This document shows, piece after piece, positions 1 to 64,000 of a stretch of 64,000 nt of DNA. A program made the position numbers and the translations under genes. Within the stretch, counting starts at the first letter, position 1. Every line of letters begins with the position of its first letter. The notes below the pieces were generated by a model. That model was not told the DNA's origin and did no database searches. It was given only the letters and a program-made list of their open reading frames with translations. Origin of the DNA: Kineothrix sp. IPX-CK (GTDB lineage Bacteria > Bacillota > Clostridia > Lachnospirales > Lachnospiraceae); NCBI RefSeq assembly GCF_039134705.1, contig NZ_CP146256.1, positions 806,001-870,000 on the forward strand, written 5' to 3'.

Positions 1-621
1 AAGGAGCCGGTATATAAAAATGCTTTTTGGGATTATATATGCTTTACAGACCAAGAGGACAAATGGGGGAAAATGGAAGGGGTCTGGCAGTTTCGCAAGG
101 CGGTGAATCCCCAAAATTGGAAACCTGGCTCACTTACGATTTATTATATGATAAATGCCCATAAATTGTTTCCGGATTATGATTTCAGCATATGGATATC
201 GCCCGAAATGCACATTGTGGGTGAATTGGAGCAGTGGTATGAGGTATATGGTAAGAATTCCTCTTTTCTGGCATTCCCGGATTATAAAAATGACAATGTC
301 TACGACCTCATTTTTACAACGATGAATAATGATGATATGAACATTGCGGGCAGACAGAAATTTTATAATTATCGAAAGGAAGGCTATCCGGAACATTACG
401 GGATGATAGATACGCGGTGTATATTTCGAAATCACAGGGATGAATTATTATGTCAGGTGCTGGATGACTGGTGGGAAGGCACGGCAAAAGACTTAATATA
501 CGGTAAGTATTGCTTTAACTATGCTGCATGGAAGAGAAACTTCAGATTTGCACTCTGCAATCAATTTATTGAGAAAAATTATTATATTACCAACACGGAA
601 CTGGAACTGGGAAAAGAGTAA
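1..621 (+). CDS. DUF616-type glycosyltransferase-like protein, 5' end missing
   Basis: The frame is open from base 1, so the gene starts outside the window; 206 residues of the C-terminal part are visible. The stretch YICFTDQED near the start, the Trp/Lys-rich segment after it, SIWI at about residues 64-67 and a later R.H acceptor-like region match the layout of DUF616 proteins (the TOD1/MUCI70-like group), which are thought to be nucleotide-sugar glycosyltransferases. The usual Asp-rich 'WIDG' is WISP here, a deviation that could affect metal binding. It lies 28 bases upstream of a CgeB-like glycosyltransferase on the same strand, so it is probably part of the same glycan operon. The family call rests on motif pattern only; activity and substrate are unknown. 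Confidence 0.6.
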   Translation, partial: KEPVYKNAFWDYICFTDQEDKWGKMEGVWQFRKAVNPQNWKPGSLTIYYMINAHKLFPDYDFSIWISPEMHIVGELEQWYEVYGKNSSFLAFPDYKNDNVYDLIFTTMNNDDMNIAGRQKFYNYRKEGYPEHYGMIDTRCIFRNHRDELLCQVLDDWWEGTAKDLIYGKYCFNYAAWKRNFRFALCNQFIEKNYYITNTELELGKE

Positions 622-649
622 TATAAAGAAAATTTGAGAGGAAGCAAAT

Positions 650-2272
650 GTGATGGAGGTAATCTGCTACACAAAGCATTTATTAGCCGGAGAAGAATGT
701 ACTTTGTCATTTATGGATATTTTTTTGGATGATACGTGGGCGGAAGGAGATATTCGATATCCCGAAGCCCTTTGTGCCGAAATAGGCTGTAAAAACACAG
801 TCCTTCAGGAAAAGAAGGATTATGAATTTCTTTTGAGAATCGCTAAATGCTATCCGGTTAGAGCAATCGGGACGGGCACTGAAGAATATTCTTGCATTTT
901 GCCGGAGGACAATTGGGAATCTTTTCGGACAGATTGCTATGTAACGGGTAAATATCAAAGGGAATTGTTGGACTCAGGATACTTTGATCCGGTAGTAGCG
1001 GCTCTTCTCGAGCGGGCGGCGGCATCGCAATATTGGGAAAGTGGTGCTGCGTGGCTTGAGAAGATGATCGGGCATGCTCCGGAATATTATGTGATAGATG
1101 ACAATACACGTCCTATATTAGTTTATAAGACAAACGGTATAGCCTATAATTTATTAAATATTTTTGCGGAAGAACTGGCGCATTCTTTGCTCTTGCTCGG
1201 ACAAAGAGTTGAAGTATTTGATGTGCAGGAGGAGGGAACGCAGGCGCTCACTCGCTTTATCGGAATGCGGTTTAAGGCGGTTATAGGGATACAGAGCTAT
1301 GTATTCATGGTCATGATGCTGGATGAGGTTACGCTGATCCATGATTTAATTACTGGTCCTAAATATAATATGATATTGGATCATCCGGCATTTTTGAAGG
1401 AAGCATTCTCCAGTGTTCCTAAGGATTATCATTTGCTCCTTCACGACAGGGATTATCTTGTGTACGTTGACCGATATTTCAAGAATATTGGCAGAAGCTA
1501 TCATTTTTCTCCTGCCGGAGTGATACCTGATAAATTGTATGACGGCAAAAAGAAGTATAATATTTCCTTTATCGGAACTTATCATGATTACAGGGAGCGT
1601 TTGAGCGTGATCAAGGGATATGGTCGTAAGAACAGATTCTTTGCAGCACGTTACATACGTATTATGAGAAGAAACCCCAATTTGACGGCAGAAAGTGCTT
1701 TTCAAAAGATGCTGGATTATTATGGGCTACAAGTGAGCGACGAAGTGTTCTGTGATTCGTTTAACGAGTTCAGACAAGTGAGCTATTGTATTATGCTGTA
1801 TTATAGGGAAAAAGTAATCAGGACCTTGCTGGATGGAGGAATTCGCATTGATGTTTTCGGAGATACATGGAAAGAATCCCCTTTTATTGAGCATGAGAAT
1901 TTCATACATCACCCGTCGGTCAATGTGGAGAAAAGCTTGGAAGTAATGCAGCGGTCTAAGCTTTCCCTTAATATTATGTCGTGGCATAAGGACGGCTTTA
2001 CGGAAAGAACCGCTCATGCATTGCTGTGCCGTTCCGTGTTATTATCCGACAAGAGCACTTATTTGATGGAGAATTTCAGAAATGGAGAAGAATTAATTCT
2101 CTTTGATCTGGAAAGATTGGAAGAATTGCCCCGGCTTGTTAAGTCTTTATTGGCTGACGGTGCAAAGCTTGAGAAAATTGCAGAGCGAGGATTTGAAAAA
2201 GCGCTTCAGGAGCATTTGTGGAAACACAGAGGAGAAGAGCTGCTTTCTATAATAGAAGGAAATGAACAGTAA
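650..2272 (+). CDS. CgeB-like glycosyltransferase (GT4-like C-terminal domain)
   Basis: A 540-residue protein. The first half is variable. The second half has the CgeB/Glyco_trans_1_2 pattern: FIGTYHDYRE at about 303-312, then IDVFGDTW, a string of 'SLEVMQRSKLSLN' and a C-terminal segment TERTAHALL with later ENFRNGEELILF, as in spore-maturation CgeB and related transferases. The start may be the GTG at 650 or the ATG at 653; a GAGGAAG ribosome site lies just upstream of both. No signal peptide or membrane segment is seen, so it should act in the cytoplasm on a lipid- or protein-linked acceptor. It follows the DUF616 gene closely and precedes two decayed glycan genes. The acceptor and sugar cannot be told from sequence. 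Confidence 0.75.
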   Translation: MMEVICYTKHLLAGEECTLSFMDIFLDDTWAEGDIRYPEALCAEIGCKNTVLQEKKDYEFLLRIAKCYPVRAIGTGTEEYSCILPEDNWESFRTDCYVTGKYQRELLDSGYFDPVVAALLERAAASQYWESGAAWLEKMIGHAPEYYVIDDNTRPILVYKTNGIAYNLLNIFAEELAHSLLLLGQRVEVFDVQEEGTQALTRFIGMRFKAVIGIQSYVFMVMMLDEVTLIHDLITGPKYNMILDHPAFLKEAFSSVPKDYHLLLHDRDYLVYVDRYFKNIGRSYHFSPAGVIPDKLYDGKKKYNISFIGTYHDYRERLSVIKGYGRKNRFFAARYIRIMRRNPNLTAESAFQKMLDYYGLQVSDEVFCDSFNEFRQVSYCIMLYYREKVIRTLLDGGIRIDVFGDTWKESPFIEHENFIHHPSVNVEKSLEVMQRSKLSLNIMSWHKDGFTERTAHALLCRSVLLSDKSTYLMENFRNGEELILFDLERLEELPRLVKSLLADGAKLEKIAERGFEKALQEHLWKHRGEELLSIIEGNEQ

Positions 2273-2296
2273 AAAGAGAATGGTGGGCGCGAACAT

Positions 2297-3342
2297 ATGT
2301 TAGAAGTATTGTTTCTGGAAAGTGATAATTTGAGAAAAAATATATTACAAGCAGTCTAAAAACATGTGATTGCAGTATAACGTTGTGCTCTTTAGAGGAT
2401 GAGAAGAAAACACTGGAAGATATTTTAAAAGAAAAAACATACCATTTCGTTTTTCCATAGATTATATTTCGTCTGTTGCAGTGGTATGCGACAAATCAGG
2501 TACCAAATATGTTTCCTGGGTATATGATCATGCGGCATTACTGCAGGATTTGGGAAATATTGGTGTTTATACAAATTATGTATTTATAAACGAATATTCT
2601 TTGTATGAAAAATTTGTTAATAACGGACTGAAAACTATTTATTTCCTTCCGTTTACCGTGCCGGATGATAAGAGAATGTATGAGCAATATATTTGCTTCA
2701 TGTATACGATGTTGTTTAAACTAGGAGAATTGGAAATATTCGACGCGATACAATGCCTGGAAGAGACGAGGAAGAGAAACGGCAACCGTTATTGGGTCAG
2801 CATGATGAATGAATGCTTTAAAGAATATGGCGATATAAAAGAATCTTATGTAGATGAGATATACCATTTGTTAGCAAGCGAGAAGGAGCCTTTTTTTTCG
2901 TTAAAAGGCCAACTGACATTTTATATCGATGGACTTCTTAGACAAAAGGATAAGGATATCAGCTGGGAAGTTTTTACATGGTATAAGAGAAATTTCACTT
3001 CTGAATTGCTGGGAATTTTTTGGGAGTTTTACTGTTTGGCTATTTATGTAAATATATCCATAGAAGAACTGCATAGAGATACGAAAAGAAATCAATCAAG
3101 CCTTCTTCAATATGATAGCATGAATGAAATGTGCCGTGTTTTTTTTGCAGACGGTTTTTTATCTTAGGCGGATTGAATATAACATAGTATTGGGAGAGGA
3201 AAGAGAGATCTTTACTTATATTGATGAAATGGGATTATCTGAGATAGCATTAAAACATATAGTGGAAAAGTCTCAAATACTTAATAAAGAAAAAGTAAAA
3301 ATGGAGCTGCAGAAATTAGGGAGAAAATATAGAAATGAATGA
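2297..3342 (+). pseudogene. Frameshifted glycan-cluster gene with DUF3880-like N-terminus
   Basis: The coding signal runs from ATG 2297 to TGA 3340 but in three frames. It begins MLEVLFLESDN, switches frame at a short T run near 2329-2331, again at the T run 2450-2454 (where a stop follows), and a third time at the T run 3155-3160. Restoring one T at each of the first two places and removing one T at the third gives a continuous protein of about 348 residues. Its part YVSWVYD...TNYVFINE resembles the N-terminal DUF3880 domain of CgeB-like transferases; the rest is not recognised. The longest intact piece is 2481-3167. Either the gene is decayed or phase-variable, or the assembly has homopolymer errors here. 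Confidence 0.65.
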
Positions 3343-4008
3343 AAAGAAAATCTGTTTTATTATTTGTGCAAATGATGCTCTTTTTTTTCCTGAATGCTGC
3401 AGGTATATCGGGTGCTTGGAAAAGCCGGACGATATGGAAATTGAGCTTATCGAAGTGAGAGATGCGTATCCATGACCTCTGGATATAATGAAGGGATGGA
3501 AAGCAGCGATGCAAAATATAAGATTTACCTGCATCAGGATGTATTTATTAGAAACAAGTATTTTATTTTTGACATATTGGAAATATTTAAGGAAGATGAC
3601 AGAATCGGTTTAATCGGCCTGGTAGGGAGTCCGACGCTGCCTGCGAATGCAGTGATGTGGTATGGAAAGCGAATTGTTTTTGAGACAGAGGAGGTCCCAT
3701 TTGAGGAATATAGATATCGAATGAAAGAGGATGGATATTGGGAAGTGGAGGCAGTCGACGGGCTGCTTATGGCCACCCAGTATGATATTCCATGGAGAGA
3801 GGATATATTTGATGGCTGGGACTATTATGATATATCTCAATGCTTTGAGATGAAAAGGGCGGGATATCTTGTAGTAGTTCCTCAGCAAAGAGATGTATGG
3901 TATATTCATGATGACAAGGTAGTGATTAGTTTATGGAATCACGATAAATATAGGCAGCGTTTTTTGGAAGAATATGGCACTGATATGAAGGCAAATACTA
4001 CTATGTAG
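3335..4008 (+). pseudogene. Frameshifted GT2-like glycosyltransferase (Glyco_tranf_2_5 type)
   Basis: The start ATG 3335 overlaps the end of the preceding broken gene by 8 bases. The N-terminal part (ICFIICANDALFF, then an acidic linker to RDAYP) stops at TGA 3473. The remaining 178 residues continue in another frame from about 3472 (SGYNEGMESSDAKY, LHQDVFI, AVDGLLMATQYDIPWRE, FDGWDYYDISQ). Adding one T near 3469 joins them into about 224 residues. HQDV and DGLLMATQYDIPWRE are typical of the PF13712 subgroup of GT2 enzymes, whose members sit in capsule and flagellin glycosylation loci. As written the gene is broken. The fault is of the same kind as the three in the upstream neighbour, so both may share one cause. 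Confidence 0.7.
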
Positions 4009-4025
4009 TTTAAGGATATACGCTA

Positions 4026-5105
4026 TTATTGCGTGAGACTGCTGATTCTATGAAGGGCCGGAGCATAGTTGCCGCATTTCTCATAATATTTCAATGCTTC
4101 CGGAATATGGCTCATGCACTCATAGATAACACCTACATTATAGAATGCTTTGTAGCTGTTAACGCCTTCTACAGCGTGATTTGGGATGGAAGCCGCATGA
4201 AGAAAAGCATCGATAGCTTTTTCGAACATGATGCTGTTCATATAAATGAGTCCCATTAGAAAGACGAAATCAGCCCGTTTGGAAAAAATATCATATACGC
4301 CTTCTAATTGTAAGGCGGTTTCGTAGCGTTCGAGATATAGCAAGGAATAACCATACGATTCCACAAGTGTTTGTACGAAATCCTCTCGTTCATCCACATC
4401 CAAAGATAAAGCCTTTTCGAAATACGGCAGAGCCTTTTTGTAGTCAGCAATTCCAAAGTGGGATTGTCCCATTTGGAAGTACAGGTAAGGATCGGAGCTA
4501 TTAACGTCCAGCGCCCGCTGCAGCATGGCAATATTGCGTGCCGCTTTTACGGCTCTGGCCTCAATGGTATTATAACCCACATGTTGAAAGCGAATTGGAA
4601 GGGAAACAAAGGATAAGGCGTTCCCATCTCTAGAAACGAGCTGCTCGTGAATAGAGCCTTGATAATAAGTGTAATCCTTATGGAAAAAACGGGCTACGCG
4701 GTCACAAATAATATCGGGATTGCCCTCTGGCAAATCGTCAGTTAATGCCGTGGAAAGATTATGAAGCTCTATAAGTCCTACTTGCTTTGGTGAGACAAGG
4801 TTTGGAAGTGTCAAAACAGTTTCTGCTGTTAAGGATGGGACCTCCAAATATTCATCGCAGTCGATAACAAGTATGTAGGAGTTGTGAGCTTTGGATATGG
4901 AATAATTTCTGGCGGCACTGAAGTCATTGATCCAGTTAAAGTGGAATACATTCGGAGTATAAGTGCGCGCAATATCGACGGTCCTGTCGATAGAGCCGGT
5001 ATCTACAACAACGATTTCCCAATCAAATTTAATAAGGCGACTCAGACATTCGCCGATATACTGTTCTTCATTCTTGGCAATGATACATACGGATATTGGC
5101 AGCAT
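4026..5105 (-). CDS. GT2 glycosyltransferase with C-terminal TPR repeats
   Basis: A 359-residue protein on the reverse strand, convergent with the broken GT2 gene, with only 17 bases between stops. Residues 1-110 form a short GT2 domain: SVCIIAKNEEQYI, VVVDTGSIDRT and the DxD-like VIDCDEYLE. From about residue 200 the sequence is helical with TPR signatures (DPYLYFQMGQSHF, YKKALPYFEKAL, FYNVGVIYECM, ALKYYEKCG). This GT2-TPR layout is widespread in Clostridia glycan loci and resembles SunS-type protein glycosyltransferases, in which the helical part can bind the protein acceptor. That role is inferred here. A GGAGGAAAT ribosome site precedes the start. It is the only reverse-strand gene in the first 24 kb, which suggests separate control. 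Confidence 0.8.
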   Translation of the reverse strand: MLPISVCIIAKNEEQYIGECLSRLIKFDWEIVVVDTGSIDRTVDIARTYTPNVFHFNWINDFSAARNYSISKAHNSYILVIDCDEYLEVPSLTAETVLTLPNLVSPKQVGLIELHNLSTALTDDLPEGNPDIICDRVARFFHKDYTYYQGSIHEQLVSRDGNALSFVSLPIRFQHVGYNTIEARAVKAARNIAMLQRALDVNSSDPYLYFQMGQSHFGIADYKKALPYFEKALSLDVDEREDFVQTLVESYGYSLLYLERYETALQLEGVYDIFSKRADFVFLMGLIYMNSIMFEKAIDAFLHAASIPNHAVEGVNSYKAFYNVGVIYECMSHIPEALKYYEKCGNYAPALHRISSLTQ

Positions 5106-5439
5106 GATATTTCCTCCGGCAATTAGTTTATATAAAATACTAATATTTTTTAAAAATAACTAGATTTATTATAGCATGAAGAACAGGAATAAAAAAGAGC
5201 GGTATACAAGAGGAAAGAAAAGAGTAAAACGAATACAAAGGATTTAATGCGTTCATATGTGTTATAATATTTTTGACAAAAAAGCCGATATATAAAGTAA
5301 GCTTAAAAAGAATAATATAAAGGCATGGAAAGTCGTAAATAGGTTGCATGGAGGCACGAGATAAGAAAAGGCTAATAGCCATTCATGTAATATACGTGGA
5401 TGGCTTATTTTGAATAATTAGTAAAAAGGTGATAAAATT
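5106..5439. other. Divergent intergenic region with candidate promoters and a hairpin
   Basis: This 334-base gap separates the reverse-strand GT2-TPR gene from the forward ispD-like pair, so it must carry promoters both ways. On the reverse strand a TATAAT lies at 5170-5175. On the forward strand a TATAAT lies at 5263-5268; neither has a convincing -35 box. An imperfect inverted repeat (AATAGCCAT near 5372 with ATGGCTTATT near 5399) followed by a T-rich stretch lies just before the first ispD-like gene. It could be a weak terminator or attenuator. No coding region is supported here. Confidence 0.4.
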
Positions 5440-6144
5440 ATGAATATTGCTCTTATTTTAGCAGGAGGTGTCGATCCCCGATTTGAGATGGACGTGCCTA
5501 AGCAGTTTGTCAATGTGTTTAATAGGCCCATTATCGTGTATACTTTAGAGATTTTTCAAAATCATCCTGAAATTGACGAAATTATAATTACCTGTTTGAA
5601 CGGTTGGCAGGAGATGGTAAAAGTGTATGCAAAGCAATTCAATATTACCAAACTGACAAAGATCATTCAGGGAGGTAGGGATGCGCAGGAATCTACTTAT
5701 CAAGGATTGATGGCCATGCAGGAAAAGATGGGCAGAGGCGATATTGTTGTCGTCCATGATGCGATAAGACCCATGGTTTCTGACGAATTGATTTCTTCCA
5801 GTATACAGCTATGCAAGAAAAAAGGTATGGGCATTGCGGCGATATATACTATGGATACTATCATGCGTTCGGAAAATGGGCTGGAAGGGGAAGAGAGCAT
5901 TAATCGATACGAAATTATGAAGGTACAGACACCCCAGGCATTTGATTATGATTATATTTGGGCGCTTCATAATGAAGCATTGCAAAAAAACTGTGTTGGA
6001 GCATGGGATAACAGTACTATGATTACAAAGATGGGGCAGAAGGTATACTTTTCAGAAGGTTCGGAATTAAACCTGAAAATTAATACGCTTGAGGATGTTG
6101 AGATATTTCGGGCTTTGTATTGTATGAAAAGAGACGAAGGATAG
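5440..6144 (+). CDS. IspD/TarI-like cytidylyltransferase, copy 1
   Basis: A 234-residue protein of the IspD/TarI nucleotidyltransferase family, which transfers CMP from CTP to a sugar- or polyol-phosphate. The N-terminal signature LILAGG, the PKQF...RPIIVYTLE block at about 22-39, the VHDAIRP motif near residue 105 and the C-terminal NTLEDVEIF are visible. The nucleotide loop reads GGVDPRF rather than the usual GxGxR, so the loop is altered. A good AAAGGTG site precedes the ATG. It is followed 10 bases later by a clear paralogue. With a TagF-like transferase two genes on, the likely product is a CDP-activated alditol phosphate (for example CDP-ribitol or CDP-glycerol) rather than an isoprenoid precursor. 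That assignment is inferred from context. Confidence 0.8.
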   Translation: MNIALILAGGVDPRFEMDVPKQFVNVFNRPIIVYTLEIFQNHPEIDEIIITCLNGWQEMVKVYAKQFNITKLTKIIQGGRDAQESTYQGLMAMQEKMGRGDIVVVHDAIRPMVSDELISSSIQLCKKKGMGIAAIYTMDTIMRSENGLEGEESINRYEIMKVQTPQAFDYDYIWALHNEALQKNCVGAWDNSTMITKMGQKVYFSEGSELNLKINTLEDVEIFRALYCMKRDEG

Positions 6145-6154
6145 GTTGATGTAA

Positions 6155-6868
6155 ATGAACATAGCAATATTGTTGGCTGGGGGTTATGGCGCCCGTACAG
6201 AGCAGGATATACCAAAGCAGTTTATAAACGTATATGATAAGCCCTTAATTATATATACGCTGGAGAATTTCGAAAGACATCCAGATATCGATGCGATTCT
6301 TGTGGTATGTTTGGAGGGCTGGCATGAAATATTACGCGCTTATGCCAGACAATATCATATTGATAAATTACGGTGGATTGTCAGCGGCGGTAACGACGGA
6401 CAAGAATCTACTCGTAACGGAATCAAGGCATTGAAAGATGTATGTGATGCAGATGATATTATTGTGGTGCACGATTCTATCCGGCCATATCTTCCCGGGG
6501 AAGTGATTTCCGACGCTATTGTGAAGTGCAGAAAATATGGCTCGGGATTAAGTGCCATAAGGTGTCAGGAGACTATAGTCAGAACGGAAAACGGCATCTG
6601 CGGAGCGGATGGAATCGGCAGGCAGGAAATTATGCGTGTACAGACTCCTCAGGCATATCTTTATGGAAACGCGGCATGGGCTTACGAAGAAGCAGAAAAG
6701 CGAAATATAACGAATGAAGTATATATTAATACATTGATGCTCCGTTTAGGAGAAACAGTGTATTTTTCCTTGGGGATTGAAAAAAATATAAAGATCACGA
6801 CTGTGGATGACTTGGAAATGTTTAAGGCGTTGTGCCGTATGGAGAGGGAAAGCTGGATTAAGGAATGA
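6155..6868 (+). CDS. IspD/TarI-like cytidylyltransferase, copy 2
   Basis: A 237-residue paralogue of the gene just upstream, with the same order of motifs: LLAGGYGARTEQDIPKQF at the nucleotide site, KPLIIYTLE, VHDSIRP and TTVDDLEMFKAL at the end. Here the loop keeps an Arg (GARTE), closer to the family norm than copy 1. Two copies in tandem may make two different CDP-polyols or form a heteromer; neither can be decided here. The 3' end (WIKE followed by TGA) lies within a roughly 40-base segment that occurs again at about 7873-7915, after the next gene. This suggests that the gene originally overlapped the TagF-like gene by ATGA and was later separated from it. Confidence 0.8.
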   Translation: MNIAILLAGGYGARTEQDIPKQFINVYDKPLIIYTLENFERHPDIDAILVVCLEGWHEILRAYARQYHIDKLRWIVSGGNDGQESTRNGIKALKDVCDADDIIVVHDSIRPYLPGEVISDAIVKCRKYGSGLSAIRCQETIVRTENGICGADGIGRQEIMRVQTPQAYLYGNAAWAYEEAEKRNITNEVYINTLMLRLGETVYFSLGIEKNIKITTVDDLEMFKALCRMERESWIKE

Positions 6869-6886
6869 GAAGGCGGCAGGAAAGAG
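6840..6886. repeat. Imperfect direct repeat, copy A (3' end of ispD-like copy 2)
   Basis: The segment with core GGATTAAGGAATGAGAA and following GGCAGGA is repeated with a few mismatches at about 7873-7915. Here it covers the last codons of the second cytidylyltransferase (WIKE, stop) and a short dead frame starting ATGAGAAGG that resembles the start of the 825-residue gene downstream. The two copies bracket the DUF1919 gene, as expected of a junction duplicated when that gene was inserted. Confidence 0.6.
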
Positions 6887-6893
6887 GATACGA

Positions 6894-7826
6894 ATGAAAA
6901 GTGGAGATACATATAATATATATATTTTCGGCGCTGGTTATGAATATAACAGATTATCATCGTATCTTCCGTTGTATAGTGATATATTTAATATAATGGG
7001 AATAGTGACTACGAAGAGGCAAGGCTTTTCCTGCATAGATGGATTGAAAAATATAACAATAGAAGAAATAGATGTAGCTGCTATGGATTATATCATTATA
7101 GCGGTCATAGCATGGAAAGAAATAAAAGAGAAACTTCTTAGTATTGGGATCGAAGATAAAAAAATAATTAGAAGTAATGTCTTTTACAATCCATGTTTTG
7201 GCTTTAAGGAATATATAAAATTAAAAAGTAGCAATGTTAGCATTTTTTCCAACTTTTGTCTAGGGGGAACAATCTATAGGGAGTTAGGTTTGAAAGTGTT
7301 GTCTCCCACAGTAAATATGTTTTGTTTGGGTGAAGAATATATTCAATTTCTCAGGGAATATGAGGTATTATTAAAAAGTGAGATGAAAGAATACATATCG
7401 GAACAATACATAAGTGGAACGCTAGGATGTGAATCATTCTATCAAAGAGGAATTTTGGATGATAGAATTATTTGGTATTTTAATCATAATCAAAGTGCAA
7501 GTGATGCAATAGTTAAGTGGAATGAAAGAGTAAAGCGAATTAATTACTCGAATATAGCAATGCTGATGACTATACAAACGGATGAAGCAGCATATGAGTT
7601 TGATAAGCTGCCTATTAAAAAGAAACTCGGGGTATATCATAAAGATTTAAATTTAGAGTCTGTAATATATTGCTCTGATTGGAATGACAGTAGGGTAAGG
7701 TATCAGTCACATGGAAATTGGCCGGCATATGCGAACCGTTATATGTCAAATAGTGATAATCTGGCGGGCGCAGTTAATTGGATTAAGTTTTTGAATGGTG
7801 ATAATGATTATAAGAGATACACATAA
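6894..7826 (+). CDS. DUF1919 protein with N-terminal Rossmann-like module
   Basis: The start chosen is ATG 6894, preceded by GGAAAGAGG; an upstream in-frame extension would overlap the cytidylyltransferase. This gives 310 residues. Residues about 8-100 form a small nucleotide-binding-like module (YIFGAGYEYNRL, then DYIIIAVIAWKEI) also found in six other proteins of this island. Residues about 105-300 match DUF1919, with the hallmark SIFSNFCLGGTIYRELG, SPTVNMF and EEYIQFLREY. DUF1919 proteins occur in exopolysaccharide and flagellin glycosylation loci and are suspected transferases, with no settled reaction. The gene is bracketed by a direct repeat and is more AT-rich than the two genes before it, so it was probably inserted. 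Confidence 0.7.
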   Translation: MKSGDTYNIYIFGAGYEYNRLSSYLPLYSDIFNIMGIVTTKRQGFSCIDGLKNITIEEIDVAAMDYIIIAVIAWKEIKEKLLSIGIEDKKIIRSNVFYNPCFGFKEYIKLKSSNVSIFSNFCLGGTIYRELGLKVLSPTVNMFCLGEEYIQFLREYEVLLKSEMKEYISEQYISGTLGCESFYQRGILDDRIIWYFNHNQSASDAIVKWNERVKRINYSNIAMLMTIQTDEAAYEFDKLPIKKKLGVYHKDLNLESVIYCSDWNDSRVRYQSHGNWPAYANRYMSNSDNLAGAVNWIKFLNGDNDYKRYT

Positions 7827-7872
7827 AAGGATAAAATTGTAAGAAGTTGAAAAATGCGTATAACATCGATAA

Positions 7873-7915
7873 TATAGAGATGGAAAGATGGATTAAGGAA
7901 TGAGAAAGTGGCAGC
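7873..7915. repeat. Imperfect direct repeat, copy B (before the TagF-like gene)
   Basis: This is the second copy of the segment at about 6840-6886. It encodes a useless fragment with the same tail as the second cytidylyltransferase (ERWIKE, stop) and overlaps the start codon of the 825-residue gene. The ATG of that gene lies within TAAGGAATGAG, so the original ATGA stop-start overlap has been kept. Confidence 0.6.
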
Positions 7916-10377
7916 AGGAGAAGCTTCATCACATAATTGATAGCTTAGGGGAATTGCATTTATGTATTCAAGATTCCATAGATGCCCAAGAGTATGGGCG
8001 TTCACTAGAGTTGCTGGCAGATTGCCAAAAAAGTGCAATTGATGTTGGGCATGTTATTGAAGAGACCGAGGGGGAAGGCTGTGTGACAGTAAGTCTTCTG
8101 GAGGAGTATTGTGAAATCCTTTATCTGGTTAGTCAGAAATTAGATGGTTCAATCGATGGGAAGAGCGCATTATTAATGCTAAAAGATAATTTAGAAAATA
8201 TAAGCAAGAGTGTTACGACAGATATTGCCATTAAGAAAGAAGTGGTATTTTTTCCTTATAAAGCTTCGATGTGGGATTCTTTGGAAAGCATTTATCTGGC
8301 GGCAATAAAGGATTCAAACTGTGATGCTTATTGTGTTCCCATTCCTTATTTCGATAAAAATCCAGATGGAAGTTTCGGGGAAATACATTATGAAGGAAAT
8401 GAATATCCGGCAAATATTCTGATAACCGATTGGAAGGCCTATTCCTTTGAAGAAAGAATGCCGGATGCGATTTATATTCATAATCCGTATGATGAGTATA
8501 ATTATGTGACGAGTGTTCATCCGAGATTTTATGCGAGTAATCTTTATAAGTATACGAATATGCTAGTGTATGTTCCTTATTTTGTATTACCGGAAATTGA
8601 GCCAAATAATCAAGCGCAAATAGATAAGATAAAACATTTTTGCTATACGGCGGGCACTATTTATGCTAATAAGGTTATTTTGCAATCGGAAAATATACGG
8701 CAGATATATATTAATGAGTATCTGAAAGAGATGGAAGAGCGGGGAAAGAAGATTGATAGGAAAGTTTTGGAGAAGCGGTTCGTAGAAATGGGTTCTCCAA
8801 AATTCGATAAAGTCCGCAGAATGAGAAAAGAAGATTTTGAGATTCCGGAAGAATGGTTAACCATTATGAAGAAGAAAGACGGTAGTTGGAAAAAGGTTGT
8901 TTTTTATAATATAGGTATAAGCGAATTGCTTCAATATAAAGAAAGAATGCTGAGCAAAATAAAATACGCTCTTGAAATTTTTAGCAAATATAAAGAGGAT
9001 ATAGTATTACTTTGGAGACCGCATCCGTTGATAGGGGCGACTATTCAATCGATGTGTCCTGAATTGACAAATGGATATCAAGATATCATAACAAAATATA
9101 AAAAAGAAGGATGGGGTATCTATGATGAGTCGACGAACATGGATCGAGCGGTAGCTTTATCGGATGCTTTTTATGGAGATAGCGGGTCTGTAATGCAATT
9201 ATTTAGGCATGTAGGTAAGCCGGTTATGATACAAAGTGCATTAGAATTTCAACAAAAAAAAGTGCCACCTTTTGAAGCGGCTGTGGATACGGGCGATTAT
9301 TATTGGTATGTACCAACATTTGAAAATGCACTTTATCGCATAAATAAAACGACTAATACGATAGAGTTTGTTACAAAATTTTTTCATGAAAAAATAAAGG
9401 CACTTCTGTTTTCAAAAATAGTTTCTTATAAAAATATGTTGATATTTATACCTAATTTGGCAGATTATATAACGATTTTTACACCAGATAATAATAATAT
9501 GTATAAATTAGATTATATTAAAGGGCGTTCTATACTTAGCCAGGGAAATAGATTTGGGTCTGCTATTTTAGACGGAGACAATTTGTATCTTATTCCAATT
9601 ACCATTAAAGAAATAGTTGAAATAAACTTAGAAAATTATGACATGAAGTCTTACGATATATCTTTCGGAGAGGTAGAGGAATCGGTTCTTTCTGTGAAGT
9701 TTTGGATTTTTTCTTGGAGATTTCCAATTCAAGTTGGGAGAAGAATTTTCATTCCGTTAATGCATAATAAAGGAATTCTAATTTTTGATTTGGATAGTAA
9801 GAATTTTGAACAAATCTTTCCGGGAAATTTAAAGTTGGCATTCGAAAGCGTATTTTATGTAAATAATAGATTTTGGTTAATTCCAAGCGATGGAAAAAGA
9901 GTTTATATCTGGAATCCGGTAAAGAATTTAATAGAAAAAGAAATGGATATGCCATCTGGTTTTTTGGGGAGCACACCGGATAGTATTAGAAACTTTGGTG
10001 TAAGTGGAATAAAAGATGGGATAATTTATTTATTTGCAATGAAAGCAAATATGAGCATTGCAATAGTTACAGATGGAGAAGTAGTGTATAAAATTGACGT
10101 AGAAGAAAGTATGCGAGTAGAGGATGACTTCTTGGATTCGAGGTATAAATATAGCCATTTTTTTGATTTTAATAATAGATTAATTGTGCAGTTGGGAAAA
10201 AGCGGAAAGTTTTTGGAGATAGTGAAGAAGGAAACAAATATATATTTAGAACAATTAAATGATAATACGAATTTTTCTGCACAATCCTTACATAAAAAGT
10301 TGGAGCTCCTTGAAGGTATAATATTGGAATCGGAAATTCCTCAGAGTTATTTTTTGAATTATATAAAAGAAACTTAA
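7900..10377 (+). CDS. TagF-like polyol-phosphate transferase with propeller-like C-terminal half
   Basis: An 825-residue protein with no membrane segment. Residues about 105-460 resemble the CDP-glycerol glycerophosphotransferase (TagF/Glyphos_transf) fold: VVFFPYKASMWDS, HNPYDEYN, then the C-terminal active-site block LLWRPHPL near residue 368 and SDAFYGDSGS near 424. The RPH and GDSGS motifs are those expected. Residues about 465-800 are a series of short beta-type repeats (WYVPTFENALYRI, LYLIPITIKEIVEI, FIPLMHNKGILIF, FWLIPSDGKRVYIW) like Kelch or WD propeller blades. With two CDP-polyol-forming enzymes upstream, it probably adds polyol phosphate to a glycan at the inner membrane face. The start is poor: AAGGA touches the ATG, a result of the repeat-mediated rearrangement. 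Confidence 0.72.
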   Translation: MRKWQQEKLHHIIDSLGELHLCIQDSIDAQEYGRSLELLADCQKSAIDVGHVIEETEGEGCVTVSLLEEYCEILYLVSQKLDGSIDGKSALLMLKDNLENISKSVTTDIAIKKEVVFFPYKASMWDSLESIYLAAIKDSNCDAYCVPIPYFDKNPDGSFGEIHYEGNEYPANILITDWKAYSFEERMPDAIYIHNPYDEYNYVTSVHPRFYASNLYKYTNMLVYVPYFVLPEIEPNNQAQIDKIKHFCYTAGTIYANKVILQSENIRQIYINEYLKEMEERGKKIDRKVLEKRFVEMGSPKFDKVRRMRKEDFEIPEEWLTIMKKKDGSWKKVVFYNIGISELLQYKERMLSKIKYALEIFSKYKEDIVLLWRPHPLIGATIQSMCPELTNGYQDIITKYKKEGWGIYDESTNMDRAVALSDAFYGDSGSVMQLFRHVGKPVMIQSALEFQQKKVPPFEAAVDTGDYYWYVPTFENALYRINKTTNTIEFVTKFFHEKIKALLFSKIVSYKNMLIFIPNLADYITIFTPDNNNMYKLDYIKGRSILSQGNRFGSAILDGDNLYLIPITIKEIVEINLENYDMKSYDISFGEVEESVLSVKFWIFSWRFPIQVGRRIFIPLMHNKGILIFDLDSKNFEQIFPGNLKLAFESVFYVNNRFWLIPSDGKRVYIWNPVKNLIEKEMDMPSGFLGSTPDSIRNFGVSGIKDGIIYLFAMKANMSIAIVTDGEVVYKIDVEESMRVEDDFLDSRYKYSHFFDFNNRLIVQLGKSGKFLEIVKKETNIYLEQLNDNTNFSAQSLHKKLELLEGIILESEIPQSYFLNYIKET

Positions 10378-10438
10378 ATAATTTTCTTTTATACAAACTG
10401 TAATGGTCACCTTTAGGACAGGAAAACGAGGGACAGAT

Positions 10439-11254
10439 ATGGATATGGTGCGAATTAATAAAATATATTCGATTTTCGGATTATCGGGAATAAAATATTT
10501 CTTGGCATACTGGATGCATACACATATTTATGTAAGGTATCTAAGTAAACGTACTATTTGTTTGAGATATAAAAATAGAAATCTCTATATAAGGCTTTTT
10601 TCCAGAGATTTGGATTTTGTAGAATCTATCTTAATTGGCAAGAAAAATCGAAGACATATATATAAAGGCGAATACGATATAAATTTGAATTTAGAGTTTA
10701 TAGATATTATCATTGACTGTGGTGCGAATATTGGATTATTTTCAGTTCTATATGCGTTAAAGTTTCCAAATAAAAAAATAATTGCAATTGAACCAGAGAA
10801 AGATAATTATCATTTATTAAGAAAGAATACCAAAGATCTAAAAAATGTAGAGTGTTTACAAATGGCAATATGGTATCGAGACAGTAAAGTTAAAGTATAT
10901 CCAAGCAGAGTAAGAATGGAGATTAGTAATACATACAGCGAAGGTGCGTGGTATGTGGGAGAAACAGATATAAAAGATAAAGAGGGCATACAGGCAATTG
11001 GGGTGTCTACTTTAGTGAGAAAATATAACATAGGGAATTTTTTTATGAAAATGGACATTGAAGGTGCTGAGCATGAAATTTTTACATGCAATAATTATAG
11101 TTGGTTGCAAGGGTGTAAGGTAATGATTATTGAAACCCACGAACGTTTTCGTTTGGAGTATAAAATAGATAACGAGGTTGCGCAGACATTAGGGCAATAT
11201 GGACTTTATAAAATACGAACAATAGGAGAAAATAAAGTATATATAAAAAAATAG
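10439..11254 (+). CDS. FkbM family methyltransferase
   Basis: The start is taken at ATG 10439, 6 bases after GAGGGA; an in-frame ATG at 10403 lacks a ribosome site. The product has 271 residues. The SAM-binding signature IDCGANIGLFSVLYA, the acidic end of strand two (IAIEPEKDNYHLL) and the FkbM tail FFMKMDIEGAEHEIF are all present. FkbM enzymes O-methylate sugars or attached groups in capsules, O-antigens and natural products. The protein is soluble and should act in the cytoplasm on a glycan intermediate. A second FkbM gene lies at 20638-21729 but carries an extra N-terminal module, so the two are not simple duplicates. Confidence 0.85.
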   Translation: MDMVRINKIYSIFGLSGIKYFLAYWMHTHIYVRYLSKRTICLRYKNRNLYIRLFSRDLDFVESILIGKKNRRHIYKGEYDINLNLEFIDIIIDCGANIGLFSVLYALKFPNKKIIAIEPEKDNYHLLRKNTKDLKNVECLQMAIWYRDSKVKVYPSRVRMEISNTYSEGAWYVGETDIKDKEGIQAIGVSTLVRKYNIGNFFMKMDIEGAEHEIFTCNNYSWLQGCKVMIIETHERFRLEYKIDNEVAQTLGQYGLYKIRTIGENKVYIKK

Positions 11255-11319
11255 ATTAATTATCATCTTTAAAAAGTATTGCATGTTAAATTGTTTGAAA
11301 GGTCTAAGAGGGATAAAAG

Positions 11320-12552
11320 GTGACAAATTTTTATAATGATTTTATGATGATGATAGAAAGTAAAAAAGTTATATGTTTCGGAGCGGGAAAAAGTGCAGAA
11401 CGGATTGTAAATGAAATGTCATTAACCAAAGATAATATTGAAGGGTTTGTGGATAGCAACATTGCTTTATGGAATACAACAATACAAATTCCCCGAGTAG
11501 GCATATTTCCAGTTTATTCACCTCAATTTCTTGAAGACTTGAATCCCGAGAATTATATTATACTGATAACAAGTATGTATTGGGAAGAAATAATAAAATA
11601 TATAAATAATAATTTTAATAAGAAATACCGCATTTTTCATTCGCCATGTGTAAGGGAACATGTTTTAGGAAGTAAAGAATTCATGGAAACAAGATATATT
11701 GATCCTTGTATTAATAGATATCAGCGATATTGTAAAGAATTTTTATTGCTGAATGATAAAGAAATAGAAATGGAGACTAATAATTTACGTCAAAGATTAA
11801 TAAAAGATGATTATGTAGTAATTCCAAGGATGCCAATTATTCTGTCTACTAAATGCACTCTTCGATGTAAAGAATGCAATAATTTGGTTCCATATTTTAA
11901 TAATCCAATAGAGTTTTCGGCTGAAGAAATAATAGATAATATTACAAAAGTAGCCCATGCTGCTGATGAATGGATTTATTGTGAATTGGTGGGCGGGGAG
12001 CCTTTCTTATATAAAGAATTACCAAAGGTTTTAAATTATGTGCTTGAACTGAAAAAAATCAGAGCTATCGAAGTAACAACAAATGGAACTGTTATTCCTT
12101 CAAAGGAAGTTCTTGGCTTGCTGGCGAATGAAAAAATAATTGTAAAGATAAGCGATTACGGAAAATACTCGAATATTCCCAAATTAACAAATATATTTGA
12201 AGAAAATCACATTAAATATACGGTATATGAAGATATGCAATGGATTAAAGCTGGGGGATGCGATAAGAGGAATCGGGATTTGCGAATACAAATATCACAG
12301 TATATGCAATGTCCGGCCAGCCATTATTGCCATACCTTGATGGGAAATAAAATTTTTATCTGCTCGCGAGCAGCTTCACTATATTATTTAGAAATCTTAA
12401 AGGAAGATAATGAATACATATTGATAGATAATAATAGGTTAAAAGAAGATATTAAAGGACTATATTTAAAGCCGCAGTGTACAGCTTGCGATTATTGTGA
12501 TATGTATATTCCTGAGCAAATTATGATATCAGCAGCGGAGCAAAGAAAATAA
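11320..12552 (+). CDS. Radical SAM protein with N-terminal Rossmann-like module and SPASM-like tail
   Basis: The start is GTG 11320, 6 bases after AAGAGGG; 410 residues. Residues about 10-120 are the shared nucleotide-binding module (VICFGAGKSAERIV, GFVDSN). Residues about 165-300 form a radical SAM domain: the cluster motif CTLRCKEC (CX3CX2C) near 184, ELVGGEPFLY as the GGEP SAM site, and EVTTNGT. Later cysteines (CPASHYC, then CTACDYC) look like an auxiliary cluster domain of SPASM/twitch type. Such enzymes modify sugars, peptides or alcohols by radical chemistry. Among glycosyltransferases, a sugar dehydration, epimerisation or dehydrogenation is plausible but not shown. A gap of about 65 bases on each side separates it from its neighbours. 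Confidence 0.8.
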   Translation: MTNFYNDFMMMIESKKVICFGAGKSAERIVNEMSLTKDNIEGFVDSNIALWNTTIQIPRVGIFPVYSPQFLEDLNPENYIILITSMYWEEIIKYINNNFNKKYRIFHSPCVREHVLGSKEFMETRYIDPCINRYQRYCKEFLLLNDKEIEMETNNLRQRLIKDDYVVIPRMPIILSTKCTLRCKECNNLVPYFNNPIEFSAEEIIDNITKVAHAADEWIYCELVGGEPFLYKELPKVLNYVLELKKIRAIEVTTNGTVIPSKEVLGLLANEKIIVKISDYGKYSNIPKLTNIFEENHIKYTVYEDMQWIKAGGCDKRNRDLRIQISQYMQCPASHYCHTLMGNKIFICSRAASLYYLEILKEDNEYILIDNNRLKEDIKGLYLKPQCTACDYCDMYIPEQIMISAAEQRK

Positions 12553-12626
12553 TGTAAAAATTTTAGAATATTTAATATAAATAAAAAATAGTTAGTAATT
12601 TACTTACGGAGGAATGACAGACAAAT

Positions 12627-13517
12627 ATGGCTAGGGTTAGTGTGATAATGTCGGTTTATAATGAAGAAAAATATATATGCGAATCTATAGAAAGTATTTT
12701 GAATCAGACTTTCGTGGACTATGAATTCATTATTATTGATGATGCTTCTACAGACTCAACTGTATCGTTAATTGAATGTTATAAAGATATGCGTATAAAA
12801 TTAATAAAAAACACTAAAAATCGTGGTCTGACAAAAAATTTAAATGCAGGATTAAAAATAGCAAAAGGACAATATATCATTCGTATGGATGGTGATGATG
12901 TAGCATATCCAAATAGAATAGCAGAGCAGGTTGATTTTATGGATCACCATCGTGAGATAAAGTTAGCCAGCTGTGGATACAGAATCATTGGAAGTGCAAG
13001 AAAAACGGTGTCTTGTAAGGTATCTTGTGACGAGATAAGAGCGATGCTGATTTTTAACTCAGTGCTTCCACATCCAGGTTTTATATTTGATAGGAAGGCG
13101 ATGAATGATGTTGGTATCAGATACAATGAAAGACTAAAATATGCACAAGATTATGACTTTCAATCTCGTGTAGTCAAAATTTATGATTTGGCGTTTATGC
13201 CTCAAGTGCTATTTGACTATCGCGTTAGCAAGAAACAGATTTCGGTAGCCAAGTTTGAACAGCAACAAAAGTGTGCCAATTATATTAGGATGAAGGAATT
13301 ACAATATCTTGGAATAAATAAAATGCCAATAAGACCTGAAGTTTGGAGGGCATTCTCGAGAAGTGAGGATAGAGTGTTTTCATTGGAAGAGAAATATAAG
13401 GTATTTGTTATGACTATGAGGATAACTAATTTGTGTAAAGAAAAAGAAATGTATAATGAAAAAGCAGTGAAAGAAGTATGTAAAAAGAAATTACAAAAAT
13501 TTATAAAAATTATGTAA
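12627..13517 (+). CDS. GT2 family glycosyltransferase
   Basis: 296 residues. A classical GT-A fold GT2 domain fills the first two thirds: VSVIMSVYNEEKYI at the N-terminus, IIIDDASTDST, the DxD-type metal site RMDGDDVAYPNR near residue 90, and the LPHPGFIF and YAQDYDF acceptor-side motifs. An acidic catalytic base is likely in AQDYD. The gene follows a ribosome site ACGGAGGAATG and is 21 bases ahead of another GT2. No transmembrane helix is present, so it is cytoplasmic. The pattern with ARVSVIMSVYNEE and IRMDGDD resembles enzymes that transfer hexoses in capsule repeat units; the donor sugar cannot be assigned. Confidence 0.85.
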   Translation: MARVSVIMSVYNEEKYICESIESILNQTFVDYEFIIIDDASTDSTVSLIECYKDMRIKLIKNTKNRGLTKNLNAGLKIAKGQYIIRMDGDDVAYPNRIAEQVDFMDHHREIKLASCGYRIIGSARKTVSCKVSCDEIRAMLIFNSVLPHPGFIFDRKAMNDVGIRYNERLKYAQDYDFQSRVVKIYDLAFMPQVLFDYRVSKKQISVAKFEQQQKCANYIRMKELQYLGINKMPIRPEVWRAFSRSEDRVFSLEEKYKVFVMTMRITNLCKEKEMYNEKAVKEVCKKKLQKFIKIM

Positions 13518-13538
13518 GTCTAAGAGTTAGGAGCATCT

Positions 13539-14516
13539 ATGCATGAAAATCAGGATAAGCTAATTAGTATTATTATTCCAGTCTATAATGTTAAAGATTA
13601 TTTAGAGAAATGTATTATTTCAATACTGAACCAGACACATACCAAAATTGAAGTAATTATTATTGATGATGGCTCTGACGATGGCAGTTCAGAAATATGC
13701 GATGAACTTGCCATAATTGATAAACGAATTAAGGTATTTCATAAGAAGAATGGAGGACCCTCCAGTGCCAGGAATATGGGATTACAGTATGTAGAAGGAG
13801 AATATATTGGTTTTGTGGATAGCGATGATTACATTAGCGAGGACATGTATGAATCACTCATTAGCTATATGAAACAGGGTATAGATATTGTTACTTGTGG
13901 AAGGGTTATTGTTTATCCTGAAAGTTATAAAAAGAAGCGAGTGGTATATGCAACATCAGGGATAAGAAAAATGACAAGGGAAGAGGCTCTAGAAGAAGCA
14001 CTTCAATTAAAGGCATTAAGCTTTTCCGTTTGTGACAAATTATTTCGCAGAGAGATATTGGAAGGGATTATTTTTCCGATAAAAAAAACAAGTGAAGATT
14101 TACCATTTGTATATTCGGTATTAAAAAGAAGTCGTTTTATTATAAATATAGGACAAGCAAAATACTTTAATTATCAAAGACAAAATAGTATTTCAAGAAG
14201 TGAATTTTCCAAGCGCAGAATAGATTTTGTATTATTTTCAAGAGATATTTTATCAGATGTAAATTATCATTTTCCGAGATTATTGAAACAAGCGGAAGCG
14301 ATGTATATAAAGAATATAATTATTACTATAAGGAATATTGAGAACAGTAGCAATAAAGATAAATTTTCCGAGCAATCCCGGCGTTTATATAAAGTGGTTA
14401 GGAGAATGAGCATTCGAATATTAAATAACCAGTTTATTGAAGGTGCTATCAAGAAAGAATTATTACATCTTCTATTGCGAAAGTTATTTCATTTCTCTGG
14501 AGGCATAATGGAATGA
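13539..14516 (+). CDS. GT2 family glycosyltransferase (EpsJ-like)
   Basis: 325 residues. It starts with ISIIIPVYNVKDYL, followed by IIIDDGSDDGS, the GGPSSARNMGL block and the metal site GFVDSDDYI, all hallmarks of the GT2 group that includes EpsJ- and CPS-type transferases. The C-terminal third is basic and helical, without a clear membrane segment. Its last four bases overlap the following GT4 gene (ATGA), so the two are translationally coupled. It probably adds one sugar of the repeat unit. Confidence 0.85.
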   Translation: MHENQDKLISIIIPVYNVKDYLEKCIISILNQTHTKIEVIIIDDGSDDGSSEICDELAIIDKRIKVFHKKNGGPSSARNMGLQYVEGEYIGFVDSDDYISEDMYESLISYMKQGIDIVTCGRVIVYPESYKKKRVVYATSGIRKMTREEALEEALQLKALSFSVCDKLFRREILEGIIFPIKKTSEDLPFVYSVLKRSRFIINIGQAKYFNYQRQNSISRSEFSKRRIDFVLFSRDILSDVNYHFPRLLKQAEAMYIKNIIITIRNIENSSNKDKFSEQSRRLYKVVRRMSIRILNNQFIEGAIKKELLHLLLRKLFHFSGGIME

Positions 14517-15709
14517 ATATTGTATACGTTACCGGGCTATTTGCCCAGAAAAATGAAGATATTTTGGGAGGGATGCCTAGATATATATATAAAATAGGAG
14601 TCCTAATGCAAGAAAGAGGACATAATATTAATATATTAACCACAGGGCATAAAGATAGGGTGTGGAATTATCAGGGGATTGAAGTTCATACAATTTGTTA
14701 TACGCCAATATGTTCTGAGAATAGATTTGTAAAATATATTTTGAATCCCATGAAAAGAGATATATCGTTTAATAATGCTTTAAAATCAATGAATCAAATA
14801 AGAAAAATTGATTTAGTGCAATATGCGGGTTGGTTTGGTGTAGGAATATTATATAATAGAAAGATGCCTTCTGTTTTGAGGATATCAACATATTCTAGAG
14901 TTCAGCTGAGTACGGAATATTCGAAACAGGAACTTGATATTATGTCTTGGTCGGAAAGAATGGCGGCTAGAAATTTTGATGGGATTTTTGCTCCAAGTAA
15001 AGTTACAGCACAAGTATTTTCCGTAGATGTAAATAGAAAGGTATCTGTAATAAGAACACCATTTGTTATTGATCTTTCGGAAGATGAAGAAGATCAAAGT
15101 GTATGGGAAAGAAAACTTGAAGAAAAAAAGTATTTTCTTTTTTTTGGTAGAATATCAAAGGATAAAGGAGTGGTTACTATTGCAAAATGTATTTATAAAT
15201 TTTTGCAGAAATATCCGGACTGCTATTTTGTTTTCGCAGGAAATGTTGCGTACGGTATAAATGGGTTTAATTCCTTGAAATTGGTAAAGCGGATGGCAAA
15301 AGAGTATAATGATAGAATCATATATTTAGGGCAACTAGAGCATAAACAATTATATCCTATAATAAGAAAAAGTATAGGTGTGGTTATGCCCTCAATAATG
15401 GACAACTTACCCAATTCCTGCTTAGAAGCATTATATTTAAATGGAATAGTAATAGGTACCAGGAAATCCAGTTTGGATGAAATTATTAGAAATCAAATAA
15501 GCGGTTTATTGATTGAAATCGATAATGAAAGGCAACTATTAACATGTATGTCCAATGTTATGGAGATGAAAGAAGATGAAAGGAAAAGGATGAAGGAAAA
15601 TGCGATAAAGGAGTTGGAGAGGTTTGAAGCCAAACGATTAGCTAAGCAATTAGAAAAATATTACGAAGAGATTATAATAGCATTTAGAAAAAGTAAGAGG
15701 ATATTATGA
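14513..15709 (+). CDS. GT4 family glycosyltransferase
   Basis: 398 residues with a GT-B fold. The N-terminal domain begins MNIVYVTGLF and carries GGMPRYIYKIG. The C-terminal donor domain has FFGRISKDKGV near residue 207 and the family motif VMPSIMDNLPNSCLEAL near residue 290, where the EX7E pattern is partly altered (MDNLPNSCLE). The start overlaps the preceding GT2 and the end overlaps the fucosyltransferase, both by 4 bases, forming a tight three-gene unit. Donor and acceptor are unknown. Confidence 0.85.
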   Translation: MNIVYVTGLFAQKNEDILGGMPRYIYKIGVLMQERGHNINILTTGHKDRVWNYQGIEVHTICYTPICSENRFVKYILNPMKRDISFNNALKSMNQIRKIDLVQYAGWFGVGILYNRKMPSVLRISTYSRVQLSTEYSKQELDIMSWSERMAARNFDGIFAPSKVTAQVFSVDVNRKVSVIRTPFVIDLSEDEEDQSVWERKLEEKKYFLFFGRISKDKGVVTIAKCIYKFLQKYPDCYFVFAGNVAYGINGFNSLKLVKRMAKEYNDRIIYLGQLEHKQLYPIIRKSIGVVMPSIMDNLPNSCLEALYLNGIVIGTRKSSLDEIIRNQISGLLIEIDNERQLLTCMSNVMEMKEDERKRMKENAIKELERFEAKRLAKQLEKYYEEIIIAFRKSKRIL

Positions 15710-16581
15710 TTGTAGTAAAAATATATGAGGGATTGGGAAATCAAATATTTCAATATGCTTTTGCTAAATCTCTTCAATTGAAAACGGGACAAAGAGTAAT
15801 ATTGGATTATACTAATCAATTTGATAATTTAGCCAGGAAAAATAGAACTAAAAGAAAATTTCTATTAAATCAATTTCAAACAAGTTTACCATTGTGCAGT
15901 AAAAGTGAACTGGTGACTTGGAATTTTTTAAAGCAAGAGAATTCTGTTGATGCGGCAAGATATCAGCTTGCTCGCTATAGAATAGGCAAAAAAAAATACT
16001 ATGCGGAGTCTATAGATGATGTAACAAATTATAAAGAAGAACTGCAGTATCTTAGAGGTGAATGGTACATAAAAGGATGGTTCCAAAATGAAAAGTATTT
16101 TAGCGATATTCGGGAAATATTATTGGAAGAATTTAGCTTAAAAAATGAACTGAATATTTCATCTTTCTTAAATGAAGTTTTAGTCAATAATAATACTGTA
16201 GCTGTACATTTTAGGAGAGGGGATTACAAAAACGGACATTTTTTAAGCTTAAATTATTATAAAAAATCCGTTGAATATATAGAGCAAAAGGTAGTGAATC
16301 CAATATATCTAGTTTTTTCAGATGATATCAAATGGGTAAAAGAGCATCTGAAAATTGAAGGAAGAGTTATTTTTTTGAATGAAGAGGGTCAATACTGCGA
16401 TTTTGAAGAATTAGTGCTGATGAGTAAGTGTAAGCATTGTATTATTGCAAATAGTACTTTTAGCTGGTGGGGGGCGTGGCTTAACAGGAATGAAAATAAA
16501 ATAGTCGTTGCACCAAAGCCAGAAGCATGGTTTACTAATCAAAAAAATATATTGTTACCTGATTGGAAGACAATTAGATAA
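15706..16581 (+). CDS. GT11 alpha-1,2-fucosyltransferase
   Basis: 291 residues, the usual length for bacterial GT11 enzymes. All three family signatures are present: GLGNQIFQYAFAKSLQ at residues 9-24, the GDP-fucose binding VHFRRGDY at about 167-174 and NSTFSWWGAWL at about 249-259. These enzymes move fucose from GDP-fucose to the 2-hydroxyl of a galactose-like acceptor, giving an H-antigen-like end. No GDP-fucose biosynthesis genes lie in this window, so the donor must come from elsewhere in the genome. The ATG overlaps the preceding GT4 stop. Just after its stop lies the remnant of another gene, a sign that this area has been rebuilt. Confidence 0.92.
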   Translation: MIVVKIYEGLGNQIFQYAFAKSLQLKTGQRVILDYTNQFDNLARKNRTKRKFLLNQFQTSLPLCSKSELVTWNFLKQENSVDAARYQLARYRIGKKKYYAESIDDVTNYKEELQYLRGEWYIKGWFQNEKYFSDIREILLEEFSLKNELNISSFLNEVLVNNNTVAVHFRRGDYKNGHFLSLNYYKKSVEYIEQKVVNPIYLVFSDDIKWVKEHLKIEGRVIFLNEEGQYCDFEELVLMSKCKHCIIANSTFSWWGAWLNRNENKIVVAPKPEAWFTNQKNILLPDWKTIR

Positions 16582-16639
16582 GAGCAAGAAGGTAAAGCGT
16601 CCGATTGTATCTATAGAGGATGCTGTCTATGAGATTTAA
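16580..16639 (+). pseudogene. C-terminal remnant of a Rossmann-module paralogue
   Basis: In frame 2 the bases ahead of TAA 16637 encode SKKVKRPIVSIEDAVYEI. The intact gene just downstream ends SKKIDCPIISLEDILYDV, so 10 of 18 residues are identical in register and both end with a stop at the same place. There is no start or upstream body: the frame enters from the end of the fucosyltransferase. A short frame of 22 codons (16629-16697, MRFKYAIKSGF...) overlaps it and may be the stub of a further lost gene. The fragment probably marks a place where the fucosyltransferase replaced most of a paralogue. Confidence 0.6.
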
Positions 16640-16705
16640 ATACGCTATTAAAAGCGGATTTTTATCAACAGAATATAATAATGAAACGACAAGGTAGGTA
16701 GAACT

Positions 16706-17182
16706 ATGAAAAAAATAATATCATCAATATTTTTAGTATTAATTAGTGCGATAACAAGTGCCGTAGCAACGGAAAGATTTTGCAGTAAAGCTACAAAAAA
16801 GGCACAAGAAATGTCGGACAAACATTTGGCTTTATTTTTGTTAATGAACCAGTGGGTTTTAGTAAAGCAAGAAGGGAAAAATTTAAAAGATTATTTTAAT
16901 AAGAACGGTTATAAAACGATTGCTATTTATGGCATGAGTTATGCAGGAGAACGCCTTTTAAGAGAACTGGAAGGTAGTGATGTTACTATAAAGTATGGCA
17001 TTGATAAAAAGGCAGATGTCATTTATTCGGACATAGAAGTGATAAGTGTAGATGAAGATTTAGAGGATGTAGATGTAATTGTAGTAACTCCTATATTTTT
17101 CTTCAATGAAATAGAAGAGGTACTATCAAAGAAAATAGATTGTCCTATTATTTCTCTGGAAGATATATTGTACGATGTATAA
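16706..17182 (+). CDS. Membrane-anchored stand-alone Rossmann-like module
   Basis: 158 residues. The first about 20 residues (KKIISSIFLVLISAITSAVA) form a hydrophobic signal or anchor segment. The rest is one small alpha/beta module: KTIAIYGMSYAGERLLREL, a GIDKK second strand, then DVDVIVVTPIFFFNEI and PIISLED at the end. The same module is fused to a radical SAM enzyme, two GT2s, an FkbM and a DUF4422 protein nearby; here it stands alone. With Lys at both ends of the hydrophobic segment, the module is more likely kept on the cytoplasmic side as a docking or ligand-binding unit than exported. No catalytic residues are recognised. Confidence 0.6.
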   Translation: MKKIISSIFLVLISAITSAVATERFCSKATKKAQEMSDKHLALFLLMNQWVLVKQEGKNLKDYFNKNGYKTIAIYGMSYAGERLLRELEGSDVTIKYGIDKKADVIYSDIEVISVDEDLEDVDVIVVTPIFFFNEIEEVLSKKIDCPIISLEDILYDV

Positions 17183-17249
17183 CAAGAAAGCGATAACTCA
17201 AGAAGAATACACATAAAATTTATACCCTAGGTTTTATGTCAGAGGATTT

Positions 17250-18068
17250 ATGTTGATGAAAGAAATATGTATAGTGATTTTGAATTATATGAATTTTGCT
17301 GAAACAATCCAATGTGTGGACAGTGTGTTAGGACAAAGAGAATGCAATTTTCATATAATAGTTGTGGATAATGGGTCGGATAATGAATCTTTTATGCATC
17401 TTAACAAAAAATATAGATATAATAGTTTGATTACAATAGTCCATACTAATAAAAACTACGGATTTGCAAAAGGAAATAATGTCGGAATTTCTTATGCGAG
17501 AAGGCGTTATAATGCGGAATATGTTCTTTTATTAAATAGTGATACGGTTTTATGTGATAAACTTTATTTAAAAAAGATGATAGATGCAGATGAGCGGGGA
17601 ATAGGAGTTATTGGAAGTAAAATATATTTATTAAACGGGAAAGAACAAAGTAACTATTATGAATATTTTGATTTCCCCGGCACATTATATCGTTATTTAA
17701 GTCTTTGGGCAGCGAAAAGTGGGTGGGATGAAGCTGAGAAATGTTTTCAAAGAAAATTGAAGAGTTTTAAACCAATTAGGATATTGCATGGTTGCGTGCT
17801 TCTATTAACACCGGAATTTTTTAATTATTATGCAGGACTTTATGACAGAACTTTTTTATATGGGGAGGAAATATTACTTTTTTTAGCATGTAAGAAGGTT
17901 GGGATAAAAGAAAAAGAAATAGATAATACATATTTAATTCATAAAGCAGGGCAATCTTCTAGGATATTATATAGTAATAGGAATTCTATCAGGGAAAAGC
18001 TTACTTTAAAATCATATAAGTACATAGTTTGGGAAAGCTTTAAATTATTTAAGAAAGAAATTTTCTGA
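17250..18068 (+). CDS. GT2 family glycosyltransferase (rhamnosyltransferase-like)
   Basis: 272 residues. It contains ICIVILNYMNF, VVDNGSDNES, NKNYGFAKGNNVGI and the metal-binding LLLNSDTVL, a layout shared with WbbL-type rhamnosyl- and related transferases. The GFAxGNN block is diagnostic of that subgroup. There are two in-frame starts, ATG 17250 and ATG 17256; AGAGGA lies about 4 bases before the first. The protein is soluble. It is transcribed with the modular GT2 genes that follow after a 60-base gap. The donor sugar is unproven. Confidence 0.82.
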   Translation: MLMKEICIVILNYMNFAETIQCVDSVLGQRECNFHIIVVDNGSDNESFMHLNKKYRYNSLITIVHTNKNYGFAKGNNVGISYARRRYNAEYVLLLNSDTVLCDKLYLKKMIDADERGIGVIGSKIYLLNGKEQSNYYEYFDFPGTLYRYLSLWAAKSGWDEAEKCFQRKLKSFKPIRILHGCVLLLTPEFFNYYAGLYDRTFLYGEEILLFLACKKVGIKEKEIDNTYLIHKAGQSSRILYSNRNSIREKLTLKSYKYIVWESFKLFKKEIF

Positions 18069-18128
18069 GGGAAAACGGTTAAAATGGTAGATATCAAATA
18101 AACAAAGGAAAAAAGAAAGGTTTTAATT

Positions 18129-19385
18129 ATGGTAAAGGTATCTGTTATTATTCCGGTATATAATGATGAAAAATATATTGTACAGTGTTTAGAAAGTGTT
18201 CTTGATCAGACATTGAAAGATATAGAGATTATTTGTGTTGATGATGGTTCCGCTGATTCATCATACGATATCTTATGTAAATATAGCAGAGAGGATAGCA
18301 GAATAAAAGTTTATCATCAAGAGAACAAAGGTGCAGGCGAAGCCCGTAATCTTGGTATAAATAAATCACAAGGAAGATTTTTGATCTTTTTGGATTCCGA
18401 TGATTTTTGGATTGATAAAGATGGAATTGAAAAAATGTATTCTATCTGTGACAAATACGGACTAAAGGCTTGCGGTAGTAAGAGTAAAAAATTAGAAAAT
18501 GGAAAAGTGTCGGATGAATACTTCTATCGAATAGAACCATCAGATGAAATTTATAGTTATTTGGATTTTCAAATGGATTATGGTTATTGCAGTTTTCTGT
18601 TTTCTAAAGAAGTATTAGTCAATAATGGAGTATTTTTCCCTTTATACAGACGATACCAAGATCCTCCTTTTTTTGCAAAAGCGTTATTTTATGCGGAGCA
18701 ATTTATGATTGCAGACACTGATTTATGCTGTTATAGAAAGTCCAATATAATTCTAAAAATGAATAATAAAAAAATCAAACATTTACTGCTTGGCTTGCTG
18801 GACAATCTGGAATTTGCGGAAAATCATAACTTAGAATTATTATTTGATAAAACGCTTCAACGTTTAGAATATGAATATGGCCATATTATCCTACACGGGG
18901 TTAGTTTGGAAAATATGGAAATTTTGGAATTATTAATCAAAGTTAACACAATTGTAAAAAAGCATTATGATGATAACTATATAATAAGCCCATTAAAAAA
19001 AATATTAACAATAATTGATAATGAATATAATAATTATGAAAGTTATATACAAAACTTAATATTAAAGAATGATAAAATAGTAATATATGGTGCAGGTAAT
19101 TATGCAAAAGCATTTATAAATTATTTAAGAAATCTTAATATTTTAGAGAAAGTAGGATTCATTATAGTCTCTTCAAAGAGAAATAATGAAAAGAAATTGG
19201 AAAATCTGGATATTGTGGAGATCAATGATCTGCCTGATGATTATGATCGTAAGAATCTTATTTTAGTGGCGACAAGCGGAGGCTATTATAGAGAAATAGA
19301 AAAAAAATTACTAGAAAAAGGTTTGTCACATTTCGAATTGTTAGATGATGTTTTTTTGGGTAAACTGGCAGGAGGCTTGTCATAA
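18129..19385 (+). CDS. GT2 glycosyltransferase with C-terminal Rossmann-like module
   Basis: 418 residues. Residues 1-225 are a GT2 domain: VSVIIPVYNDEKYI, VDDGSADSS, GAGEARNLGI and FLDSDDFW. Residues about 315-415 form the recurring module, with IVIYGAGNYAKAF, LILVATSGGYYREI and a short acidic end. The start is ATG 18129 after AAGAAAGG. The fusion of a GT2 to this module is repeated in the next gene, so they may be an old duplication, although their module sequences have diverged. The module could bind a nucleotide-sugar or dock the enzyme to partners; neither is shown. Confidence 0.8.
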   Translation: MVKVSVIIPVYNDEKYIVQCLESVLDQTLKDIEIICVDDGSADSSYDILCKYSREDSRIKVYHQENKGAGEARNLGINKSQGRFLIFLDSDDFWIDKDGIEKMYSICDKYGLKACGSKSKKLENGKVSDEYFYRIEPSDEIYSYLDFQMDYGYCSFLFSKEVLVNNGVFFPLYRRYQDPPFFAKALFYAEQFMIADTDLCCYRKSNIILKMNNKKIKHLLLGLLDNLEFAENHNLELLFDKTLQRLEYEYGHIILHGVSLENMEILELLIKVNTIVKKHYDDNYIISPLKKILTIIDNEYNNYESYIQNLILKNDKIVIYGAGNYAKAFINYLRNLNILEKVGFIIVSSKRNNEKKLENLDIVEINDLPDDYDRKNLILVATSGGYYREIEKKLLEKGLSHFELLDDVFLGKLAGGLS

Positions 19386-19400
19386 TGGGAATGAAGGATA

Positions 19401-20615
19401 ATGGATAAACAAAGAGTTTACATAAGTATTATTGTGCCAATTTACAATTCTGAGAAATACCTGGAGCAATGTATTACAAGTATTATTAATCAAGATCTCA
19501 ACCAGATTGAAATCATTTTGGTTGATGATGGTTCTACAGATTCTTCAGGAAGAATCTGTGATTATTATGCTGGCAGAGATACGAGAATTAGAGTATTTCA
19601 TAAAAAAAATGAGGGATTGGTCAAAGCCAGAAAAACAGGTGTACAAATTGCGACGGGTACATATATCGGTTTTGTAGACAGCGATGACTGGATAGAGAAA
19701 GAGATGTTTTATGAGCTTTACAGGATGGCTGTTTTACATAATGCGGATATTGTGGCCGAAGGGGTAATAGAGGATAGAAATGGAAGCAGGCAATATGTGA
19801 AAAATATGTTGCCTGATGGTATATATAGAGGAGATAAAGAAAGAATATATCTGCTTACCAATATGATGAATTGCGAAGACTATTTTAACCTGGGAATACA
19901 GCCCTATTTATGGAATAAGTTAATTCGTAGAGAATTAGCATTAAAACATATGTTAACAGTAGATGAAGAAATTAGAATTGGTGAGGATGGCGCTGCGCTG
20001 TATCCAATGATGACAGATTCGAACTGCATTGCAGTAACAAGTGGATATCATTATCATTACTGTATAAGAAAAGGCTCTATGATATGGAAAAAAGAGCAGG
20101 GAAATAAAGAATACATAGGTACGTGTCAGCTTTATAAATATTTAAAGTCGAAATTAAATGAGTGCAATGTAATGCCATTATTGGAGAAATCGTTGAGGCG
20201 TTACATAATAAATAATCTTTTGGTTAGAACTTATGAGAGGTATGCCAATTATGGAGCTGACAATGTACTATACCCTTTTAAAGGAGTGAAAAAGGGGGAT
20301 TCGATTATTCTTTATGGTGCAGGTGCTTTTGGTAGAGCTGTCTACGAATATGCATCGGCAAATAATCTGTTGAAGGTGACCTTATGGGTAGACAGAGATG
20401 CTCATTCTTATCAGAATTTGGGATTGCCCGTTAAGCAGATAGATATGGTCCGGCCCGATGAGGGCGTAAAGGTTATTATAGCAGTCTTCAGTGAGACAGC
20501 AGTGAAAAATATTAAAGATTTTTTGCATGGAAAAGGTTTCTTGGAAGAGCAGCTTGTATGGATAACAATAACAGAAAAAGATGAAGATGCCATATTGCTT
20601 AAGTTGATGAATTGA
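19401..20615 (+). CDS. GT2 glycosyltransferase with C-terminal Rossmann-like module
   Basis: 404 residues. The GT2 part has ISIIVPIYNSEKYL, VDDGSTDSSG, GLVKARKTGV and GFVDSDDWIE. The GLVKAR form replaces the usual GxxxAR.xG block. Residues about 300-400 are the shared module: IILYGAGAFGRAVYEY, a VDRD second-strand end and VKVIIAVFSETAV. It lies 15 bases after the preceding modular GT2 and 22 bases before an FkbM enzyme with the same module at its N-terminus. Soluble and cytoplasmic by sequence. Donor and acceptor are unknown. Confidence 0.8.
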   Translation: MDKQRVYISIIVPIYNSEKYLEQCITSIINQDLNQIEIILVDDGSTDSSGRICDYYAGRDTRIRVFHKKNEGLVKARKTGVQIATGTYIGFVDSDDWIEKEMFYELYRMAVLHNADIVAEGVIEDRNGSRQYVKNMLPDGIYRGDKERIYLLTNMMNCEDYFNLGIQPYLWNKLIRRELALKHMLTVDEEIRIGEDGAALYPMMTDSNCIAVTSGYHYHYCIRKGSMIWKKEQGNKEYIGTCQLYKYLKSKLNECNVMPLLEKSLRRYIINNLLVRTYERYANYGADNVLYPFKGVKKGDSIILYGAGAFGRAVYEYASANNLLKVTLWVDRDAHSYQNLGLPVKQIDMVRPDEGVKVIIAVFSETAVKNIKDFLHGKGFLEEQLVWITITEKDEDAILLKLMN

Positions 20616-20637
20616 CTGGGAGATATCGGATAAACGA

Positions 20638-21729
20638 ATGGGGTTAGGTATGTATGAACAACTAAAAGAATTATATGACGCTCTGGCAGATGAAGAGTCA
20701 AAGATGATTTTTAGTCAAAGGCTGCTTTATAGTATGACAGGAAACTGGTCATATATAAAAAATATGCTAATGTATTATCGAGAGAAAGATAAAGATTACT
20801 ATAATCTGTTAGACGTATTGGCAGAACCGGGATTGTTTAGAGATAAAAAAATAGTGCTTTTTGGAACAGGGGTCTGGGGACATGCGCTAAGGAACGTTTT
20901 ATGCCAATGTGGTCTGGAATTTTATGCTTATTGCGATAATGATGGTAATAAAGCAGGGGGCACGATGTATGGTAAGATAATTCTATCAGCGGAAGAATTA
21001 TTTTCAAAACATAGGGATGCACATATTTTGATAGCTACCGATTTATATGAACGAGAGATTTTAGAGCAATTACATCAAGAGTCATTTGATGATGAACAGA
21101 TTATTCGACTATCATATAGTGAAAGAAAGATGTATTTTGACGATGAGATTATACACCCTTTGAAAGAGGAAGTCTTTGTTGACGGAGGCGCTTTTGACGG
21201 GAGTAACTCAATAGAATTTGCCAATTGGTGTAAAGGGAACGTAAAGAAAATATATGCTTTCGAGCCGGACTCGAAGAATATAAAAAAATGCAGGGAGAAT
21301 TTTGAGAAAAATTTAAAATCCGAATTTGAAATTTTGAATGCCGGATTATGGAGCGAGCGGACCATTTTACATTTTTATGAAGAACATAGTGTTGGCTCCA
21401 GGATCGCAGAGGAAGGGACTGCGAGTGTTTCAGTAACAAGTATAGATGAAGCGGTAAAGGAGAATGTGACATTTATTAAGATGGATATAGAAGGATCGGA
21501 ATTGGAAGCATTAAAGGGCGCAGTTAAGACTATACAAAGAGATAAACCCAGGTTGGCTATTTGTCTGTATCATAAACCGGAAGATATAGTTGAAATACCA
21601 CGATTGATTAAGAACTTAGTACCGGAGTATAAATTGTACATTAGACATTATATTCCATACCATTTTGATACGGTGTTATATGCAGTGATTGATAATGAAG
21701 AAACAGATGGTATAGGGAATGAAGAATAA
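20638..21729 (+). CDS. FkbM methyltransferase with N-terminal Rossmann-like module
   Basis: 363 residues. Residues about 65-160 carry the shared module (KIVLFGTGVWGHALRNVL, YCDND, AHILIATDLYE). Residues about 170-355 are an FkbM domain: EVFVDGGAFDGSNSIEF for SAM binding, YAFEPDSKNIKKC and VTFIKMDIEGSELEAL. The start may be ATG 20638 or ATG 20650; neither has a strong ribosome site. The end overlaps the DUF4422 gene by 11 bases. The expected reaction is methyl transfer from SAM to a sugar hydroxyl or phosphate. The linked module suggests that several enzymes of this locus share one ligand or partner. Confidence 0.8.
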   Translation: MGLGMYEQLKELYDALADEESKMIFSQRLLYSMTGNWSYIKNMLMYYREKDKDYYNLLDVLAEPGLFRDKKIVLFGTGVWGHALRNVLCQCGLEFYAYCDNDGNKAGGTMYGKIILSAEELFSKHRDAHILIATDLYEREILEQLHQESFDDEQIIRLSYSERKMYFDDEIIHPLKEEVFVDGGAFDGSNSIEFANWCKGNVKKIYAFEPDSKNIKKCRENFEKNLKSEFEILNAGLWSERTILHFYEEHSVGSRIAEEGTASVSVTSIDEAVKENVTFIKMDIEGSELEALKGAVKTIQRDKPRLAICLYHKPEDIVEIPRLIKNLVPEYKLYIRHYIPYHFDTVLYAVIDNEETDGIGNEE

Positions 21730-22816
21730 TATTGATGATATTTTAATAGCAAATGGAATAGAGCGATTTTCAATATTTGGAGCAGGTATGGTTGCTTCGA
21801 GCGTAGCCGAGATTCTTTTTGTAATGAGAGGTGTACTTCCTTTTTGCTTTGTAGTTTCCGATACAGAGATTAACCCTCAGATGGTTATGGAGCGGCCGGT
21901 TGTGTCGTGGGATGATTATAGCAGAATCAAAAAGGATAATGAGATGCTTCTGATAGCCATCCCGGAGCCTTTGCAGGAAGAAATTGAGGAAAAATGCCGG
22001 AGGGCTGATATAGCATATCGATGTATTACATCTGAAGTGGAAAATATGCTCCTTTATGATTACTATAGTTTAGAGGCACGTTTTCCTGTTTGGGATTCTT
22101 CGAAAAAAATTGCTCAACATCAGGATGCTTCATCAGAATGTAAAATCTATATGGCTTGCGGTCCCTGGGACAAATCGTTAAAAAGGAGCTATGAAATATC
22201 TGGATTTATGTATCCCATTCAAGCGGGAAAAGCCTTATCGGATATAAGAATTGCGGATATCGCAGATGATACCGGAAATAATATTTCTGACAGAAATCCT
22301 TACTACTGTGAGCTGACGGCCCTCTATTGGATTTGGAAAAATACGGGAAACGATTATGCAGGTCTGTGCCATTATCGGCGTTGGTTTGTTTTTCGCGATA
22401 AAGAACTGCCTCAGATGTTAGATAGCGGGGGTGATGTGATTCTGCCGTACCCTTCTATTCAGTATCCGAATGCTGCCGTACATGAGAAGCGATATATAAG
22501 CTGTGCCGTTCGCCAGATAATCCGTGAAGTATTGGCGGAGTGTTCCGTACAAGAGATGCAGTCTTATGAAGCGTTGCTGGAAGACCGGTATATTTATAAT
22601 TTTAATATGCTGATAGCTAAAAAGAAAGTCCTTGATGATTACTGTGAATGGCTGTTTAATATAATTTTTGAAGTAGAGCAGCGGTGCATTGAGAAACAGA
22701 TAGTAATCGAAAAAAGACAGCAGGGATATTGGGGAGAAGTTCTTTTATCTTATTACTTTATGAAAAAGAGAACGGATTTGAAGGTGATTCATATAGGAAG
22801 AACAATACTCATATAG
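21719..22816 (+). CDS. DUF4422 glycosyltransferase-like protein with Rossmann-like module
   Basis: 365 residues. Residues 10-115 are the recurring module (FSIFGAGMVASSVAEI, EMLLIAIPEPLQEE). Residues about 140-360 match DUF4422, seen in capsule transferases: CKIYMACGPWDK, YPIQAGKAL, DRNPYYCELTALYWIWKN, GLCHYRRWF and FNMLIAKKKV. The YCELTALYWIWKN and HYRR motifs are the strongest family marks. It overlaps the FkbM gene, so the two are probably made together. Members are thought to be retaining or inverting hexosyltransferases of capsule synthesis; the sugar is unknown. Confidence 0.82.
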   Translation: MKNNIDDILIANGIERFSIFGAGMVASSVAEILFVMRGVLPFCFVVSDTEINPQMVMERPVVSWDDYSRIKKDNEMLLIAIPEPLQEEIEEKCRRADIAYRCITSEVENMLLYDYYSLEARFPVWDSSKKIAQHQDASSECKIYMACGPWDKSLKRSYEISGFMYPIQAGKALSDIRIADIADDTGNNISDRNPYYCELTALYWIWKNTGNDYAGLCHYRRWFVFRDKELPQMLDSGGDVILPYPSIQYPNAAVHEKRYISCAVRQIIREVLAECSVQEMQSYEALLEDRYIYNFNMLIAKKKVLDDYCEWLFNIIFEVEQRCIEKQIVIEKRQQGYWGEVLLSYYFMKKRTDLKVIHIGRTILI

Positions 22817-22847
22817 CAAAATATAAGAGATAACATTGAAAAGTGAA

Positions 22848-23939
22848 ATGATGAAAAGAAGATATGATATGAATGACAATAAATTGTATATAGCACAATT
22901 GCATAAGGTGATTGAGAGATGTGACTTTTTAGAGGAATTAGAAAATAAGTCCATTTTAATTACAGGAGCTACTGGAATGGTCGGCACCTGTATGATAGAC
23001 CTCCTGCAGGAATATGACACTCTTAAGCATGCGAATATCGGTATCGTTGCCATTGCGAGAAATGGCAGGCATATGCAGGAAACTTTTGACCGTTATGCAG
23101 ATAAGGCGAATTTGGTATGTGTGGTTGGAGATGTTAATCAATCCATGCCTCAGACTGGCAAGATAGATTACATTATTCATGCTGCCAGCAATACACATCC
23201 GCTAGCTTATGCGTCAGATCCAATCGGTACGATACAGACCAACGTGCTTGGGCTCAAGAATCTGTTAGACTTTGCGGCGGAAAAAAAAGTAAAGCGAATG
23301 GTATTTCTGTCTTCTGTAGAGATATACGGAGAAAATAGAGGAGATGCGGAGCGCTTTGCGGAAGATTATTGCGGTTATCTGGACTGCAATACCTTGCGTG
23401 CAGGGTACCCTGAAGGGAAGAGAGTAGGAGAAGCATTGTGCCAGGCATACCGTAAGCATTACGGGCTTGATATTGTAATCCCCCGTTTAAGCCGGCTTTA
23501 TGGACCAACTATGCGTATGTCCGATACAAAAGCAATCAGCCAGTTTATTAAAAAAGCAGCTGCAGGTGAAGATATTGTATTAAAGAGCGGAGGAAATCAA
23601 CTTTATTCCTATACCTACGTAGTGGATGCGGTATCCGCTATATTACATATTCTCTGCAAGGGAAAAGATGGAGAGGCTTATAATGTATCCGATATGGATT
23701 CGGAGATAACTTTGAAAGATTTAGCCGGTATATTAGCAGATGAGGCTCACACGAGAGTAATCTTTGATTTGCCTGATGAGCAGGAGCGTCAGGGCTATTC
23801 CTCTGCAACAAAGGCTTTGCTGGATGCCGGGAAGCTGGAAAAGCTGGGCTGGAGCGCAGATACCGGTTTCAACGAGGGTTTGACAACGACTTTGAGCTCA
23901 ATTTCTTTAAAATATAGCAGAAGTATCTTAAACCTTTAA
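22848..23939 (+). CDS. NAD-dependent epimerase/dehydratase (extended SDR)
   Basis: 363 residues from ATG 22848; TTG 22836 and ATG 22869 are alternatives and none has a strong ribosome site. The Rossmann loop ITGATGMVGTCM, the IIHAASNTH motif, FLSSVEIYGE and the active-site pair YPEGK (YxxxK) are all intact, followed by PRLSRLYGP. This is the pattern of NDP-sugar 4,6-dehydratases, 4-epimerases and UDP-glucuronate decarboxylases. The IYGENRG and DCNTLRAGYPEGKR details are typical of a group common in Clostridia glycan loci, but the substrate is not settled. It would supply a modified nucleotide sugar to the transferases upstream. Confidence 0.82.
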   Translation: MMKRRYDMNDNKLYIAQLHKVIERCDFLEELENKSILITGATGMVGTCMIDLLQEYDTLKHANIGIVAIARNGRHMQETFDRYADKANLVCVVGDVNQSMPQTGKIDYIIHAASNTHPLAYASDPIGTIQTNVLGLKNLLDFAAEKKVKRMVFLSSVEIYGENRGDAERFAEDYCGYLDCNTLRAGYPEGKRVGEALCQAYRKHYGLDIVIPRLSRLYGPTMRMSDTKAISQFIKKAAAGEDIVLKSGGNQLYSYTYVVDAVSAILHILCKGKDGEAYNVSDMDSEITLKDLAGILADEAHTRVIFDLPDEQERQGYSSATKALLDAGKLEKLGWSADTGFNEGLTTTLSSISLKYSRSILNL

Positions 23940-23962
23940 ATGAACAAGAAAGGATAAAAAAC

Positions 23963-24325
23963 ATGGGACAATTACGAGAAGAACAAAAAGAAGCATTACA
24001 AGTAGCGAAGGATTATCTGGTAAAGTTGATTGCAGGAATGGAAAGCCTTGTACCTGAACTGAGAGGCGATAGGAAGGAAGACACCGATGATTTCCTGAAG
24101 CAATGCCTGAATGGCTTTAACTGGACGATACAGATTTATAATAGAACATCGGACTTAATTAATGAAGGTAAGATCCGCATTGTGAAGACGGAAGTAAACG
24201 AAAGTATTTTGAGGTTCAATGAAGCGATGCAGAGCAAGAATAATAGAAAAGTAGCGGAAGTTTTAGAAAAAGATATCATTGTATTTCTGAATAATTTTTC
24301 GAAAGCGATTGATGAAGTGCTGTAA
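23963..24325 (+). CDS. Small helical protein of unknown function
   Basis: 120 residues, mostly charged alpha helix with no signal peptide or membrane segment. It begins MGQLREEQKEALQVAKDYL and ends with a FLNNFSKAIDEVL helix. AAAGGA precedes the ATG by 7 bases, and the gene follows the SDR by 23 bases, so it closes the glycan operon. No family is recognised. The size and helix pattern suggest a small adaptor or chaperone-like bundle; that is only a guess. It is followed by an AT-rich region with a new promoter. Confidence 0.6.
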   Translation: MGQLREEQKEALQVAKDYLVKLIAGMESLVPELRGDRKEDTDDFLKQCLNGFNWTIQIYNRTSDLINEGKIRIVKTEVNESILRFNEAMQSKNNRKVAEVLEKDIIVFLNNFSKAIDEVL

Positions 24326-24410
24326 AGAATTCTTATTGAAAGCATTTTATTTGAAATTTATATTTTTAAAGAAAAAATGTGAAAAAATGATAAAAAAAAT
24401 AAAAAATCTA

Positions 24411-24439
24411 TTTACTTTTTAGGAAATGTGTAGTATACT
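24411..24439 (+). promoter_or_regulatory. Sigma-A type promoter of the small RNA candidate
   Basis: TTTACT at 24411-24416 and TATACT at 24434-24439 are separated by 17 bases, near consensus for the housekeeping sigma factor, in an AT-rich upstream stretch. Transcription would start near 24446 and run into the terminator about 130-170 bases downstream, with no gene in between. Confidence 0.65.
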
Positions 24440-24445
24440 TACTAT

Positions 24446-24622
24446 CATGGGAAGGTAATAAATGGTAATTTGCTTATATGTGAAGTATATTTTTCGATAC
24501 TAAGCTGTGATGTGTAAAAGGGGATGTTTATATAGGATTAGTATCGGATTGTATGTTTTGTATAAGCTAATTATAAGTTCCGTAGGAAATGAAAAGTTTC
24601 CTGCGGAATTTTTTATATAATA
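24446..24622 (+). ncRNA. Candidate structured small RNA
   Basis: The stretch lies between a good promoter and an intrinsic terminator, so it would form an independent transcript of about 175 bases. CGATACTAA at 24495-24503 pairs perfectly with TTAGTATCG at 24538-24546, closing an internal domain, and the terminator hairpin forms the 3' end. A 13-codon frame (ATG 24462, MVICLYVKYIFRY) with an upstream GGAAGG could be translated or may be chance. I do not recognise it as 6S, SRP, RNase P, tmRNA or a known riboswitch. It could also be the leader of a lost gene. Confidence 0.5.
24578..24622 (+). terminator. Intrinsic terminator of the small RNA candidate
   Basis: Stem TTCCGTAGGAAA (24578-24589) pairs with TTTCCTGCGGAA (24597-24608) with one G-T pair, a 7-base loop, and is followed by a run of six T. 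It ends the transcript from the promoter at 24411-24439. Confidence 0.85.
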
Positions 24623-24676
24623 GGAAAATGTTCCTATTACATAAATATGGCTGCACACCTTTGTTCTAGTGTACCC

Positions 24677-24953
24677 TACCATCGTTTGACAAGGTCTTAC
24701 ACGCCCTGAGCCATGAAATTTCCCTGATTTTCTGCGTTGTCCTCAATCGGCGTACGTCCAGTACGCCTCAATCGTCCGCCTTGAAAATTAGGAAAATTTA
24801 TATGGTCAGGGTCGAAGAGTCGGAAAGAGACAAATTTTCGTTTCTGCAAGGCACTTGACTAACGCGTACTGGACGTACGCGGAACAAAAGTAACGCAGTA
24901 GAAACAAAAATTTGTCCTTATCCGACCGTGTGTGACCTCGTCAAACGATGGTA
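24677..24953. mobile_element. MITE-like inverted-repeat element, 277 bp
   Basis: The ends TACCATCGTTTGAC (24677) and GTCAAACGATGGTA (to 24953) are perfect inverted repeats, and pairing continues imperfectly inward (AGGTC/GACCT, CACGC region). Inside, GGCGTACGTCCAGTACGCC at 24749-24767 is itself a near-palindrome; its reverse complement core recurs at 24863-24881. The whole piece could fold into a large cruciform. There is no open reading frame of note. The outer TA on both sides fits a TA target duplication as in mariner-type MITEs, but this is not proven. Confidence 0.6.
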
Positions 24954-24982
24954 ATATAAGTTAAGCATTAATGGAAATTCCA

Positions 24983-25534
24983 CTATTTTTTCCCCGGAGT
25001 TTCCTTAATGCTTCTTGCAAGCTCTTGATTACCCCGGGTTATTTTTTTGCGTATTCCGCCGATACTTTTCAATACGGATGTGACGTGCTGTTCTTTAGAA
25101 GCTGGCCTCGGAGATGTCTTGTGTTTCCGACGCTGCAATGGCTTGTGAGAAGCTGCAGCAGATGTTTGTACATGCGCCATTGTGCGTATTTGTGAGGAAG
25201 ATTCAACAGCCGCTGCCGAGGCTTTTGCTGCAACAGCTTCTATTTCTATCCGCATCGCCTCACTCTCGTTTCGAAGTTTCCCCATTTCCTCGGAAAGCAT
25301 CGCGATTTGCGACAAAAGCTCCCTTTTCTCATTGGCTGCATTTTGCAAAGCTTCGTTATTCTTAATAATCTTATTTTCCAAAAGACTTACTTTAACATTT
25401 TCTTCAGACGCGATATTTTTTATTCGAGTTTTCAGATCGATAATGGCAGCGTTTAAACTTTCGTTTTCTTCGCGAAGAGCATTCAGAGTTATATCGGTCT
25501 GAGATACGTTATAGCCAAATAAGCTTTTTTTCAT
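24983..25534 (-). CDS. Coiled-coil protein of unknown function
   Basis: 183 residues on the reverse strand. The N-terminus KKSLFGYNVSQTDI followed by a long heptad-rich helix (residues about 18-110, with LREENESLNAAI and NEKRELLSQIAML) recalls the N-terminal part of DivIVA/GpsB-like or other septum-associated coiled-coil proteins. Residues about 110-183 are Ala/Ser-rich and then strongly basic, which may bind nucleic acid or acidic polymers. No membrane segment. It is transcribed alone, between two mobile-like repeat elements. AAGGAATG lies before the ATG. The function is unknown; the DivIVA likeness is weak. Confidence 0.7.
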   Translation of the reverse strand: MKKSLFGYNVSQTDITLNALREENESLNAAIIDLKTRIKNIASEENVKVSLLENKIIKNNEALQNAANEKRELLSQIAMLSEEMGKLRNESEAMRIEIEAVAAKASAAAVESSSQIRTMAHVQTSAAASHKPLQRRKHKTSPRPASKEQHVTSVLKSIGGIRKKITRGNQELARSIKETPGKK

Positions 25535-25567
25535 GATTATTCATTCCTTTATTTTAGGGTTTTATCC

Positions 25568-25726
25568 AGGGCGTGTCTGAAAACTCATTGCACCGTTCTA
25601 AACTTCCCATTTTGCGGTATATTGTGTCATAATTCTTGGGAACGTATCCACGACACCTCCCAATCATTCCTTGCCTCCCACAAAGAAGAACATTCAGCCA
25701 ACACAATCAGTTTTCAGACACGCCCT
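25568..25726. mobile_element. MITE-like element with 18-bp perfect inverted repeats
   Basis: AGGGCGTGTCTGAAAACT at 25568-25585 is perfectly repeated in inverted form at 25709-25726. The GTGTCTGAAAA end is of a type often seen at the tips of insertion sequences, so this 159-base piece is probably a deletion derivative moved by a related transposase. No reading frame of useful length and no clear target duplication were found. It lies in the promoter-side region of the Pel-like operon and could influence its transcription. Confidence 0.65.
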
Positions 25727-25868
25727 AGGGTCAATAGATATTTTGACCCTAATATCATAATATTAGCCTAAGCAGATTGTGTTGTCAATGTCATCCGGAT
25801 TTTGACATTTTTCGAGCCGGAGCATGCGCGAAGAGCGTATTTTTATATACTAAATTTGGGATTTTTAC

Positions 25869-25896
25869 TTGAATCCATACATGCGATGTATTATAG
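25869..25896 (+). promoter_or_regulatory. Weak promoter candidate for the Pel-like operon
   Basis: TTGAAT at 25869-25874 and TTATAG at 25891-25896 are 16 bases apart, about 54 bases before the start codon of the SDR-PelD gene. The match to consensus is moderate. An upstream TTGACA at about 25802 has no partner at the right distance. Confidence 0.3.
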
Positions 25897-25949
25897 TTAT
25901 ATTCAAGATTCAATTCGTTTTTATCAAAAGCGGGAGAAAAGATTATAGT

Positions 25950-28127
25950 ATGAGCAGCATATTGATCGTAGGCGGTTACGGTACCTTTACGGAGGAATTG
26001 ATCAACAAATTCTATAAAGAGAAATGGCAAATCTACACGCTGACGAATAGCCGGAGGCTTGTAAAGCCTGCACATGTATTTGAGCAGTATACCTTCGCTT
26101 ATGACAGCGGCAGCGTGGAAGAGGTCATAACGAGCTGTCGTCCGGATGCGATTTTGTTCACAGGGGCTTATGACCCGCTTTATCGGTGGGAGGACGAGCA
26201 CGTGCAGGAGGAATCGCTGAACTACATTGCTGGACTGAGCAATCTTCTTATGTCCGCAGTGGCCTTTGGAGTGCGGCATTTCGTTTATGTGTCCTCAGAC
26301 AGGGTGTATGAGGATGAATATGCGGTGGATATCAGGGAGGAGATGCCGGTTTCACCTAATAGCTTTCAGGGGATGACGATTTCCCAGGGAGAGAACCTGG
26401 CGATGCACTTTAATGCGACGACGCAGATGGAAGTGACGATCCTGCGCATTGCCCGTATGTATGGGATTCCTGTGAACCGAGAGTCTTGCACCGATATTTA
26501 TTCCAGAATGTGCATGAAGGCGTTAGTATCAGGCAGACTGTCTGTGAACGCGAAGCGGGTGCTGTCTGCGCTGTATGTGAAGGACGGCGTGGAAGCGGTG
26601 TATCTTTTGATCGATGCGCCGGAAAGAAAGCACAGACTTTACCATGTTTCTTCCATGGAGGAAGTAACCGAAGACGAGGTTGCTGAGATCATCCGGGAAA
26701 AATATTCTCATCCTGTGGAAATCGTGGACCGCACTGTAGGTCTGCGCCAGCGGGTTATTTTATCCAACGAAAGATTTTGCTCGGAATTCCCCTTTCAGGT
26801 GAGGAACGGGTACGAAGAAATGATTCCTATGATTATCGCTCACATGAAGCGCCATAAGAATCTTTTTTTACATAATGACGAACAATATGAGGGCAAGAGG
26901 TTTCAGGACCGGATGCTCCGTCTGCTGAAAAAGGCGGTTCCGTTTTTGGAGACCGTAATCTTTTTCTTTCCGGTTTATTTTTTGAACATCCAAGCAGAGG
27001 GCGGCTCTTATTTGGGACAGATTAATTTCTACTTGTTATATGTACTTCTTTTTGCGGTGGTACACGGCAGGCAGCAGGCAATTTTCTCCGCCTTGCTCAG
27101 CGTAATCGGCTACTGCTTCGGGCAGATGTATACGACTTCTGGATTTTCCTTATTAATAGATATCAATACTTACATATGGACTGCACAGATTTTTATTGTG
27201 GGCCTGACAGTGGGACATTTGAAGGATAAGTTCCGCGAGACAGAGGAGGACAAGAACGAGCGGATCGACTTCCTCTCGGACAGGCTGAGCGATATTACTG
27301 TAATCAATTCCAGCAATACGAGGATCAAGAATTATTTTGCGGAAAAATTGATCAGCAGTGCGGAAGGTGTCGGACGTATTTACGAAATCACCTCAAGGCT
27401 CGAACGGGCCAAGACGGGAGAGGTGCTGTTTTCTGCTCTCGATACTCTATCCGAGATCATGGAAACGAGAGACGTTTCGATTTATCTCGTTTCCAACGAG
27501 AACTATTGCCGCCTGGCCTCGGCTTCCAGCGAGAAGGCCCGTTCCCTGGGCAAATCGTTGGCAATAGCCGACTATGGGGCAATGTTTGACGTGATGATGA
27601 GGAAACAGGTTTATATCAACCGGTCGTTAGACACCGAGCTTCCTATGATGGGAAGCGCACTTTTTGACGATAAAGGCATTATGAGAATCGTTGTGCTGCT
27701 CTGGAATATTCCCTATGAGCAGATGACTTTGTATCAGGCGAACCTTCTGACGGTGGTGGGTGCCCTCGTATATTCCATGGTAGTCCGCGATGCAGATTAT
27801 ATGGATGCGCTGGCATACCGCAGATTTCTTCCCGGAACGGGTATCCTTCAGGCGGAGGCATTCGAGTCGATGTTAGATATCTATCGGAATGCGGGAGAGA
27901 AGGGGTATGCGCAGTCCAGCGTTCTCTATATTCAATCAAAAGGCATGCCGCTTACGGAGCTAAGCAGTAAGATTCGTTTGCTGCTGCGCGACACGGATTA
28001 TGCAGGAGTGGTAGCGGGAGGCGGTATAGCGGTGCTTCTGACCAATACGAATAAGAACGAGGCGGCATATGTAAAGGCACGCCTGGAAGAGAATGGGATC
28101 GTTACTTATCAGGAGCAGAAAATATGA
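25950..28127 (+). CDS. pelD: SDR-PelD fusion: degenerate epimerase domain, membrane segments, GAF, degenerate GGDEF
   Basis: The start is ATG 25950 with GGGAGA 10 bases upstream; longer in-frame versions lack a site. 725 residues. Residues 1-290 are an extended SDR fold (ILIVGGYGTF, FVYVSSDRVYE), but the catalytic YxxxK is replaced by MTISQ and the third loop Gly by Thr, so it is probably not an enzyme. Residues about 315-430 hold four membrane helices (FLETVIFFFPVYFL, FYLLYVLLFAVVHG and two more). A GAF-like domain spans about 465-600. The end is a degenerate GGDEF (AGGGI) with a preserved I-site RDTD at about 680-683. PelD is the c-di-GMP receptor that activates PelF. The stop overlaps pelE. 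Confidence 0.75.
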   Translation: MSSILIVGGYGTFTEELINKFYKEKWQIYTLTNSRRLVKPAHVFEQYTFAYDSGSVEEVITSCRPDAILFTGAYDPLYRWEDEHVQEESLNYIAGLSNLLMSAVAFGVRHFVYVSSDRVYEDEYAVDIREEMPVSPNSFQGMTISQGENLAMHFNATTQMEVTILRIARMYGIPVNRESCTDIYSRMCMKALVSGRLSVNAKRVLSALYVKDGVEAVYLLIDAPERKHRLYHVSSMEEVTEDEVAEIIREKYSHPVEIVDRTVGLRQRVILSNERFCSEFPFQVRNGYEEMIPMIIAHMKRHKNLFLHNDEQYEGKRFQDRMLRLLKKAVPFLETVIFFFPVYFLNIQAEGGSYLGQINFYLLYVLLFAVVHGRQQAIFSALLSVIGYCFGQMYTTSGFSLLIDINTYIWTAQIFIVGLTVGHLKDKFRETEEDKNERIDFLSDRLSDITVINSSNTRIKNYFAEKLISSAEGVGRIYEITSRLERAKTGEVLFSALDTLSEIMETRDVSIYLVSNENYCRLASASSEKARSLGKSLAIADYGAMFDVMMRKQVYINRSLDTELPMMGSALFDDKGIMRIVVLLWNIPYEQMTLYQANLLTVVGALVYSMVVRDADYMDALAYRRFLPGTGILQAEAFESMLDIYRNAGEKGYAQSSVLYIQSKGMPLTELSSKIRLLLRDTDYAGVVAGGGIAVLLTNTNKNEAAYVKARLEENGIVTYQEQKI

Positions 28128-29047
28128 CAGGGATTGGACCGGTTATGGCAATTTGCATAGGAAATGTACTCGTGGCATTAGGTATATTCTTCTGGGCCTG
28201 CTTCCAGAAAAAGGGCAGGCGCAGCACAGGATTCTTAATCGCATGGTTCATTTTTATCGTTCCTTTCTTCGGACTATTGTATCTGCTGCTCAGCCGTTTT
28301 ATTAGTTTTTTGAATCGCAGGAAGAACGTGGATATGAGCGATGTAAGCTTCAGTCAGGAGAGAGAGAAGCTTGTTCTGCCTCCGGATCTGGAGACGGAGA
28401 TGAATTATGTTCCTATTCAGGATGCCATGGCGGTTTCGGATACTTTAAGCCTTCGCCGCCTGATTCTGGATGCGCTTAGAAACGATGCGAAGAGAACTGT
28501 GGCCAGTATTGCGGTAGCCATGAACAGCAAGGATACGGAGACTTCCCATTATGCGGCATCAGTTATTCTCGATGCGTTGTCGGAGTTTCGTTCCACCGCT
28601 CAGAATATGATCGAGCATACCCAGAAGCTTCCGGAGGACGTGGAGATGAACCTGCTTACCTTCGACTATATCCATGAGGTGCTGAAGATGAAGATTATGA
28701 CGAATATGGAGCAGGAAGCTTATATTTACACACTGGATAATGTTGCGGAGAATCTTTTTACCCATAATCTTTGGTATATGAGTGCGACTCATTATCTTTG
28801 GATGACAGATTGGTTTATTAGCCTTAAGGACTATAATATGGCGGATAAGTGGGTATCCAGAGCCGGACAGTACAGACCTAATGTGCTGGATACTTTTAAG
28901 GCGAGACTGCATTTATATTATAATCAGCGCAATCAGACAGCTTTTTTCGAATGTCTGGATGAGCTTGGCGATAGTGATGTGGCAGTGGATGAAGAGATTC
29001 TGAATCTGTTTCGATTGTACGGTAACCAGAAGGATAGGAGCTTATGA
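28124..29047 (+). CDS. pelE: PelE-like membrane protein with helical repeat domain
   Basis: 307 residues. Two N-terminal membrane helices (about 5-26 and 37-62) are followed by a cytoplasmic helical region from about 95, with the NDAKRTVASIAVAMNSKDTETSHYAAS segment typical of PelE-like proteins and later TPR-like helices (FTHNLWYMSATHYLW, DYNMADKWVSRAG). In known systems PelE bridges PelD to PelF and PelG at the inner membrane. It overlaps pelD by 4 bases and the DUF2194 gene by 4 bases. The call rests on order, topology and this segment; sequence identity to Gram-negative PelE is expected to be low. Confidence 0.7.
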   Translation: MTGIGPVMAICIGNVLVALGIFFWACFQKKGRRSTGFLIAWFIFIVPFFGLLYLLLSRFISFLNRRKNVDMSDVSFSQEREKLVLPPDLETEMNYVPIQDAMAVSDTLSLRRLILDALRNDAKRTVASIAVAMNSKDTETSHYAASVILDALSEFRSTAQNMIEHTQKLPEDVEMNLLTFDYIHEVLKMKIMTNMEQEAYIYTLDNVAENLFTHNLWYMSATHYLWMTDWFISLKDYNMADKWVSRAGQYRPNVLDTFKARLHLYYNQRNQTAFFECLDELGDSDVAVDEEILNLFRLYGNQKDRSL

Positions 29048-30870
29048 TTTCAAAAGGAAATTATTTTGTAATTTTCATATTGTTGTTTATGGTCTTTGTC
29101 ATGTTCATGTTTGCAGGTGTTTCGTCCAATGTACTGTCGGCTACATCGGAAAATACCAGAGCTGAAGATAAGGCCGAGGTCAGCTATGAGGACAGAGAGG
29201 TCTTTCCTGCGCAGCAGAAGCGGAGTGTTGCCATCCTCACATCATACGGTGAAAATGCAGTTTCCAGGCTTCTTGAGGAATGGTGTGTTTATAATAAATA
29301 TCCCTATCAGCTTTATACCTCGTGGGTGCCGGAGGAGGAAATAGGTGCCTATGATTTGCTGCTGTTCGGAGATTATGAGCTGACGGCTAAGAACAGCGAT
29401 ATTCTATACTCCTATGCGAAGCTGGGCAAGACTATGATTTTTACAAAGCTTCCGGTTTATGATGAGATTGCTGGAGATTCGCGGTTTGCCGCCTTTTTTG
29501 GCATCAAAGAGGGAGTAGAGGGAGAAATGAAGGCGGACGGAATCAAGATATTTTCTGATTTCATGCTGAATAAGGAGAGAGTGTATAAAGAAGGTGATTA
29601 CTTCGGGGAGGAGGATGACACTCAGATTGAAGTACCGTATTATTCACTGACGTCGGGTTATGAAGTGTATGCGGTAGGTGTCCTGGAGAACCAGAAGGAG
29701 CTTGGCATCGAGGATAAGGATTTGCCGCCTCTTCTTTGGAAGACTACCACTGAGAAGTCTTTCATTTTCTCGGTGAACAGCGATATCTTTGATGGAATGC
29801 CCCTGCTCGGTATCCTTACCGGCTTCATGGCACAGGAGGGAGACGTATTTCTTTATCCCATAGTAAATGCCCAGACGATTTCGGTGCTGAATTATCCGTA
29901 TTTTTCCGGCGAAAACGATGAGACGATGCAGAAGTTATACAGCCGCAGCTCCGAGGCGGTAGCCAGAGATCTGCTTTGGTCTAACATTGTCCAGATATTG
30001 AAAAATTACGGCAGTTCCTATAGCTTTTTTGCTTCTTCGAAATTGGATTACGGGTCGGACGAAGTGGAACGCGCAGATTATCTTAATTTTTACCTGCGGG
30101 AGATAAGCAAGCTTCCGGGTGATATGGGATTGTCCTTCGGCCATGTGTCGGATACGGGCCTGAATGAGATACAAAAGGATAACCAGCAGTTTTTGGAGAA
30201 AAACCTGCCGGAATACGGCTTTACGGCTTTATACGCGGCGGACTTTAAGCCTGAGGAAATGACAGAGAATTCGAAATACGAGAATCTGAAGGATATAAGG
30301 CTGATTATGTCGGGATATGAGGAAGGGGATTCCCTGATAGATTTTCTGGACGGCGGCATTCTCTCTGTGAAATTCAATCTGGATGGTTACCAGCATGAGA
30401 CAATGGACGACCTGCGCATGATTTGTGTAGAAAATGCTCTGGGAATGTGTAACATGGAGGTGGATATCGGACGGGTATTTTATCCTGAAAGCGACGAGGA
30501 CGAATGGAACAATCTAAGCCTGAAATGGTCCAGGGGCGATACGTATTTCAAGGATTTTTCCAAGCTGGATACGGTATCCTTGTATGAGATGGAAAAGCGT
30601 ATCAGACGCTTTATGGCGCTTGATTATGTTTATGAGCGGGACGAAGAGGGCATAATGGTTCGGATGAAGAATTTCGAAGAAGAGGCTTACTTCGTGCTCT
30701 GTACCTATAATAACAGCGTGCAATCTGCAGAGAATGCCGATGTGGAGCAACTTTCCGATACGGCTTACCTGATAAGGGCTTTGGCTCCGGAGATAAGGAT
30801 TCGTTTATCGGAGGAAAATGTCCTGGAAAAGCCGGAAAATAACAGGACGGTTCCCAGTAACCCGCAGTAA
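29044..30870 (+). CDS. DUF2194 membrane-anchored protein in the PelA position
   Basis: 608 residues. One N-terminal membrane helix (about 7-30) and a large extracytoplasmic part. Residues about 60-190 form an alpha/beta domain (VAILTSYGENAVSRLL, YDLLLFGDYEL) and about 280-520 look like a degenerate polysaccharide-deacetylase fold typical of DUF2194 (SVLNYPYFSG, SYSFFASSKLDYG, MGLSFGHVSDTG). The full His-His-Asp metal set of active deacetylases is not evident. In Gram-negatives, PelA modifies and cuts the polymer in the periplasm. This protein sits between PelE and PelF, so it may do a related job outside the membrane. Its stop is 20 bases before pelF. Confidence 0.65.
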   Translation: MISKGNYFVIFILLFMVFVMFMFAGVSSNVLSATSENTRAEDKAEVSYEDREVFPAQQKRSVAILTSYGENAVSRLLEEWCVYNKYPYQLYTSWVPEEEIGAYDLLLFGDYELTAKNSDILYSYAKLGKTMIFTKLPVYDEIAGDSRFAAFFGIKEGVEGEMKADGIKIFSDFMLNKERVYKEGDYFGEEDDTQIEVPYYSLTSGYEVYAVGVLENQKELGIEDKDLPPLLWKTTTEKSFIFSVNSDIFDGMPLLGILTGFMAQEGDVFLYPIVNAQTISVLNYPYFSGENDETMQKLYSRSSEAVARDLLWSNIVQILKNYGSSYSFFASSKLDYGSDEVERADYLNFYLREISKLPGDMGLSFGHVSDTGLNEIQKDNQQFLEKNLPEYGFTALYAADFKPEEMTENSKYENLKDIRLIMSGYEEGDSLIDFLDGGILSVKFNLDGYQHETMDDLRMICVENALGMCNMEVDIGRVFYPESDEDEWNNLSLKWSRGDTYFKDFSKLDTVSLYEMEKRIRRFMALDYVYERDEEGIMVRMKNFEEEAYFVLCTYNNSVQSAENADVEQLSDTAYLIRALAPEIRIRLSEENVLEKPENNRTVPSNPQ

Positions 30871-30890
30871 GACTGGCAGGAGGATTGGAT

Positions 30891-32342
30891 ATGATTGTAT
30901 GCATGATAGCGGAGGGGTGTTATCCTTATGTTGTCGGCGGTGTATCCAGTTGGATACACAGCATCATTCGGTTGTTTCCGAATATAGAATTTAAATTGAT
31001 TACAATAGTTGCCGACCGTAGTGTAAGCGGCAAATTCGCCTATAAGCTTCCGGATAATCTGACGGAGATTCACGAGGTGTATCTTCAGGACGTGGACTGG
31101 ATAGGACATCATAAGGCGGGGAAGAAACGGCTTCATCTAAGCGATGAGGAGGCCGAGGCTCTGCGCAGCCTGGTAATCGGCGAGGATGTAGACTGGATGA
31201 GAGTGTTTTCTATGTTTAATAAGAGGAAAATCTCCATTAACCATATATTGATGAGTCCGGAATTTCTTGAGATTACGAAAGAATATTATTCCATGAAATT
31301 CTCAGACATAACCTTTTCGGACTTTCTATGGACGCTGCGCTCTATCTATCTGCCGCTTTTTTTCGCATTAAAATGTAAGCCGCCCAAGGCTGACATTTAT
31401 CATTGCGTGGCTACGGGCTATGCCGGAATCATCGGCAGCAAGGCGTTCTCCATGTATCCTGATTCTAAGCTGCTCATCAGCGAACACGGTATTTATACGA
31501 GGGAGAGGGAAGAGGAGATTATTAAGGCAAAATGGGTACAGGGAGTGTACAAGACTATTTGGATCGAGCAGTTTCGCAAGATGTCCAAATGTGCTTATCA
31601 CTATGCGGATTTGGTGACCGCACTTTTCGAGCATGCGCGCACTTTGCAGATAGAGCTGGGATGTCCTGCAGGCAAGGCTATCGTGACGCCTAACGGCATC
31701 GATGCGGAGCGGTTTGCGGCAGTTTCGGGGAAGGATCCGGAGGATCCTTATATCAATGTGGGTGCGATTCTTCGTGTGACACCAATTAAGGATGTAAAGA
31801 CGATGATTAATGCGTTTTATTACGCACACGAGAAAGAACCCCGGCTGAAGCTTTGGATTATGGGACCTGACGATGAGAATCCTGAATACGCACAGGACTG
31901 CAAAGATCTGGTAAAGGCTTTGCAGGCGGAAAACATTGAATTTACAGGAAGTATTCAGACGACGGATTATATCGGACGGATGGATATGACGATTCTTACC
32001 AGCATCAGCGAAGGCCAGCCGCTTACGATTCTTGAGGGTTTTGCGGCGAAGAAACCTTGCATCGCCACTAACGTAGGTAACTGCTACGGCTTAGTTTACG
32101 GAGAAGACGATTCTTTCGGTGAGGCAGGTATTGTTGTGCCCGTTATGAATATTTCCGAAATTACCCGTGCGATCTTAAGGCTGGCCGAACATCCCGAGAT
32201 GGCTCGCCGGATGGGAGAGAATGGATATAACCGTCTGATGAACAAATATAAAAGTGTCTATATGGAGGAAGCATACCGTAAGATATACCGAACGCTTGGT
32301 TCGGCGGAATATACGGAAGAGATCTTCGTACCTCACCCATAG
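30891..32342 (+). CDS. pelF: PelF glycosyltransferase (GT4)
   Basis: The start is ATG 30891, 7 bases after AGGAGG; an upstream in-frame TTG is less likely. 483 residues. The N-terminus IAEGCYPYVVGGVSSWIH is the PelF signature. The donor domain has VTPNGIDAERF, ILRVTPIKDVKTMINAF and TSISEGQPLTILEGFAAKKP, with the EX7E pair in SEGQPLTILE. PelF is the soluble polymerase of Pel, using UDP-HexNAc (GalNAc and GlcNAc in the Pseudomonas system; a UDP-hexose cannot be ruled out here). It is expected to work with PelD, PelE and PelG. The most securely identified gene of the operon. Confidence 0.92.
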   Translation: MIVCMIAEGCYPYVVGGVSSWIHSIIRLFPNIEFKLITIVADRSVSGKFAYKLPDNLTEIHEVYLQDVDWIGHHKAGKKRLHLSDEEAEALRSLVIGEDVDWMRVFSMFNKRKISINHILMSPEFLEITKEYYSMKFSDITFSDFLWTLRSIYLPLFFALKCKPPKADIYHCVATGYAGIIGSKAFSMYPDSKLLISEHGIYTREREEEIIKAKWVQGVYKTIWIEQFRKMSKCAYHYADLVTALFEHARTLQIELGCPAGKAIVTPNGIDAERFAAVSGKDPEDPYINVGAILRVTPIKDVKTMINAFYYAHEKEPRLKLWIMGPDDENPEYAQDCKDLVKALQAENIEFTGSIQTTDYIGRMDMTILTSISEGQPLTILEGFAAKKPCIATNVGNCYGLVYGEDDSFGEAGIVVPVMNISEITRAILRLAEHPEMARRMGENGYNRLMNKYKSVYMEEAYRKIYRTLGSAEYTEEIFVPHP

Positions 32343-32384
32343 CGGGGAGCTTCATAGGTTACAACGGAAAGGGAGGCATAGCAT

Positions 32385-33860
32385 ATGGCCGGTCTTGGCA
32401 TTCAGTTAAATAAAATATTCGATAAACGGTCGGTAGCCGCCGCCCTTTACGGGATAGGCTTTAGCTTTGTATACACGATTGCACCTATGCTGGTGGTCAT
32501 CGGTTGTCTGTTTGCGATGTATAAGGTGCTGGGATTCGATACGGTAGGGTATCTGGAAAGAGAGACGTTTTCCAGCAGCATTCTCTATATATTCATCTTT
32601 TCCCTTCTGACCTCCGCCCCTTTTAACTCTGTGCTGTCGAAATTCCAGACGGATAAGATATATGAGCAGAGATATGAGGATATCAGACCTTGTATTTATG
32701 TGGGAACGATTACAAACCTGACCTTTTCCTCCATGGTGGCGATTCCGTTCTATATTTATGAAACCATAGTGGGCGGCGTTCCGGTATATTATGTGTTTAC
32801 TACTTATATGGGATTTCTTGGGTTGTCACTGACCTTTTCCACGATGGTGTATAACTCGATTTTAAAGCAGTATAAGAAAATATCCTTATACTTTATATGC
32901 TGCATGGGGGTAAGTTTTATTCTGTCCGCGATTTTCCGTTTTGGACTTGGATTTTCTATTACGTATAGTATGCTGCTTTCGCTGACTATTGGCTTTCTGC
33001 TCATTGCATCCCTGGAGCTTGCCAATGTGCTGCAATACTTTCCGGCCAATAGCCGAAACTATAAAGCTGTGCTTCATTATTACAGAATATACTGGAAACT
33101 GATCGTTTCTAATTTTCTTTATACTCTGGGGTTGTTCATTCATAATTTCGTATTCTGGACCCAGCCGTGGCACATGGTCGTCCGTAATACCTACGTAAGC
33201 AATCAGCCTTATGATATGGCATCCTGTCTGGCCATGTTCACCAATATTTCTGCCAGTGTGCTGTTCATCTCCAGAGTGGAAATGCATTTCCACGAGAGAT
33301 ATAAGGATTATACGGAGGCCGTTATCGGCGGCAAACTGGATAGTATCGAGAAGGCGAAGAAGCGGATGTTTAGAGGGCTTTCCTCGCAGCTTCTCTCCCT
33401 TGTGCATATTCAGTTCATCGTGTCAGTCATTGTCTATCTGGTTGCAATCGTGGTACTTCCCTTTATGGGATTCTCGGGGATGGTTATGGAGATATATCCT
33501 CAGCTTGCCGTGGGATATTTCATTTCCTATCTGATGTATTCAGAGCTTTTGTTCCTGTATTACTTCGATGATCTGACAGGAGCAATGATAAACGGCATTA
33601 TATTTGCGGGAGTAGCGCTTATAGGCTCTATATTTTCCGCAAGGCTGCCTGCTATCTGGTATGGGGCGGGATTTACGGCGGCGGCGTTTGCAGCGTTTAC
33701 CTTTTCCTATTTCAGGCTCCGCTCCGTGGAGAAAAACCTGGATAATCACATCTTCTGCCGGGGAACAGTGCTGAAGCAAGTGAATTCGGATATGCCGGAG
33801 GCGGATGTTTATAATATATATAGAGGGAAAACGGATTTGAAAAAATCAAAGGTACGATGA
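32385..33860 (+). CDS. pelG: PelG polysaccharide transporter (MOP family)
   Basis: 491 residues with about 12 hydrophobic helices. It begins AGLGIQLNKIFDKRS, as PelG proteins do, and has YERETFSSSILY-like and FNSVLSKFQTDKIYEQRYEDI segments in the first third. PelG is a Wzx-like transporter thought to form the inner-membrane path for the polymer made by PelF. GGGAGGC lies upstream of the ATG. It is 42 bases after pelF, and its stop overlaps the region ahead of the DUF2304 gene. A basic tail after the last helix should be cytoplasmic. Confidence 0.9.
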   Translation: MAGLGIQLNKIFDKRSVAAALYGIGFSFVYTIAPMLVVIGCLFAMYKVLGFDTVGYLERETFSSSILYIFIFSLLTSAPFNSVLSKFQTDKIYEQRYEDIRPCIYVGTITNLTFSSMVAIPFYIYETIVGGVPVYYVFTTYMGFLGLSLTFSTMVYNSILKQYKKISLYFICCMGVSFILSAIFRFGLGFSITYSMLLSLTIGFLLIASLELANVLQYFPANSRNYKAVLHYYRIYWKLIVSNFLYTLGLFIHNFVFWTQPWHMVVRNTYVSNQPYDMASCLAMFTNISASVLFISRVEMHFHERYKDYTEAVIGGKLDSIEKAKKRMFRGLSSQLLSLVHIQFIVSVIVYLVAIVVLPFMGFSGMVMEIYPQLAVGYFISYLMYSELLFLYYFDDLTGAMINGIIFAGVALIGSIFSARLPAIWYGAGFTAAAFAAFTFSYFRLRSVEKNLDNHIFCRGTVLKQVNSDMPEADVYNIYRGKTDLKKSKVR

Positions 33861-33874
33861 CAAGGAGGGCACAT

Positions 33875-34339
33875 ATGTCTATTACACTTCGAATTTTTGT
33901 ATGTTTTACGGGTATTGTTTTGATTTATATGGCGCGAAAGGCCAGTATCGTTCGTAAGATGACGGAGAAACAGAGTTTGTTCTGGATTATCGGGGGATTT
34001 ATCATCATTTTATTTGGACTGATTCCCCAGTTGGTTTATTTTATTTCGGATTTGTTTTCGGTAGAATATCCGCCTTCTATTATATTCGCACTGGCTATCG
34101 TTCTGGCGGCCTATGGAATATTCAATTGTTATAATTCAATAGCGGAGCTGTCCTCCCGGGTGCAGGAGCTGGCGATGCAGGTTTCCCTGCTGAATGAGGA
34201 AAATAGTCACTTGAAGGTACTGATAGAAAGGGATGGGGAGCTGGTGCAGCTGCAAGGAGTTATCAAAGAGCATGCAGATATGGAGGAGCCAACGATTTCT
34301 GAGGAACCGGTGGATTCCATTATGGAGCAAACAAAATGA
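33875..34339 (+). CDS. DUF2304 small membrane protein
   Basis: The start is ATG 33875, 5 bases after AAGGAGGG. 154 residues. Three hydrophobic helices (about 2-20, 33-55 and 67-88) are followed by a coiled coil (RVQELAMQVSLLNEENSHLKVLIERD) and an acidic tail. DUF2304 proteins commonly accompany DPM-like GT2 enzymes and flippases; one proposed role is lipid-linked sugar handling. It overlaps the following GT4 by 4 bases. The coiled coil may tether a partner glycosyltransferase to the membrane. Confidence 0.8.
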   Translation: MSITLRIFVCFTGIVLIYMARKASIVRKMTEKQSLFWIIGGFIIILFGLIPQLVYFISDLFSVEYPPSIIFALAIVLAAYGIFNCYNSIAELSSRVQELAMQVSLLNEENSHLKVLIERDGELVQLQGVIKEHADMEEPTISEEPVDSIMEQTK

Positions 34340-35553
34340 AAAAGCGCATATTGTTTATTATCAACACAATGGGCCGGGCCGGAGCGGAGACTGCTTTGAT
34401 TGAGCTTCTTAAAAAGCTCGATTCTTTGAAAAAGTATGAGCTTTTTCTCTACACTGTCATTCCCTGCGGTGAACTGTTCGACAAGGTACCTGAGGATGTT
34501 CGCATTTTGAATAAGCGGATAGGAAACGGTTCTGTTCTTTCTTTCAAAGGTCATGCGCATGCTGCTGCAAGCGTGCTGTGTTCGTTTTTCTATAAACTTA
34601 CCGGTTTTCGTTTGCTTCCCGATATGCTTCGCAATATCCGAATGCAGAAAAAGGAAGGAAGAAAACTGCAATATGACAAGCTTTTTTGGCGGCTGTTAGC
34701 CGAGGGGCGTCCCATGATAGCAGGCGATTACGATTTGGCGGTGGCCTACATAGAAGGAGCGTCGGCCTATTGTCTTGCAGATAGGGTAAATGCGAAACAC
34801 AAAGCTGCCTTTATCCACATCGATTATGAAAAAGCTGGCTATACTTTAGATATGGATATGGACTGCTATAAGAAGGCGGAAAAAATCTTTGTCGTTTCCG
34901 AAGAGGTAGGCGAGAAGTTTTGTAAGGTCTATCCTCAGTACCGGAATAAGATTCGGCTGTTTCGCAATCTTCTGGATATCCGGGGGATTAGGAAAAAGGC
35001 GCAGGAGAATGAGGGATTTACGGATGAATTTCAGGGAATCCGCCTTGTCACCGTAGGACGGCTTCATTACCAGAAGGGCTATGATATTGCAATAGAAGCG
35101 TTAGCCAAACTGCGGGCGCAGGGCTGTGACGCTCGCTGGTATGTGATAGGAGAGGGTATGGAGAGAAAGGCCTTGGAGCAGTTGATCCGTAAGTTCAAGC
35201 TGGAAGATTTTTTTTTCCTCCTTGGAGTAAGGGAGAATCCCTATCCTTATATAAAGCAGGCGGATATTTATGTCCATGCTACCCGTTATGAAGGAAAGAG
35301 CATTGCCATAGAGGAAGCGCAGATTTTGGGAAAGGCCATTGTTGCGTCGGACTGTACCGGCAACAGAGAGCAAATCAAGAACGGTTACGACGGTATGCTT
35401 CTGCCTTTGGATGCGGATAAGCTGGCGAGAGGACTGAAAACTGTGATTGACGATTCGGCGCTTAGAATAAGCTATGAACAGCATGTACTTGAGAAAAAAC
35501 TGGAATTCCCCGAGGATTTGGAAGAACTGCTTTCTATGCTTGAGGAAAAATGA
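34336..35553 (+). CDS. GT4 family glycosyltransferase
   Basis: 405 residues, GT-B fold. The N-terminus RILFIINTMGRAGAETALIELL is typical of GT4 enzymes. The donor half shows LVTVGRLHYQKGYDIAIEAL near 240 and YVHATRYEGKSIAIEEAQILGKAIV near 310, with the EX7E pair as EGKSIAIEE. The start overlaps the DUF2304 stop and the end is 50 bases before the next GT2. It probably adds a side-chain or early-core sugar to the polymer or its lipid carrier. Donor unknown. Confidence 0.85.
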   Translation: MKKRILFIINTMGRAGAETALIELLKKLDSLKKYELFLYTVIPCGELFDKVPEDVRILNKRIGNGSVLSFKGHAHAAASVLCSFFYKLTGFRLLPDMLRNIRMQKKEGRKLQYDKLFWRLLAEGRPMIAGDYDLAVAYIEGASAYCLADRVNAKHKAAFIHIDYEKAGYTLDMDMDCYKKAEKIFVVSEEVGEKFCKVYPQYRNKIRLFRNLLDIRGIRKKAQENEGFTDEFQGIRLVTVGRLHYQKGYDIAIEALAKLRAQGCDARWYVIGEGMERKALEQLIRKFKLEDFFFLLGVRENPYPYIKQADIYVHATRYEGKSIAIEEAQILGKAIVASDCTGNREQIKNGYDGMLLPLDADKLARGLKTVIDDSALRISYEQHVLEKKLEFPEDLEELLSMLEEK

Positions 35554-35603
35554 GGGAGACAGTTAAGCTGTATGGCGAAGCTGTAACGAAGGAGGATTTC
35601 TTT

Positions 35604-36347
35604 ATGAATAACGTATTGATTATTGTTCCCGCATTTAACGAGGAAGAGAATATGACGGCTCTGTTCGACCAGCTTTGTAAGCCGGAGATACGCAGCTTCG
35701 CGGATATTCTTGTGATCAACGATGCATCCAAGGATATGACGGGGAATATCGCAAAGTCGTACCGTGTATCCCTGGTTACCCACGTATTTAATCTGGGATA
35801 CGGCTCGGCGCTTCAGGTAGGATATAAATATGCGGTGCGCCGGGGCTATGAATATGTCATCCAGCTGGATGCGGACGGACAACACAATATTTCAAATATC
35901 TCCCATATCTATCAATGCCTGACTACGCCGAATGAAAACGGAAGCCTGCCGGATATTGTCATAGGCTCGCGGTTTGTGGAAGGAAGCGAATCCTTTCATA
36001 TTTCCGGTATAAAGAGATTGTCCATCAATATGTTTTCATGGTTGATTAAAAAGATGACCGGCAAGAAGATTACGGACCCCACCTCCGGGTTACAGGGATT
36101 AAATAGAAAAGCTTTCACTTATTATTCTATTTACGGCAACTTTGATTATTTTTATCCAGATGCAAATATGATAATACAGATGCTTTTGTTGGGATACAAA
36201 GTGGAAGAGACTACCGCCGTCATGCACGAGAGGACGGCAGGAGTGAGTATGCACACCGGACTTTTGAAGCAGTTGACCTATATGATGATCATGCCTCTTA
36301 GCATCTGGACGGTTTCCATTCGTGTAAGAAGAGGATTACAGAAGTAA
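35604..36347 (+). CDS. DPM-like GT2 glycosyltransferase
   Basis: The start is ATG 35604, 7 bases after AAGGAGG; the frame extends upstream to 35550 but without a site. 247 residues. VLIIVPAFNEEENM, VINDASKDMTG, NLGYGSALQVGYKYAV and the metal site IQLDADGQHN are the marks of the dolichol-phosphate mannose synthase-like group, which typically charges polyprenyl phosphate with a sugar. TSGLQGLNR matches that group. Paired with the DUF2304 protein two genes earlier, it could make a polyprenyl-phosphate sugar for use outside the membrane by the polytopic protein at 41178. That chain is inferred. Confidence 0.85.
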   Translation: MNNVLIIVPAFNEEENMTALFDQLCKPEIRSFADILVINDASKDMTGNIAKSYRVSLVTHVFNLGYGSALQVGYKYAVRRGYEYVIQLDADGQHNISNISHIYQCLTTPNENGSLPDIVIGSRFVEGSESFHISGIKRLSINMFSWLIKKMTGKKITDPTSGLQGLNRKAFTYYSIYGNFDYFYPDANMIIQMLLLGYKVEETTAVMHERTAGVSMHTGLLKQLTYMMIMPLSIWTVSIRVRRGLQK

Positions 36348-36370
36348 ATGATGCAGAAGGGAATTCTTTT

Positions 36371-37738
36371 ATGGAATATAAGGGTAGGATTACAAAATTG
36401 AAATGGATTCCGCTTCCCCGAACGGAAAAGGCGGAGGCTTTATACAATCCATATTGCGGATTTTATTCCATCTACCGTTTTTTTGCTGACAGTAGGACGG
36501 AGGCCGTAGAGGGAGTGCCTATTGAAGAGGTGCGGGCGGAGCCCTCGAAACAGCTTTGCCTTGTGGAAATCAATCTTCTGCCTTTTAACGAGACGGAGTT
36601 GCCGGAAGAAGCTTTGGAAATTGTACGCATGATCTTTGAACGTTTTATTGAGCTGAAAAAGCAAATGGTGGTACGCTTTTTATATGATTGGGAAGGAAAG
36701 GGGATATTGAGCGAGCCGAAGGATATTGCCGTTATTATGAACCATATGAGCCAGCTCGAGCCGCTGCTGAAGGAATATACGAAGCATATTTACATCCTTC
36801 AGGGCCTTTTTATCGGAAGCTGGGGGGAGATGCATAATTCCCGTTACTTAAGCGAGCGGCACATCGCCAGATTAGCCAGACATCTGTACGAATGCTCTGG
36901 AGAAAATACCCAGATTGCACTGAGGTGCCCGAACTTTTGGCGAATGCTTTTCAAGACCTGCCGGCCATTAGAAAGGGCTGTTGCTTTCACGGATATTCAG
37001 AAGGCGCGGTTTTCCTTATTTAATGACGGCATCATGGCTTCTGACACGGATTTTGGAACCTATGGAAATGTGGGTATGAAGGATTCCAAATCCTACAGCG
37101 AAAAGTGGACACGAAAGGATGAGCTGGAATTCCAGAACCAGTTGTGCCGATACGTCGCCAACGGAGGAGAGGTAATTAACGAATGCCCGGGTAACGACGC
37201 AGGTCCTGCGCTGGAGGTGCTTAGAAAGATGAGGATCTCCTATCTTCACAGCGATTATGACGAGAAAGTACTGAATAAATGGAAGGCTTCCAAGTCAGGT
37301 GTAAACGAGACGCTATGGAAGGAGAAGACGGCTTTCGAATACATAGAAGCTCATTTGGGATACCGGTTTACGGTAGAAGAAGCGTCCCTGTCCATTGCTC
37401 CGGATAAAAGCGGAAGATTTAAGGCCTCTGTTAAGATAGTCAACCGGGGCTTCGCGCCCTGTTACCATAAATATGAGGTGAAGTTTGTAATTCGCGACGC
37501 TTCGTTTTCTGAGATATACGAATACGGGGTGGATACGGACACCCGTATGTGGATGCCGGAAGAGCCGGTGGAACTGGAAGCGTTGATTTCTACGGAGCAA
37601 TTTGGCTTAAGCAGTTATATTTTATGTATAGGAATTTATGACCCGCAGGCGGACAGTCCGATTCAGCTGGCTGATACCTTCTCGTCGGCGGATCATATGG
37701 GAAATTATAATCTTGGCAATTTTACGGTGATTTCTTAG
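36371..37738 (+). CDS. DUF4874/DUF4832 glycosidase-like protein
   Basis: 455 residues without a signal peptide. The N-terminal half resembles DUF4874 (NPYCGFYSIYRF, VVRFLYDWEGKG, QGLFIGSWGEMHNSRY), a TIM-barrel-like domain in which GxWGExHxS recalls glycoside hydrolase acid sites. The C-terminal half resembles DUF4832, ending in an immunoglobulin-like segment (FKASVKIVNRGFAPCYHKYEV). Relatives are usually secreted; the lack of an export signal here is odd and suggests a cytosolic role or non-classical export. It might trim or edit polymer. The gene follows the GT2 by 23 bases. Family call only. Confidence 0.7.
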   Translation: MEYKGRITKLKWIPLPRTEKAEALYNPYCGFYSIYRFFADSRTEAVEGVPIEEVRAEPSKQLCLVEINLLPFNETELPEEALEIVRMIFERFIELKKQMVVRFLYDWEGKGILSEPKDIAVIMNHMSQLEPLLKEYTKHIYILQGLFIGSWGEMHNSRYLSERHIARLARHLYECSGENTQIALRCPNFWRMLFKTCRPLERAVAFTDIQKARFSLFNDGIMASDTDFGTYGNVGMKDSKSYSEKWTRKDELEFQNQLCRYVANGGEVINECPGNDAGPALEVLRKMRISYLHSDYDEKVLNKWKASKSGVNETLWKEKTAFEYIEAHLGYRFTVEEASLSIAPDKSGRFKASVKIVNRGFAPCYHKYEVKFVIRDASFSEIYEYGVDTDTRMWMPEEPVELEALISTEQFGLSSYILCIGIYDPQADSPIQLADTFSSADHMGNYNLGNFTVIS

Positions 37739-37774
37739 GGTGCGCAGTTTTTGTGTAAGAGTAAAGGAAAAGTT

Positions 37775-39727
37775 ATGTCGGATTTATTATTGAATGTTAT
37801 CTTAATTGCAAGAAGAAATACTTCGTTAAGCTTTGTCCGGGCTTTGCAAAGTGTTCTCTGCCAGACCTATGCTCCCATTAAGGTGCTGGTGGTGGATGCC
37901 AATGAGCCCGATAGCTTATACAGTCTGGGGATGCAGGAAGATTTGATCGATTTTCCGGAGGTAGAGTATGTGAGGCTGGACCCCTCTCTTTCGATTGCAG
38001 CTATCCGTAATCAGATGCTTGGGAATGCGGAGGGAGAGTATATCGCATACTTGAGCAGCAATGATATATGGCGGTTGGATAAAGCTGCATTACAGATCGG
38101 CGGGCTGGAAGATTCGCCGGAGGCAGCGGCGTCTTGCAGCGGTGGAATACTCATGGACGAGCGGGGATCGGAGTTGGAAGTAGAGCCTTTGATGGAACAC
38201 CCGGAGGAGGATTCCTCTCTATGGCTGCTAGACAATCCGGCGAGGAGTCCGGGTCAGGTTATCTACAGAAGGGCGGCAGTGCTGGAAGAGGGCGGATTTG
38301 ACGAACAGTTTGTCAACTTTTGCGACGGCGATATGCTGTTTCGGCTAAGCCGCAGAAAAAGGATTCTGTTTCCTGCCGATTCCTTGTGCGAATGCAGGAT
38401 TACGTCTGACGACGAAGCCTATGACTGGAATGATTTTAAGGATGGACAGAAGATTCTGTATAAATATACGGAGATTTTCCTGGTGAATAAGCGCATGACA
38501 CAGAATTTTTATGGGCGTATGCTCTTTCTTGCAAGAGTCAACTATATGTGGCTGAACTATTTCATCTATATTTATATGTACTTCATCAAGTCGCCGCTGC
38601 GTTCTGTCTGGATGCTTTTCAAGAAGGCTGCAAAAAGCGTTTATTATATGATGAAATGGAATAAGCGTGCCTTCCGGATGCTGGCCGGAAAGCTTCGTTT
38701 GAATCGGGATATACATATGATTCAAAACGGGAAGCTGGAAAAGGTAAAAGCGCTGAAGGCTCCCTGCGAGCCGGAGAAGGATGAACAAATACCACTTGAG
38801 TTTTCTTCTGCCCGTGAATATAATGAGAAGAAGTCTCTTCATTTTTGTTTTGACAAAAAGCTTAATAGTATTGTCATCCCGGAATATGTGACGGTAATTA
38901 AGAAAGGCATGTTCTATGGCTGTGATAATCTGATCAGCGTGGAAATACCTAATACAGTACTGGAAATTCAAGCCTACGCCTTTCATAAATGCAGGAACCT
39001 GCGCTATGTCACCTTCAAAGAAGGAAGCCGCCTCGGCAAAATCGGAGATTATGCTTTTGCGGGCTGCCGCCTGTTAAAAACGATGAGTCTGCCCTCCAAT
39101 ATCGTGCAAATCGGCAAATACGCTTTTGCCGAATGCTGTTCCTTAAGGCAGCTATCCTTTACCTACCTGCATCGCGGAGAGGAAAGGACGAATAATTTAT
39201 ATCCTACCGCGCTAGGCACGCTTCCCCGCTATATGTTTTTGGGTTGTACCGGTCTGCTGTCGGTGGAATTCGGTGTGAACAGCATATTGGAGACAATAGA
39301 AAACGGAGTCTTCCTGGGCTGCCGGAGACTGCAGAATGTGGTTCTGACCGGAGGGGTGAAATATATAGGAAGCTATGCCTTCGCATACTGCAAGGAGCTG
39401 GAGACAGTGGCGATTCCGCAGATCGATGCGCTGAAAGGCATAGGAAAGTGTGCTTTTATGCACTGCGAGACCTTGGATTATTTTCTGTTTCCTAACCAAA
39501 TCGAGAGGATTCCTATGCGGACTTTTTACGGCTGCCGGAATTTAAAGCTCGTCAAGATTCCTAAGAAAGTGCTTTCCATTAACCATCAGGCTTTTGCGAA
39601 ATGTAGCTCGCTTACCAATGCAATTATAATGTCAGGAGATACCTCTATCTCGCCTACGGCCTTCGACAGGCATACGCAGGTGCGGATTCCCGAAATCGAA
39701 GGGAACGAGGCTGCTTCTGCCGGCTAA
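37775..39727 (+). CDS. GT2 glycosyltransferase fused to BspA-type leucine-rich repeats
   Basis: The start is ATG 37775 after AAAGGA; TTG 37751 is less likely. 650 residues. Residues 1-230 are a GT2 domain with VILIARRNTSLSFVRAL, VLVVDANEPDS, the modified metal block YLSSNDIW (no DxD) and FCDGDMLFRLSR. A hydrophobic segment at about 253-272 is followed by a very basic region, so it is more likely to sit on the membrane than to cross it. Residues about 355-640 are LRR_5 repeats (IPEYVTVIKKGMFYGC, IPNTVLEIQAYAFHKC and more). BspA repeats normally lie on secreted adhesins, so this fusion is unusual. The repeats may organise the synthesis complex. Confidence 0.78.
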   Translation: MSDLLLNVILIARRNTSLSFVRALQSVLCQTYAPIKVLVVDANEPDSLYSLGMQEDLIDFPEVEYVRLDPSLSIAAIRNQMLGNAEGEYIAYLSSNDIWRLDKAALQIGGLEDSPEAAASCSGGILMDERGSELEVEPLMEHPEEDSSLWLLDNPARSPGQVIYRRAAVLEEGGFDEQFVNFCDGDMLFRLSRRKRILFPADSLCECRITSDDEAYDWNDFKDGQKILYKYTEIFLVNKRMTQNFYGRMLFLARVNYMWLNYFIYIYMYFIKSPLRSVWMLFKKAAKSVYYMMKWNKRAFRMLAGKLRLNRDIHMIQNGKLEKVKALKAPCEPEKDEQIPLEFSSAREYNEKKSLHFCFDKKLNSIVIPEYVTVIKKGMFYGCDNLISVEIPNTVLEIQAYAFHKCRNLRYVTFKEGSRLGKIGDYAFAGCRLLKTMSLPSNIVQIGKYAFAECCSLRQLSFTYLHRGEERTNNLYPTALGTLPRYMFLGCTGLLSVEFGVNSILETIENGVFLGCRRLQNVVLTGGVKYIGSYAFAYCKELETVAIPQIDALKGIGKCAFMHCETLDYFLFPNQIERIPMRTFYGCRNLKLVKIPKKVLSINHQAFAKCSSLTNAIIMSGDTSISPTAFDRHTQVRIPEIEGNEAASAG

Positions 39728-39739
39728 AGGATGTTATCA

Positions 39740-41203
39740 ATGGGTTCACAAGTGAAGAAAAATTATATATATAATGTAATATACAGGCTTTCCATCTGCA
39801 TTCTGCCGTTGGTTGTCACTCCTTATGTGGCACGTGTGCTGGGAGCGGAGCAGGTGGGGCTTTATGCCTTTTCCAGTACGGTGGCCTGCTATTTTATTAT
39901 GTTCGGCAAGATGGGGCTGGATAATTATGGAAACCGGAGTATTGCATCCTGCAGGGATGATATAGAGAAGAGAAGCAGAGTGTTTTGGGGAATCTATACC
40001 ATGCAGGTGTTTACCTCCATTATTTCCATTCTCATTTTTATCCTTCTCATCGTGACTGTTTTTAAAGCGGATAGTGTTGTGTATTGGATGCAGCTTATGT
40101 ATGTGGGATCCATACTCTTTGACGTCAGCTGGTTCTTTTACGGCATGGAGCGGTTTCGTATTACGATGATTCGGAGTTTGATTTCCAGAACGCTCATTAT
40201 TGCAGGTGTTTTTATATTCGTGCATTCGGAAAAGGATTTGTGGGTCTATACCTGCGTGATGAGTGCCTGCTTTTTGCTGGAGCAGATCCAGCTCGTTCCG
40301 TTTTTATTCCGGCAGATAAAATGGGTGCGCCTGAAGAAGGAGGATATCGTCTGCCATATCGTACCGAACTTAAAGCTGTTCGTCCCCTTATTAGCCCTTA
40401 GCAGCTACCATTGGATGGACAAAATCATGCTGGGTGTTATGACGAAAAGTACGGCCATCGTAGCGTTTTATACTTATGCAGAGAATATCATCAATCTGCC
40501 GAAGGGGATAATGTCCGCGCTGGATACTGTAATGCTTCCGAGAATTTCCAATCTGGTGGCGAACGAGCGGATCGAGGAGGGTCTACGGAAGATGAGGAAT
40601 GCCATCCGGTTTAACAGCTTCGTGAGCTGTGCGCTGTGCTTCGGAATCGCCGGAGTCTCCCCGGTATTCATTCCGTGGTTTTTCGGAGAAGAGTATGTGC
40701 CGGCAATCGTGCTGACGATGGAGCTTGCGATGGTCATGATACCGATGAGTCTGGCCGAGATGGTGCAGACCCAATATTTGATTCCGTTCAAGCGGGAAAA
40801 TATTTATATCCGTTCGGTAACGCTGGGAGCGGTTACAGATATCGTTCTCAACCTGCTGCTGATTCCGCCTTACGGTGCTTCCGGCGCGGTGATTGGAACC
40901 TTATGTGCAGAGATATTGGTCTGTGTTTACCAGATGCACTATATTAAGGATGTCTATCGACTCAGCCAGCTCATTAAGATGCTTTTGCCATTTATGGTCT
41001 GCGGAGGAGCCGAGTTTGCGGTGACTTATTCCATGTGCGGATTGAATATAAATCCGTTTTTGCTGCTTCCCATGCAGATTCTTGCGGGAGGTGCGGTATA
41101 TCTGCTCGGCTGCGGAATCTACGTGATATTTATAAGCAGGGAGTACCGGAATGTGAGGGATATTATTAAAGGAGGGGATGCGGAAGGTGATAGTCGATAC
41201 TAA
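39740..41203 (+). CDS. Wzx-type oligosaccharide flippase (MOP family)
   Basis: 487 residues from ATG 39740 (AAAGGA 8 bases upstream); ATG 39731 is possible. About 12-14 hydrophobic helices. The N-terminus NYIYNVIYRLSICILPLVVTPYVARVLG is the classic Wzx/RfbX pattern, and YSFFWYG is represented by WFFYGMERF. The protein should flip lipid-linked repeat units across the membrane. The presence of both PelG and a Wzx in one operon implies two export routes, or a Pel-like polymer decorated with a flipped unit. It overlaps the next gene by 26 bases. Confidence 0.88.
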   Translation: MGSQVKKNYIYNVIYRLSICILPLVVTPYVARVLGAEQVGLYAFSSTVACYFIMFGKMGLDNYGNRSIASCRDDIEKRSRVFWGIYTMQVFTSIISILIFILLIVTVFKADSVVYWMQLMYVGSILFDVSWFFYGMERFRITMIRSLISRTLIIAGVFIFVHSEKDLWVYTCVMSACFLLEQIQLVPFLFRQIKWVRLKKEDIVCHIVPNLKLFVPLLALSSYHWMDKIMLGVMTKSTAIVAFYTYAENIINLPKGIMSALDTVMLPRISNLVANERIEEGLRKMRNAIRFNSFVSCALCFGIAGVSPVFIPWFFGEEYVPAIVLTMELAMVMIPMSLAEMVQTQYLIPFKRENIYIRSVTLGAVTDIVLNLLLIPPYGASGAVIGTLCAEILVCVYQMHYIKDVYRLSQLIKMLLPFMVCGGAEFAVTYSMCGLNINPFLLLPMQILAGGAVYLLGCGIYVIFISREYRNVRDIIKGGDAEGDSRY

Positions 41204-43508
41204 TGCCTATATATTGTCTATGATACTCGTTTTGCTAAGCTGTGCGGTCAGAGATTTTCTGATTCCGCTTTTCGTATGGAGAAATCATCTTAAGAACAAA
41301 AGCTATGCATACCGTTTCTGGTTCTGTGTGATTACGCAAGCCAGCCTTCAGATCAATCTCGTACTTCTTCTTGGCTTTTTGGATATATGCAACAGGGGAA
41401 CGGTAATCGGCTGCAATATTGTCATTTATCTTCTGATTCTCTGGAACTTTTCCGACAAAAAGTTTTTTCGACGCATTAAGGAATGGTCTGACTCTTTCTG
41501 GGAGGCATATAGAAATAACAGACTGCTCATCTACCTTCTGCATGAGATCGCGGGATGGTGGAAGAAACTTATAAGAATGATAGGCGGCTGGATGGTTTGG
41601 CGCTATATGCTGAGGCACTGGCTGGAAACTCTTCTTATGGCAGGATTGATCGTATATAATATATGGTTCCTGACGCACAATGTTATGCTTTATCATTGCT
41701 ATCAATTCTCCGATATACCGGTACATCAGTCTTGGATTTACGAGCTGGAGCAGGGGAACTTGTTTTCTGATGGAATATATCCTTTCGGAATGCATGCCAT
41801 GACATACATCATACGCGTGCTGTTTGGACTGAATCTGCGCGAAATACTGCTCTACGCAGGAGCCTACCAGACGGTTCTGCTCTTCGTCGGGCTGTTTCTT
41901 CTGGCGAAAGAAATCTTCCATGGGAAATACACGCCGGTTACGGTAGTTGTGATTATCAGCTTTATGCTGAATCAAGGCCGTTATGCTGCTTCTCTTCCGC
42001 AGGAGGCGGGGATGTATGCGGTAGTAGGGATCGCTTATTTCATGATCAGGTATTTGCACGAGGATAGGAAGAAGTTCGTAATTGAAGGGGATTCCCGCCT
42101 TCGCAGAATATTCCGTGCAGGTTCCTATATTAATCGAAGGTATATCCGGTCGGAGGAGATTCTCCTAATGCTCTGCGTAGGTTTGGTCATCGCATACCAT
42201 TTTTACACGGCGATTGCGGCGATTTTCCTCGTGGCGGCGATAGGCATCGGCTATATTCCCAGGATATTTAAAAAGCAATATTTTATTCCCTTATTATTTT
42301 GCGGCATTATGGGGGCGTTCATCGCGGTTCTTCCCATGGGAGCTTGTCTGGCGAAGGGAATCCCGTTTCAGGAATCCATGGCCTGGGCTACCAGTGTTAT
42401 GACCGGAGAGGAATGGGTGGGAAGCGACCCTGATTACCAGTCGGAGCTGGCGGAAGCATTGGATAGGGATGACATAGGCGGTTCCCTGGATACTGATGAG
42501 GAGGCGGAGGAGGAAATAGAAAAGGTCAGGGTAGATTATTCTGTCATGACACCGGTAGAAATTCTCCGGTTTTATTTCAATGCGCTGATCAACTTCGGTA
42601 TTCTTGCAATGTTCGGGTATGATGCGATTCGGCTTATGTTTATTTGTATGCTCTTTGGTGCTGTCTGTGCGGTACTCTTAATGCTGTATGGCAGGACGAG
42701 ATGTTATGGGCACGATTATATGGCGATGATCATTAACATGATTATCCTCTGTACATTGGGAGCGGCACAGCAGTTAGGGCTGATGGAACTGATCGCGGCG
42801 GCGAGAGCCTCTACCTTTGCCGAGCCCTTCATCGGCTTCATCTACATGCTGCCTGTGGATTTTGCATTCCGTGTTTTGGGGGGGTGGAAGAATAAGTATT
42901 ACCGGGCCGTTTTAAATGCGCTTTCGGCAGCAGTCTGCATAGGGGCTGCTTATATGATCGTTACCTTAGGCTGGTACCATTCCTTCTTCGATGTCAATCA
43001 GGCGTATTATAACGAGTCGGAATACCTGCTTAGGAACATAAAGAAGTCCTATGAAAAGAATACCTTTACCATCGTATCGCCCACGGACGAATATTATGAT
43101 GTGCTAGATTACGGCAGGCATACCCAGCTTTCGGAATTTATCAATATGGTAAATAAGAATCAGGAAGCCTTTACCTTTCCTACGGAATATGTTTTCTTCT
43201 TCATAGAAAAAAAGGTTTTACAGGACTATTTCTATGGACCGGTAAATGTAGATTTGAAATATGCGGCGATGGACTTCGTTTATTTCGCCAATACGCAGGA
43301 TTATTATTTCGAAAGGGCGACGATAGAGTCCCAGGCATATTATTGGGCGCTGAAATTTAAACAGATGTATCCCCGAAACTTCAAGGTCTATTACGAAGAT
43401 GATATTTATATCGCTTATATCATGAAACAGAATCCTTACAGTCCTTATGACCTGCAAGTAGATTATTTGGCGGATTATGAGAATGTGATAGAAGAGAATG
43501 GGTGGTAA
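41178..43508 (+). CDS. Large polytopic membrane protein, GT-C or polymerase-like
   Basis: 776 residues. AAAGGAGGGG abuts ATG 41178, so the GTG at 41187 is a possible true start. About 12-14 helices cover the first 600 residues. The first outside loop after helix 5 contains the pattern DIPVHQSWIYELEQGN and DGIYPFGMHAM, as in GT-C fold enzymes, where an acidic residue in that loop binds the lipid-phosphate sugar. An acidic insert (about 430-455) and a 150-residue soluble C-terminal part follow. It may be the acceptor-side partner of the DPM-like GT2 or a Wzy-like polymerase. No named family was recognised. Confidence 0.65.
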   Translation: MRKVIVDTNAYILSMILVLLSCAVRDFLIPLFVWRNHLKNKSYAYRFWFCVITQASLQINLVLLLGFLDICNRGTVIGCNIVIYLLILWNFSDKKFFRRIKEWSDSFWEAYRNNRLLIYLLHEIAGWWKKLIRMIGGWMVWRYMLRHWLETLLMAGLIVYNIWFLTHNVMLYHCYQFSDIPVHQSWIYELEQGNLFSDGIYPFGMHAMTYIIRVLFGLNLREILLYAGAYQTVLLFVGLFLLAKEIFHGKYTPVTVVVIISFMLNQGRYAASLPQEAGMYAVVGIAYFMIRYLHEDRKKFVIEGDSRLRRIFRAGSYINRRYIRSEEILLMLCVGLVIAYHFYTAIAAIFLVAAIGIGYIPRIFKKQYFIPLLFCGIMGAFIAVLPMGACLAKGIPFQESMAWATSVMTGEEWVGSDPDYQSELAEALDRDDIGGSLDTDEEAEEEIEKVRVDYSVMTPVEILRFYFNALINFGILAMFGYDAIRLMFICMLFGAVCAVLLMLYGRTRCYGHDYMAMIINMIILCTLGAAQQLGLMELIAAARASTFAEPFIGFIYMLPVDFAFRVLGGWKNKYYRAVLNALSAAVCIGAAYMIVTLGWYHSFFDVNQAYYNESEYLLRNIKKSYEKNTFTIVSPTDEYYDVLDYGRHTQLSEFINMVNKNQEAFTFPTEYVFFFIEKKVLQDYFYGPVNVDLKYAAMDFVYFANTQDYYFERATIESQAYYWALKFKQMYPRNFKVYYEDDIYIAYIMKQNPYSPYDLQVDYLADYENVIEENGW

Positions 43509-43510
43509 AT

Positions 43511-44497
43511 ATGACAGATGAAAAAAAACTAAGCGTCGCATATGCGGCTGATGATAACTATGCAAAATATCTGGGCATTTCCATGCTGTCCTTATTTCGC
43601 TCGAACGAGGGCTTCGAGGAGATAGAAGTTTTTGTACTGGATTGCGGAATATTAGAGGAGAATAAGAATAAGCTCGAATCCATCGCAAGGCAGTATTGCA
43701 GAACGATTGGATTCATTTCCATGGAAAGGGCGGTGTCCAGTCTGGATCTGCACATGGGAGCCAGGAAAATATCCATCGCCTCCTATGCAAGGCTGTTTCT
43801 TGCGTCGATTCTGCCAAAGAGTTGTACGAGGGTGCTGTATTTAGATTGCGACACTATCGTGCGGGGTAAGATAGATGAACTTTGGAATGCTGACTTAGAG
43901 GGATATCTGGTGGCAGGTGTGAGGGATACGGTAGACAGCTTTTTCCTGAAAAAAATCGGGCTGGATAAGGAGGAATACTATGTGAATGCCGGAATCCTGC
44001 TGATCGATCTGGAGGGTTGGAGAAGCGAAGGACTGGAACAGCGGTTCACAGAGTTCATCCGGCAGTTTGACGGCAATGTGCCCCATCATGATCAGGGTAC
44101 CATTAACGGTGTATGCAGAAAGCGAAAGCTGGCAGTGAAGCCTGGATTTAACGCGACCTCCAACATTTATTCCTTTTCTGCGAAGACGATACGCCGCATT
44201 TATTTCATGGAGAGTTTTTATTCTCAGGAAGAACTTGACGAGGCGAAGAGCAATCCGGCGATCCTTCATTTTACTACAGGCCTTGTAGGCAGGCCGTGGG
44301 AAGAGAACTGCACCCATCCGATGAAGGAGGAATATTTTAAAGCGGCAGCAATCTCTCCGTGGAAGGAGGATCCGCTTCTGCCGGATGGCAGAAAGCCCTC
44401 GGTAAAAGCGTTTTCTTGGTTTTACCGCCATATGCCGCTGGTTCTCTCGGAAGCGGCATACAGGTCTGTCTGCTGGCTGTCACATATTAGAGAATAA
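43511..44497 (+). CDS. GT8 family glycosyltransferase
   Basis: 328 residues from ATG 43511; an in-frame GTG at 43502 overlaps the previous gene. The GT8 marks are VAYAADDNYAKYLGISMLSLF, the DxD site LYLDCDTIVRGKIDELW near 115, YVNAGILLIDLEGWR and the HHDQGTING block, all intact. GT8 enzymes are retaining galactosyl- or glucosyltransferases. The last about 40 residues are basic and amphipathic and may contact the membrane. It is the last gene of the co-directional run; about 176 bases with a new promoter follow. Confidence 0.88.
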   Translation: MTDEKKLSVAYAADDNYAKYLGISMLSLFRSNEGFEEIEVFVLDCGILEENKNKLESIARQYCRTIGFISMERAVSSLDLHMGARKISIASYARLFLASILPKSCTRVLYLDCDTIVRGKIDELWNADLEGYLVAGVRDTVDSFFLKKIGLDKEEYYVNAGILLIDLEGWRSEGLEQRFTEFIRQFDGNVPHHDQGTINGVCRKRKLAVKPGFNATSNIYSFSAKTIRRIYFMESFYSQEELDEAKSNPAILHFTTGLVGRPWEENCTHPMKEEYFKAAAISPWKEDPLLPDGRKPSVKAFSWFYRHMPLVLSEAAYRSVCWLSHIRE

Positions 44498-44545
44498 ACA
44501 TGAATATGTAATTATTAAATTTTTATAACATATTTTGCAAACCGA

Positions 44546-44573
44546 TGACCAAAAAACGTATATATGTTATAAT
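44546..44573 (+). promoter_or_regulatory. Promoter candidate for the HTH-glf pair
   Basis: TGACCA at 44546-44551 and a perfect TATAAT at 44568-44573, 16 bases apart, lie about 100 bases ahead of the HTH gene. The -10 box is strong and the -35 box partial. It would drive the HTH gene and UDP-galactopyranose mutase separately from the Pel-like operon. Confidence 0.5.
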
Positions 44574-44673
44574 GTAAAAGCTCTGGAGGATGTATACATG
44601 TATGCCAATGGGGCAGAATAGATGAAGGAACGAACATAAAAACACGAACAGAAATATAGGAGGATGTTTAGGT

Positions 44674-45012
44674 ATGATAAAAGCAGAAATATTAAAAAAA
44701 GAAATTTTGTCACAGTACAAAAGTGTGCGGCAATTTGCAATCGAGATGCAGATTCCTTATAGTACTTTAGTTACGGCTCTTGATAGAGGAATCGAAGGAA
44801 TGGCATATGGAACAGTAATTAAGATGTGCGATAAGCTGAATCTTAATCCGGTAGATTTTTCCTCCCTTGAAAAAGGGGCGGTGCTCGGCGAGAAGATTCT
44901 GGAGAACCGTGTCATGCAGTATTATGTGAAGCTGAATAAGACGGGACGTAAGAAGGTTCTTGAACTAATGGAGGACTACGTACAATTAGAAAAATATCAG
45001 ATGAAAGAGTAA
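44674..45012 (+). CDS. Small XRE-like helix-turn-helix regulator
   Basis: 112 residues. Residues about 16-60 are a lambda-repressor-like HTH: SVRQFAIEMQIPYSTLVTALDRGIEGM followed by the third-helix region VIKMCDKLNLNPVDF. The C-terminal 40 residues form a helix likely used for dimerisation. AGGAGG precedes the ATG by 10 bases. It is 31 bases before glf and may control the glycan genes on either side. No ligand domain is present, so control would be by level or by a partner protein. Confidence 0.82.
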   Translation: MIKAEILKKEILSQYKSVRQFAIEMQIPYSTLVTALDRGIEGMAYGTVIKMCDKLNLNPVDFSSLEKGAVLGEKILENRVMQYYVKLNKTGRKKVLELMEDYVQLEKYQMKE

Positions 45013-45043
45013 AAAGGCTGCAGTTTGCCTATGAGGAAATTTC

Positions 45044-46156
45044 ATGTATTACGATTACTTGGTAGTGGGTGCCGGTCTATTCGGGGCCGTATTTGCCTGC
45101 GAGATGAAAAAGCATGGAAAAACGTGTTTGGTCATCGATAAGAGGGAGCATATTGCGGGAAATATTTATACAGAAAAGGTGCTTGGAATTAACGTTCACA
45201 AATATGGAGCACATATTTTCCATACTTCCGATAAAAGAATATGGGATTATGTAAACCAGTATGCCCAATTTAACAGATTTGTGAATTCTCCGGTGGCGAT
45301 ATACAAGAATGAATTATATAACCTGCCGTTTAACATGAATACGTTCAGCAAGATGTGGGGGGTGCGGACCCCGGCGCAGGCTAAGGAGAAAATAGAATCC
45401 CAGATTGCCGGCCTGAATATCGGGCAGCCTTCGAATCTGGAGGAGCAAGCCTTATCCCTGGTAGGACGAGATGTGTATGAAAAGCTGATCAAAGGTTATA
45501 CCGAGAAGCAATGGGGTAAGGACTGCAAGGATCTGCCGGCATTTATTATCAAAAGACTTCCTCTCAGATTTACCTTCGACAACAACTATTTTAATGATTT
45601 ATATCAGGGAATTCCTGTGGGCGGATATACGTCGATTGTGGAAAAGCTTCTTGAGGGAATCGACGTGCGTACCGGTACGCAGTATAGGGCATTTTTGAAA
45701 GAAAATGAGCTGTCAAAGGCAGTTTCCTTCGGAAAGGTGCTTTATACCGGCATGATCGATGAGTATTATGATTATCGTCTGGGCACTTTGGAATACCGTT
45801 CCCTGTGTTTTGAAGAGGAGCTGCTTTCCGAATGCGATAATTATCAGGGAAATGCGGTAGTTAACTATACAGAGCGGGAAATTCCGTATACGAGGATCAT
45901 CGAGCACAAGCATTTCGAGTTCGGTACTCAGCAAGGAACGGTCATTACGAGAGAGTATCCGGCTGAGTGGAAACCCCAGGACGAACCCTATTATCCGGTG
46001 AACGATGCGAGAAACGACGAGTTGTTCAAACAATATGAAGAGCTGGCGCATCAGGAGGAAAACGTATTGTTCGGCGGCCGCCTGGGACAGTATAAGTATT
46101 ATGATATGGATAAGGTAATTGCTCAGGCTCTCGCTATGGCGGAGGAACAACTGTGA
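45044..46156 (+). CDS. glf: UDP-galactopyranose mutase
   Basis: 370 residues, the standard length. The FAD-binding start DYLVVGAGLFGAVFACEM, the KREHIAGNIYTE block, YGAHIFHTSDKRIWDYV and the later PVGGYTSIVEKLL are hallmarks of Glf. The enzyme uses reduced FAD to turn UDP-galactopyranose into UDP-galactofuranose. Its presence implies galactofuranose in one of the polymers made by the neighbouring clusters. Stop and lacI-type neighbour are convergent, separated by a bidirectional terminator. Confidence 0.95.
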   Translation: MYYDYLVVGAGLFGAVFACEMKKHGKTCLVIDKREHIAGNIYTEKVLGINVHKYGAHIFHTSDKRIWDYVNQYAQFNRFVNSPVAIYKNELYNLPFNMNTFSKMWGVRTPAQAKEKIESQIAGLNIGQPSNLEEQALSLVGRDVYEKLIKGYTEKQWGKDCKDLPAFIIKRLPLRFTFDNNYFNDLYQGIPVGGYTSIVEKLLEGIDVRTGTQYRAFLKENELSKAVSFGKVLYTGMIDEYYDYRLGTLEYRSLCFEEELLSECDNYQGNAVVNYTEREIPYTRIIEHKHFEFGTQQGTVITREYPAEWKPQDEPYYPVNDARNDELFKQYEELAHQEENVLFGGRLGQYKYYDMDKVIAQALAMAEEQL

Positions 46157-46200
46157 AGCAGAAGGGTCTGAATGTGGAATTAGAAATAAAGTTAAAAAGG

Positions 46201-46239
46201 ATAATTATCGGAAGAAACGCTCCGGTAATTATTTTTTTT
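46201..46239. terminator. Bidirectional intrinsic terminator between glf and the LacI gene
   Basis: ATAATTATCGGA (46201-46212) pairs with TCCGGTAATTAT (46221-46232) with one wobble, loop of 8 bases, followed by a run of T. On the reverse strand the stem is followed by CCTTTTTAAC, so it can also end the LacI transcript. Confidence 0.8.
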
Positions 46240-46260
46240 GAACATAAGAACAATGTACTG

Positions 46261-47286
46261 TTATTGCTTTCGCAGGGGCTGCGTGGACTGCCCTTGTATC
46301 AGAATAGGGAGTGTCGTATAGCTTTGTACAAATAAAGAAGGGTTTTTTAATTTTCTCAGCATAATGTCTCCCGCTTGTATTCCCATGTCGTAAACGTTAA
46401 TATCAATGACGGTAGGCTTGGGAAAGATAATGTTGGAATAAGGATAAACGTCAAAAAGAAGCAGCGCAATTTCATCGGGTATTTTTAACGATAGGTTTTC
46501 TATGGCTTTTACAACGCCGAGAGCAATCGTATTATTTTCACAGACTATCGCACGGGGAGGGCGGCGGTCTGTCAGCATGGAATAGGCGGCTTCATAGCTT
46601 TCGGTTATGGAGGAGTCGGTATATCCTATATGAGAAGCGGGGATATAATATCCGTAATCATACATGCCTCCCACGAATCCCTTTAGCCGCTGCGTGGATA
46701 TGTAGTCGGTCTTTTTCCCGCCGATAAAAGCCACGCTGCTGTATTCGCATAAAAGCATATGCCTTGCCGCAAACTGACCAGCCAGAGCATGGTTGGGATC
46801 TATCCAGCAAAGGTTGCTTTCGAATCCGGGATGACCAATAATAATATGTGGGTAATCCTGTTCTGTAATTAGCTTGGAAAGGTCTTTCGTTACGGCGGAA
46901 CCGTGAATAATCAAACCGTCGGAATATTTCCCGTCAATGACATTGTGCACGCTTTCGCCGGGGAAAGCCTCGTCGGAGGTATCTACAAGCGTTAAGGTAT
47001 AGCCATGCTTTGTCAGTTCCTTATGCACGCCGCACATAATATCGAACATATGGGGATTGCGGTACGCTTCATCCTTGCCGAGGGATGTAAGATATACAAT
47101 ATTTCTGGTGGATTTTCTGGCAAAGCTGACAGCACGTGCATTGGGAGTATAGTTTAATTTTATAATGGCAGCATTAACACGGGCGGTTGTATCGGATGAA
47201 ATCGTGGTCCAATGGTTTAATACCTTGGAGACGGTGGAGGTAGAAACTCCCGCTTCTTTCGCAACATCATGGATAGTGACAGGCAT
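46261..47286 (-). CDS. LacI family transcriptional regulator of the maltodextrin operon
   Basis: 341 residues on the reverse strand. The first 25 residues form the LacI HTH (TIHDVAKEAGVSTSTVSKVLN), followed by the hinge helix (TPNARAVSFA) and a periplasmic-binding-protein-like effector domain with FIGGKKTDYISTQR and CENNTIALGV. It is transcribed away from a maltodextrin ABC operon and very probably represses it until maltodextrin or a derivative binds. Candidate operators lie in the shared intergenic region (AACAATTGTT at 47412 and GGAAAATTTTCC at 47450). Its promoter is suggested by TTGACT (47350-47355) with TACTAT on the reverse strand. Confidence 0.88.
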   Translation of the reverse strand: MPVTIHDVAKEAGVSTSTVSKVLNHWTTISSDTTARVNAAIIKLNYTPNARAVSFARKSTRNIVYLTSLGKDEAYRNPHMFDIMCGVHKELTKHGYTLTLVDTSDEAFPGESVHNVIDGKYSDGLIIHGSAVTKDLSKLITEQDYPHIIIGHPGFESNLCWIDPNHALAGQFAARHMLLCEYSSVAFIGGKKTDYISTQRLKGFVGGMYDYGYYIPASHIGYTDSSITESYEAAYSMLTDRRPPRAIVCENNTIALGVVKAIENLSLKIPDEIALLLFDVYPYSNIIFPKPTVIDINVYDMGIQAGDIMLRKLKNPSLFVQSYTTLPILIQGQSTQPLRKQ

Positions 47287-47375
47287 ATGAAAGGTGCTCC
47301 TTAAAATTATTTACAAATTTAATGTTATAGTATAGCGTTTTCCTAACAAAGTCAAACAAATCATACAAAAGACTA

Positions 47376-47404
47376 TTGTGAATAAGAGAAGAAAATGGTA
47401 GAAA
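47376..47404 (+). promoter_or_regulatory. Promoter candidate of the maltodextrin operon
   Basis: TTGTGA at 47376-47381 and TAGAAA at 47399-47404 are 17 bases apart. Both boxes match consensus at four of six positions, as expected for a promoter that needs help or is tightly controlled. The palindrome AACAATTGTT lies right at the expected start of transcription. Confidence 0.4.
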
Positions 47405-47411
47405 TAACTTA

Positions 47412-47421
47412 AACAATTGTT
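47412..47421. promoter_or_regulatory. Candidate LacI-type operator, AACAATTGTT
   Basis: A perfect 10-base palindrome at 47412-47421, just after the proposed -10 box. Binding here by the divergent LacI regulator would block initiation. Confidence 0.4.
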
Positions 47422-47449
47422 GGAATACATAGTAAACAAAAAATCTTTA

Positions 47450-47461
47450 GGAAAATTTTCC
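47450..47461. promoter_or_regulatory. Candidate operator, GGAAAATTTTCC
   Basis: A perfect 12-base palindrome 36 bases before the start codon of the solute-binding protein, near the ribosome site. It could be a second LacI-family site or bind another regulator; LacI-type sites usually have a central CG, which this lacks. Confidence 0.4.
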
Positions 47462-47496
47462 AAGAAATAAAGAGATATAAGAAGGGAGAAACAAGA

Positions 47497-48786
47497 ATGA
47501 AGAAGAAAATTAGTTTGATGTTATGCGGACTGCTTGCTGCGGGAGCGTTATTCGGTTGTGGGAACTCAGCGCAAACAAGCAGCGCAGCGGTTGATAATGA
47601 GGCAACTAAGGAAGAGGAAAGTACACAGGGGGTAGAGACGAGCAATTCGGGAGAGCCGGTGGAAATCAGGATATGGCATGACAACGACGAAGCAATTATG
47701 AAGACAATCGAAACCAGAGTGAATGACATGCTGGCAGATAAGCTGATTACCGTTAGCTTCGAGAAAAAGAGCGGAATCACAGATCAGCTTAAGTTGTATG
47801 GGAACGATGCGGTAAACGGCCCTGATATGTATTTCTTTGCCCATGATCCTCTGGGAACTTTTGTGGAGATGGGTGTTCTTGCACCGATCAAGGATATAAC
47901 GGATGAAGATTTAACGAAGGATCTGCTGCCTATGTCGGTAGAAGCGGGTACCTATAAAGGGGAACAGTATTTTATGCCTGTTTACTTTGAGACCTTGCTG
48001 TTTTTATACAATAAGGAACTTTGGAATGGCGAAGTGCCGGATTCTACAGAGGAGCTCTATGAGTATATGAGTGCGAATACAGATGCAGCAGCTGGAACTT
48101 ATGCGTTGGTCAATCAACATTCCGGTGCGTACAATGTAGCGCCTTTTATTAACGGATTTGGAGGCTGCATTATAGATAAAGACGGGAATCCGGGATTAAA
48201 TAAGCAGGAAACAAAGGATGCGATCGAATATAACAAAAAGTTTGCCGCTTTGCAGGCTGACGGAGATTATAATACGGTAACGACATTATTTAATGAGAAG
48301 AAGGCGGCGGCAATTATCGGAGGCCCTTGGCTTATCTCGGGAATCAAGGATGCGGGGATAGATTTGGGAATCAAAGCGCTTTCCGATTTCACCCTGCCTA
48401 ACGGAAAGACTTTGGCACCCTATTCCGGTGTACAGGGAATCAGTGTGCTGAAATATGCGGCAGAGGGTAAAAAAGAAGCAGTAGCAGAGGTCTTGAAAGC
48501 GATATCCGCGCCGGAGGTAGGAATTGATCTTGCGAATATTTCTAATTGTGCGCCCGTAAACATTACGGCATACGAGAATGAAGATGTTGCAGGCAATGAA
48601 ATGATTATGGCCATGAAGGCAACTGCGGAAATGGCACAGCCGATGCCGAATATCCCGCAAATGAACGCAATGTGGGCACCGACAGAAGGCTTGCTTACGG
48701 CTGTTAACAAATCCGGAGAGGATGTAAATGAGGCAGCGGAAGAATACCAGAAGCAGGCAGAAACGGCAATTGCAGATATGCAATAG
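47497..48786 (+). CDS. Maltodextrin ABC transporter solute-binding lipoprotein
   Basis: 429 residues. The signal peptide ends in the lipobox LFGC with Cys21 as the lipid attachment site, followed by a Ser/Thr/Glu-rich linker and a MalE-type fold starting at about residue 50 (EIRIWHDNDEA). DMYFFAHDPLGTFVEMG, YFMPVYFETLLFLYNKELW and NFGGCIIDKDG-type blocks match maltose/cyclodextrin-binding proteins. It captures maltodextrins outside the membrane and delivers them to the two permeases that follow. AAGGGAG precedes the start. The ATPase (MsmX/MalK type) is absent from this window and is usually shared. Confidence 0.9.
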   Translation: MKKKISLMLCGLLAAGALFGCGNSAQTSSAAVDNEATKEEESTQGVETSNSGEPVEIRIWHDNDEAIMKTIETRVNDMLADKLITVSFEKKSGITDQLKLYGNDAVNGPDMYFFAHDPLGTFVEMGVLAPIKDITDEDLTKDLLPMSVEAGTYKGEQYFMPVYFETLLFLYNKELWNGEVPDSTEELYEYMSANTDAAAGTYALVNQHSGAYNVAPFINGFGGCIIDKDGNPGLNKQETKDAIEYNKKFAALQADGDYNTVTTLFNEKKAAAIIGGPWLISGIKDAGIDLGIKALSDFTLPNGKTLAPYSGVQGISVLKYAAEGKKEAVAEVLKAISAPEVGIDLANISNCAPVNITAYENEDVAGNEMIMAMKATAEMAQPMPNIPQMNAMWAPTEGLLTAVNKSGEDVNEAAEEYQKQAETAIADMQ

Positions 48787-48858
48787 CAATGCGACAGAAA
48801 AAGAGACAGAGGATTGCTATGAAGCCGCAAGCTGAATAGTAACAACAGAGGCGAAAAT

Positions 48859-49746
48859 ATGAGAAGAAGTAATAAAATGTTACCCTGGATTTACACTTTG
48901 CCGGCACTTATATTGGTAGGAATAATAGTTGTATTTCCTATTATTTATACTGGCTACATTTCACTTACCAATATGAATCTGTACCATTGGCTTGATTTTG
49001 AGGTCATAGGTTTTTCTAATTATGGAAGGGCCTTGCTAAAGCTGGATTCCGGTTTTTTAAATGCTTTGCTTACAACGATTATATGGACTGTGGTAAATAT
49101 AGTTCTTCAAGTGGTGCTCGCTTATCTTATTGCATTGGCGCTTAACGCGGAGGGACTTAAGCTCGGACGTCTGTATAAAACGTTTCTCATGTTTCCGTGG
49201 GCGATGCCGGCATATGTTTCGATCCTTTTATGGCGAGTAGGAATATATAATACGGAGTTTGGCTTGCTTAATAAGGTTCTTACAGCCGTAGGATTGGAAA
49301 AAGTAAACTTTTTATCAACTAATATGCCGGCATTTTTGTCCTGTCTTGCCCTGAATCTATGGATGGCCCTGCCCTTCATGATTATGATTATAGACGGCGC
49401 CCTGCAAAGTATAGACAAGAGCTATTACGAAAGTGCTCAGCTTGACGGTGCGGGATTTATAGCAAAGAACATTTACATCACGGTTCCGGCGCTTAAGGGT
49501 ATTATTGCTCCGGCAGTTATTATGACAACATTTACGACCTTTAAGCAGTTTGATATTATTTACCTTTTAACGATGCAAAAGGGAGCATTGTCGGGGGCTT
49601 CGCTGCAGACGGTTATTACATATGCTCATCAAAATGCGTTTGTATCGAATAACTACGGCTTGTCTTCTGCGGTTTCAATTATTATTTTTGTGCTTATTAT
49701 AGGATTTTCACTGGGAACGAATAAAGGACTGAAAGAGGAAGATTAA
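48859..49746 (+). CDS. Maltodextrin ABC transporter permease, MalF type
   Basis: 295 residues with six membrane helices. The EAA loop ESAQLDGAGFIAKNIYITVPALKG near 195-220 marks contact with the ATPase. The helix order and WAMPAYVSILLWR segment are typical of sugar MalF/UgpA permeases. It is 72 bases after the binding-protein gene and 12 bases before its MalG-type partner. Confidence 0.92.
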   Translation: MRRSNKMLPWIYTLPALILVGIIVVFPIIYTGYISLTNMNLYHWLDFEVIGFSNYGRALLKLDSGFLNALLTTIIWTVVNIVLQVVLAYLIALALNAEGLKLGRLYKTFLMFPWAMPAYVSILLWRVGIYNTEFGLLNKVLTAVGLEKVNFLSTNMPAFLSCLALNLWMALPFMIMIIDGALQSIDKSYYESAQLDGAGFIAKNIYITVPALKGIIAPAVIMTTFTTFKQFDIIYLLTMQKGALSGASLQTVITYAHQNAFVSNNYGLSSAVSIIIFVLIIGFSLGTNKGLKEED

Positions 49747-49758
49747 AGGAGTATAGTT

Positions 49759-50613
49759 ATGAAAAAAATAAGCTCAAAAAAAATGAGAATGAAATTAAAG
49801 TTAATAGCGTTGAATATCATATTGATTTTACTATGCTTTTTAGGGCTGATACCCATTTTATATGCACTTTCCTTATCCTTAAGCGGCGGCGGCGGTGCCT
49901 TATCGGCTGAACTTTCTCTGCTGCCGGAGAAGCTGACTCTGGAAAATTACAGAAAGATTATTGTGGAAGAACCCTTTTTTACATGGCTTTCCAATTCGGT
50001 AATATTAAGCGTGGCTACCATGAGAATAGCCATAGGCTTTGCTGTAGTTGCTTCCTATGCCTTTTCAAGGTTTAAATTTAAGGGGAGAAACGGTATTCTT
50101 AAGCTTTTACTTGTGCTGAATGCTTTTCCGCAGATACTTTCCATGTTTGCCATATTCAGGCTGTTTAAAACAATGGAAATGCTGGATTCGAAAATAGGGC
50201 TTGTTGTTATCTATGCGGGAAGTATGTGTATATTCAGCATTTGGAACATGAAAGGGTACTTTGATACGATTCCGATAGAAATAGAGGAAGCATCGAGAAT
50301 TGATGGGGCGGGAGATTTTCAGCTGCTATGGAAAATAGTCTTACCTCTTGCCATGCCTGCAGTGGTTGTGACTGCAGTTATGGTGCTTATATCTGTATGG
50401 AATGAATATTTATTTGCAACAACTTTTATGATGAATGAAAAAAGCTATACACTGGCAGGAGGACTGTATCAATTGCAGTCGAATGATTACGGCAGGAGCT
50501 GGCCGTTATTTTCGGCAGCCGCTATTATGGTATCGATGCCGATTCTGATCGTATTTTTCTGCATTCAGAAATACATGGTATCGGGGCTGACGGCCGGTGG
50601 AGTAAAGGGTTGA
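49759..50613 (+). CDS. Maltodextrin ABC transporter permease, MalG type
   Basis: 284 residues with six membrane helices. The EAA loop reads EASRIDGAGDFQLLWKIVLPLAMP near 174-197, and the end QKYMVSGLTAGGVKG is the standard MalG tail. It pairs with the MalF-type protein to form the import channel. AAAGGAG lies before the ATG. It is followed within 43 bases by the intracellular glucosidase that would use the imported sugar. Confidence 0.93.
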   Translation: MKKISSKKMRMKLKLIALNIILILLCFLGLIPILYALSLSLSGGGGALSAELSLLPEKLTLENYRKIIVEEPFFTWLSNSVILSVATMRIAIGFAVVASYAFSRFKFKGRNGILKLLLVLNAFPQILSMFAIFRLFKTMEMLDSKIGLVVIYAGSMCIFSIWNMKGYFDTIPIEIEEASRIDGAGDFQLLWKIVLPLAMPAVVVTAVMVLISVWNEYLFATTFMMNEKSYTLAGGLYQLQSNDYGRSWPLFSAAAIMVSMPILIVFFCIQKYMVSGLTAGGVKG

Positions 50614-50656
50614 AAGAATTTCCTCTTTCAACCTATGAGAGGAGAACTATACAAAC

Positions 50657-52321
50657 ATGAACAAAAGCGCAATTTTACATATACCGCTTTCCCAATATGC
50701 ATTTGCTTCCGGAGAATTCGAGCTGACGATCAGGATACGCACAGGAAAGCAGGATCTGACGAAATGTACACTCTATTATGCAGACAGGGCGTGCGGAAGT
50801 GTACCGATAGAATTCCAAAGTGTACTGATGGAAACGGTGTATTCGGATGAACTGTTTGATTATTATGAATGCGTGGTTAAAAGCCCGTATAGCAGAGTAT
50901 GCTATTTTTTCAAATTGGAAAAGGACGAGGAATGGATATATTATTATGGCGATGAATTCAGGGAAGAAATGGCGGACATAAAGCTCGACGGATTTATGAT
51001 AGATGGGAGAAGCGAATATTACCAGTATCCTTTTTTGCTTAAATCGGAAATCTATAAAGAGCCCGAATGGTTTAAAAATGCCTTAGTCTATAATATTTTT
51101 CCGGACAGCTTCGCGACGGGAAAGGGCTATATAGAAAAGATGCCAAAAGAAATAGAGGCGTCTGACAAGAAGAAATGCAAGTCCAGACTAGGTGGAACTC
51201 TTAGAGGAATCATGGAAAATCTGGATTATATTAAGGAACTGGGTTTTGACTGTTTGTATTTGAATCCGATTTTTGTGGCGGGAGAATGTCACAAATATGA
51301 TATCAGAGACTACTGTCAGATCGATCCCTGTTTTGGAACGAATGAGGAGTTTCGAGAGCTGGTAGAGAAAATACATGAACGTAACATGTATATTGTTATC
51401 GACGGAGTATTTAATCATTGCAGCTGGGATTTCTTTGCGTTTGAGGATGTTGTTGAAAAAGGAAAGAAATCCCGCTATTGGGACTGGTTTTACCGTCTGG
51501 AAGAACCGGTTGTCCGACCGAAGGATGAGACGACGATTCCGGGTTATGCCAGTTTTACCTATGAAAGGAAGATGCCCAAATTAAATACTGCAAATACTGA
51601 AGTGCAGGAGTACTTCTGCAATGTTTGCAGTTATTGGCTGAAGGAATACCGGGTAGACGGATGGCGGTTGGATGTGGCCAATGAAGTGGACAAGAATTTT
51701 TGGCGCAGATTCCGCAAAACGGCAAAGGAGATAAATAAAGATGCGGTTTTCATTGGGGAGGTATGGGAGAATTCCGAAGTCTGGCTCAGGGGAGATATGT
51801 TCGATTCTACTATGAACTATGATTTCAGGAGGCATTGCAGAGACTTTTTTGCATTGGGCAACATAGATAAAGACACATTTGCCGGACAAATAACATCTAT
51901 GTATCTCCGTTATTCGAAGGAGGTTGCCGAAGGACAGCTCAATATTTTAGACAGTCATGATGTTCCCCGTTTCCTGTCCTTGTGCGGAGGAAATATGAAG
52001 CGATGGAAAATGGCGGTCTGCTTCCTGATGATGATGCCCGGAGTACCATGCATTTTTTACGGAGATGAAAGAGGCATAGAGGGAGTAGCCGAGAATGAAT
52101 ACAGGAAGGCTATGCCCTGGGAATATGAGGAGGACCGGACGGGAGAGGACTCTCCTGAGAATATTATCAAAGAATTGGCAGATTTCAGGAAGAAATACAT
52201 AAAACCGGGGGATGGATTTCAGATTCATACAACCGGGGAAAAGCTGATACTGAATAGGGGCGAAAAAATAGAAGCCATCTTTGATATGGAGAAAGAGACA
52301 TGTGAATGGAGTTATAAATAA
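50657..52321 (+). CDS. GH13 cyclomaltodextrinase/neopullulanase-like glucosidase
   Basis: 554 residues, no signal peptide, so cytosolic. An N-terminal beta domain (about 1-120, CBM34-like) precedes the GH13 barrel. Catalytic residues are visible: nucleophile Asp339 in DGWRLDVANEVD, acid/base Glu368 in FIGEVWENS, and the transition-state Asp435 in LDSHDVPR. The first conserved region DGVFNHCSWD is also intact. It would break down imported maltodextrins or cyclodextrins to glucose and maltose. The ribosome site is GAGAGGAG. It ends the operon before a strong terminator. Confidence 0.9.
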   Translation: MNKSAILHIPLSQYAFASGEFELTIRIRTGKQDLTKCTLYYADRACGSVPIEFQSVLMETVYSDELFDYYECVVKSPYSRVCYFFKLEKDEEWIYYYGDEFREEMADIKLDGFMIDGRSEYYQYPFLLKSEIYKEPEWFKNALVYNIFPDSFATGKGYIEKMPKEIEASDKKKCKSRLGGTLRGIMENLDYIKELGFDCLYLNPIFVAGECHKYDIRDYCQIDPCFGTNEEFRELVEKIHERNMYIVIDGVFNHCSWDFFAFEDVVEKGKKSRYWDWFYRLEEPVVRPKDETTIPGYASFTYERKMPKLNTANTEVQEYFCNVCSYWLKEYRVDGWRLDVANEVDKNFWRRFRKTAKEINKDAVFIGEVWENSEVWLRGDMFDSTMNYDFRRHCRDFFALGNIDKDTFAGQITSMYLRYSKEVAEGQLNILDSHDVPRFLSLCGGNMKRWKMAVCFLMMMPGVPCIFYGDERGIEGVAENEYRKAMPWEYEEDRTGEDSPENIIKELADFRKKYIKPGDGFQIHTTGEKLILNRGEKIEAIFDMEKETCEWSYK

Positions 52322-52346
52322 AAGAATAAAAAATAAGTAAAAACGG

Positions 52347-52392
52347 AAAAAGCATATACTGGGCGATGTGAGACCGAGTGTATGCTTTTTTG
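52347..52392 (+). terminator. Terminator of the maltodextrin operon
   Basis: AAAAGCATATACT (52347-52360) pairs with AGTGTATGCTTTTT (52377-52390) with one wobble, followed by further T residues. It ends the maltodextrin operon and insulates the carboxyltransferase gene. Confidence 0.8.
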
Positions 52393-52434
52393 TCTCTGTT
52401 TATTAAGTTTTCAATTTATTGAATAAAAAAGCTC

Positions 52435-52462
52435 TTGAAAAAATGAAAAATGGTGCTATAAT
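52435..52462 (+). promoter_or_regulatory. Promoter of the carboxyltransferase gene
   Basis: TTGAAA at 52435-52440 and TATAAT at 52457-52462, 16 bases apart, form a near-consensus pair 86 bases before the start codon. Confidence 0.65.
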
Positions 52463-52548
52463 ATTCCTAAATACTTTGAATATCAAAATATTATAAAATC
52501 AAATTAAAAGAGATCCAATGAAATTAGATGAAAAAGGAGTATTATACG

Positions 52549-54183
52549 ATGGGCAACAGAAGTTGGGACGAAGCGATAAAGGATTTGGAGGTACGCCGCG
52601 AGAAGGCTGCGCTTGGCGGCGGTACTGCTAAAATCGAAAAACAGCACCAAAGCGGCAAGCTCACGGCGAGAGAAAGAATAGAAATACTTTTGGATAGAGG
52701 CACCTTTGTGGAAGTGGATGGTTTTGTAGAATCCAGAATCGATGATTTCGATCTGGATAAACGGCGGGTGCCGGGGGATGGTGTAGTGACGGGCTATGGA
52801 GAAATCGGCGGGCGGCTGGTATTTGTGGCGAGCGAGGACTTCACGGTGATCGGAGGAACATTAGGAGAGTACCATTCCTATAAGATCTGCCACATACAGG
52901 ATATGGCAATGCAGATGAAGGCCCCGATTATCTGTATCAATGACAGCGGCGGAGCGAGGATCGAGGAGGGGATTTCATCACTCAGCGGATACAGCGGCAT
53001 ATTTTTGCGCCATACGAAGGCTTCCGGAGTGATTCCTCAGATTTCAGTCATTCTTGGTCCCTGCTCCGGTGGTGCATGCTATGCGCCTGCAATCTGTGAT
53101 TTTATTTTTATGGTAAGTGATATCTCCAAGATGTTCATTACCGGACCTAATGTGGTAAAGACGGTTATCAACGAGGAGGTATCCGTAGATGAATTGGGTG
53201 GAGCACAGGTACACGCCAAAAAGAGCGGTGTCGCACATTTTGTTTATCAATCTGAGGGCGACTGTCTTATGGGAGTGAGAAAGCTTCTCTTTTATCTGCC
53301 GTCGAACAACAAGGAAATGGTGCCCGTCGTGAAGAATATAAAGGAGCGCCCTTCGGTTCTATTTAGCGTGAATAAGGTAATCGAGAAGTTCGGGAGTCTT
53401 GGAAAGACTTTATCGCAGGGGGAAAAAGACAAAGTGAACCGTATCAGAGAGATCGTGCCGGATAATTCCAGACGCGCTTATGATGTGAAGGAAGTGCTGG
53501 AATGCATCGTGGATGAAGGAAGCTTTTTCGAGGTGCAAAAGGATTTTGCCGCCAATGCTGTAGTCGGATGGGCGCGAATGGACGGGGAGGTCGTAGGCTT
53601 CGTGGCAAATCAGCCCAATATGATGGGCGGTTCCCTGGACTATCATGCTTCCGATAAGATTGCACGTTTTATTCGCTTCTGCGACTGCTTCAATATCCCG
53701 TTAGTAACCTTAGTTGACGTTCCGGCATTCCTTCCGGGGACGGAGCAGGAGCACAACGGAATCATAAGGCACGGAGCGAAGGTGCTGTACGCTTATGCGG
53801 AGGCCACAGTTCCGAAGATTTCCCTTATCATGCGCAAGGCCTACGGAGGGGCATATATAGCTATGAACTCCAAGGAAATGGGCGCGGACATGGTATTCGC
53901 ATGGCCCATCGCGGAAATCGCGGTTATGGGTGGAGACGGCGCTGTAAATATTGCGTTCAAACGTAAAATCAAGGAAGCTCAGGACCCGCAGGCAATGCGC
54001 GAGCAATGCAAGCAGGAATACGAGGATAGATTCTTAAACCCTTATGTGGCAGCCGCGAGGGGATATGTGAACGAAGTGATTAAGCCGGAGGAAACGAGAG
54101 AGAAAATATTAAAGGCATTAAAGGCGCTGAAAAGCAAATCGGTGGAAAGCCCTTACAAAAAGCATGGGAATATACCTCTATAA
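52549..54183 (+). CDS. Biotin-dependent acyl-CoA carboxyltransferase subunit
   Basis: The start is ATG 52549, 9 bases after AAAGGAG; an in-frame ATG at 52528 precedes that site. 544 residues with paired crotonase-like halves. Oxyanion motifs are SGGACYAPAICDF near 183 in the first half and KAYGGAYIAMNSKEMGAD near 434 in the second. The family covers propionyl-CoA carboxylase beta and methylmalonyl-CoA decarboxylase alpha subunits. Neither a biotin carrier, a biotin carboxylase nor the decarboxylase membrane subunit is adjacent, so the complex must be completed by genes elsewhere. The downstream terminator confirms that it is transcribed alone. Confidence 0.88.
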   Translation: MGNRSWDEAIKDLEVRREKAALGGGTAKIEKQHQSGKLTARERIEILLDRGTFVEVDGFVESRIDDFDLDKRRVPGDGVVTGYGEIGGRLVFVASEDFTVIGGTLGEYHSYKICHIQDMAMQMKAPIICINDSGGARIEEGISSLSGYSGIFLRHTKASGVIPQISVILGPCSGGACYAPAICDFIFMVSDISKMFITGPNVVKTVINEEVSVDELGGAQVHAKKSGVAHFVYQSEGDCLMGVRKLLFYLPSNNKEMVPVVKNIKERPSVLFSVNKVIEKFGSLGKTLSQGEKDKVNRIREIVPDNSRRAYDVKEVLECIVDEGSFFEVQKDFAANAVVGWARMDGEVVGFVANQPNMMGGSLDYHASDKIARFIRFCDCFNIPLVTLVDVPAFLPGTEQEHNGIIRHGAKVLYAYAEATVPKISLIMRKAYGGAYIAMNSKEMGADMVFAWPIAEIAVMGGDGAVNIAFKRKIKEAQDPQAMREQCKQEYEDRFLNPYVAAARGYVNEVIKPEETREKILKALKALKSKSVESPYKKHGNIPL

Positions 54184-54218
54184 ATTGCCGGAGAACATGA
54201 ACTGTTAAAGTCACTGAA

Positions 54219-54275
54219 AAGATGCGGTAAGGAATTCGAAATTCGTATTCCTTACCGCATCTTCTATTTTATTTT
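54219..54275. terminator. Bidirectional terminator between the carboxyltransferase and FliD-like genes
   Basis: AAGATGCGGTAAGGAAT (54219-54235) pairs perfectly over 17 bases with ATTCCTTACCGCATCTT (54247-54263), followed by a T-rich tract. The two flanking genes converge on it, so it serves both. Confidence 0.88.
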
Positions 54276-54312
54276 ATAGGAAAGACCTTGTGATGTAAAT
54301 TCACTTATATGA

Positions 54313-55629
54313 TTAGCAAAAGTAATTGAACAACATCCCGGTATAAGCGCTCGTAATATAAGGAGTAGGATAATTCTTCCCTGGACTCTTATATGCCACG
54401 ATAGTCTTATTCGCATAATTCATAGGATTGAGCGATATTTGGTCAGTCTTGCGGATTAAGGAATTGGCAAAATTCTTAATTGAGGAAAAATCCTCTTTGG
54501 CGTAACTGGATAAAACTGCCGAAGCCAATTCATCCTTATCGATATTAATCGTTCCGTTATCCTGAATCTTAAGACCGATAACGTCGAAGCTGCTCTGGTA
54601 ACGGTCGGTAATTCCCTTCATCTCGCTTAACAAACGGCGGCTGCCGGAAAAATTGTCGGTATAGCGGGTCATATCCTCTATAAAAGAATTATAACTCTTT
54701 AAGAGCGCATTGATATTTTCTGTCAGGGATTCTACGTCCGTCTTTAAACCGATGGTAGCTGTCTGCCCGGCCATACCGCTGATACCTCTTAAGGTAACTT
54801 CATAAAGCCCATCGACAGTGAAGGTATTAGCGGTCGAAGTGCGAGGCATTCCGTTCAACAAAAATCCTGCATTGGAAGCCGGGCGTGCGAGATAATCCAG
54901 ACCGAAATAAGAAACGGAACCGGAGCTCTTGCTCGTATGGTCGTCCGAAACAGTGAAGATGGAAGAACTGCCGTCCCTCAATCCCTCTGAAATAGAACTT
55001 AAACGAAGCGAGCTGTTGCCTTTGCCATCGTCGATGACATCCGCCCTCAATCCGATATCCGCATTGGTTATCAGCCTTGAAAGGCGTCTTTGAACCTCTC
55101 GGTTAGTTTCATTTTCTTTTATATTATACTGGAACTCGTAGTTCAAATCGTTTATACTGATATCGAAAGAATAGGTATCCGGAGAAAGCTTTGTCTTCGT
55201 GTCCGGAAGGAATACTCCGATATTGAACTGACCGGAGGCCAAAGAATTGACTTCAATATTATAGGAAGGAACTTCCTGATTCCCGGATGCTTCGATTTGC
55301 TCTCCGATGAAGGAAACGGAGACCATATCCTCGTTGCTGGAATAAGCGGCCTTTTTATTCAGGATTTTCTCCTCATCCAAGCCGCCTAAGGAAGCGATAG
55401 CGCTTCGAAGCGATCTGGCATCCTCCTTGATTCCCACCGCGAAGGTCTTGGCTTCTTTGCTGGTGTCGAGTTTGTACAGAGGGGCATCCTTATTCAATTT
55501 GACGATGGAATTGTATATGCTGCGAAGTTCGCTTTTCTTGTGTGTGTCAAAACGTGAATTCCTGTTAGACGCATAAGAAGTCAGATAATTATTATGAATA
55601 TTGCTTAAAACAGCGCCGTTATATGCCAT
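54313..55629 (-). CDS. FliD-like flagellar cap protein, isolated
   Basis: The start is ATG 55629 (reverse strand), with AAAGGAGGGGG just upstream; a longer in-frame version lacks a site. 438 residues. The middle has FliD-like blocks: NIEVNSLASGQ near 130, the NTFTVDGLYEVTLRG segment near 290 and a helical end with LLKSYNSFIEDMTRY, LLSEMKGI and NIDKDELASAV. The N-terminal coiled region differs from standard FliD (filament cap). No other flagellar gene is in the window. Placed alone beside the ribosomal cluster, it may be a displaced or specialised cap or a secreted structural protein. Confidence 0.7.
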   Translation of the reverse strand: MAYNGAVLSNIHNNYLTSYASNRNSRFDTHKKSELRSIYNSIVKLNKDAPLYKLDTSKEAKTFAVGIKEDARSLRSAIASLGGLDEEKILNKKAAYSSNEDMVSVSFIGEQIEASGNQEVPSYNIEVNSLASGQFNIGVFLPDTKTKLSPDTYSFDISINDLNYEFQYNIKENETNREVQRRLSRLITNADIGLRADVIDDGKGNSSLRLSSISEGLRDGSSSIFTVSDDHTSKSSGSVSYFGLDYLARPASNAGFLLNGMPRTSTANTFTVDGLYEVTLRGISGMAGQTATIGLKTDVESLTENINALLKSYNSFIEDMTRYTDNFSGSRRLLSEMKGITDRYQSSFDVIGLKIQDNGTINIDKDELASAVLSSYAKEDFSSIKNFANSLIRKTDQISLNPMNYANKTIVAYKSPGKNYPTPYITSAYTGMLFNYFC

Positions 55630-55666
55630 AATGTCCCCCTCCTTTCTCTTGATGTAATATCTACTT

Positions 55667-55696
55667 ATTATATTATGAAAGCCTAAAATATGGCAA
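55667..55696 (-). promoter_or_regulatory. Promoter of the FliD-like gene
   Basis: On the reverse strand TTGCCA (55696-55691) and TATAAT (55672-55667) are 18 bases apart, a housekeeping-type promoter. No SigD-type flagellar promoter was seen, which is unusual for a late flagellar gene. Confidence 0.55.
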
Positions 55697-55719
55697 TATA
55701 CATAATATACAAATATAAC

Positions 55720-55760
55720 GTTACTGTTCACTCCGTTTTCAGTAATGCATGAACAGTAAC
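55720..55760. repeat. Perfect inverted repeat upstream of the FliD-like promoter
   Basis: GTTACTGTTCA and TGAACAGTAAC, 11 bases each with a 19-base spacer. The arms could form a hairpin or a site for a dimeric regulator acting on the FliD-like gene. Confidence 0.6.
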
Positions 55761-55850
55761 CATAATATATATCGGATGGGAAAAGTAAATTAAGAATAGA
55801 TTTATATAAAAATAAATTAAAAATATCAGGACAAAAACCGCTCTAACCAG

Positions 55851-55879
55851 TTGACGATGCGGATTTCTTGTGTTATAGT
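55851..55879 (+). promoter_or_regulatory. Promoter of the rpmG-secE-nusG-rplK-rplA operon
   Basis: TTGACG at 55851-55856 and TATAGT at 55874-55879 with the ideal 17-base spacing, about 60 bases upstream of rpmG. A strong housekeeping promoter. Confidence 0.85.
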
Positions 55880-55938
55880 TATCAAACGAGATTAGTTTTA
55901 GGTCTTTTTTTTATGCTCAAAAATTGGAGGAAAAATAT

Positions 55939-56088
55939 ATGCGTACGAGAATTACATTGGCATGTACGGAATGCAAGCAGCGTAACTACAATACAACAAA
56001 AGATAAGAAAGCACATCCGGATAGAATGGAGACAAAGAAATATTGTAGATTCTGCAAGACTCATACTATGCACAAAGAAACTAAATAA
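55939..56088 (+). CDS. rpmG: Ribosomal protein L33
   Basis: 49 residues, [17 protein letters not shown] and so on, the full length of bacterial L33. Both Cys pairs (CTEC and CRFC) are kept, so this is the zinc-binding form. TTGGAGG lies upstream of the ATG. L33 sits in the large ribosomal subunit near the exit site. It heads the operon secE-nusG-rplK-rplA, the normal order in Firmicutes, although the tRNA-Trp gene that often lies between rpmG and secE is not present. Confidence 0.95.
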
Positions 56089-56118
56089 TTGGCCCGTAAT
56101 TTTTGAAAGGAGTACAAT

Positions 56119-56328
56119 ATGGGAGATTCCGCAAATACAGATAAAGCACCGAAGACGGATTTTTTCAAAGGTGTAAAAACTGAATTTAAGAAAATTACAT
56201 GGCCGGATAAGGATGCACTTCTCAAACAGTCTACAGCAGTTGTCTGTGCCTCGGTTGTAGTAGGAGTAATCATTGCCGTACTCGATTTTATTATTCAGTA
56301 TGGTGTAGATTTCATGACGACGTTATAG
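56119..56328 (+). CDS. secE: Preprotein translocase subunit SecE
   Basis: 69 residues with one membrane helix at about 40-62 (AVVCASVVVGVIIAVLDFII). The cytosolic motif FFKGVKTEFKKITWPDK is the conserved amphipathic helix that clamps SecY. GAAAGGAG precedes the ATG. It is 15 bases before nusG, the standard arrangement. Confidence 0.95.
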   Translation: MGDSANTDKAPKTDFFKGVKTEFKKITWPDKDALLKQSTAVVCASVVVGVIIAVLDFIIQYGVDFMTTL

Positions 56329-56343
56329 AGTGAGGGTGGATAA

Positions 56344-56859
56344 ATGTCAGAAGCAAATTGGTATGTAGTGCATACCTATTCCGGGTATGAGAATAAAGTC
56401 AAAGCCAATATTGAGAAGACAATCGAGAACAGACATCTGGAGGAAGAGATTCTGGAGGTCCGTGTACCTATGCAGGACGTCGTGGAGATGAAGAACGGCG
56501 CTAAGAAGAATGTTCAGAAAAAGATGTTCCCGGGTTATGTTCTTATTAATATGGTAATGAATGACGACACTTGGTATGTCGTCAGGAATACGAGAGGTGT
56601 TACGGGCTTTGTGGGTCCGGGAAGCAAGCCGGTACCGCTTACGGAAGCAGAAATGAAACCTCTTGGCATTCGAATGGAAAATATTTCCGTGGACTTTGCG
56701 GAGGGAGATACGATTGCGGTCGTCGCCGGAGTTTGGAAGGACACTGTGGGCGTCGTACAGAGAATCGATTACGGCAAACAGACGGCTACGATTAATGTAG
56801 AGCTTTTCGGCAGGGAGACGCCGGTCGAGATTGGCTTTGCAGAAGTAAGAAGGATGTAA
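56344..56859 (+). CDS. nusG: Transcription antitermination factor NusG
   Basis: 171 residues. The NGN domain opens with ANWYVVHTYSGYENKVKANIE and continues through PGYVLINM and VRNTRGVTGFVG. The C-terminal KOW domain is seen from VVAGVWKDTVGVV to the end. NusG binds RNA polymerase and links it to the ribosome or Rho. The gene has normal length and no odd insertions. Confidence 0.97.
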   Translation: MSEANWYVVHTYSGYENKVKANIEKTIENRHLEEEILEVRVPMQDVVEMKNGAKKNVQKKMFPGYVLINMVMNDDTWYVVRNTRGVTGFVGPGSKPVPLTEAEMKPLGIRMENISVDFAEGDTIAVVAGVWKDTVGVVQRIDYGKQTATINVELFGRETPVEIGFAEVRRM

Positions 56860-57014
56860 GCGATATTTTGTCGGAATTCTTTTTCCGATTGAAATATAAA
56901 TCAGTAACATGAAAAGCCTTGGGGATTTTTTCAGGGCAGTGGGAGCATCATCCCATCGGTTTTTACCGTATGGAGGATGAAGCGCCAGACCACAATATTT
57001 TAGGAGGTGCCAAA

Positions 57015-57440
57015 ATGGCAAAGAAAGTAGAAGGATATATTAAGTTACAGATTCCTGCCGGAAAAGCAACACCGGCTCCACCGGTTGGTCCCGCACTTGG
57101 ACAGCATGGTGTCAACATCGTTGAATTTACGAAACAGTTCAACGCCAGAACAGCGGATAAGGGAGACACTATCATCCCCGTTGTTATTACGGTATATGCA
57201 GATAGAAGCTTCAGTTTTGTTACAAAGACTCCGCCTGCAGCAGTACTTCTTAAGAAAGCATGCAACCTTAAGTCCGGTTCGGCAGTGCCTAACAAGACGA
57301 AGGTAGCAACGATTTCCAAAGACAAAGTAAAAGAAATCGCTGAGCTGAAATTGCCTGATTTGAATGCGGCTTCTCTCGAAGCGGCTATGAGCATGATCGC
57401 AGGTACAGCAAGAAGTATGGGCATTACAGTAGAAGATTAA
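57015..57440 (+). CDS. rplK: Ribosomal protein L11
   Basis: 141 residues from ATG 57015, with AGGAGG 8 bases upstream. [34 protein letters not shown] is the typical start; the Pro-rich loop and GTARSMGI end are intact. L11 binds 23S rRNA in the GTPase centre and is the site of thiostrepton action. The 155 bases between nusG and rplK are G/T-rich with a short hairpin and may be a leader. No L1-binding site could be assigned. Confidence 0.97.
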
Positions 57441-57499
57441 TAACAAGTAAAAGTGGGAGGCAATGATGATTGCCGGTTGAACCATAGGAGGAATTGACA

Positions 57500-58189
57500 A
57501 TGAAACATGGAAAAAAATATAATGAAGCTGCAAAGCAGGTAGACCGTTCCGTTCAGTATGAAGCAGCAGATGCGATCGCTCTTGTAAAAAAGACTGCTAC
57601 CGCAAAATTTGATGAGACGATTGAAGTTCATATCAGAACAGGCTGTGACGGACGTCATGCAGAACAGCAGATTCGTGGTGCCGTTGTATTACCTAACGGT
57701 ACAGGTAAAGAAGTAAAAGTATTGGTATTCGCAAAAGGAGATAAGGCTTCCGAGGCAGAAGCAGCAGGAGCTGATTTCGTAGGCGGCGATGAGCTTATTC
57801 CCAGAATCCAGAACGAAGGCTGGTTAGATTTCGACGTTGTTGTTGCTACCCCTGATATGATGGGTGTTGTAGGACGTCTCGGTAAGGTTCTCGGACCGAA
57901 AGGCTTGATGCCTAACCCGAAGGCTGGAACGGTAACGATGGATGTAACCAAGGCAGTTAACGATATCAAGGCTGGTAAGATCGAGTACAGATTAGACAAA
58001 TCCAACATCGTACACGTACCGGTTGGCAAGGCTTCCTTTACGGAGGAGCAGCTGTCACAGAACTTCGGAGCATTGATGGAAGCTATTGTAAAAGCAAAAC
58101 CGTCAGCATTGAAGGGGCAGTATTTAAGAAGCATTACGCTTTCTTCCACTATGGGACCGGGCGTAAAGGTTAGCGTAGCGAAGTTCTAA
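57500..58189 (+). CDS. rplA: Ribosomal protein L1
   Basis: 229 residues from ATG 57500, 9 bases after [23 protein letters not shown], the [15 protein letters not shown] block and [10 protein letters not shown] are all standard. L1 forms the stalk that guides E-site tRNA and in many bacteria represses its own operon. It is followed by a strong terminator, so the capA and rplJL units downstream are separate. Confidence 0.97.
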
Positions 58190-58212
58190 TATGCGTTGTT
58201 TGTAGAGTTTGC

Positions 58213-58255
58213 AAGGGCTGCCGCACTAAGAGATTAGTGTGACAGCCCTTTTATA
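58213..58255 (+). terminator. Terminator of the rpmG-rplA operon
   Basis: AAGGGCTG...CACTAA (58213-58229) pairs with TTAGTGTG.CAGCCCTT (58234-58250), a stem of about 16 pairs with one mismatch, followed by TTTAT. Confidence 0.88.
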
Positions 58256-58277
58256 TCATAGGAAAGACCTTGTTATT

Positions 58278-58305
58278 TTGACGTGTGAATGAATTGTGTT
58301 ATAAT
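58278..58305 (+). promoter_or_regulatory. Promoter of the capA-like gene
   Basis: TTGACG at 58278-58283 and a perfect TATAAT at 58300-58305 with a 16-base spacer, 40 bases before the start codon. Confidence 0.75.
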
Positions 58306-58344
58306 TACATTGTTGCTATAAAAATCAGCAGGAGCTCATAACAG

Positions 58345-59604
58345 ATGAAGAGAACCCGGAGAAGAAAAATTCACTTTCTGAATATCGTGCTAACCTTCTG
58401 GATAACCTTTGCCGGAGTGGTGATTGCAGGAGTTGCAGGAATATTGATATATAATGCCATTGTGGGGAAAGCAGACGCGGTGACACTTTCACCCTCCGGA
58501 TTGTCGGAGGCCGTTTCGCATATGTTTTCGGAGAAAATACCGGAGGCGAAGGCAGGGGAAGAGGCGCTTACTCCAAGCGGACGCTATGGAGAGATCCTGG
58601 CGGATGAAGAGTATATGGCTCGGAACAATATTTATACGAAGGAGGCAGCATCGGCTGAAGAGGTAACGCTGTCCTTTGGCGGGGATATACTGTTCGATCC
58701 GAGTTACAGCGTTATGGTAAAACTGCTGCAGAGGACAAACGGCATCTATGACAGCATATCTGCGGAGCTGCTGGATGAAATGAAGAGCGCAGATATTTTA
58801 ATGCTGAACAATGAATTCCCTTATTCCGACAGAGGAACGCCGACGCCGGAGAAACAGTTCACCTTCCGTGCAAAGCCTGAATCCGTAAGTCTTTTGGACG
58901 ATATGGGGGTGGATATCGTATCGCTTGCTAATAATCATGCGTACGATTACGGAGAAACAGCGCTTCTGGATTCCCTGGATATTTTAAAAGAGGCAGGGAT
59001 GCCCTATGTAGGGGCGGGCCGTAATCTGGAGGAAGCAGCAAAGCCTGTCTACTTCATTATCAACGATATAAAAATAGCATATTTGTCCGCTACCCAAATT
59101 GAGCGTCTGGACAATCCCGATACCAAGGGCGCGACGGATAACTCTGCGGGAGTATTCCGGTGCTGGAATCCTGAGGGCCTTTTGGAAGCGGTAAAGGCGG
59201 CGAAGGAAAACAGCGATTTTGTGGTGGTATATATTCATTGGGGAACAGAGAATACGGAGGAGCCTGACCCCGCCCAGCTGGATCAGGCACCGAAAATAGT
59301 GGAAGCGGGAGCAGATTTGATTATCGGCGATCATCCCCACTGTCTCCAGCCCATTCAATATGTGGATGGAGTTCCTGTGGTATACAGCCTCGGCAATTTC
59401 TGGTTCAACTCCAAACAGGTGGATACCTGCCTGGTAAAAGCCGCCATCGATGCGAATGGATTAAAAAGCCTTAAGTTCATTCCGGCCCTCCAAAAGGACT
59501 GCAGGACCTCTTTGCTGGAAGGGGAGGAAAAGGAAAGAGTACTTGCCTATATGCGCTCTATCTCTCCCGGTGTGAACATAGACGAAGAAGGATTTATAAA
59601 TTAA
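58345..59604 (+). CDS. CapA-family poly-gamma-glutamate/capsule metallophosphatase-like protein
   Basis: 419 residues. One N-terminal membrane helix (about 10-37) after a basic start, so the rest faces outside. The CapA domain runs from about 110: VTLSFGGDILFDP, LMLNNEFPYSDRG, SLANNHAYDYGETAL, VVYIHWGTEN and IIGDHPHCLQP, with the metal-binding Asp, Asn, His residues of the calcineurin-like fold. In Bacillus, CapA takes part in polyglutamate transport or attachment. No CapB or CapC is adjacent, so the substrate is open. Its insertion between rplA and the rplJL leader is unusual; it has its own promoter. Confidence 0.87.
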   Translation: MKRTRRRKIHFLNIVLTFWITFAGVVIAGVAGILIYNAIVGKADAVTLSPSGLSEAVSHMFSEKIPEAKAGEEALTPSGRYGEILADEEYMARNNIYTKEAASAEEVTLSFGGDILFDPSYSVMVKLLQRTNGIYDSISAELLDEMKSADILMLNNEFPYSDRGTPTPEKQFTFRAKPESVSLLDDMGVDIVSLANNHAYDYGETALLDSLDILKEAGMPYVGAGRNLEEAAKPVYFIINDIKIAYLSATQIERLDNPDTKGATDNSAGVFRCWNPEGLLEAVKAAKENSDFVVVYIHWGTENTEEPDPAQLDQAPKIVEAGADLIIGDHPHCLQPIQYVDGVPVVYSLGNFWFNSKQVDTCLVKAAIDANGLKSLKFIPALQKDCRTSLLEGEEKERVLAYMRSISPGVNIDEEGFIN

Positions 59605-59637
59605 TATAGAATTTGAAAAAGTGTTGTCATAAAATGC

Positions 59638-59667
59638 TTGACAAAATGCGGAGAAATATATTATATT
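59638..59667 (+). promoter_or_regulatory. Promoter of the rplJ-rplL operon
   Basis: TTGACA at 59638-59643 with TTATAT at 59661-59666 (17 bases) or TATATT one base later. A strong promoter just ahead of the L10 leader. Confidence 0.8.
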
Positions 59668-59674
59668 AATAAAG

Positions 59675-59816
59675 GTCGTTTTGACCGTGCCGAAGACAGT
59701 AGGTGCCGAATGTGAACAGTCATCTGTTCCTGCGGCGTAAGTGTATCGCCTACCGAGGAGAAGAGTTGATGATGTATTGTGACTTTAAACCTTTCTGTCT
59801 TCAGAGAGGTTTTTTA
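59675..59816 (+). ncRNA. Ribosomal protein L10 leader
   Basis: The stretch between the promoter and rplJ follows the L10 leader layout: a folded part with TGCCGAAGACAGTAGGTG and a GCGGCGTAAG...CGCCTACCGAGG segment that can pair with it, then an attenuator-like hairpin at 59788-59816. In Firmicutes, the L10(L12)4 complex binds this leader and causes early termination when it is in excess. The assignment is by pattern and position. Confidence 0.75.
59788..59816 (+). terminator. Attenuator hairpin in the L10 leader
   Basis: AACCTTTCTG (59788-59797) pairs with CAGAGAGGTT (59802-59811) over a 4-base loop and is followed by five T. It fits a regulated terminator upstream of rplJ. Confidence 0.8.
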
Positions 59817-59884
59817 TATGTATAAAACTCCTATCGGCAAGAAGAGGGCCAAAGCCCTTACAAATCTATAAGGAGGTAGAAAAA

Positions 59885-60502
59885 GTGGCAAAAGTTGAAT
59901 TGAAACAACCCGTTGTAGAAGAAATTTCCGCAAACATTAAAGATGCGCAGTCAGTAGTGCTCGTGGATTACCGCGGACTTACGGTAGAGCAGGATACAAG
60001 ACTTCGCAAGCAGCTTCGCGAAGAGGGAATTACTTACAAGGTTTACAAGAACACGATGATGAATTTCGCGTTTAAGGGAACAGACTTCGAAGCGCTTGCT
60101 CCGTATCTGGAGGGCCCCAGCGCGATTGCGATCTCTACAAGCGATGCTACGGCACCGGCTAGAGTACTGTGCAAATTTGCGAAGGAAGCAACTAAGCTCG
60201 AGATCAAAGGTGGTGTGGTTGAAGGTTCTGCATACGATGCGAACGGCATTGCCGAAATCGCTAAGGTTCCTTCAAGAGAAGAACTGCTCTCCAAGTTACT
60301 TGGAAGTATCCAGTCTCCGATTACGAACTTTGCTCGTGTCATGAACCAGCTGGCAGAAAAAGGCGGCGCATCCGCATGCGATACACCGGCAGCAGAAGAA
60401 GCGGCTCCGGCAGTAGAAGCAACAGAGGAAGCAGCACCCGCAGCAGAAGAAGCGCCGGTTGAAGAAGCAGTAGCACCGGTTGAAGAAGCTCCTGCTGAAT
60501 AA
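59885..60502 (+). CDS. rplJ: Ribosomal protein L10
   Basis: 205 residues, start GTG 59885 after AAGGAGG. The L10 fold is normal through about residue 165 (VVLVDYRGLTVEQDTRLRKQLRE, LLGSIQSPITNFARVMNQLAEK). The last about 40 residues are a low-complexity Ala/Glu/Pro extension (AAPAVEATEEAAPAAEE), longer than the usual 165-175-residue protein but seen in several Clostridia. L10 is the base of the L12 stalk and, with L12, represses its own leader. Confidence 0.96.
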   Translation: MAKVELKQPVVEEISANIKDAQSVVLVDYRGLTVEQDTRLRKQLREEGITYKVYKNTMMNFAFKGTDFEALAPYLEGPSAIAISTSDATAPARVLCKFAKEATKLEIKGGVVEGSAYDANGIAEIAKVPSREELLSKLLGSIQSPITNFARVMNQLAEKGGASACDTPAAEEAAPAVEATEEAAPAAEEAPVEEAVAPVEEAPAE

Positions 60503-60565
60503 GAAATAAAATCAGAAAATAAAAATTAATTGAAACTTACAAAATTATAATGGAGGTAAATGAAA

Positions 60566-60946
60566 ATGGCAAAATTAACAGCTCAGGAACTTATTGAAGC
60601 TATTAAAGAGTTAACAGTATTAGAATTAAATGATTTGGTAAAAGCTTGCGAAGAAGAATTCGGCGTATCCGCAGCAGCAGGTGTTGTAGTTGCAGCAGCA
60701 GGTGCAGGCGACGGCGCAGCAGCAGAAGAAGAGAAGACAGAATTCGACGTTGAACTTACAGAAGTTGGCCCTAACAAGGTTAAGGTTATCAAGGTTGTAC
60801 GTGAAGCTACAGGCCTTGGCTTGAAAGAAGCTAAAGACTTAGTTGACACTGCTCCTAAGATGGTAAAAGAAGCTACTTCCAAGCAGGATGCTGAAGACAT
60901 CAAAGCGAAACTGGAAGCAGAAGGCGCTAAAGTTACAATCAAATAA
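60566..60946 (+). CDS. rplL: Ribosomal protein L7/L12
   Basis: The start is ATG 60566, 9 bases after GGAGG; ATG 60560 is too close to that site. 126 residues. The N-terminal dimerisation domain, Ala-rich hinge ([17 protein letters not shown]) and C-terminal domain with [22 protein letters not shown] are all present. It binds translation factors as multiple dimers on L10. Confidence 0.97.
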
Positions 60947-60970
60947 TTATATTTTACCAGAAGATATACA

Positions 60971-61003
60971 GCGGTATCCGAAAGTCGGATACCGCCCTTT
61001 TTA
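60971..61003 (+). terminator. Terminator after rplL
   Basis: GCGGTATCCGA (60971-60981) pairs perfectly with TCGGATACCGC (60985-60995), loop of 3 bases, followed by CCTTTTTAT. Confidence 0.88.
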
Positions 61004-61166
61004 TATAATAGGAAAACCTCAGATTTTCCTATTATATAAAAAGCAGTTCAGCAGAAACCGCAGTCGTATGAGCGGAACAAAAGCTGTGATGCCAAACATC
61101 AATTGTACGAGCGGATGGTACTTTTGTTCGCTAAAGTCCATTTGTCTTAATTTTTTCAAAAATTTC

Positions 61167-61195
61167 TTGACTATACAAAATTCTTGTAGTAGAAT
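61167..61195 (+). promoter_or_regulatory. Promoter of rpoB
   Basis: TTGACT at 61167-61172 and TAGAAT at 61190-61195 with 17 bases between, 62 bases ahead of the start codon. Confidence 0.75.
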
Positions 61196-61257
61196 GGATG
61201 ATGCACTATTGTGTTAAGGTGTGGATACTTTTAGTAAATTATAAAGAACGGGGTGAA

Positions 61258-64000
61258 ATGTCAATGGAAAAGAACAGAATACGTCCTATTGCCTCAGGCA
61301 AGAACATACGTATGAGTTATTCACGGCAAAAAGAGGTTTTGGAGATGCCCAATCTTATAGAAGTTCAAAAGGACTCCTATAAATGGTTTCTCTCAGAAGG
61401 CTTAAAAGAAGTCTTTGACGATATATCTCCAATTGCGGATTATAGCGGACACTTAAGTCTGGAATTCGTCAGCTTCGAATTGTGTGAAGATGATGTTAAA
61501 TATTCTATTGAAAAGTGCAAAGAAAGAGATGCGACTTATGCGGCACCGTTAAAAGTTAAGGTTCGCCTTTATAATAAGGAGAAAGAAGAAATCAGCGAAC
61601 ATGAGATTTTTATGGGAGATCTTCCGTTAATGACTGAGACGGGGACCTTCGTTATCAACGGAGCGGAGCGTGTTATCGTTAGCCAGTTGGTACGTTCCCC
61701 TGGCATTTATTATGCCATTGGACACGATAAGATCGGTAAGCGTCTGTTTTCTTCCACTGTTATTCCTAACCGTGGTGCATGGCTGGAATACGAGACTGAT
61801 TCCAATGATGTTTTTTATGTACGTGTAGATAGAACGAGGAAAGTACCGATTACTGTATTGATCAGAGCGTTAGGAGTCGGTACCAACGATGAAATAAGAG
61901 AGCTTTTCGGTGACGAACCCAAGATTGAGGCGAGCTTTGGAAAGGACACTGCTGAGAATTATCAGGAGGGTCTGTTAGAGTTATACAAAAAGATCCGTCC
62001 GGGAGAACCTTTAAGCGTAGAGAGTGCGGAGAGTTTGATTACCGCAATGTTTTTCGACCCCAGAAGATATGATTTGGCGAAAGTTGGAAGGTATAAATTT
62101 AACAAAAAATTAGCATTGAAGAATAGAATCAGACATCACATCCTTGCAGAGGATGTAGTGGATGTGACTACTGGCGAAATCTTGGCGGCTGCCGGTACGA
62201 AAGCGACGGCAAAGCTTGCCGACGCTATTCAGAATGCAGCGGTTCCTTATGTATATATCCAGACGGAGGAGAAGAACGTTAAGGTTCTTTCCAATATGAT
62301 GGTGGATATTACAAATTTCGTGGACTGCAATCCAAGGGAGCTTGGCATTTCAGAACTGGTATATTATCCCGTTTTGCAGCAGATTCTCGAAGAATACGGT
62401 GACGATCCGGAAGCTCTTGCGGATGCGATTAAGAAGAATGTACATGAACTTGTACCGAAGCATATTACGAAGGAAGACATTATCGCTTCCATTAATTACA
62501 ATATCCATTTGGAATATGGTATTGGTAATGACGACGATATCGACCATTTGGGCAACAGACGTATCAGAGCGGTAGGAGAACTTCTCCAGAACCAATACAG
62601 GATCGGTCTGTCCAGACTGGAAAGAGTTGTTCGTGAGAGAATGACGACTCACGATTCGGAAGAAGTTTCTCCGCAGGTGCTCATTAATATTAAGCCGGTG
62701 CAGGCTGCCGTGAAGGAATTTTTCGGTTCCTCCCAGTTGTCCCAGTTCATGGATCAGAACAACCCTCTGGGCGAGCTTACTCATAAGAGACGTCTTTCTG
62801 CGCTGGGTCCCGGTGGTTTGTCCAGAGACCGTGCCGGATTTGAGGTCCGCGACGTTCATTATTCTCATTATGGAAGAATGTGCCCCATCGAGACGCCGGA
62901 AGGTCCTAACATCGGTTTGATCAACTCTCTCGCAACTTATGCGAGAATTAACGAATATGGTTTTGTGGAGGCTCCTTATCGTATTATCGATAGGTCCGAT
63001 GCAGCTAACCCGCGTGTAACGGATGATGTCGTTTACATGACGGCAGATGAAGAAGATAATTATCATGTAGCTCAGGCTAACGAAGCGTTGGACGACAAAG
63101 GATATTTCATAAGAAATACTGTTTCCGGCCGTTATAAAGACGAAACGTCTGAATATCCCAAGGCTATGTATGAGTATATGGATGTATCGCCTAAGATGGT
63201 ATTTTCGGTTGCGACGGCTCTCATTCCTTTCTTGGAGAATGACGATGCGAACCGTGCGCTGATGGGATCCAACATGCAGCGTCAGGCCGTGCCCCTTTTG
63301 ACTACCGAGGCTCCTGCTGTAGGAACAGGTATGGAACCGAAGGCGGCGGTTGACTCCGGCGTTTGTATTGTTGCGAGGAAATCGGGCACAGTGGATTATG
63401 TATCCTCAAGGCTCATTAAGATGACTTACGATGATGGGGAGAGAGATGAATATCGTCTTACGAAGTTCTCCAGAAGTAACCAGTCCAACTGCTACAACCA
63501 GAAGCCTATTGTTTTTAAGGGCAACCATGTGGAAAAAGGTCAGGTAATTGCAGACGGTCCTTCCACTGCAGACGGCGAGTTAGCACTTGGCAAGAATCCC
63601 CTGATCGGTTTCATGACCTGGGAAGGCTATAATTATGAAGATGCTGTTCTTCTGAGCGAGAGGCTCGTACAGGAGGATGTTTATACCTCTGTTCATATCG
63701 AGGAATATGAAGCAGAAGCCCGCGATACCAAACTGGGCCCGGAAGAAATTACGAGAGACGTACCGGGCGTGGGCGATGATGCGCTGAAGGATTTGGATGA
63801 TAGAGGAATTATCAGAATTGGTGCGGAGGTTCGCGCCGGAGATATTCTGGTAGGCAAGGTTACTCCTAAGGGAGAGACGGAGCTTACGGCGGAAGAAAGG
63901 CTTCTTCGCGCGATTTTCGGCGAAAAGGCGAGAGAAGTAAGGGATACCTCCCTTAAGGTTCCTCACGGTGAATATGGTATTGTTGTAGATGCCAAGGTGT
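61258..64000 (+). CDS. rpoB: RNA polymerase beta subunit, 3' end missing
   Basis: Starts at ATG 61258 (ATG 61264 possible) after CGGGGTGA and stays open to the window end; 914 codons are visible of about 1200-1290. The beta signatures [23 protein letters not shown], the rifampicin region [26 protein letters not shown] near 493-518 and [18 protein letters not shown] are intact. The positions equivalent to E. coli Asp516, His526 and Ser531 are the sensitive type. It is preceded by its own promoter and the rplL terminator. rpoC is expected beyond the right edge. Confidence 0.97.

Follow-up and report, generated by a model that had tools for sequence, protein, structure and literature searches.

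The window, by which we mean the whole 64,000-nucleotide stretch of DNA analysed, lies in a 4.72-Mb single-contig, Kineothrix-like genome and encodes a PelD protein in which an SDR domain that has lost its active site is fused to a degenerate GGDEF domain with a conserved c-di-GMP site. On the sequence comparisons given below, we consider it probable (roughly 0.6) that c-di-GMP bound at the RxxD motif switches Pel synthesis on and that the SDR is a pseudoenzyme kept for assembly or docking. The core of this finding is already known, as both the SDR-PelD fusion and the dead SDR are reported in the available text of Whitfield et al. 2020 (PMC7112168). The present analysis adds evidence on the course by which the SDR joined PelD, ceased to be active and was kept all the same. 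The gene and the parts of its product are:

25950..28127, plus strand: pelD, 725 aa, SDR - transmembrane - GAF-like - degenerate GGDEF (ORF list, Pfam)
25950..26849, plus strand: SDR domain, residues 1-300, catalytically dead (Pfam, fold search, motif losses)
25971..25991, plus strand: former GxxGxxG loop, residues 8-14, GGYGTFT, with Thr as the third Gly (motif alignment)
26367..26381, plus strand: former YxxxK, residues 140-144, QGMTI (alignment on intact relatives)
26931..27221, plus strand: four hydrophobic segments, residues 328-424 (Pfam, hydrophobicity; DUF4118 match at 359-438)
27345..27794, plus strand: GAF-like region, roughly residues 466-615 (GAF_3 on relatives; weak Foldseek match)
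27795..28124, plus strand: degenerate GGDEF domain, about residues 616-725 (profile and fold searches)
27987..27998, plus strand: RDTD, the inhibitory-site RxxD, residues 680-683 (motif count)
28080..28082, plus strand: R711, which is probably a third residue for c-di-GMP (from its spacing relative to published residues)

The frame opens with an ATG at 25950, the start Met being common to relatives, and its stop ends at 28127. The first-pass annotation had placed an SDR, four membrane helices, a GAF-like domain and a degenerate GGDEF in this one frame, and Pfam, fold search, hydrophobicity and the relatives agree with that layout, less firmly for the membrane helices and the GAF-like domain. 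With relaxed cut-offs the hydrophobic segments fall at about residues 328-349, 353-374, 376-394 and 401-424; the strict cut-off detected only the first two. Pfam found no GAF match on the window PelD itself and GAF_3 matches on PelDs of relatives. The nearest named relative fetched, the PelD of Kineothrix alysoides, is 90% identical across residues 1-725. The fusion is not an assembly error, since the rows treated as fused in the alignment number 91 and come from nearly that many genomes.

The gene opens a pelDEAFG row, in which PelF and PelG were recognised by curated models, a DUF2194 gene occupies the pelA place and pelE is assigned by position only:

28124..29047, plus strand: pelE by position, overlapping pelD by 4 bases, no Pfam or NCBIfam match
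29044..30870, plus strand: DUF2194 gene at the position expected for the PelA deacetylase (Pfam)
30885..32342, plus strand: pelF (NCBIfam PelF, 358 bits, cut-off 100)
32385..33860, plus strand: pelG (Pfam PF16933, 1.6e-134)
36371..37738, plus strand: DUF4874-DUF4832 gene (domain match)

Together with the degenerate GGDEF and the RxxD motif, this row bears out the earlier identification of the protein as PelD. Downstream of pelG come DUF2304 and glycosyltransferase genes and then the DUF4874-DUF4832 gene; DUF4832 is named as an accessory gene of Gram-positive pel loci in the available text of PMC7112168. A single ORF at 37751-39727 combines a family-2 glycosyltransferase with BspA-type leucine-rich repeats. 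Upstream, a coiled-coil-like ORF without matches above family cut-offs lies just before pelD on the minus strand (24983-25534), a free SDR gene is found at 22836, and four successive ORFs at 18129-22816 encode two family-2-like glycosyltransferases, an FkbM methyltransferase and a DUF4422 protein, each with a Rossmann-like GAG/GTG stretch when the translations are inspected by eye. An Rfam scan of the whole window at gathering scores found no known RNA element near pelD, the sole match being a ribosomal protein L10 leader at 59672-59825 (68.4 bits).

Relatives were collected from genome surveys, which are partly overlapping samples and not censuses. Matches were found in 42 of 398 genomes of the phylum sample (E 1e-15; 11, including the window's own, reach PelD by reading of the listing and the rest are SDR matches), in 58 of 299 of the family sample (54 of those reaching into PelD) and in 15 of 341 of the class sample (E 1e-20; 13 reaching into PelD). 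In the family of genome G165, 145 of 148 genomes match at E 1e-30, mostly through free SDRs, and at least 25 full-length fusions, one with an internal stop, are among the matches listed. The final alignment holds 100 rows: 91 fused (23 with an intact site, 41 of the window's group, 26 more distant and the single row L035) and nine unfused (four free SDRs, two separate PelDs and three SDR-less ones). Duplicates of one place (L001, L022, L023, L029, L059, L060, L061, L077, L139 and L140), truncated or frame-split PelDs (L162, L163 and L165) and, for L035 and L133, the second fragment were removed before counting. Left unaligned were L132 (no SDR match), L136 (453 aa, no SDR) and PelD-type matches whose loci were not retrieved. 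In L035, L133/L139 and L165 pelD is found in two frames, either as split genes or through frameshifts.

The expected extended SDR fold was recovered. Residues 3-254 match the Pfam families RmlD_sub_bind (1.9e-19) and Epimerase (3.7e-16), the signature of a Rossmann SDR, and the predicted model of the domain, although weak (mean pLDDT 51), still returned SDR enzymes in a fold search. The second Foldseek match of this model was the UDP-GlcNAc C4-epimerase of Pseudomonas protegens (6wjb/6wj9), which we take to be the PelX of the literature; it has the same fold and differs in being an active enzyme in its own right, its pair being S121/Y146 according to the entry title. Two further matches, 9qpp_E and 4ktv_E, are chains of MAT2B, a regulatory, non-catalytic SDR subunit. 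MAT2B thus offers an example of the SDR fold in a regulatory subunit, by analogy only, as its partner and clade are other than those of the PelD SDR.

Alignment on relatives with an intact site showed that the catalytic Tyr is replaced by Q140 and the catalytic Lys by I144. The loss of YxxxK claimed by the first-pass annotation therefore stands, but its place is QGMTI, slightly upstream of the MTISQ named there. The missing loop glycine is the third (T14), and the beta-2 Asp is lost as well (T32), which had not been remarked on. The YxxxK pair, the GxxGxxG loop and the NAD-binding beta-2 Asp of an active UDP-hexose 4-epimerase are thus all impaired, and the alignment reveals no intact Tyr/Lys pair, in support of a catalytically dead SDR. 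The survey of PelD homologues extends this to the window's group, in which Tyr, Lys, third Gly and Asp each occur in 0 of 41 rows. The same four residues are present in 23 of 23 intact fused rows and absent from L035, and the active site is intact in all four free SDRs of the alignment. The 26 more distant fused rows have Tyr in one and Lys in one, both together in none, with the two columns unsure because these sequences are very divergent.

Catalysis with other residues might be imagined, since Lys or Arg occupies the Tyr place in 33 of the 41 rows of the window's group. We regard it as very improbable, as the other three residues are missing throughout that group and an ordinary galE is present in the genome.

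A second alternative, put forward in the first-pass annotation, is that the SDR is a metabolite sensor: by binding NAD(H) or a nucleotide sugar, and not turning it over, it would make Pel synthesis responsive to both c-di-GMP and substrate supply. The domain does have the fold of sugar-nucleotide SDRs and is under strong purifying selection (below). The loop and strand residues G8 (98%), S115 (100%), S116 (85%) and A73 (88%) are still largely kept among the 41 rows, and residues newly conserved in the window's group, namely T32, F44, Y51, G72, D75 and W80, could form a changed pocket. Against this, the pocket columns G14, D32, H70, A72, N92, Y140, K144, R205 and D206, invariant in the intact relatives, are each at 0 of 41, and several pocket places are now filled by bulky aromatics (in 38 non-redundant rows, Phe in 79% at position 70, Trp in 89% at 80 and Tyr in 74% at 92). 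Nine pocket columns at zero and the aromatic filling speak against binding of NAD(H) and, less strongly, of a UDP-sugar. On these residues NAD(H) sensing appears unlikely and UDP-sugar sensing less so, and the sensor proposal as a whole, which we would credit with perhaps a minor share of the probability, is left unsupported. The loss was not aimed at the pocket: from general SDR anatomy we assume that 17 of the 98 columns invariant in intact rows line the cofactor/substrate pocket, and 6 of these 17 were kept in at least half of the 41 rows, against 24 of the other 81 (p 0.77). The pocket having been retained like other columns, it is the whole SDR domain that has drifted.

The other end of the protein presents a different picture. 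RDTD was confirmed at the position given earlier, five residues ahead of AGGGI, and RxxD is present in 93 of 93 readable rows. The place of R711, a residue absent from the earlier annotation, holds Arg in 91 of 93 rows. By its spacing it fits the second c-di-GMP Arg of published PelDs, R395 in B. cereus and R402 in P. aeruginosa (PMC7112168, available text). Genome G542 has two dead-SDR PelDs of different depth (L107 and L062), in one of which Lys replaces R711. A profile from eight close C-terminal parts found no match among PDB sequences at E 1; a diverse 32-row profile found GGDEF chains (best 8.6e-5), PelD not being listed among its matches. Over the whole length, Foldseek placed PelD 4dn0 at rank 30 with a weak match (E 5.6e-3, rmsd 14.7), and in the VIA fold search 4dn0 was not among the 50 matches listed.

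As far as the available text of PMC7112168 goes, the PelDs of B. cereus and P. aeruginosa have RxxD, a later Arg and a degenerate GGDEF as here, but no SDR domain. The extended-length Gram-positive PelDs described there share the SDR with altered residues, the membrane part, GAF, degenerate GGDEF and pelDEAFG operon, so that the window protein is a further clostridial member with no essential difference; streptococcal extended PelDs differ from it in having no GGDEF. Altered cofactor and catalytic residues are noted there for the PelD SDRs of clostridia, streptococci and actinobacteria, and the inactive domain is concluded to serve something other than epimerisation. The Brevibacillus PelD is the same fusion with a probably functional epimerase, unlike the window protein with its missing Tyr, Lys, third Gly and Asp, and our 23 intact rows look like this kind.

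Selection on the dead domain was estimated as dN/dS by NG86 and YN00; six pairs were tried, four of which gave SDR values. These were 0.06 and 0.08 for the window and K. alysoides, 0.04 and 0.05 for the window and L023 (dS saturated), 0.05 and 0.07 for L022 and L023, and 0.04 and 0.04 for L025 and L026. The GAF region was similar to or lower than the SDR (0.01-0.13) and the GGDEF region was higher in all four pairs. Purifying selection of this strength (0.04-0.08) suggests that the dead domain is kept for some function. It also weighs, as does the maintained length of the SDR in the window's group, against the domain being a remnant that is dispensable and in the course of being lost. That reading can point to a distant Lachnospiraceae group in which the SDR is far more degenerate, to PelDs without an SDR (L037-L039 and L136), and to a streptococcal strain that lacks the SDR and still forms Pel-dependent biofilm (PMC7112168, available text); we think it improbable, and less so only than continued catalysis. 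As an SDR-less PelD works in B. cereus (same source), the switch itself does not require the SDR.

A retained pseudoenzyme with a docking role is reached by elimination. Extended SDRs dimerise, yet the helices expected at the dimer interface are not more conserved (0.47 and 0.55) than the rest of the domain (0.50).

The history of the fusion was followed in trees. A careful tree of 57 SDR rows separates the SDRs linked to PelD, by fusion or as adjacent genes, from 22 free SDRs at 100/100, which fits a single fusion, and places 15 rows of the window's group on one side of a 100/100 branch. Four long free SDRs, including the one at 22836 in the window, were left out of this tree and stand in a quick tree of 88 rows, where the linked and free SDRs split at 96 and the dead rows come together at 97, with long branches meeting. 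The PelD tree sets those PelDs that have no SDR apart at 100/100, and the hypothesis that catalysis was lost only once was marginally rejected on the tree of PelD C-terminal parts (AU p 0.046). On such trees the data fit one linkage of the SDR to PelD and one or two later losses of catalysis. Fusions with an intact site occur in the window's own class (L129, L130 and L133), L129 and L130 standing beside Lachnospiraceae in the careful PelD tree with weak support (77/76).

A separate SDR gene beside pelD was considered as the ancestral state and rejected, because the unfused SDRs of L161, L160 and L164 nest at separate places among intact fused ones in the quick SDR tree. The SDR of L161, whose best PDB relatives are UDP-glucose 4-epimerases (2.5e-67), is followed in a row by pelD, pelE, pelA, pelF and pelG. 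At L160 the SDR precedes pelD, with pelA and pelF later, and at L164 SDR and pelF only are found, with no pelD seen at the locus. In L160 and L161 the frames overlap or closely follow each other in different frames, and a frameshift, real or from sequencing, is therefore as possible as a true split. At locus L122 (3423-6626) the SDR part of pelD is degenerate, and immediately upstream lies a free SDR gene that is complete. This free SDR groups with free SDRs in the quick tree, and a division of labour between the two is possible.

The scheme we favour is as follows. In the degenerate GGDEF domain R680 and D683, probably joined by R711, would bind c-di-GMP, and binding would turn on the synthesis of polymer, carried out by PelF along with PelE and PelG, a switch to which residue conservation and the published B. 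cereus PelD point. The N-terminal domain would descend from a UDP-hexose-4-epimerase-like SDR linked to PelD once, and in the intact relatives this domain would probably provide UDP-GalNAc where the synthase works. The window's branch would have lost catalysis, probably together with NAD binding, and retained the domain as a pseudoenzyme, whose present job is most likely structural, in the pairing of PelD subunits or in docking on PelE, PelF or PelG. More tentatively, and at slightly less than even odds, an enzyme joined once to a second-messenger receptor would have served first as a sugar-nucleotide supplier and then, in Lachnospiraceae, as a dead docking or control domain, with active, split and dead stages coexisting in one family.

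In the available text of PMC7112168 and PMC7112194 we found no account of how the fusion evolved, of intact fusions in the window's class, of an RxxD without exceptions or of the selection result, the clostridial wording of the former does not cover intact-site fusions, and a literature query for PelD with pseudoenzyme gave no match. The role of the inactive PelD epimerase was left open in the available text of Whitfield et al. (PMC7112168). With purifying selection on the dead domain, and with intact, dead and apparently split versions available from one lineage, that role can be tested by swaps and deletions. If the scheme is true, the share of the pseudo-epimerase in the c-di-GMP control of a polysaccharide synthase could be tested by swapping the stages, and the answer would tell whether some Gram-positive bacteria make a UDP-sugar directly at a c-di-GMP-controlled synthase.
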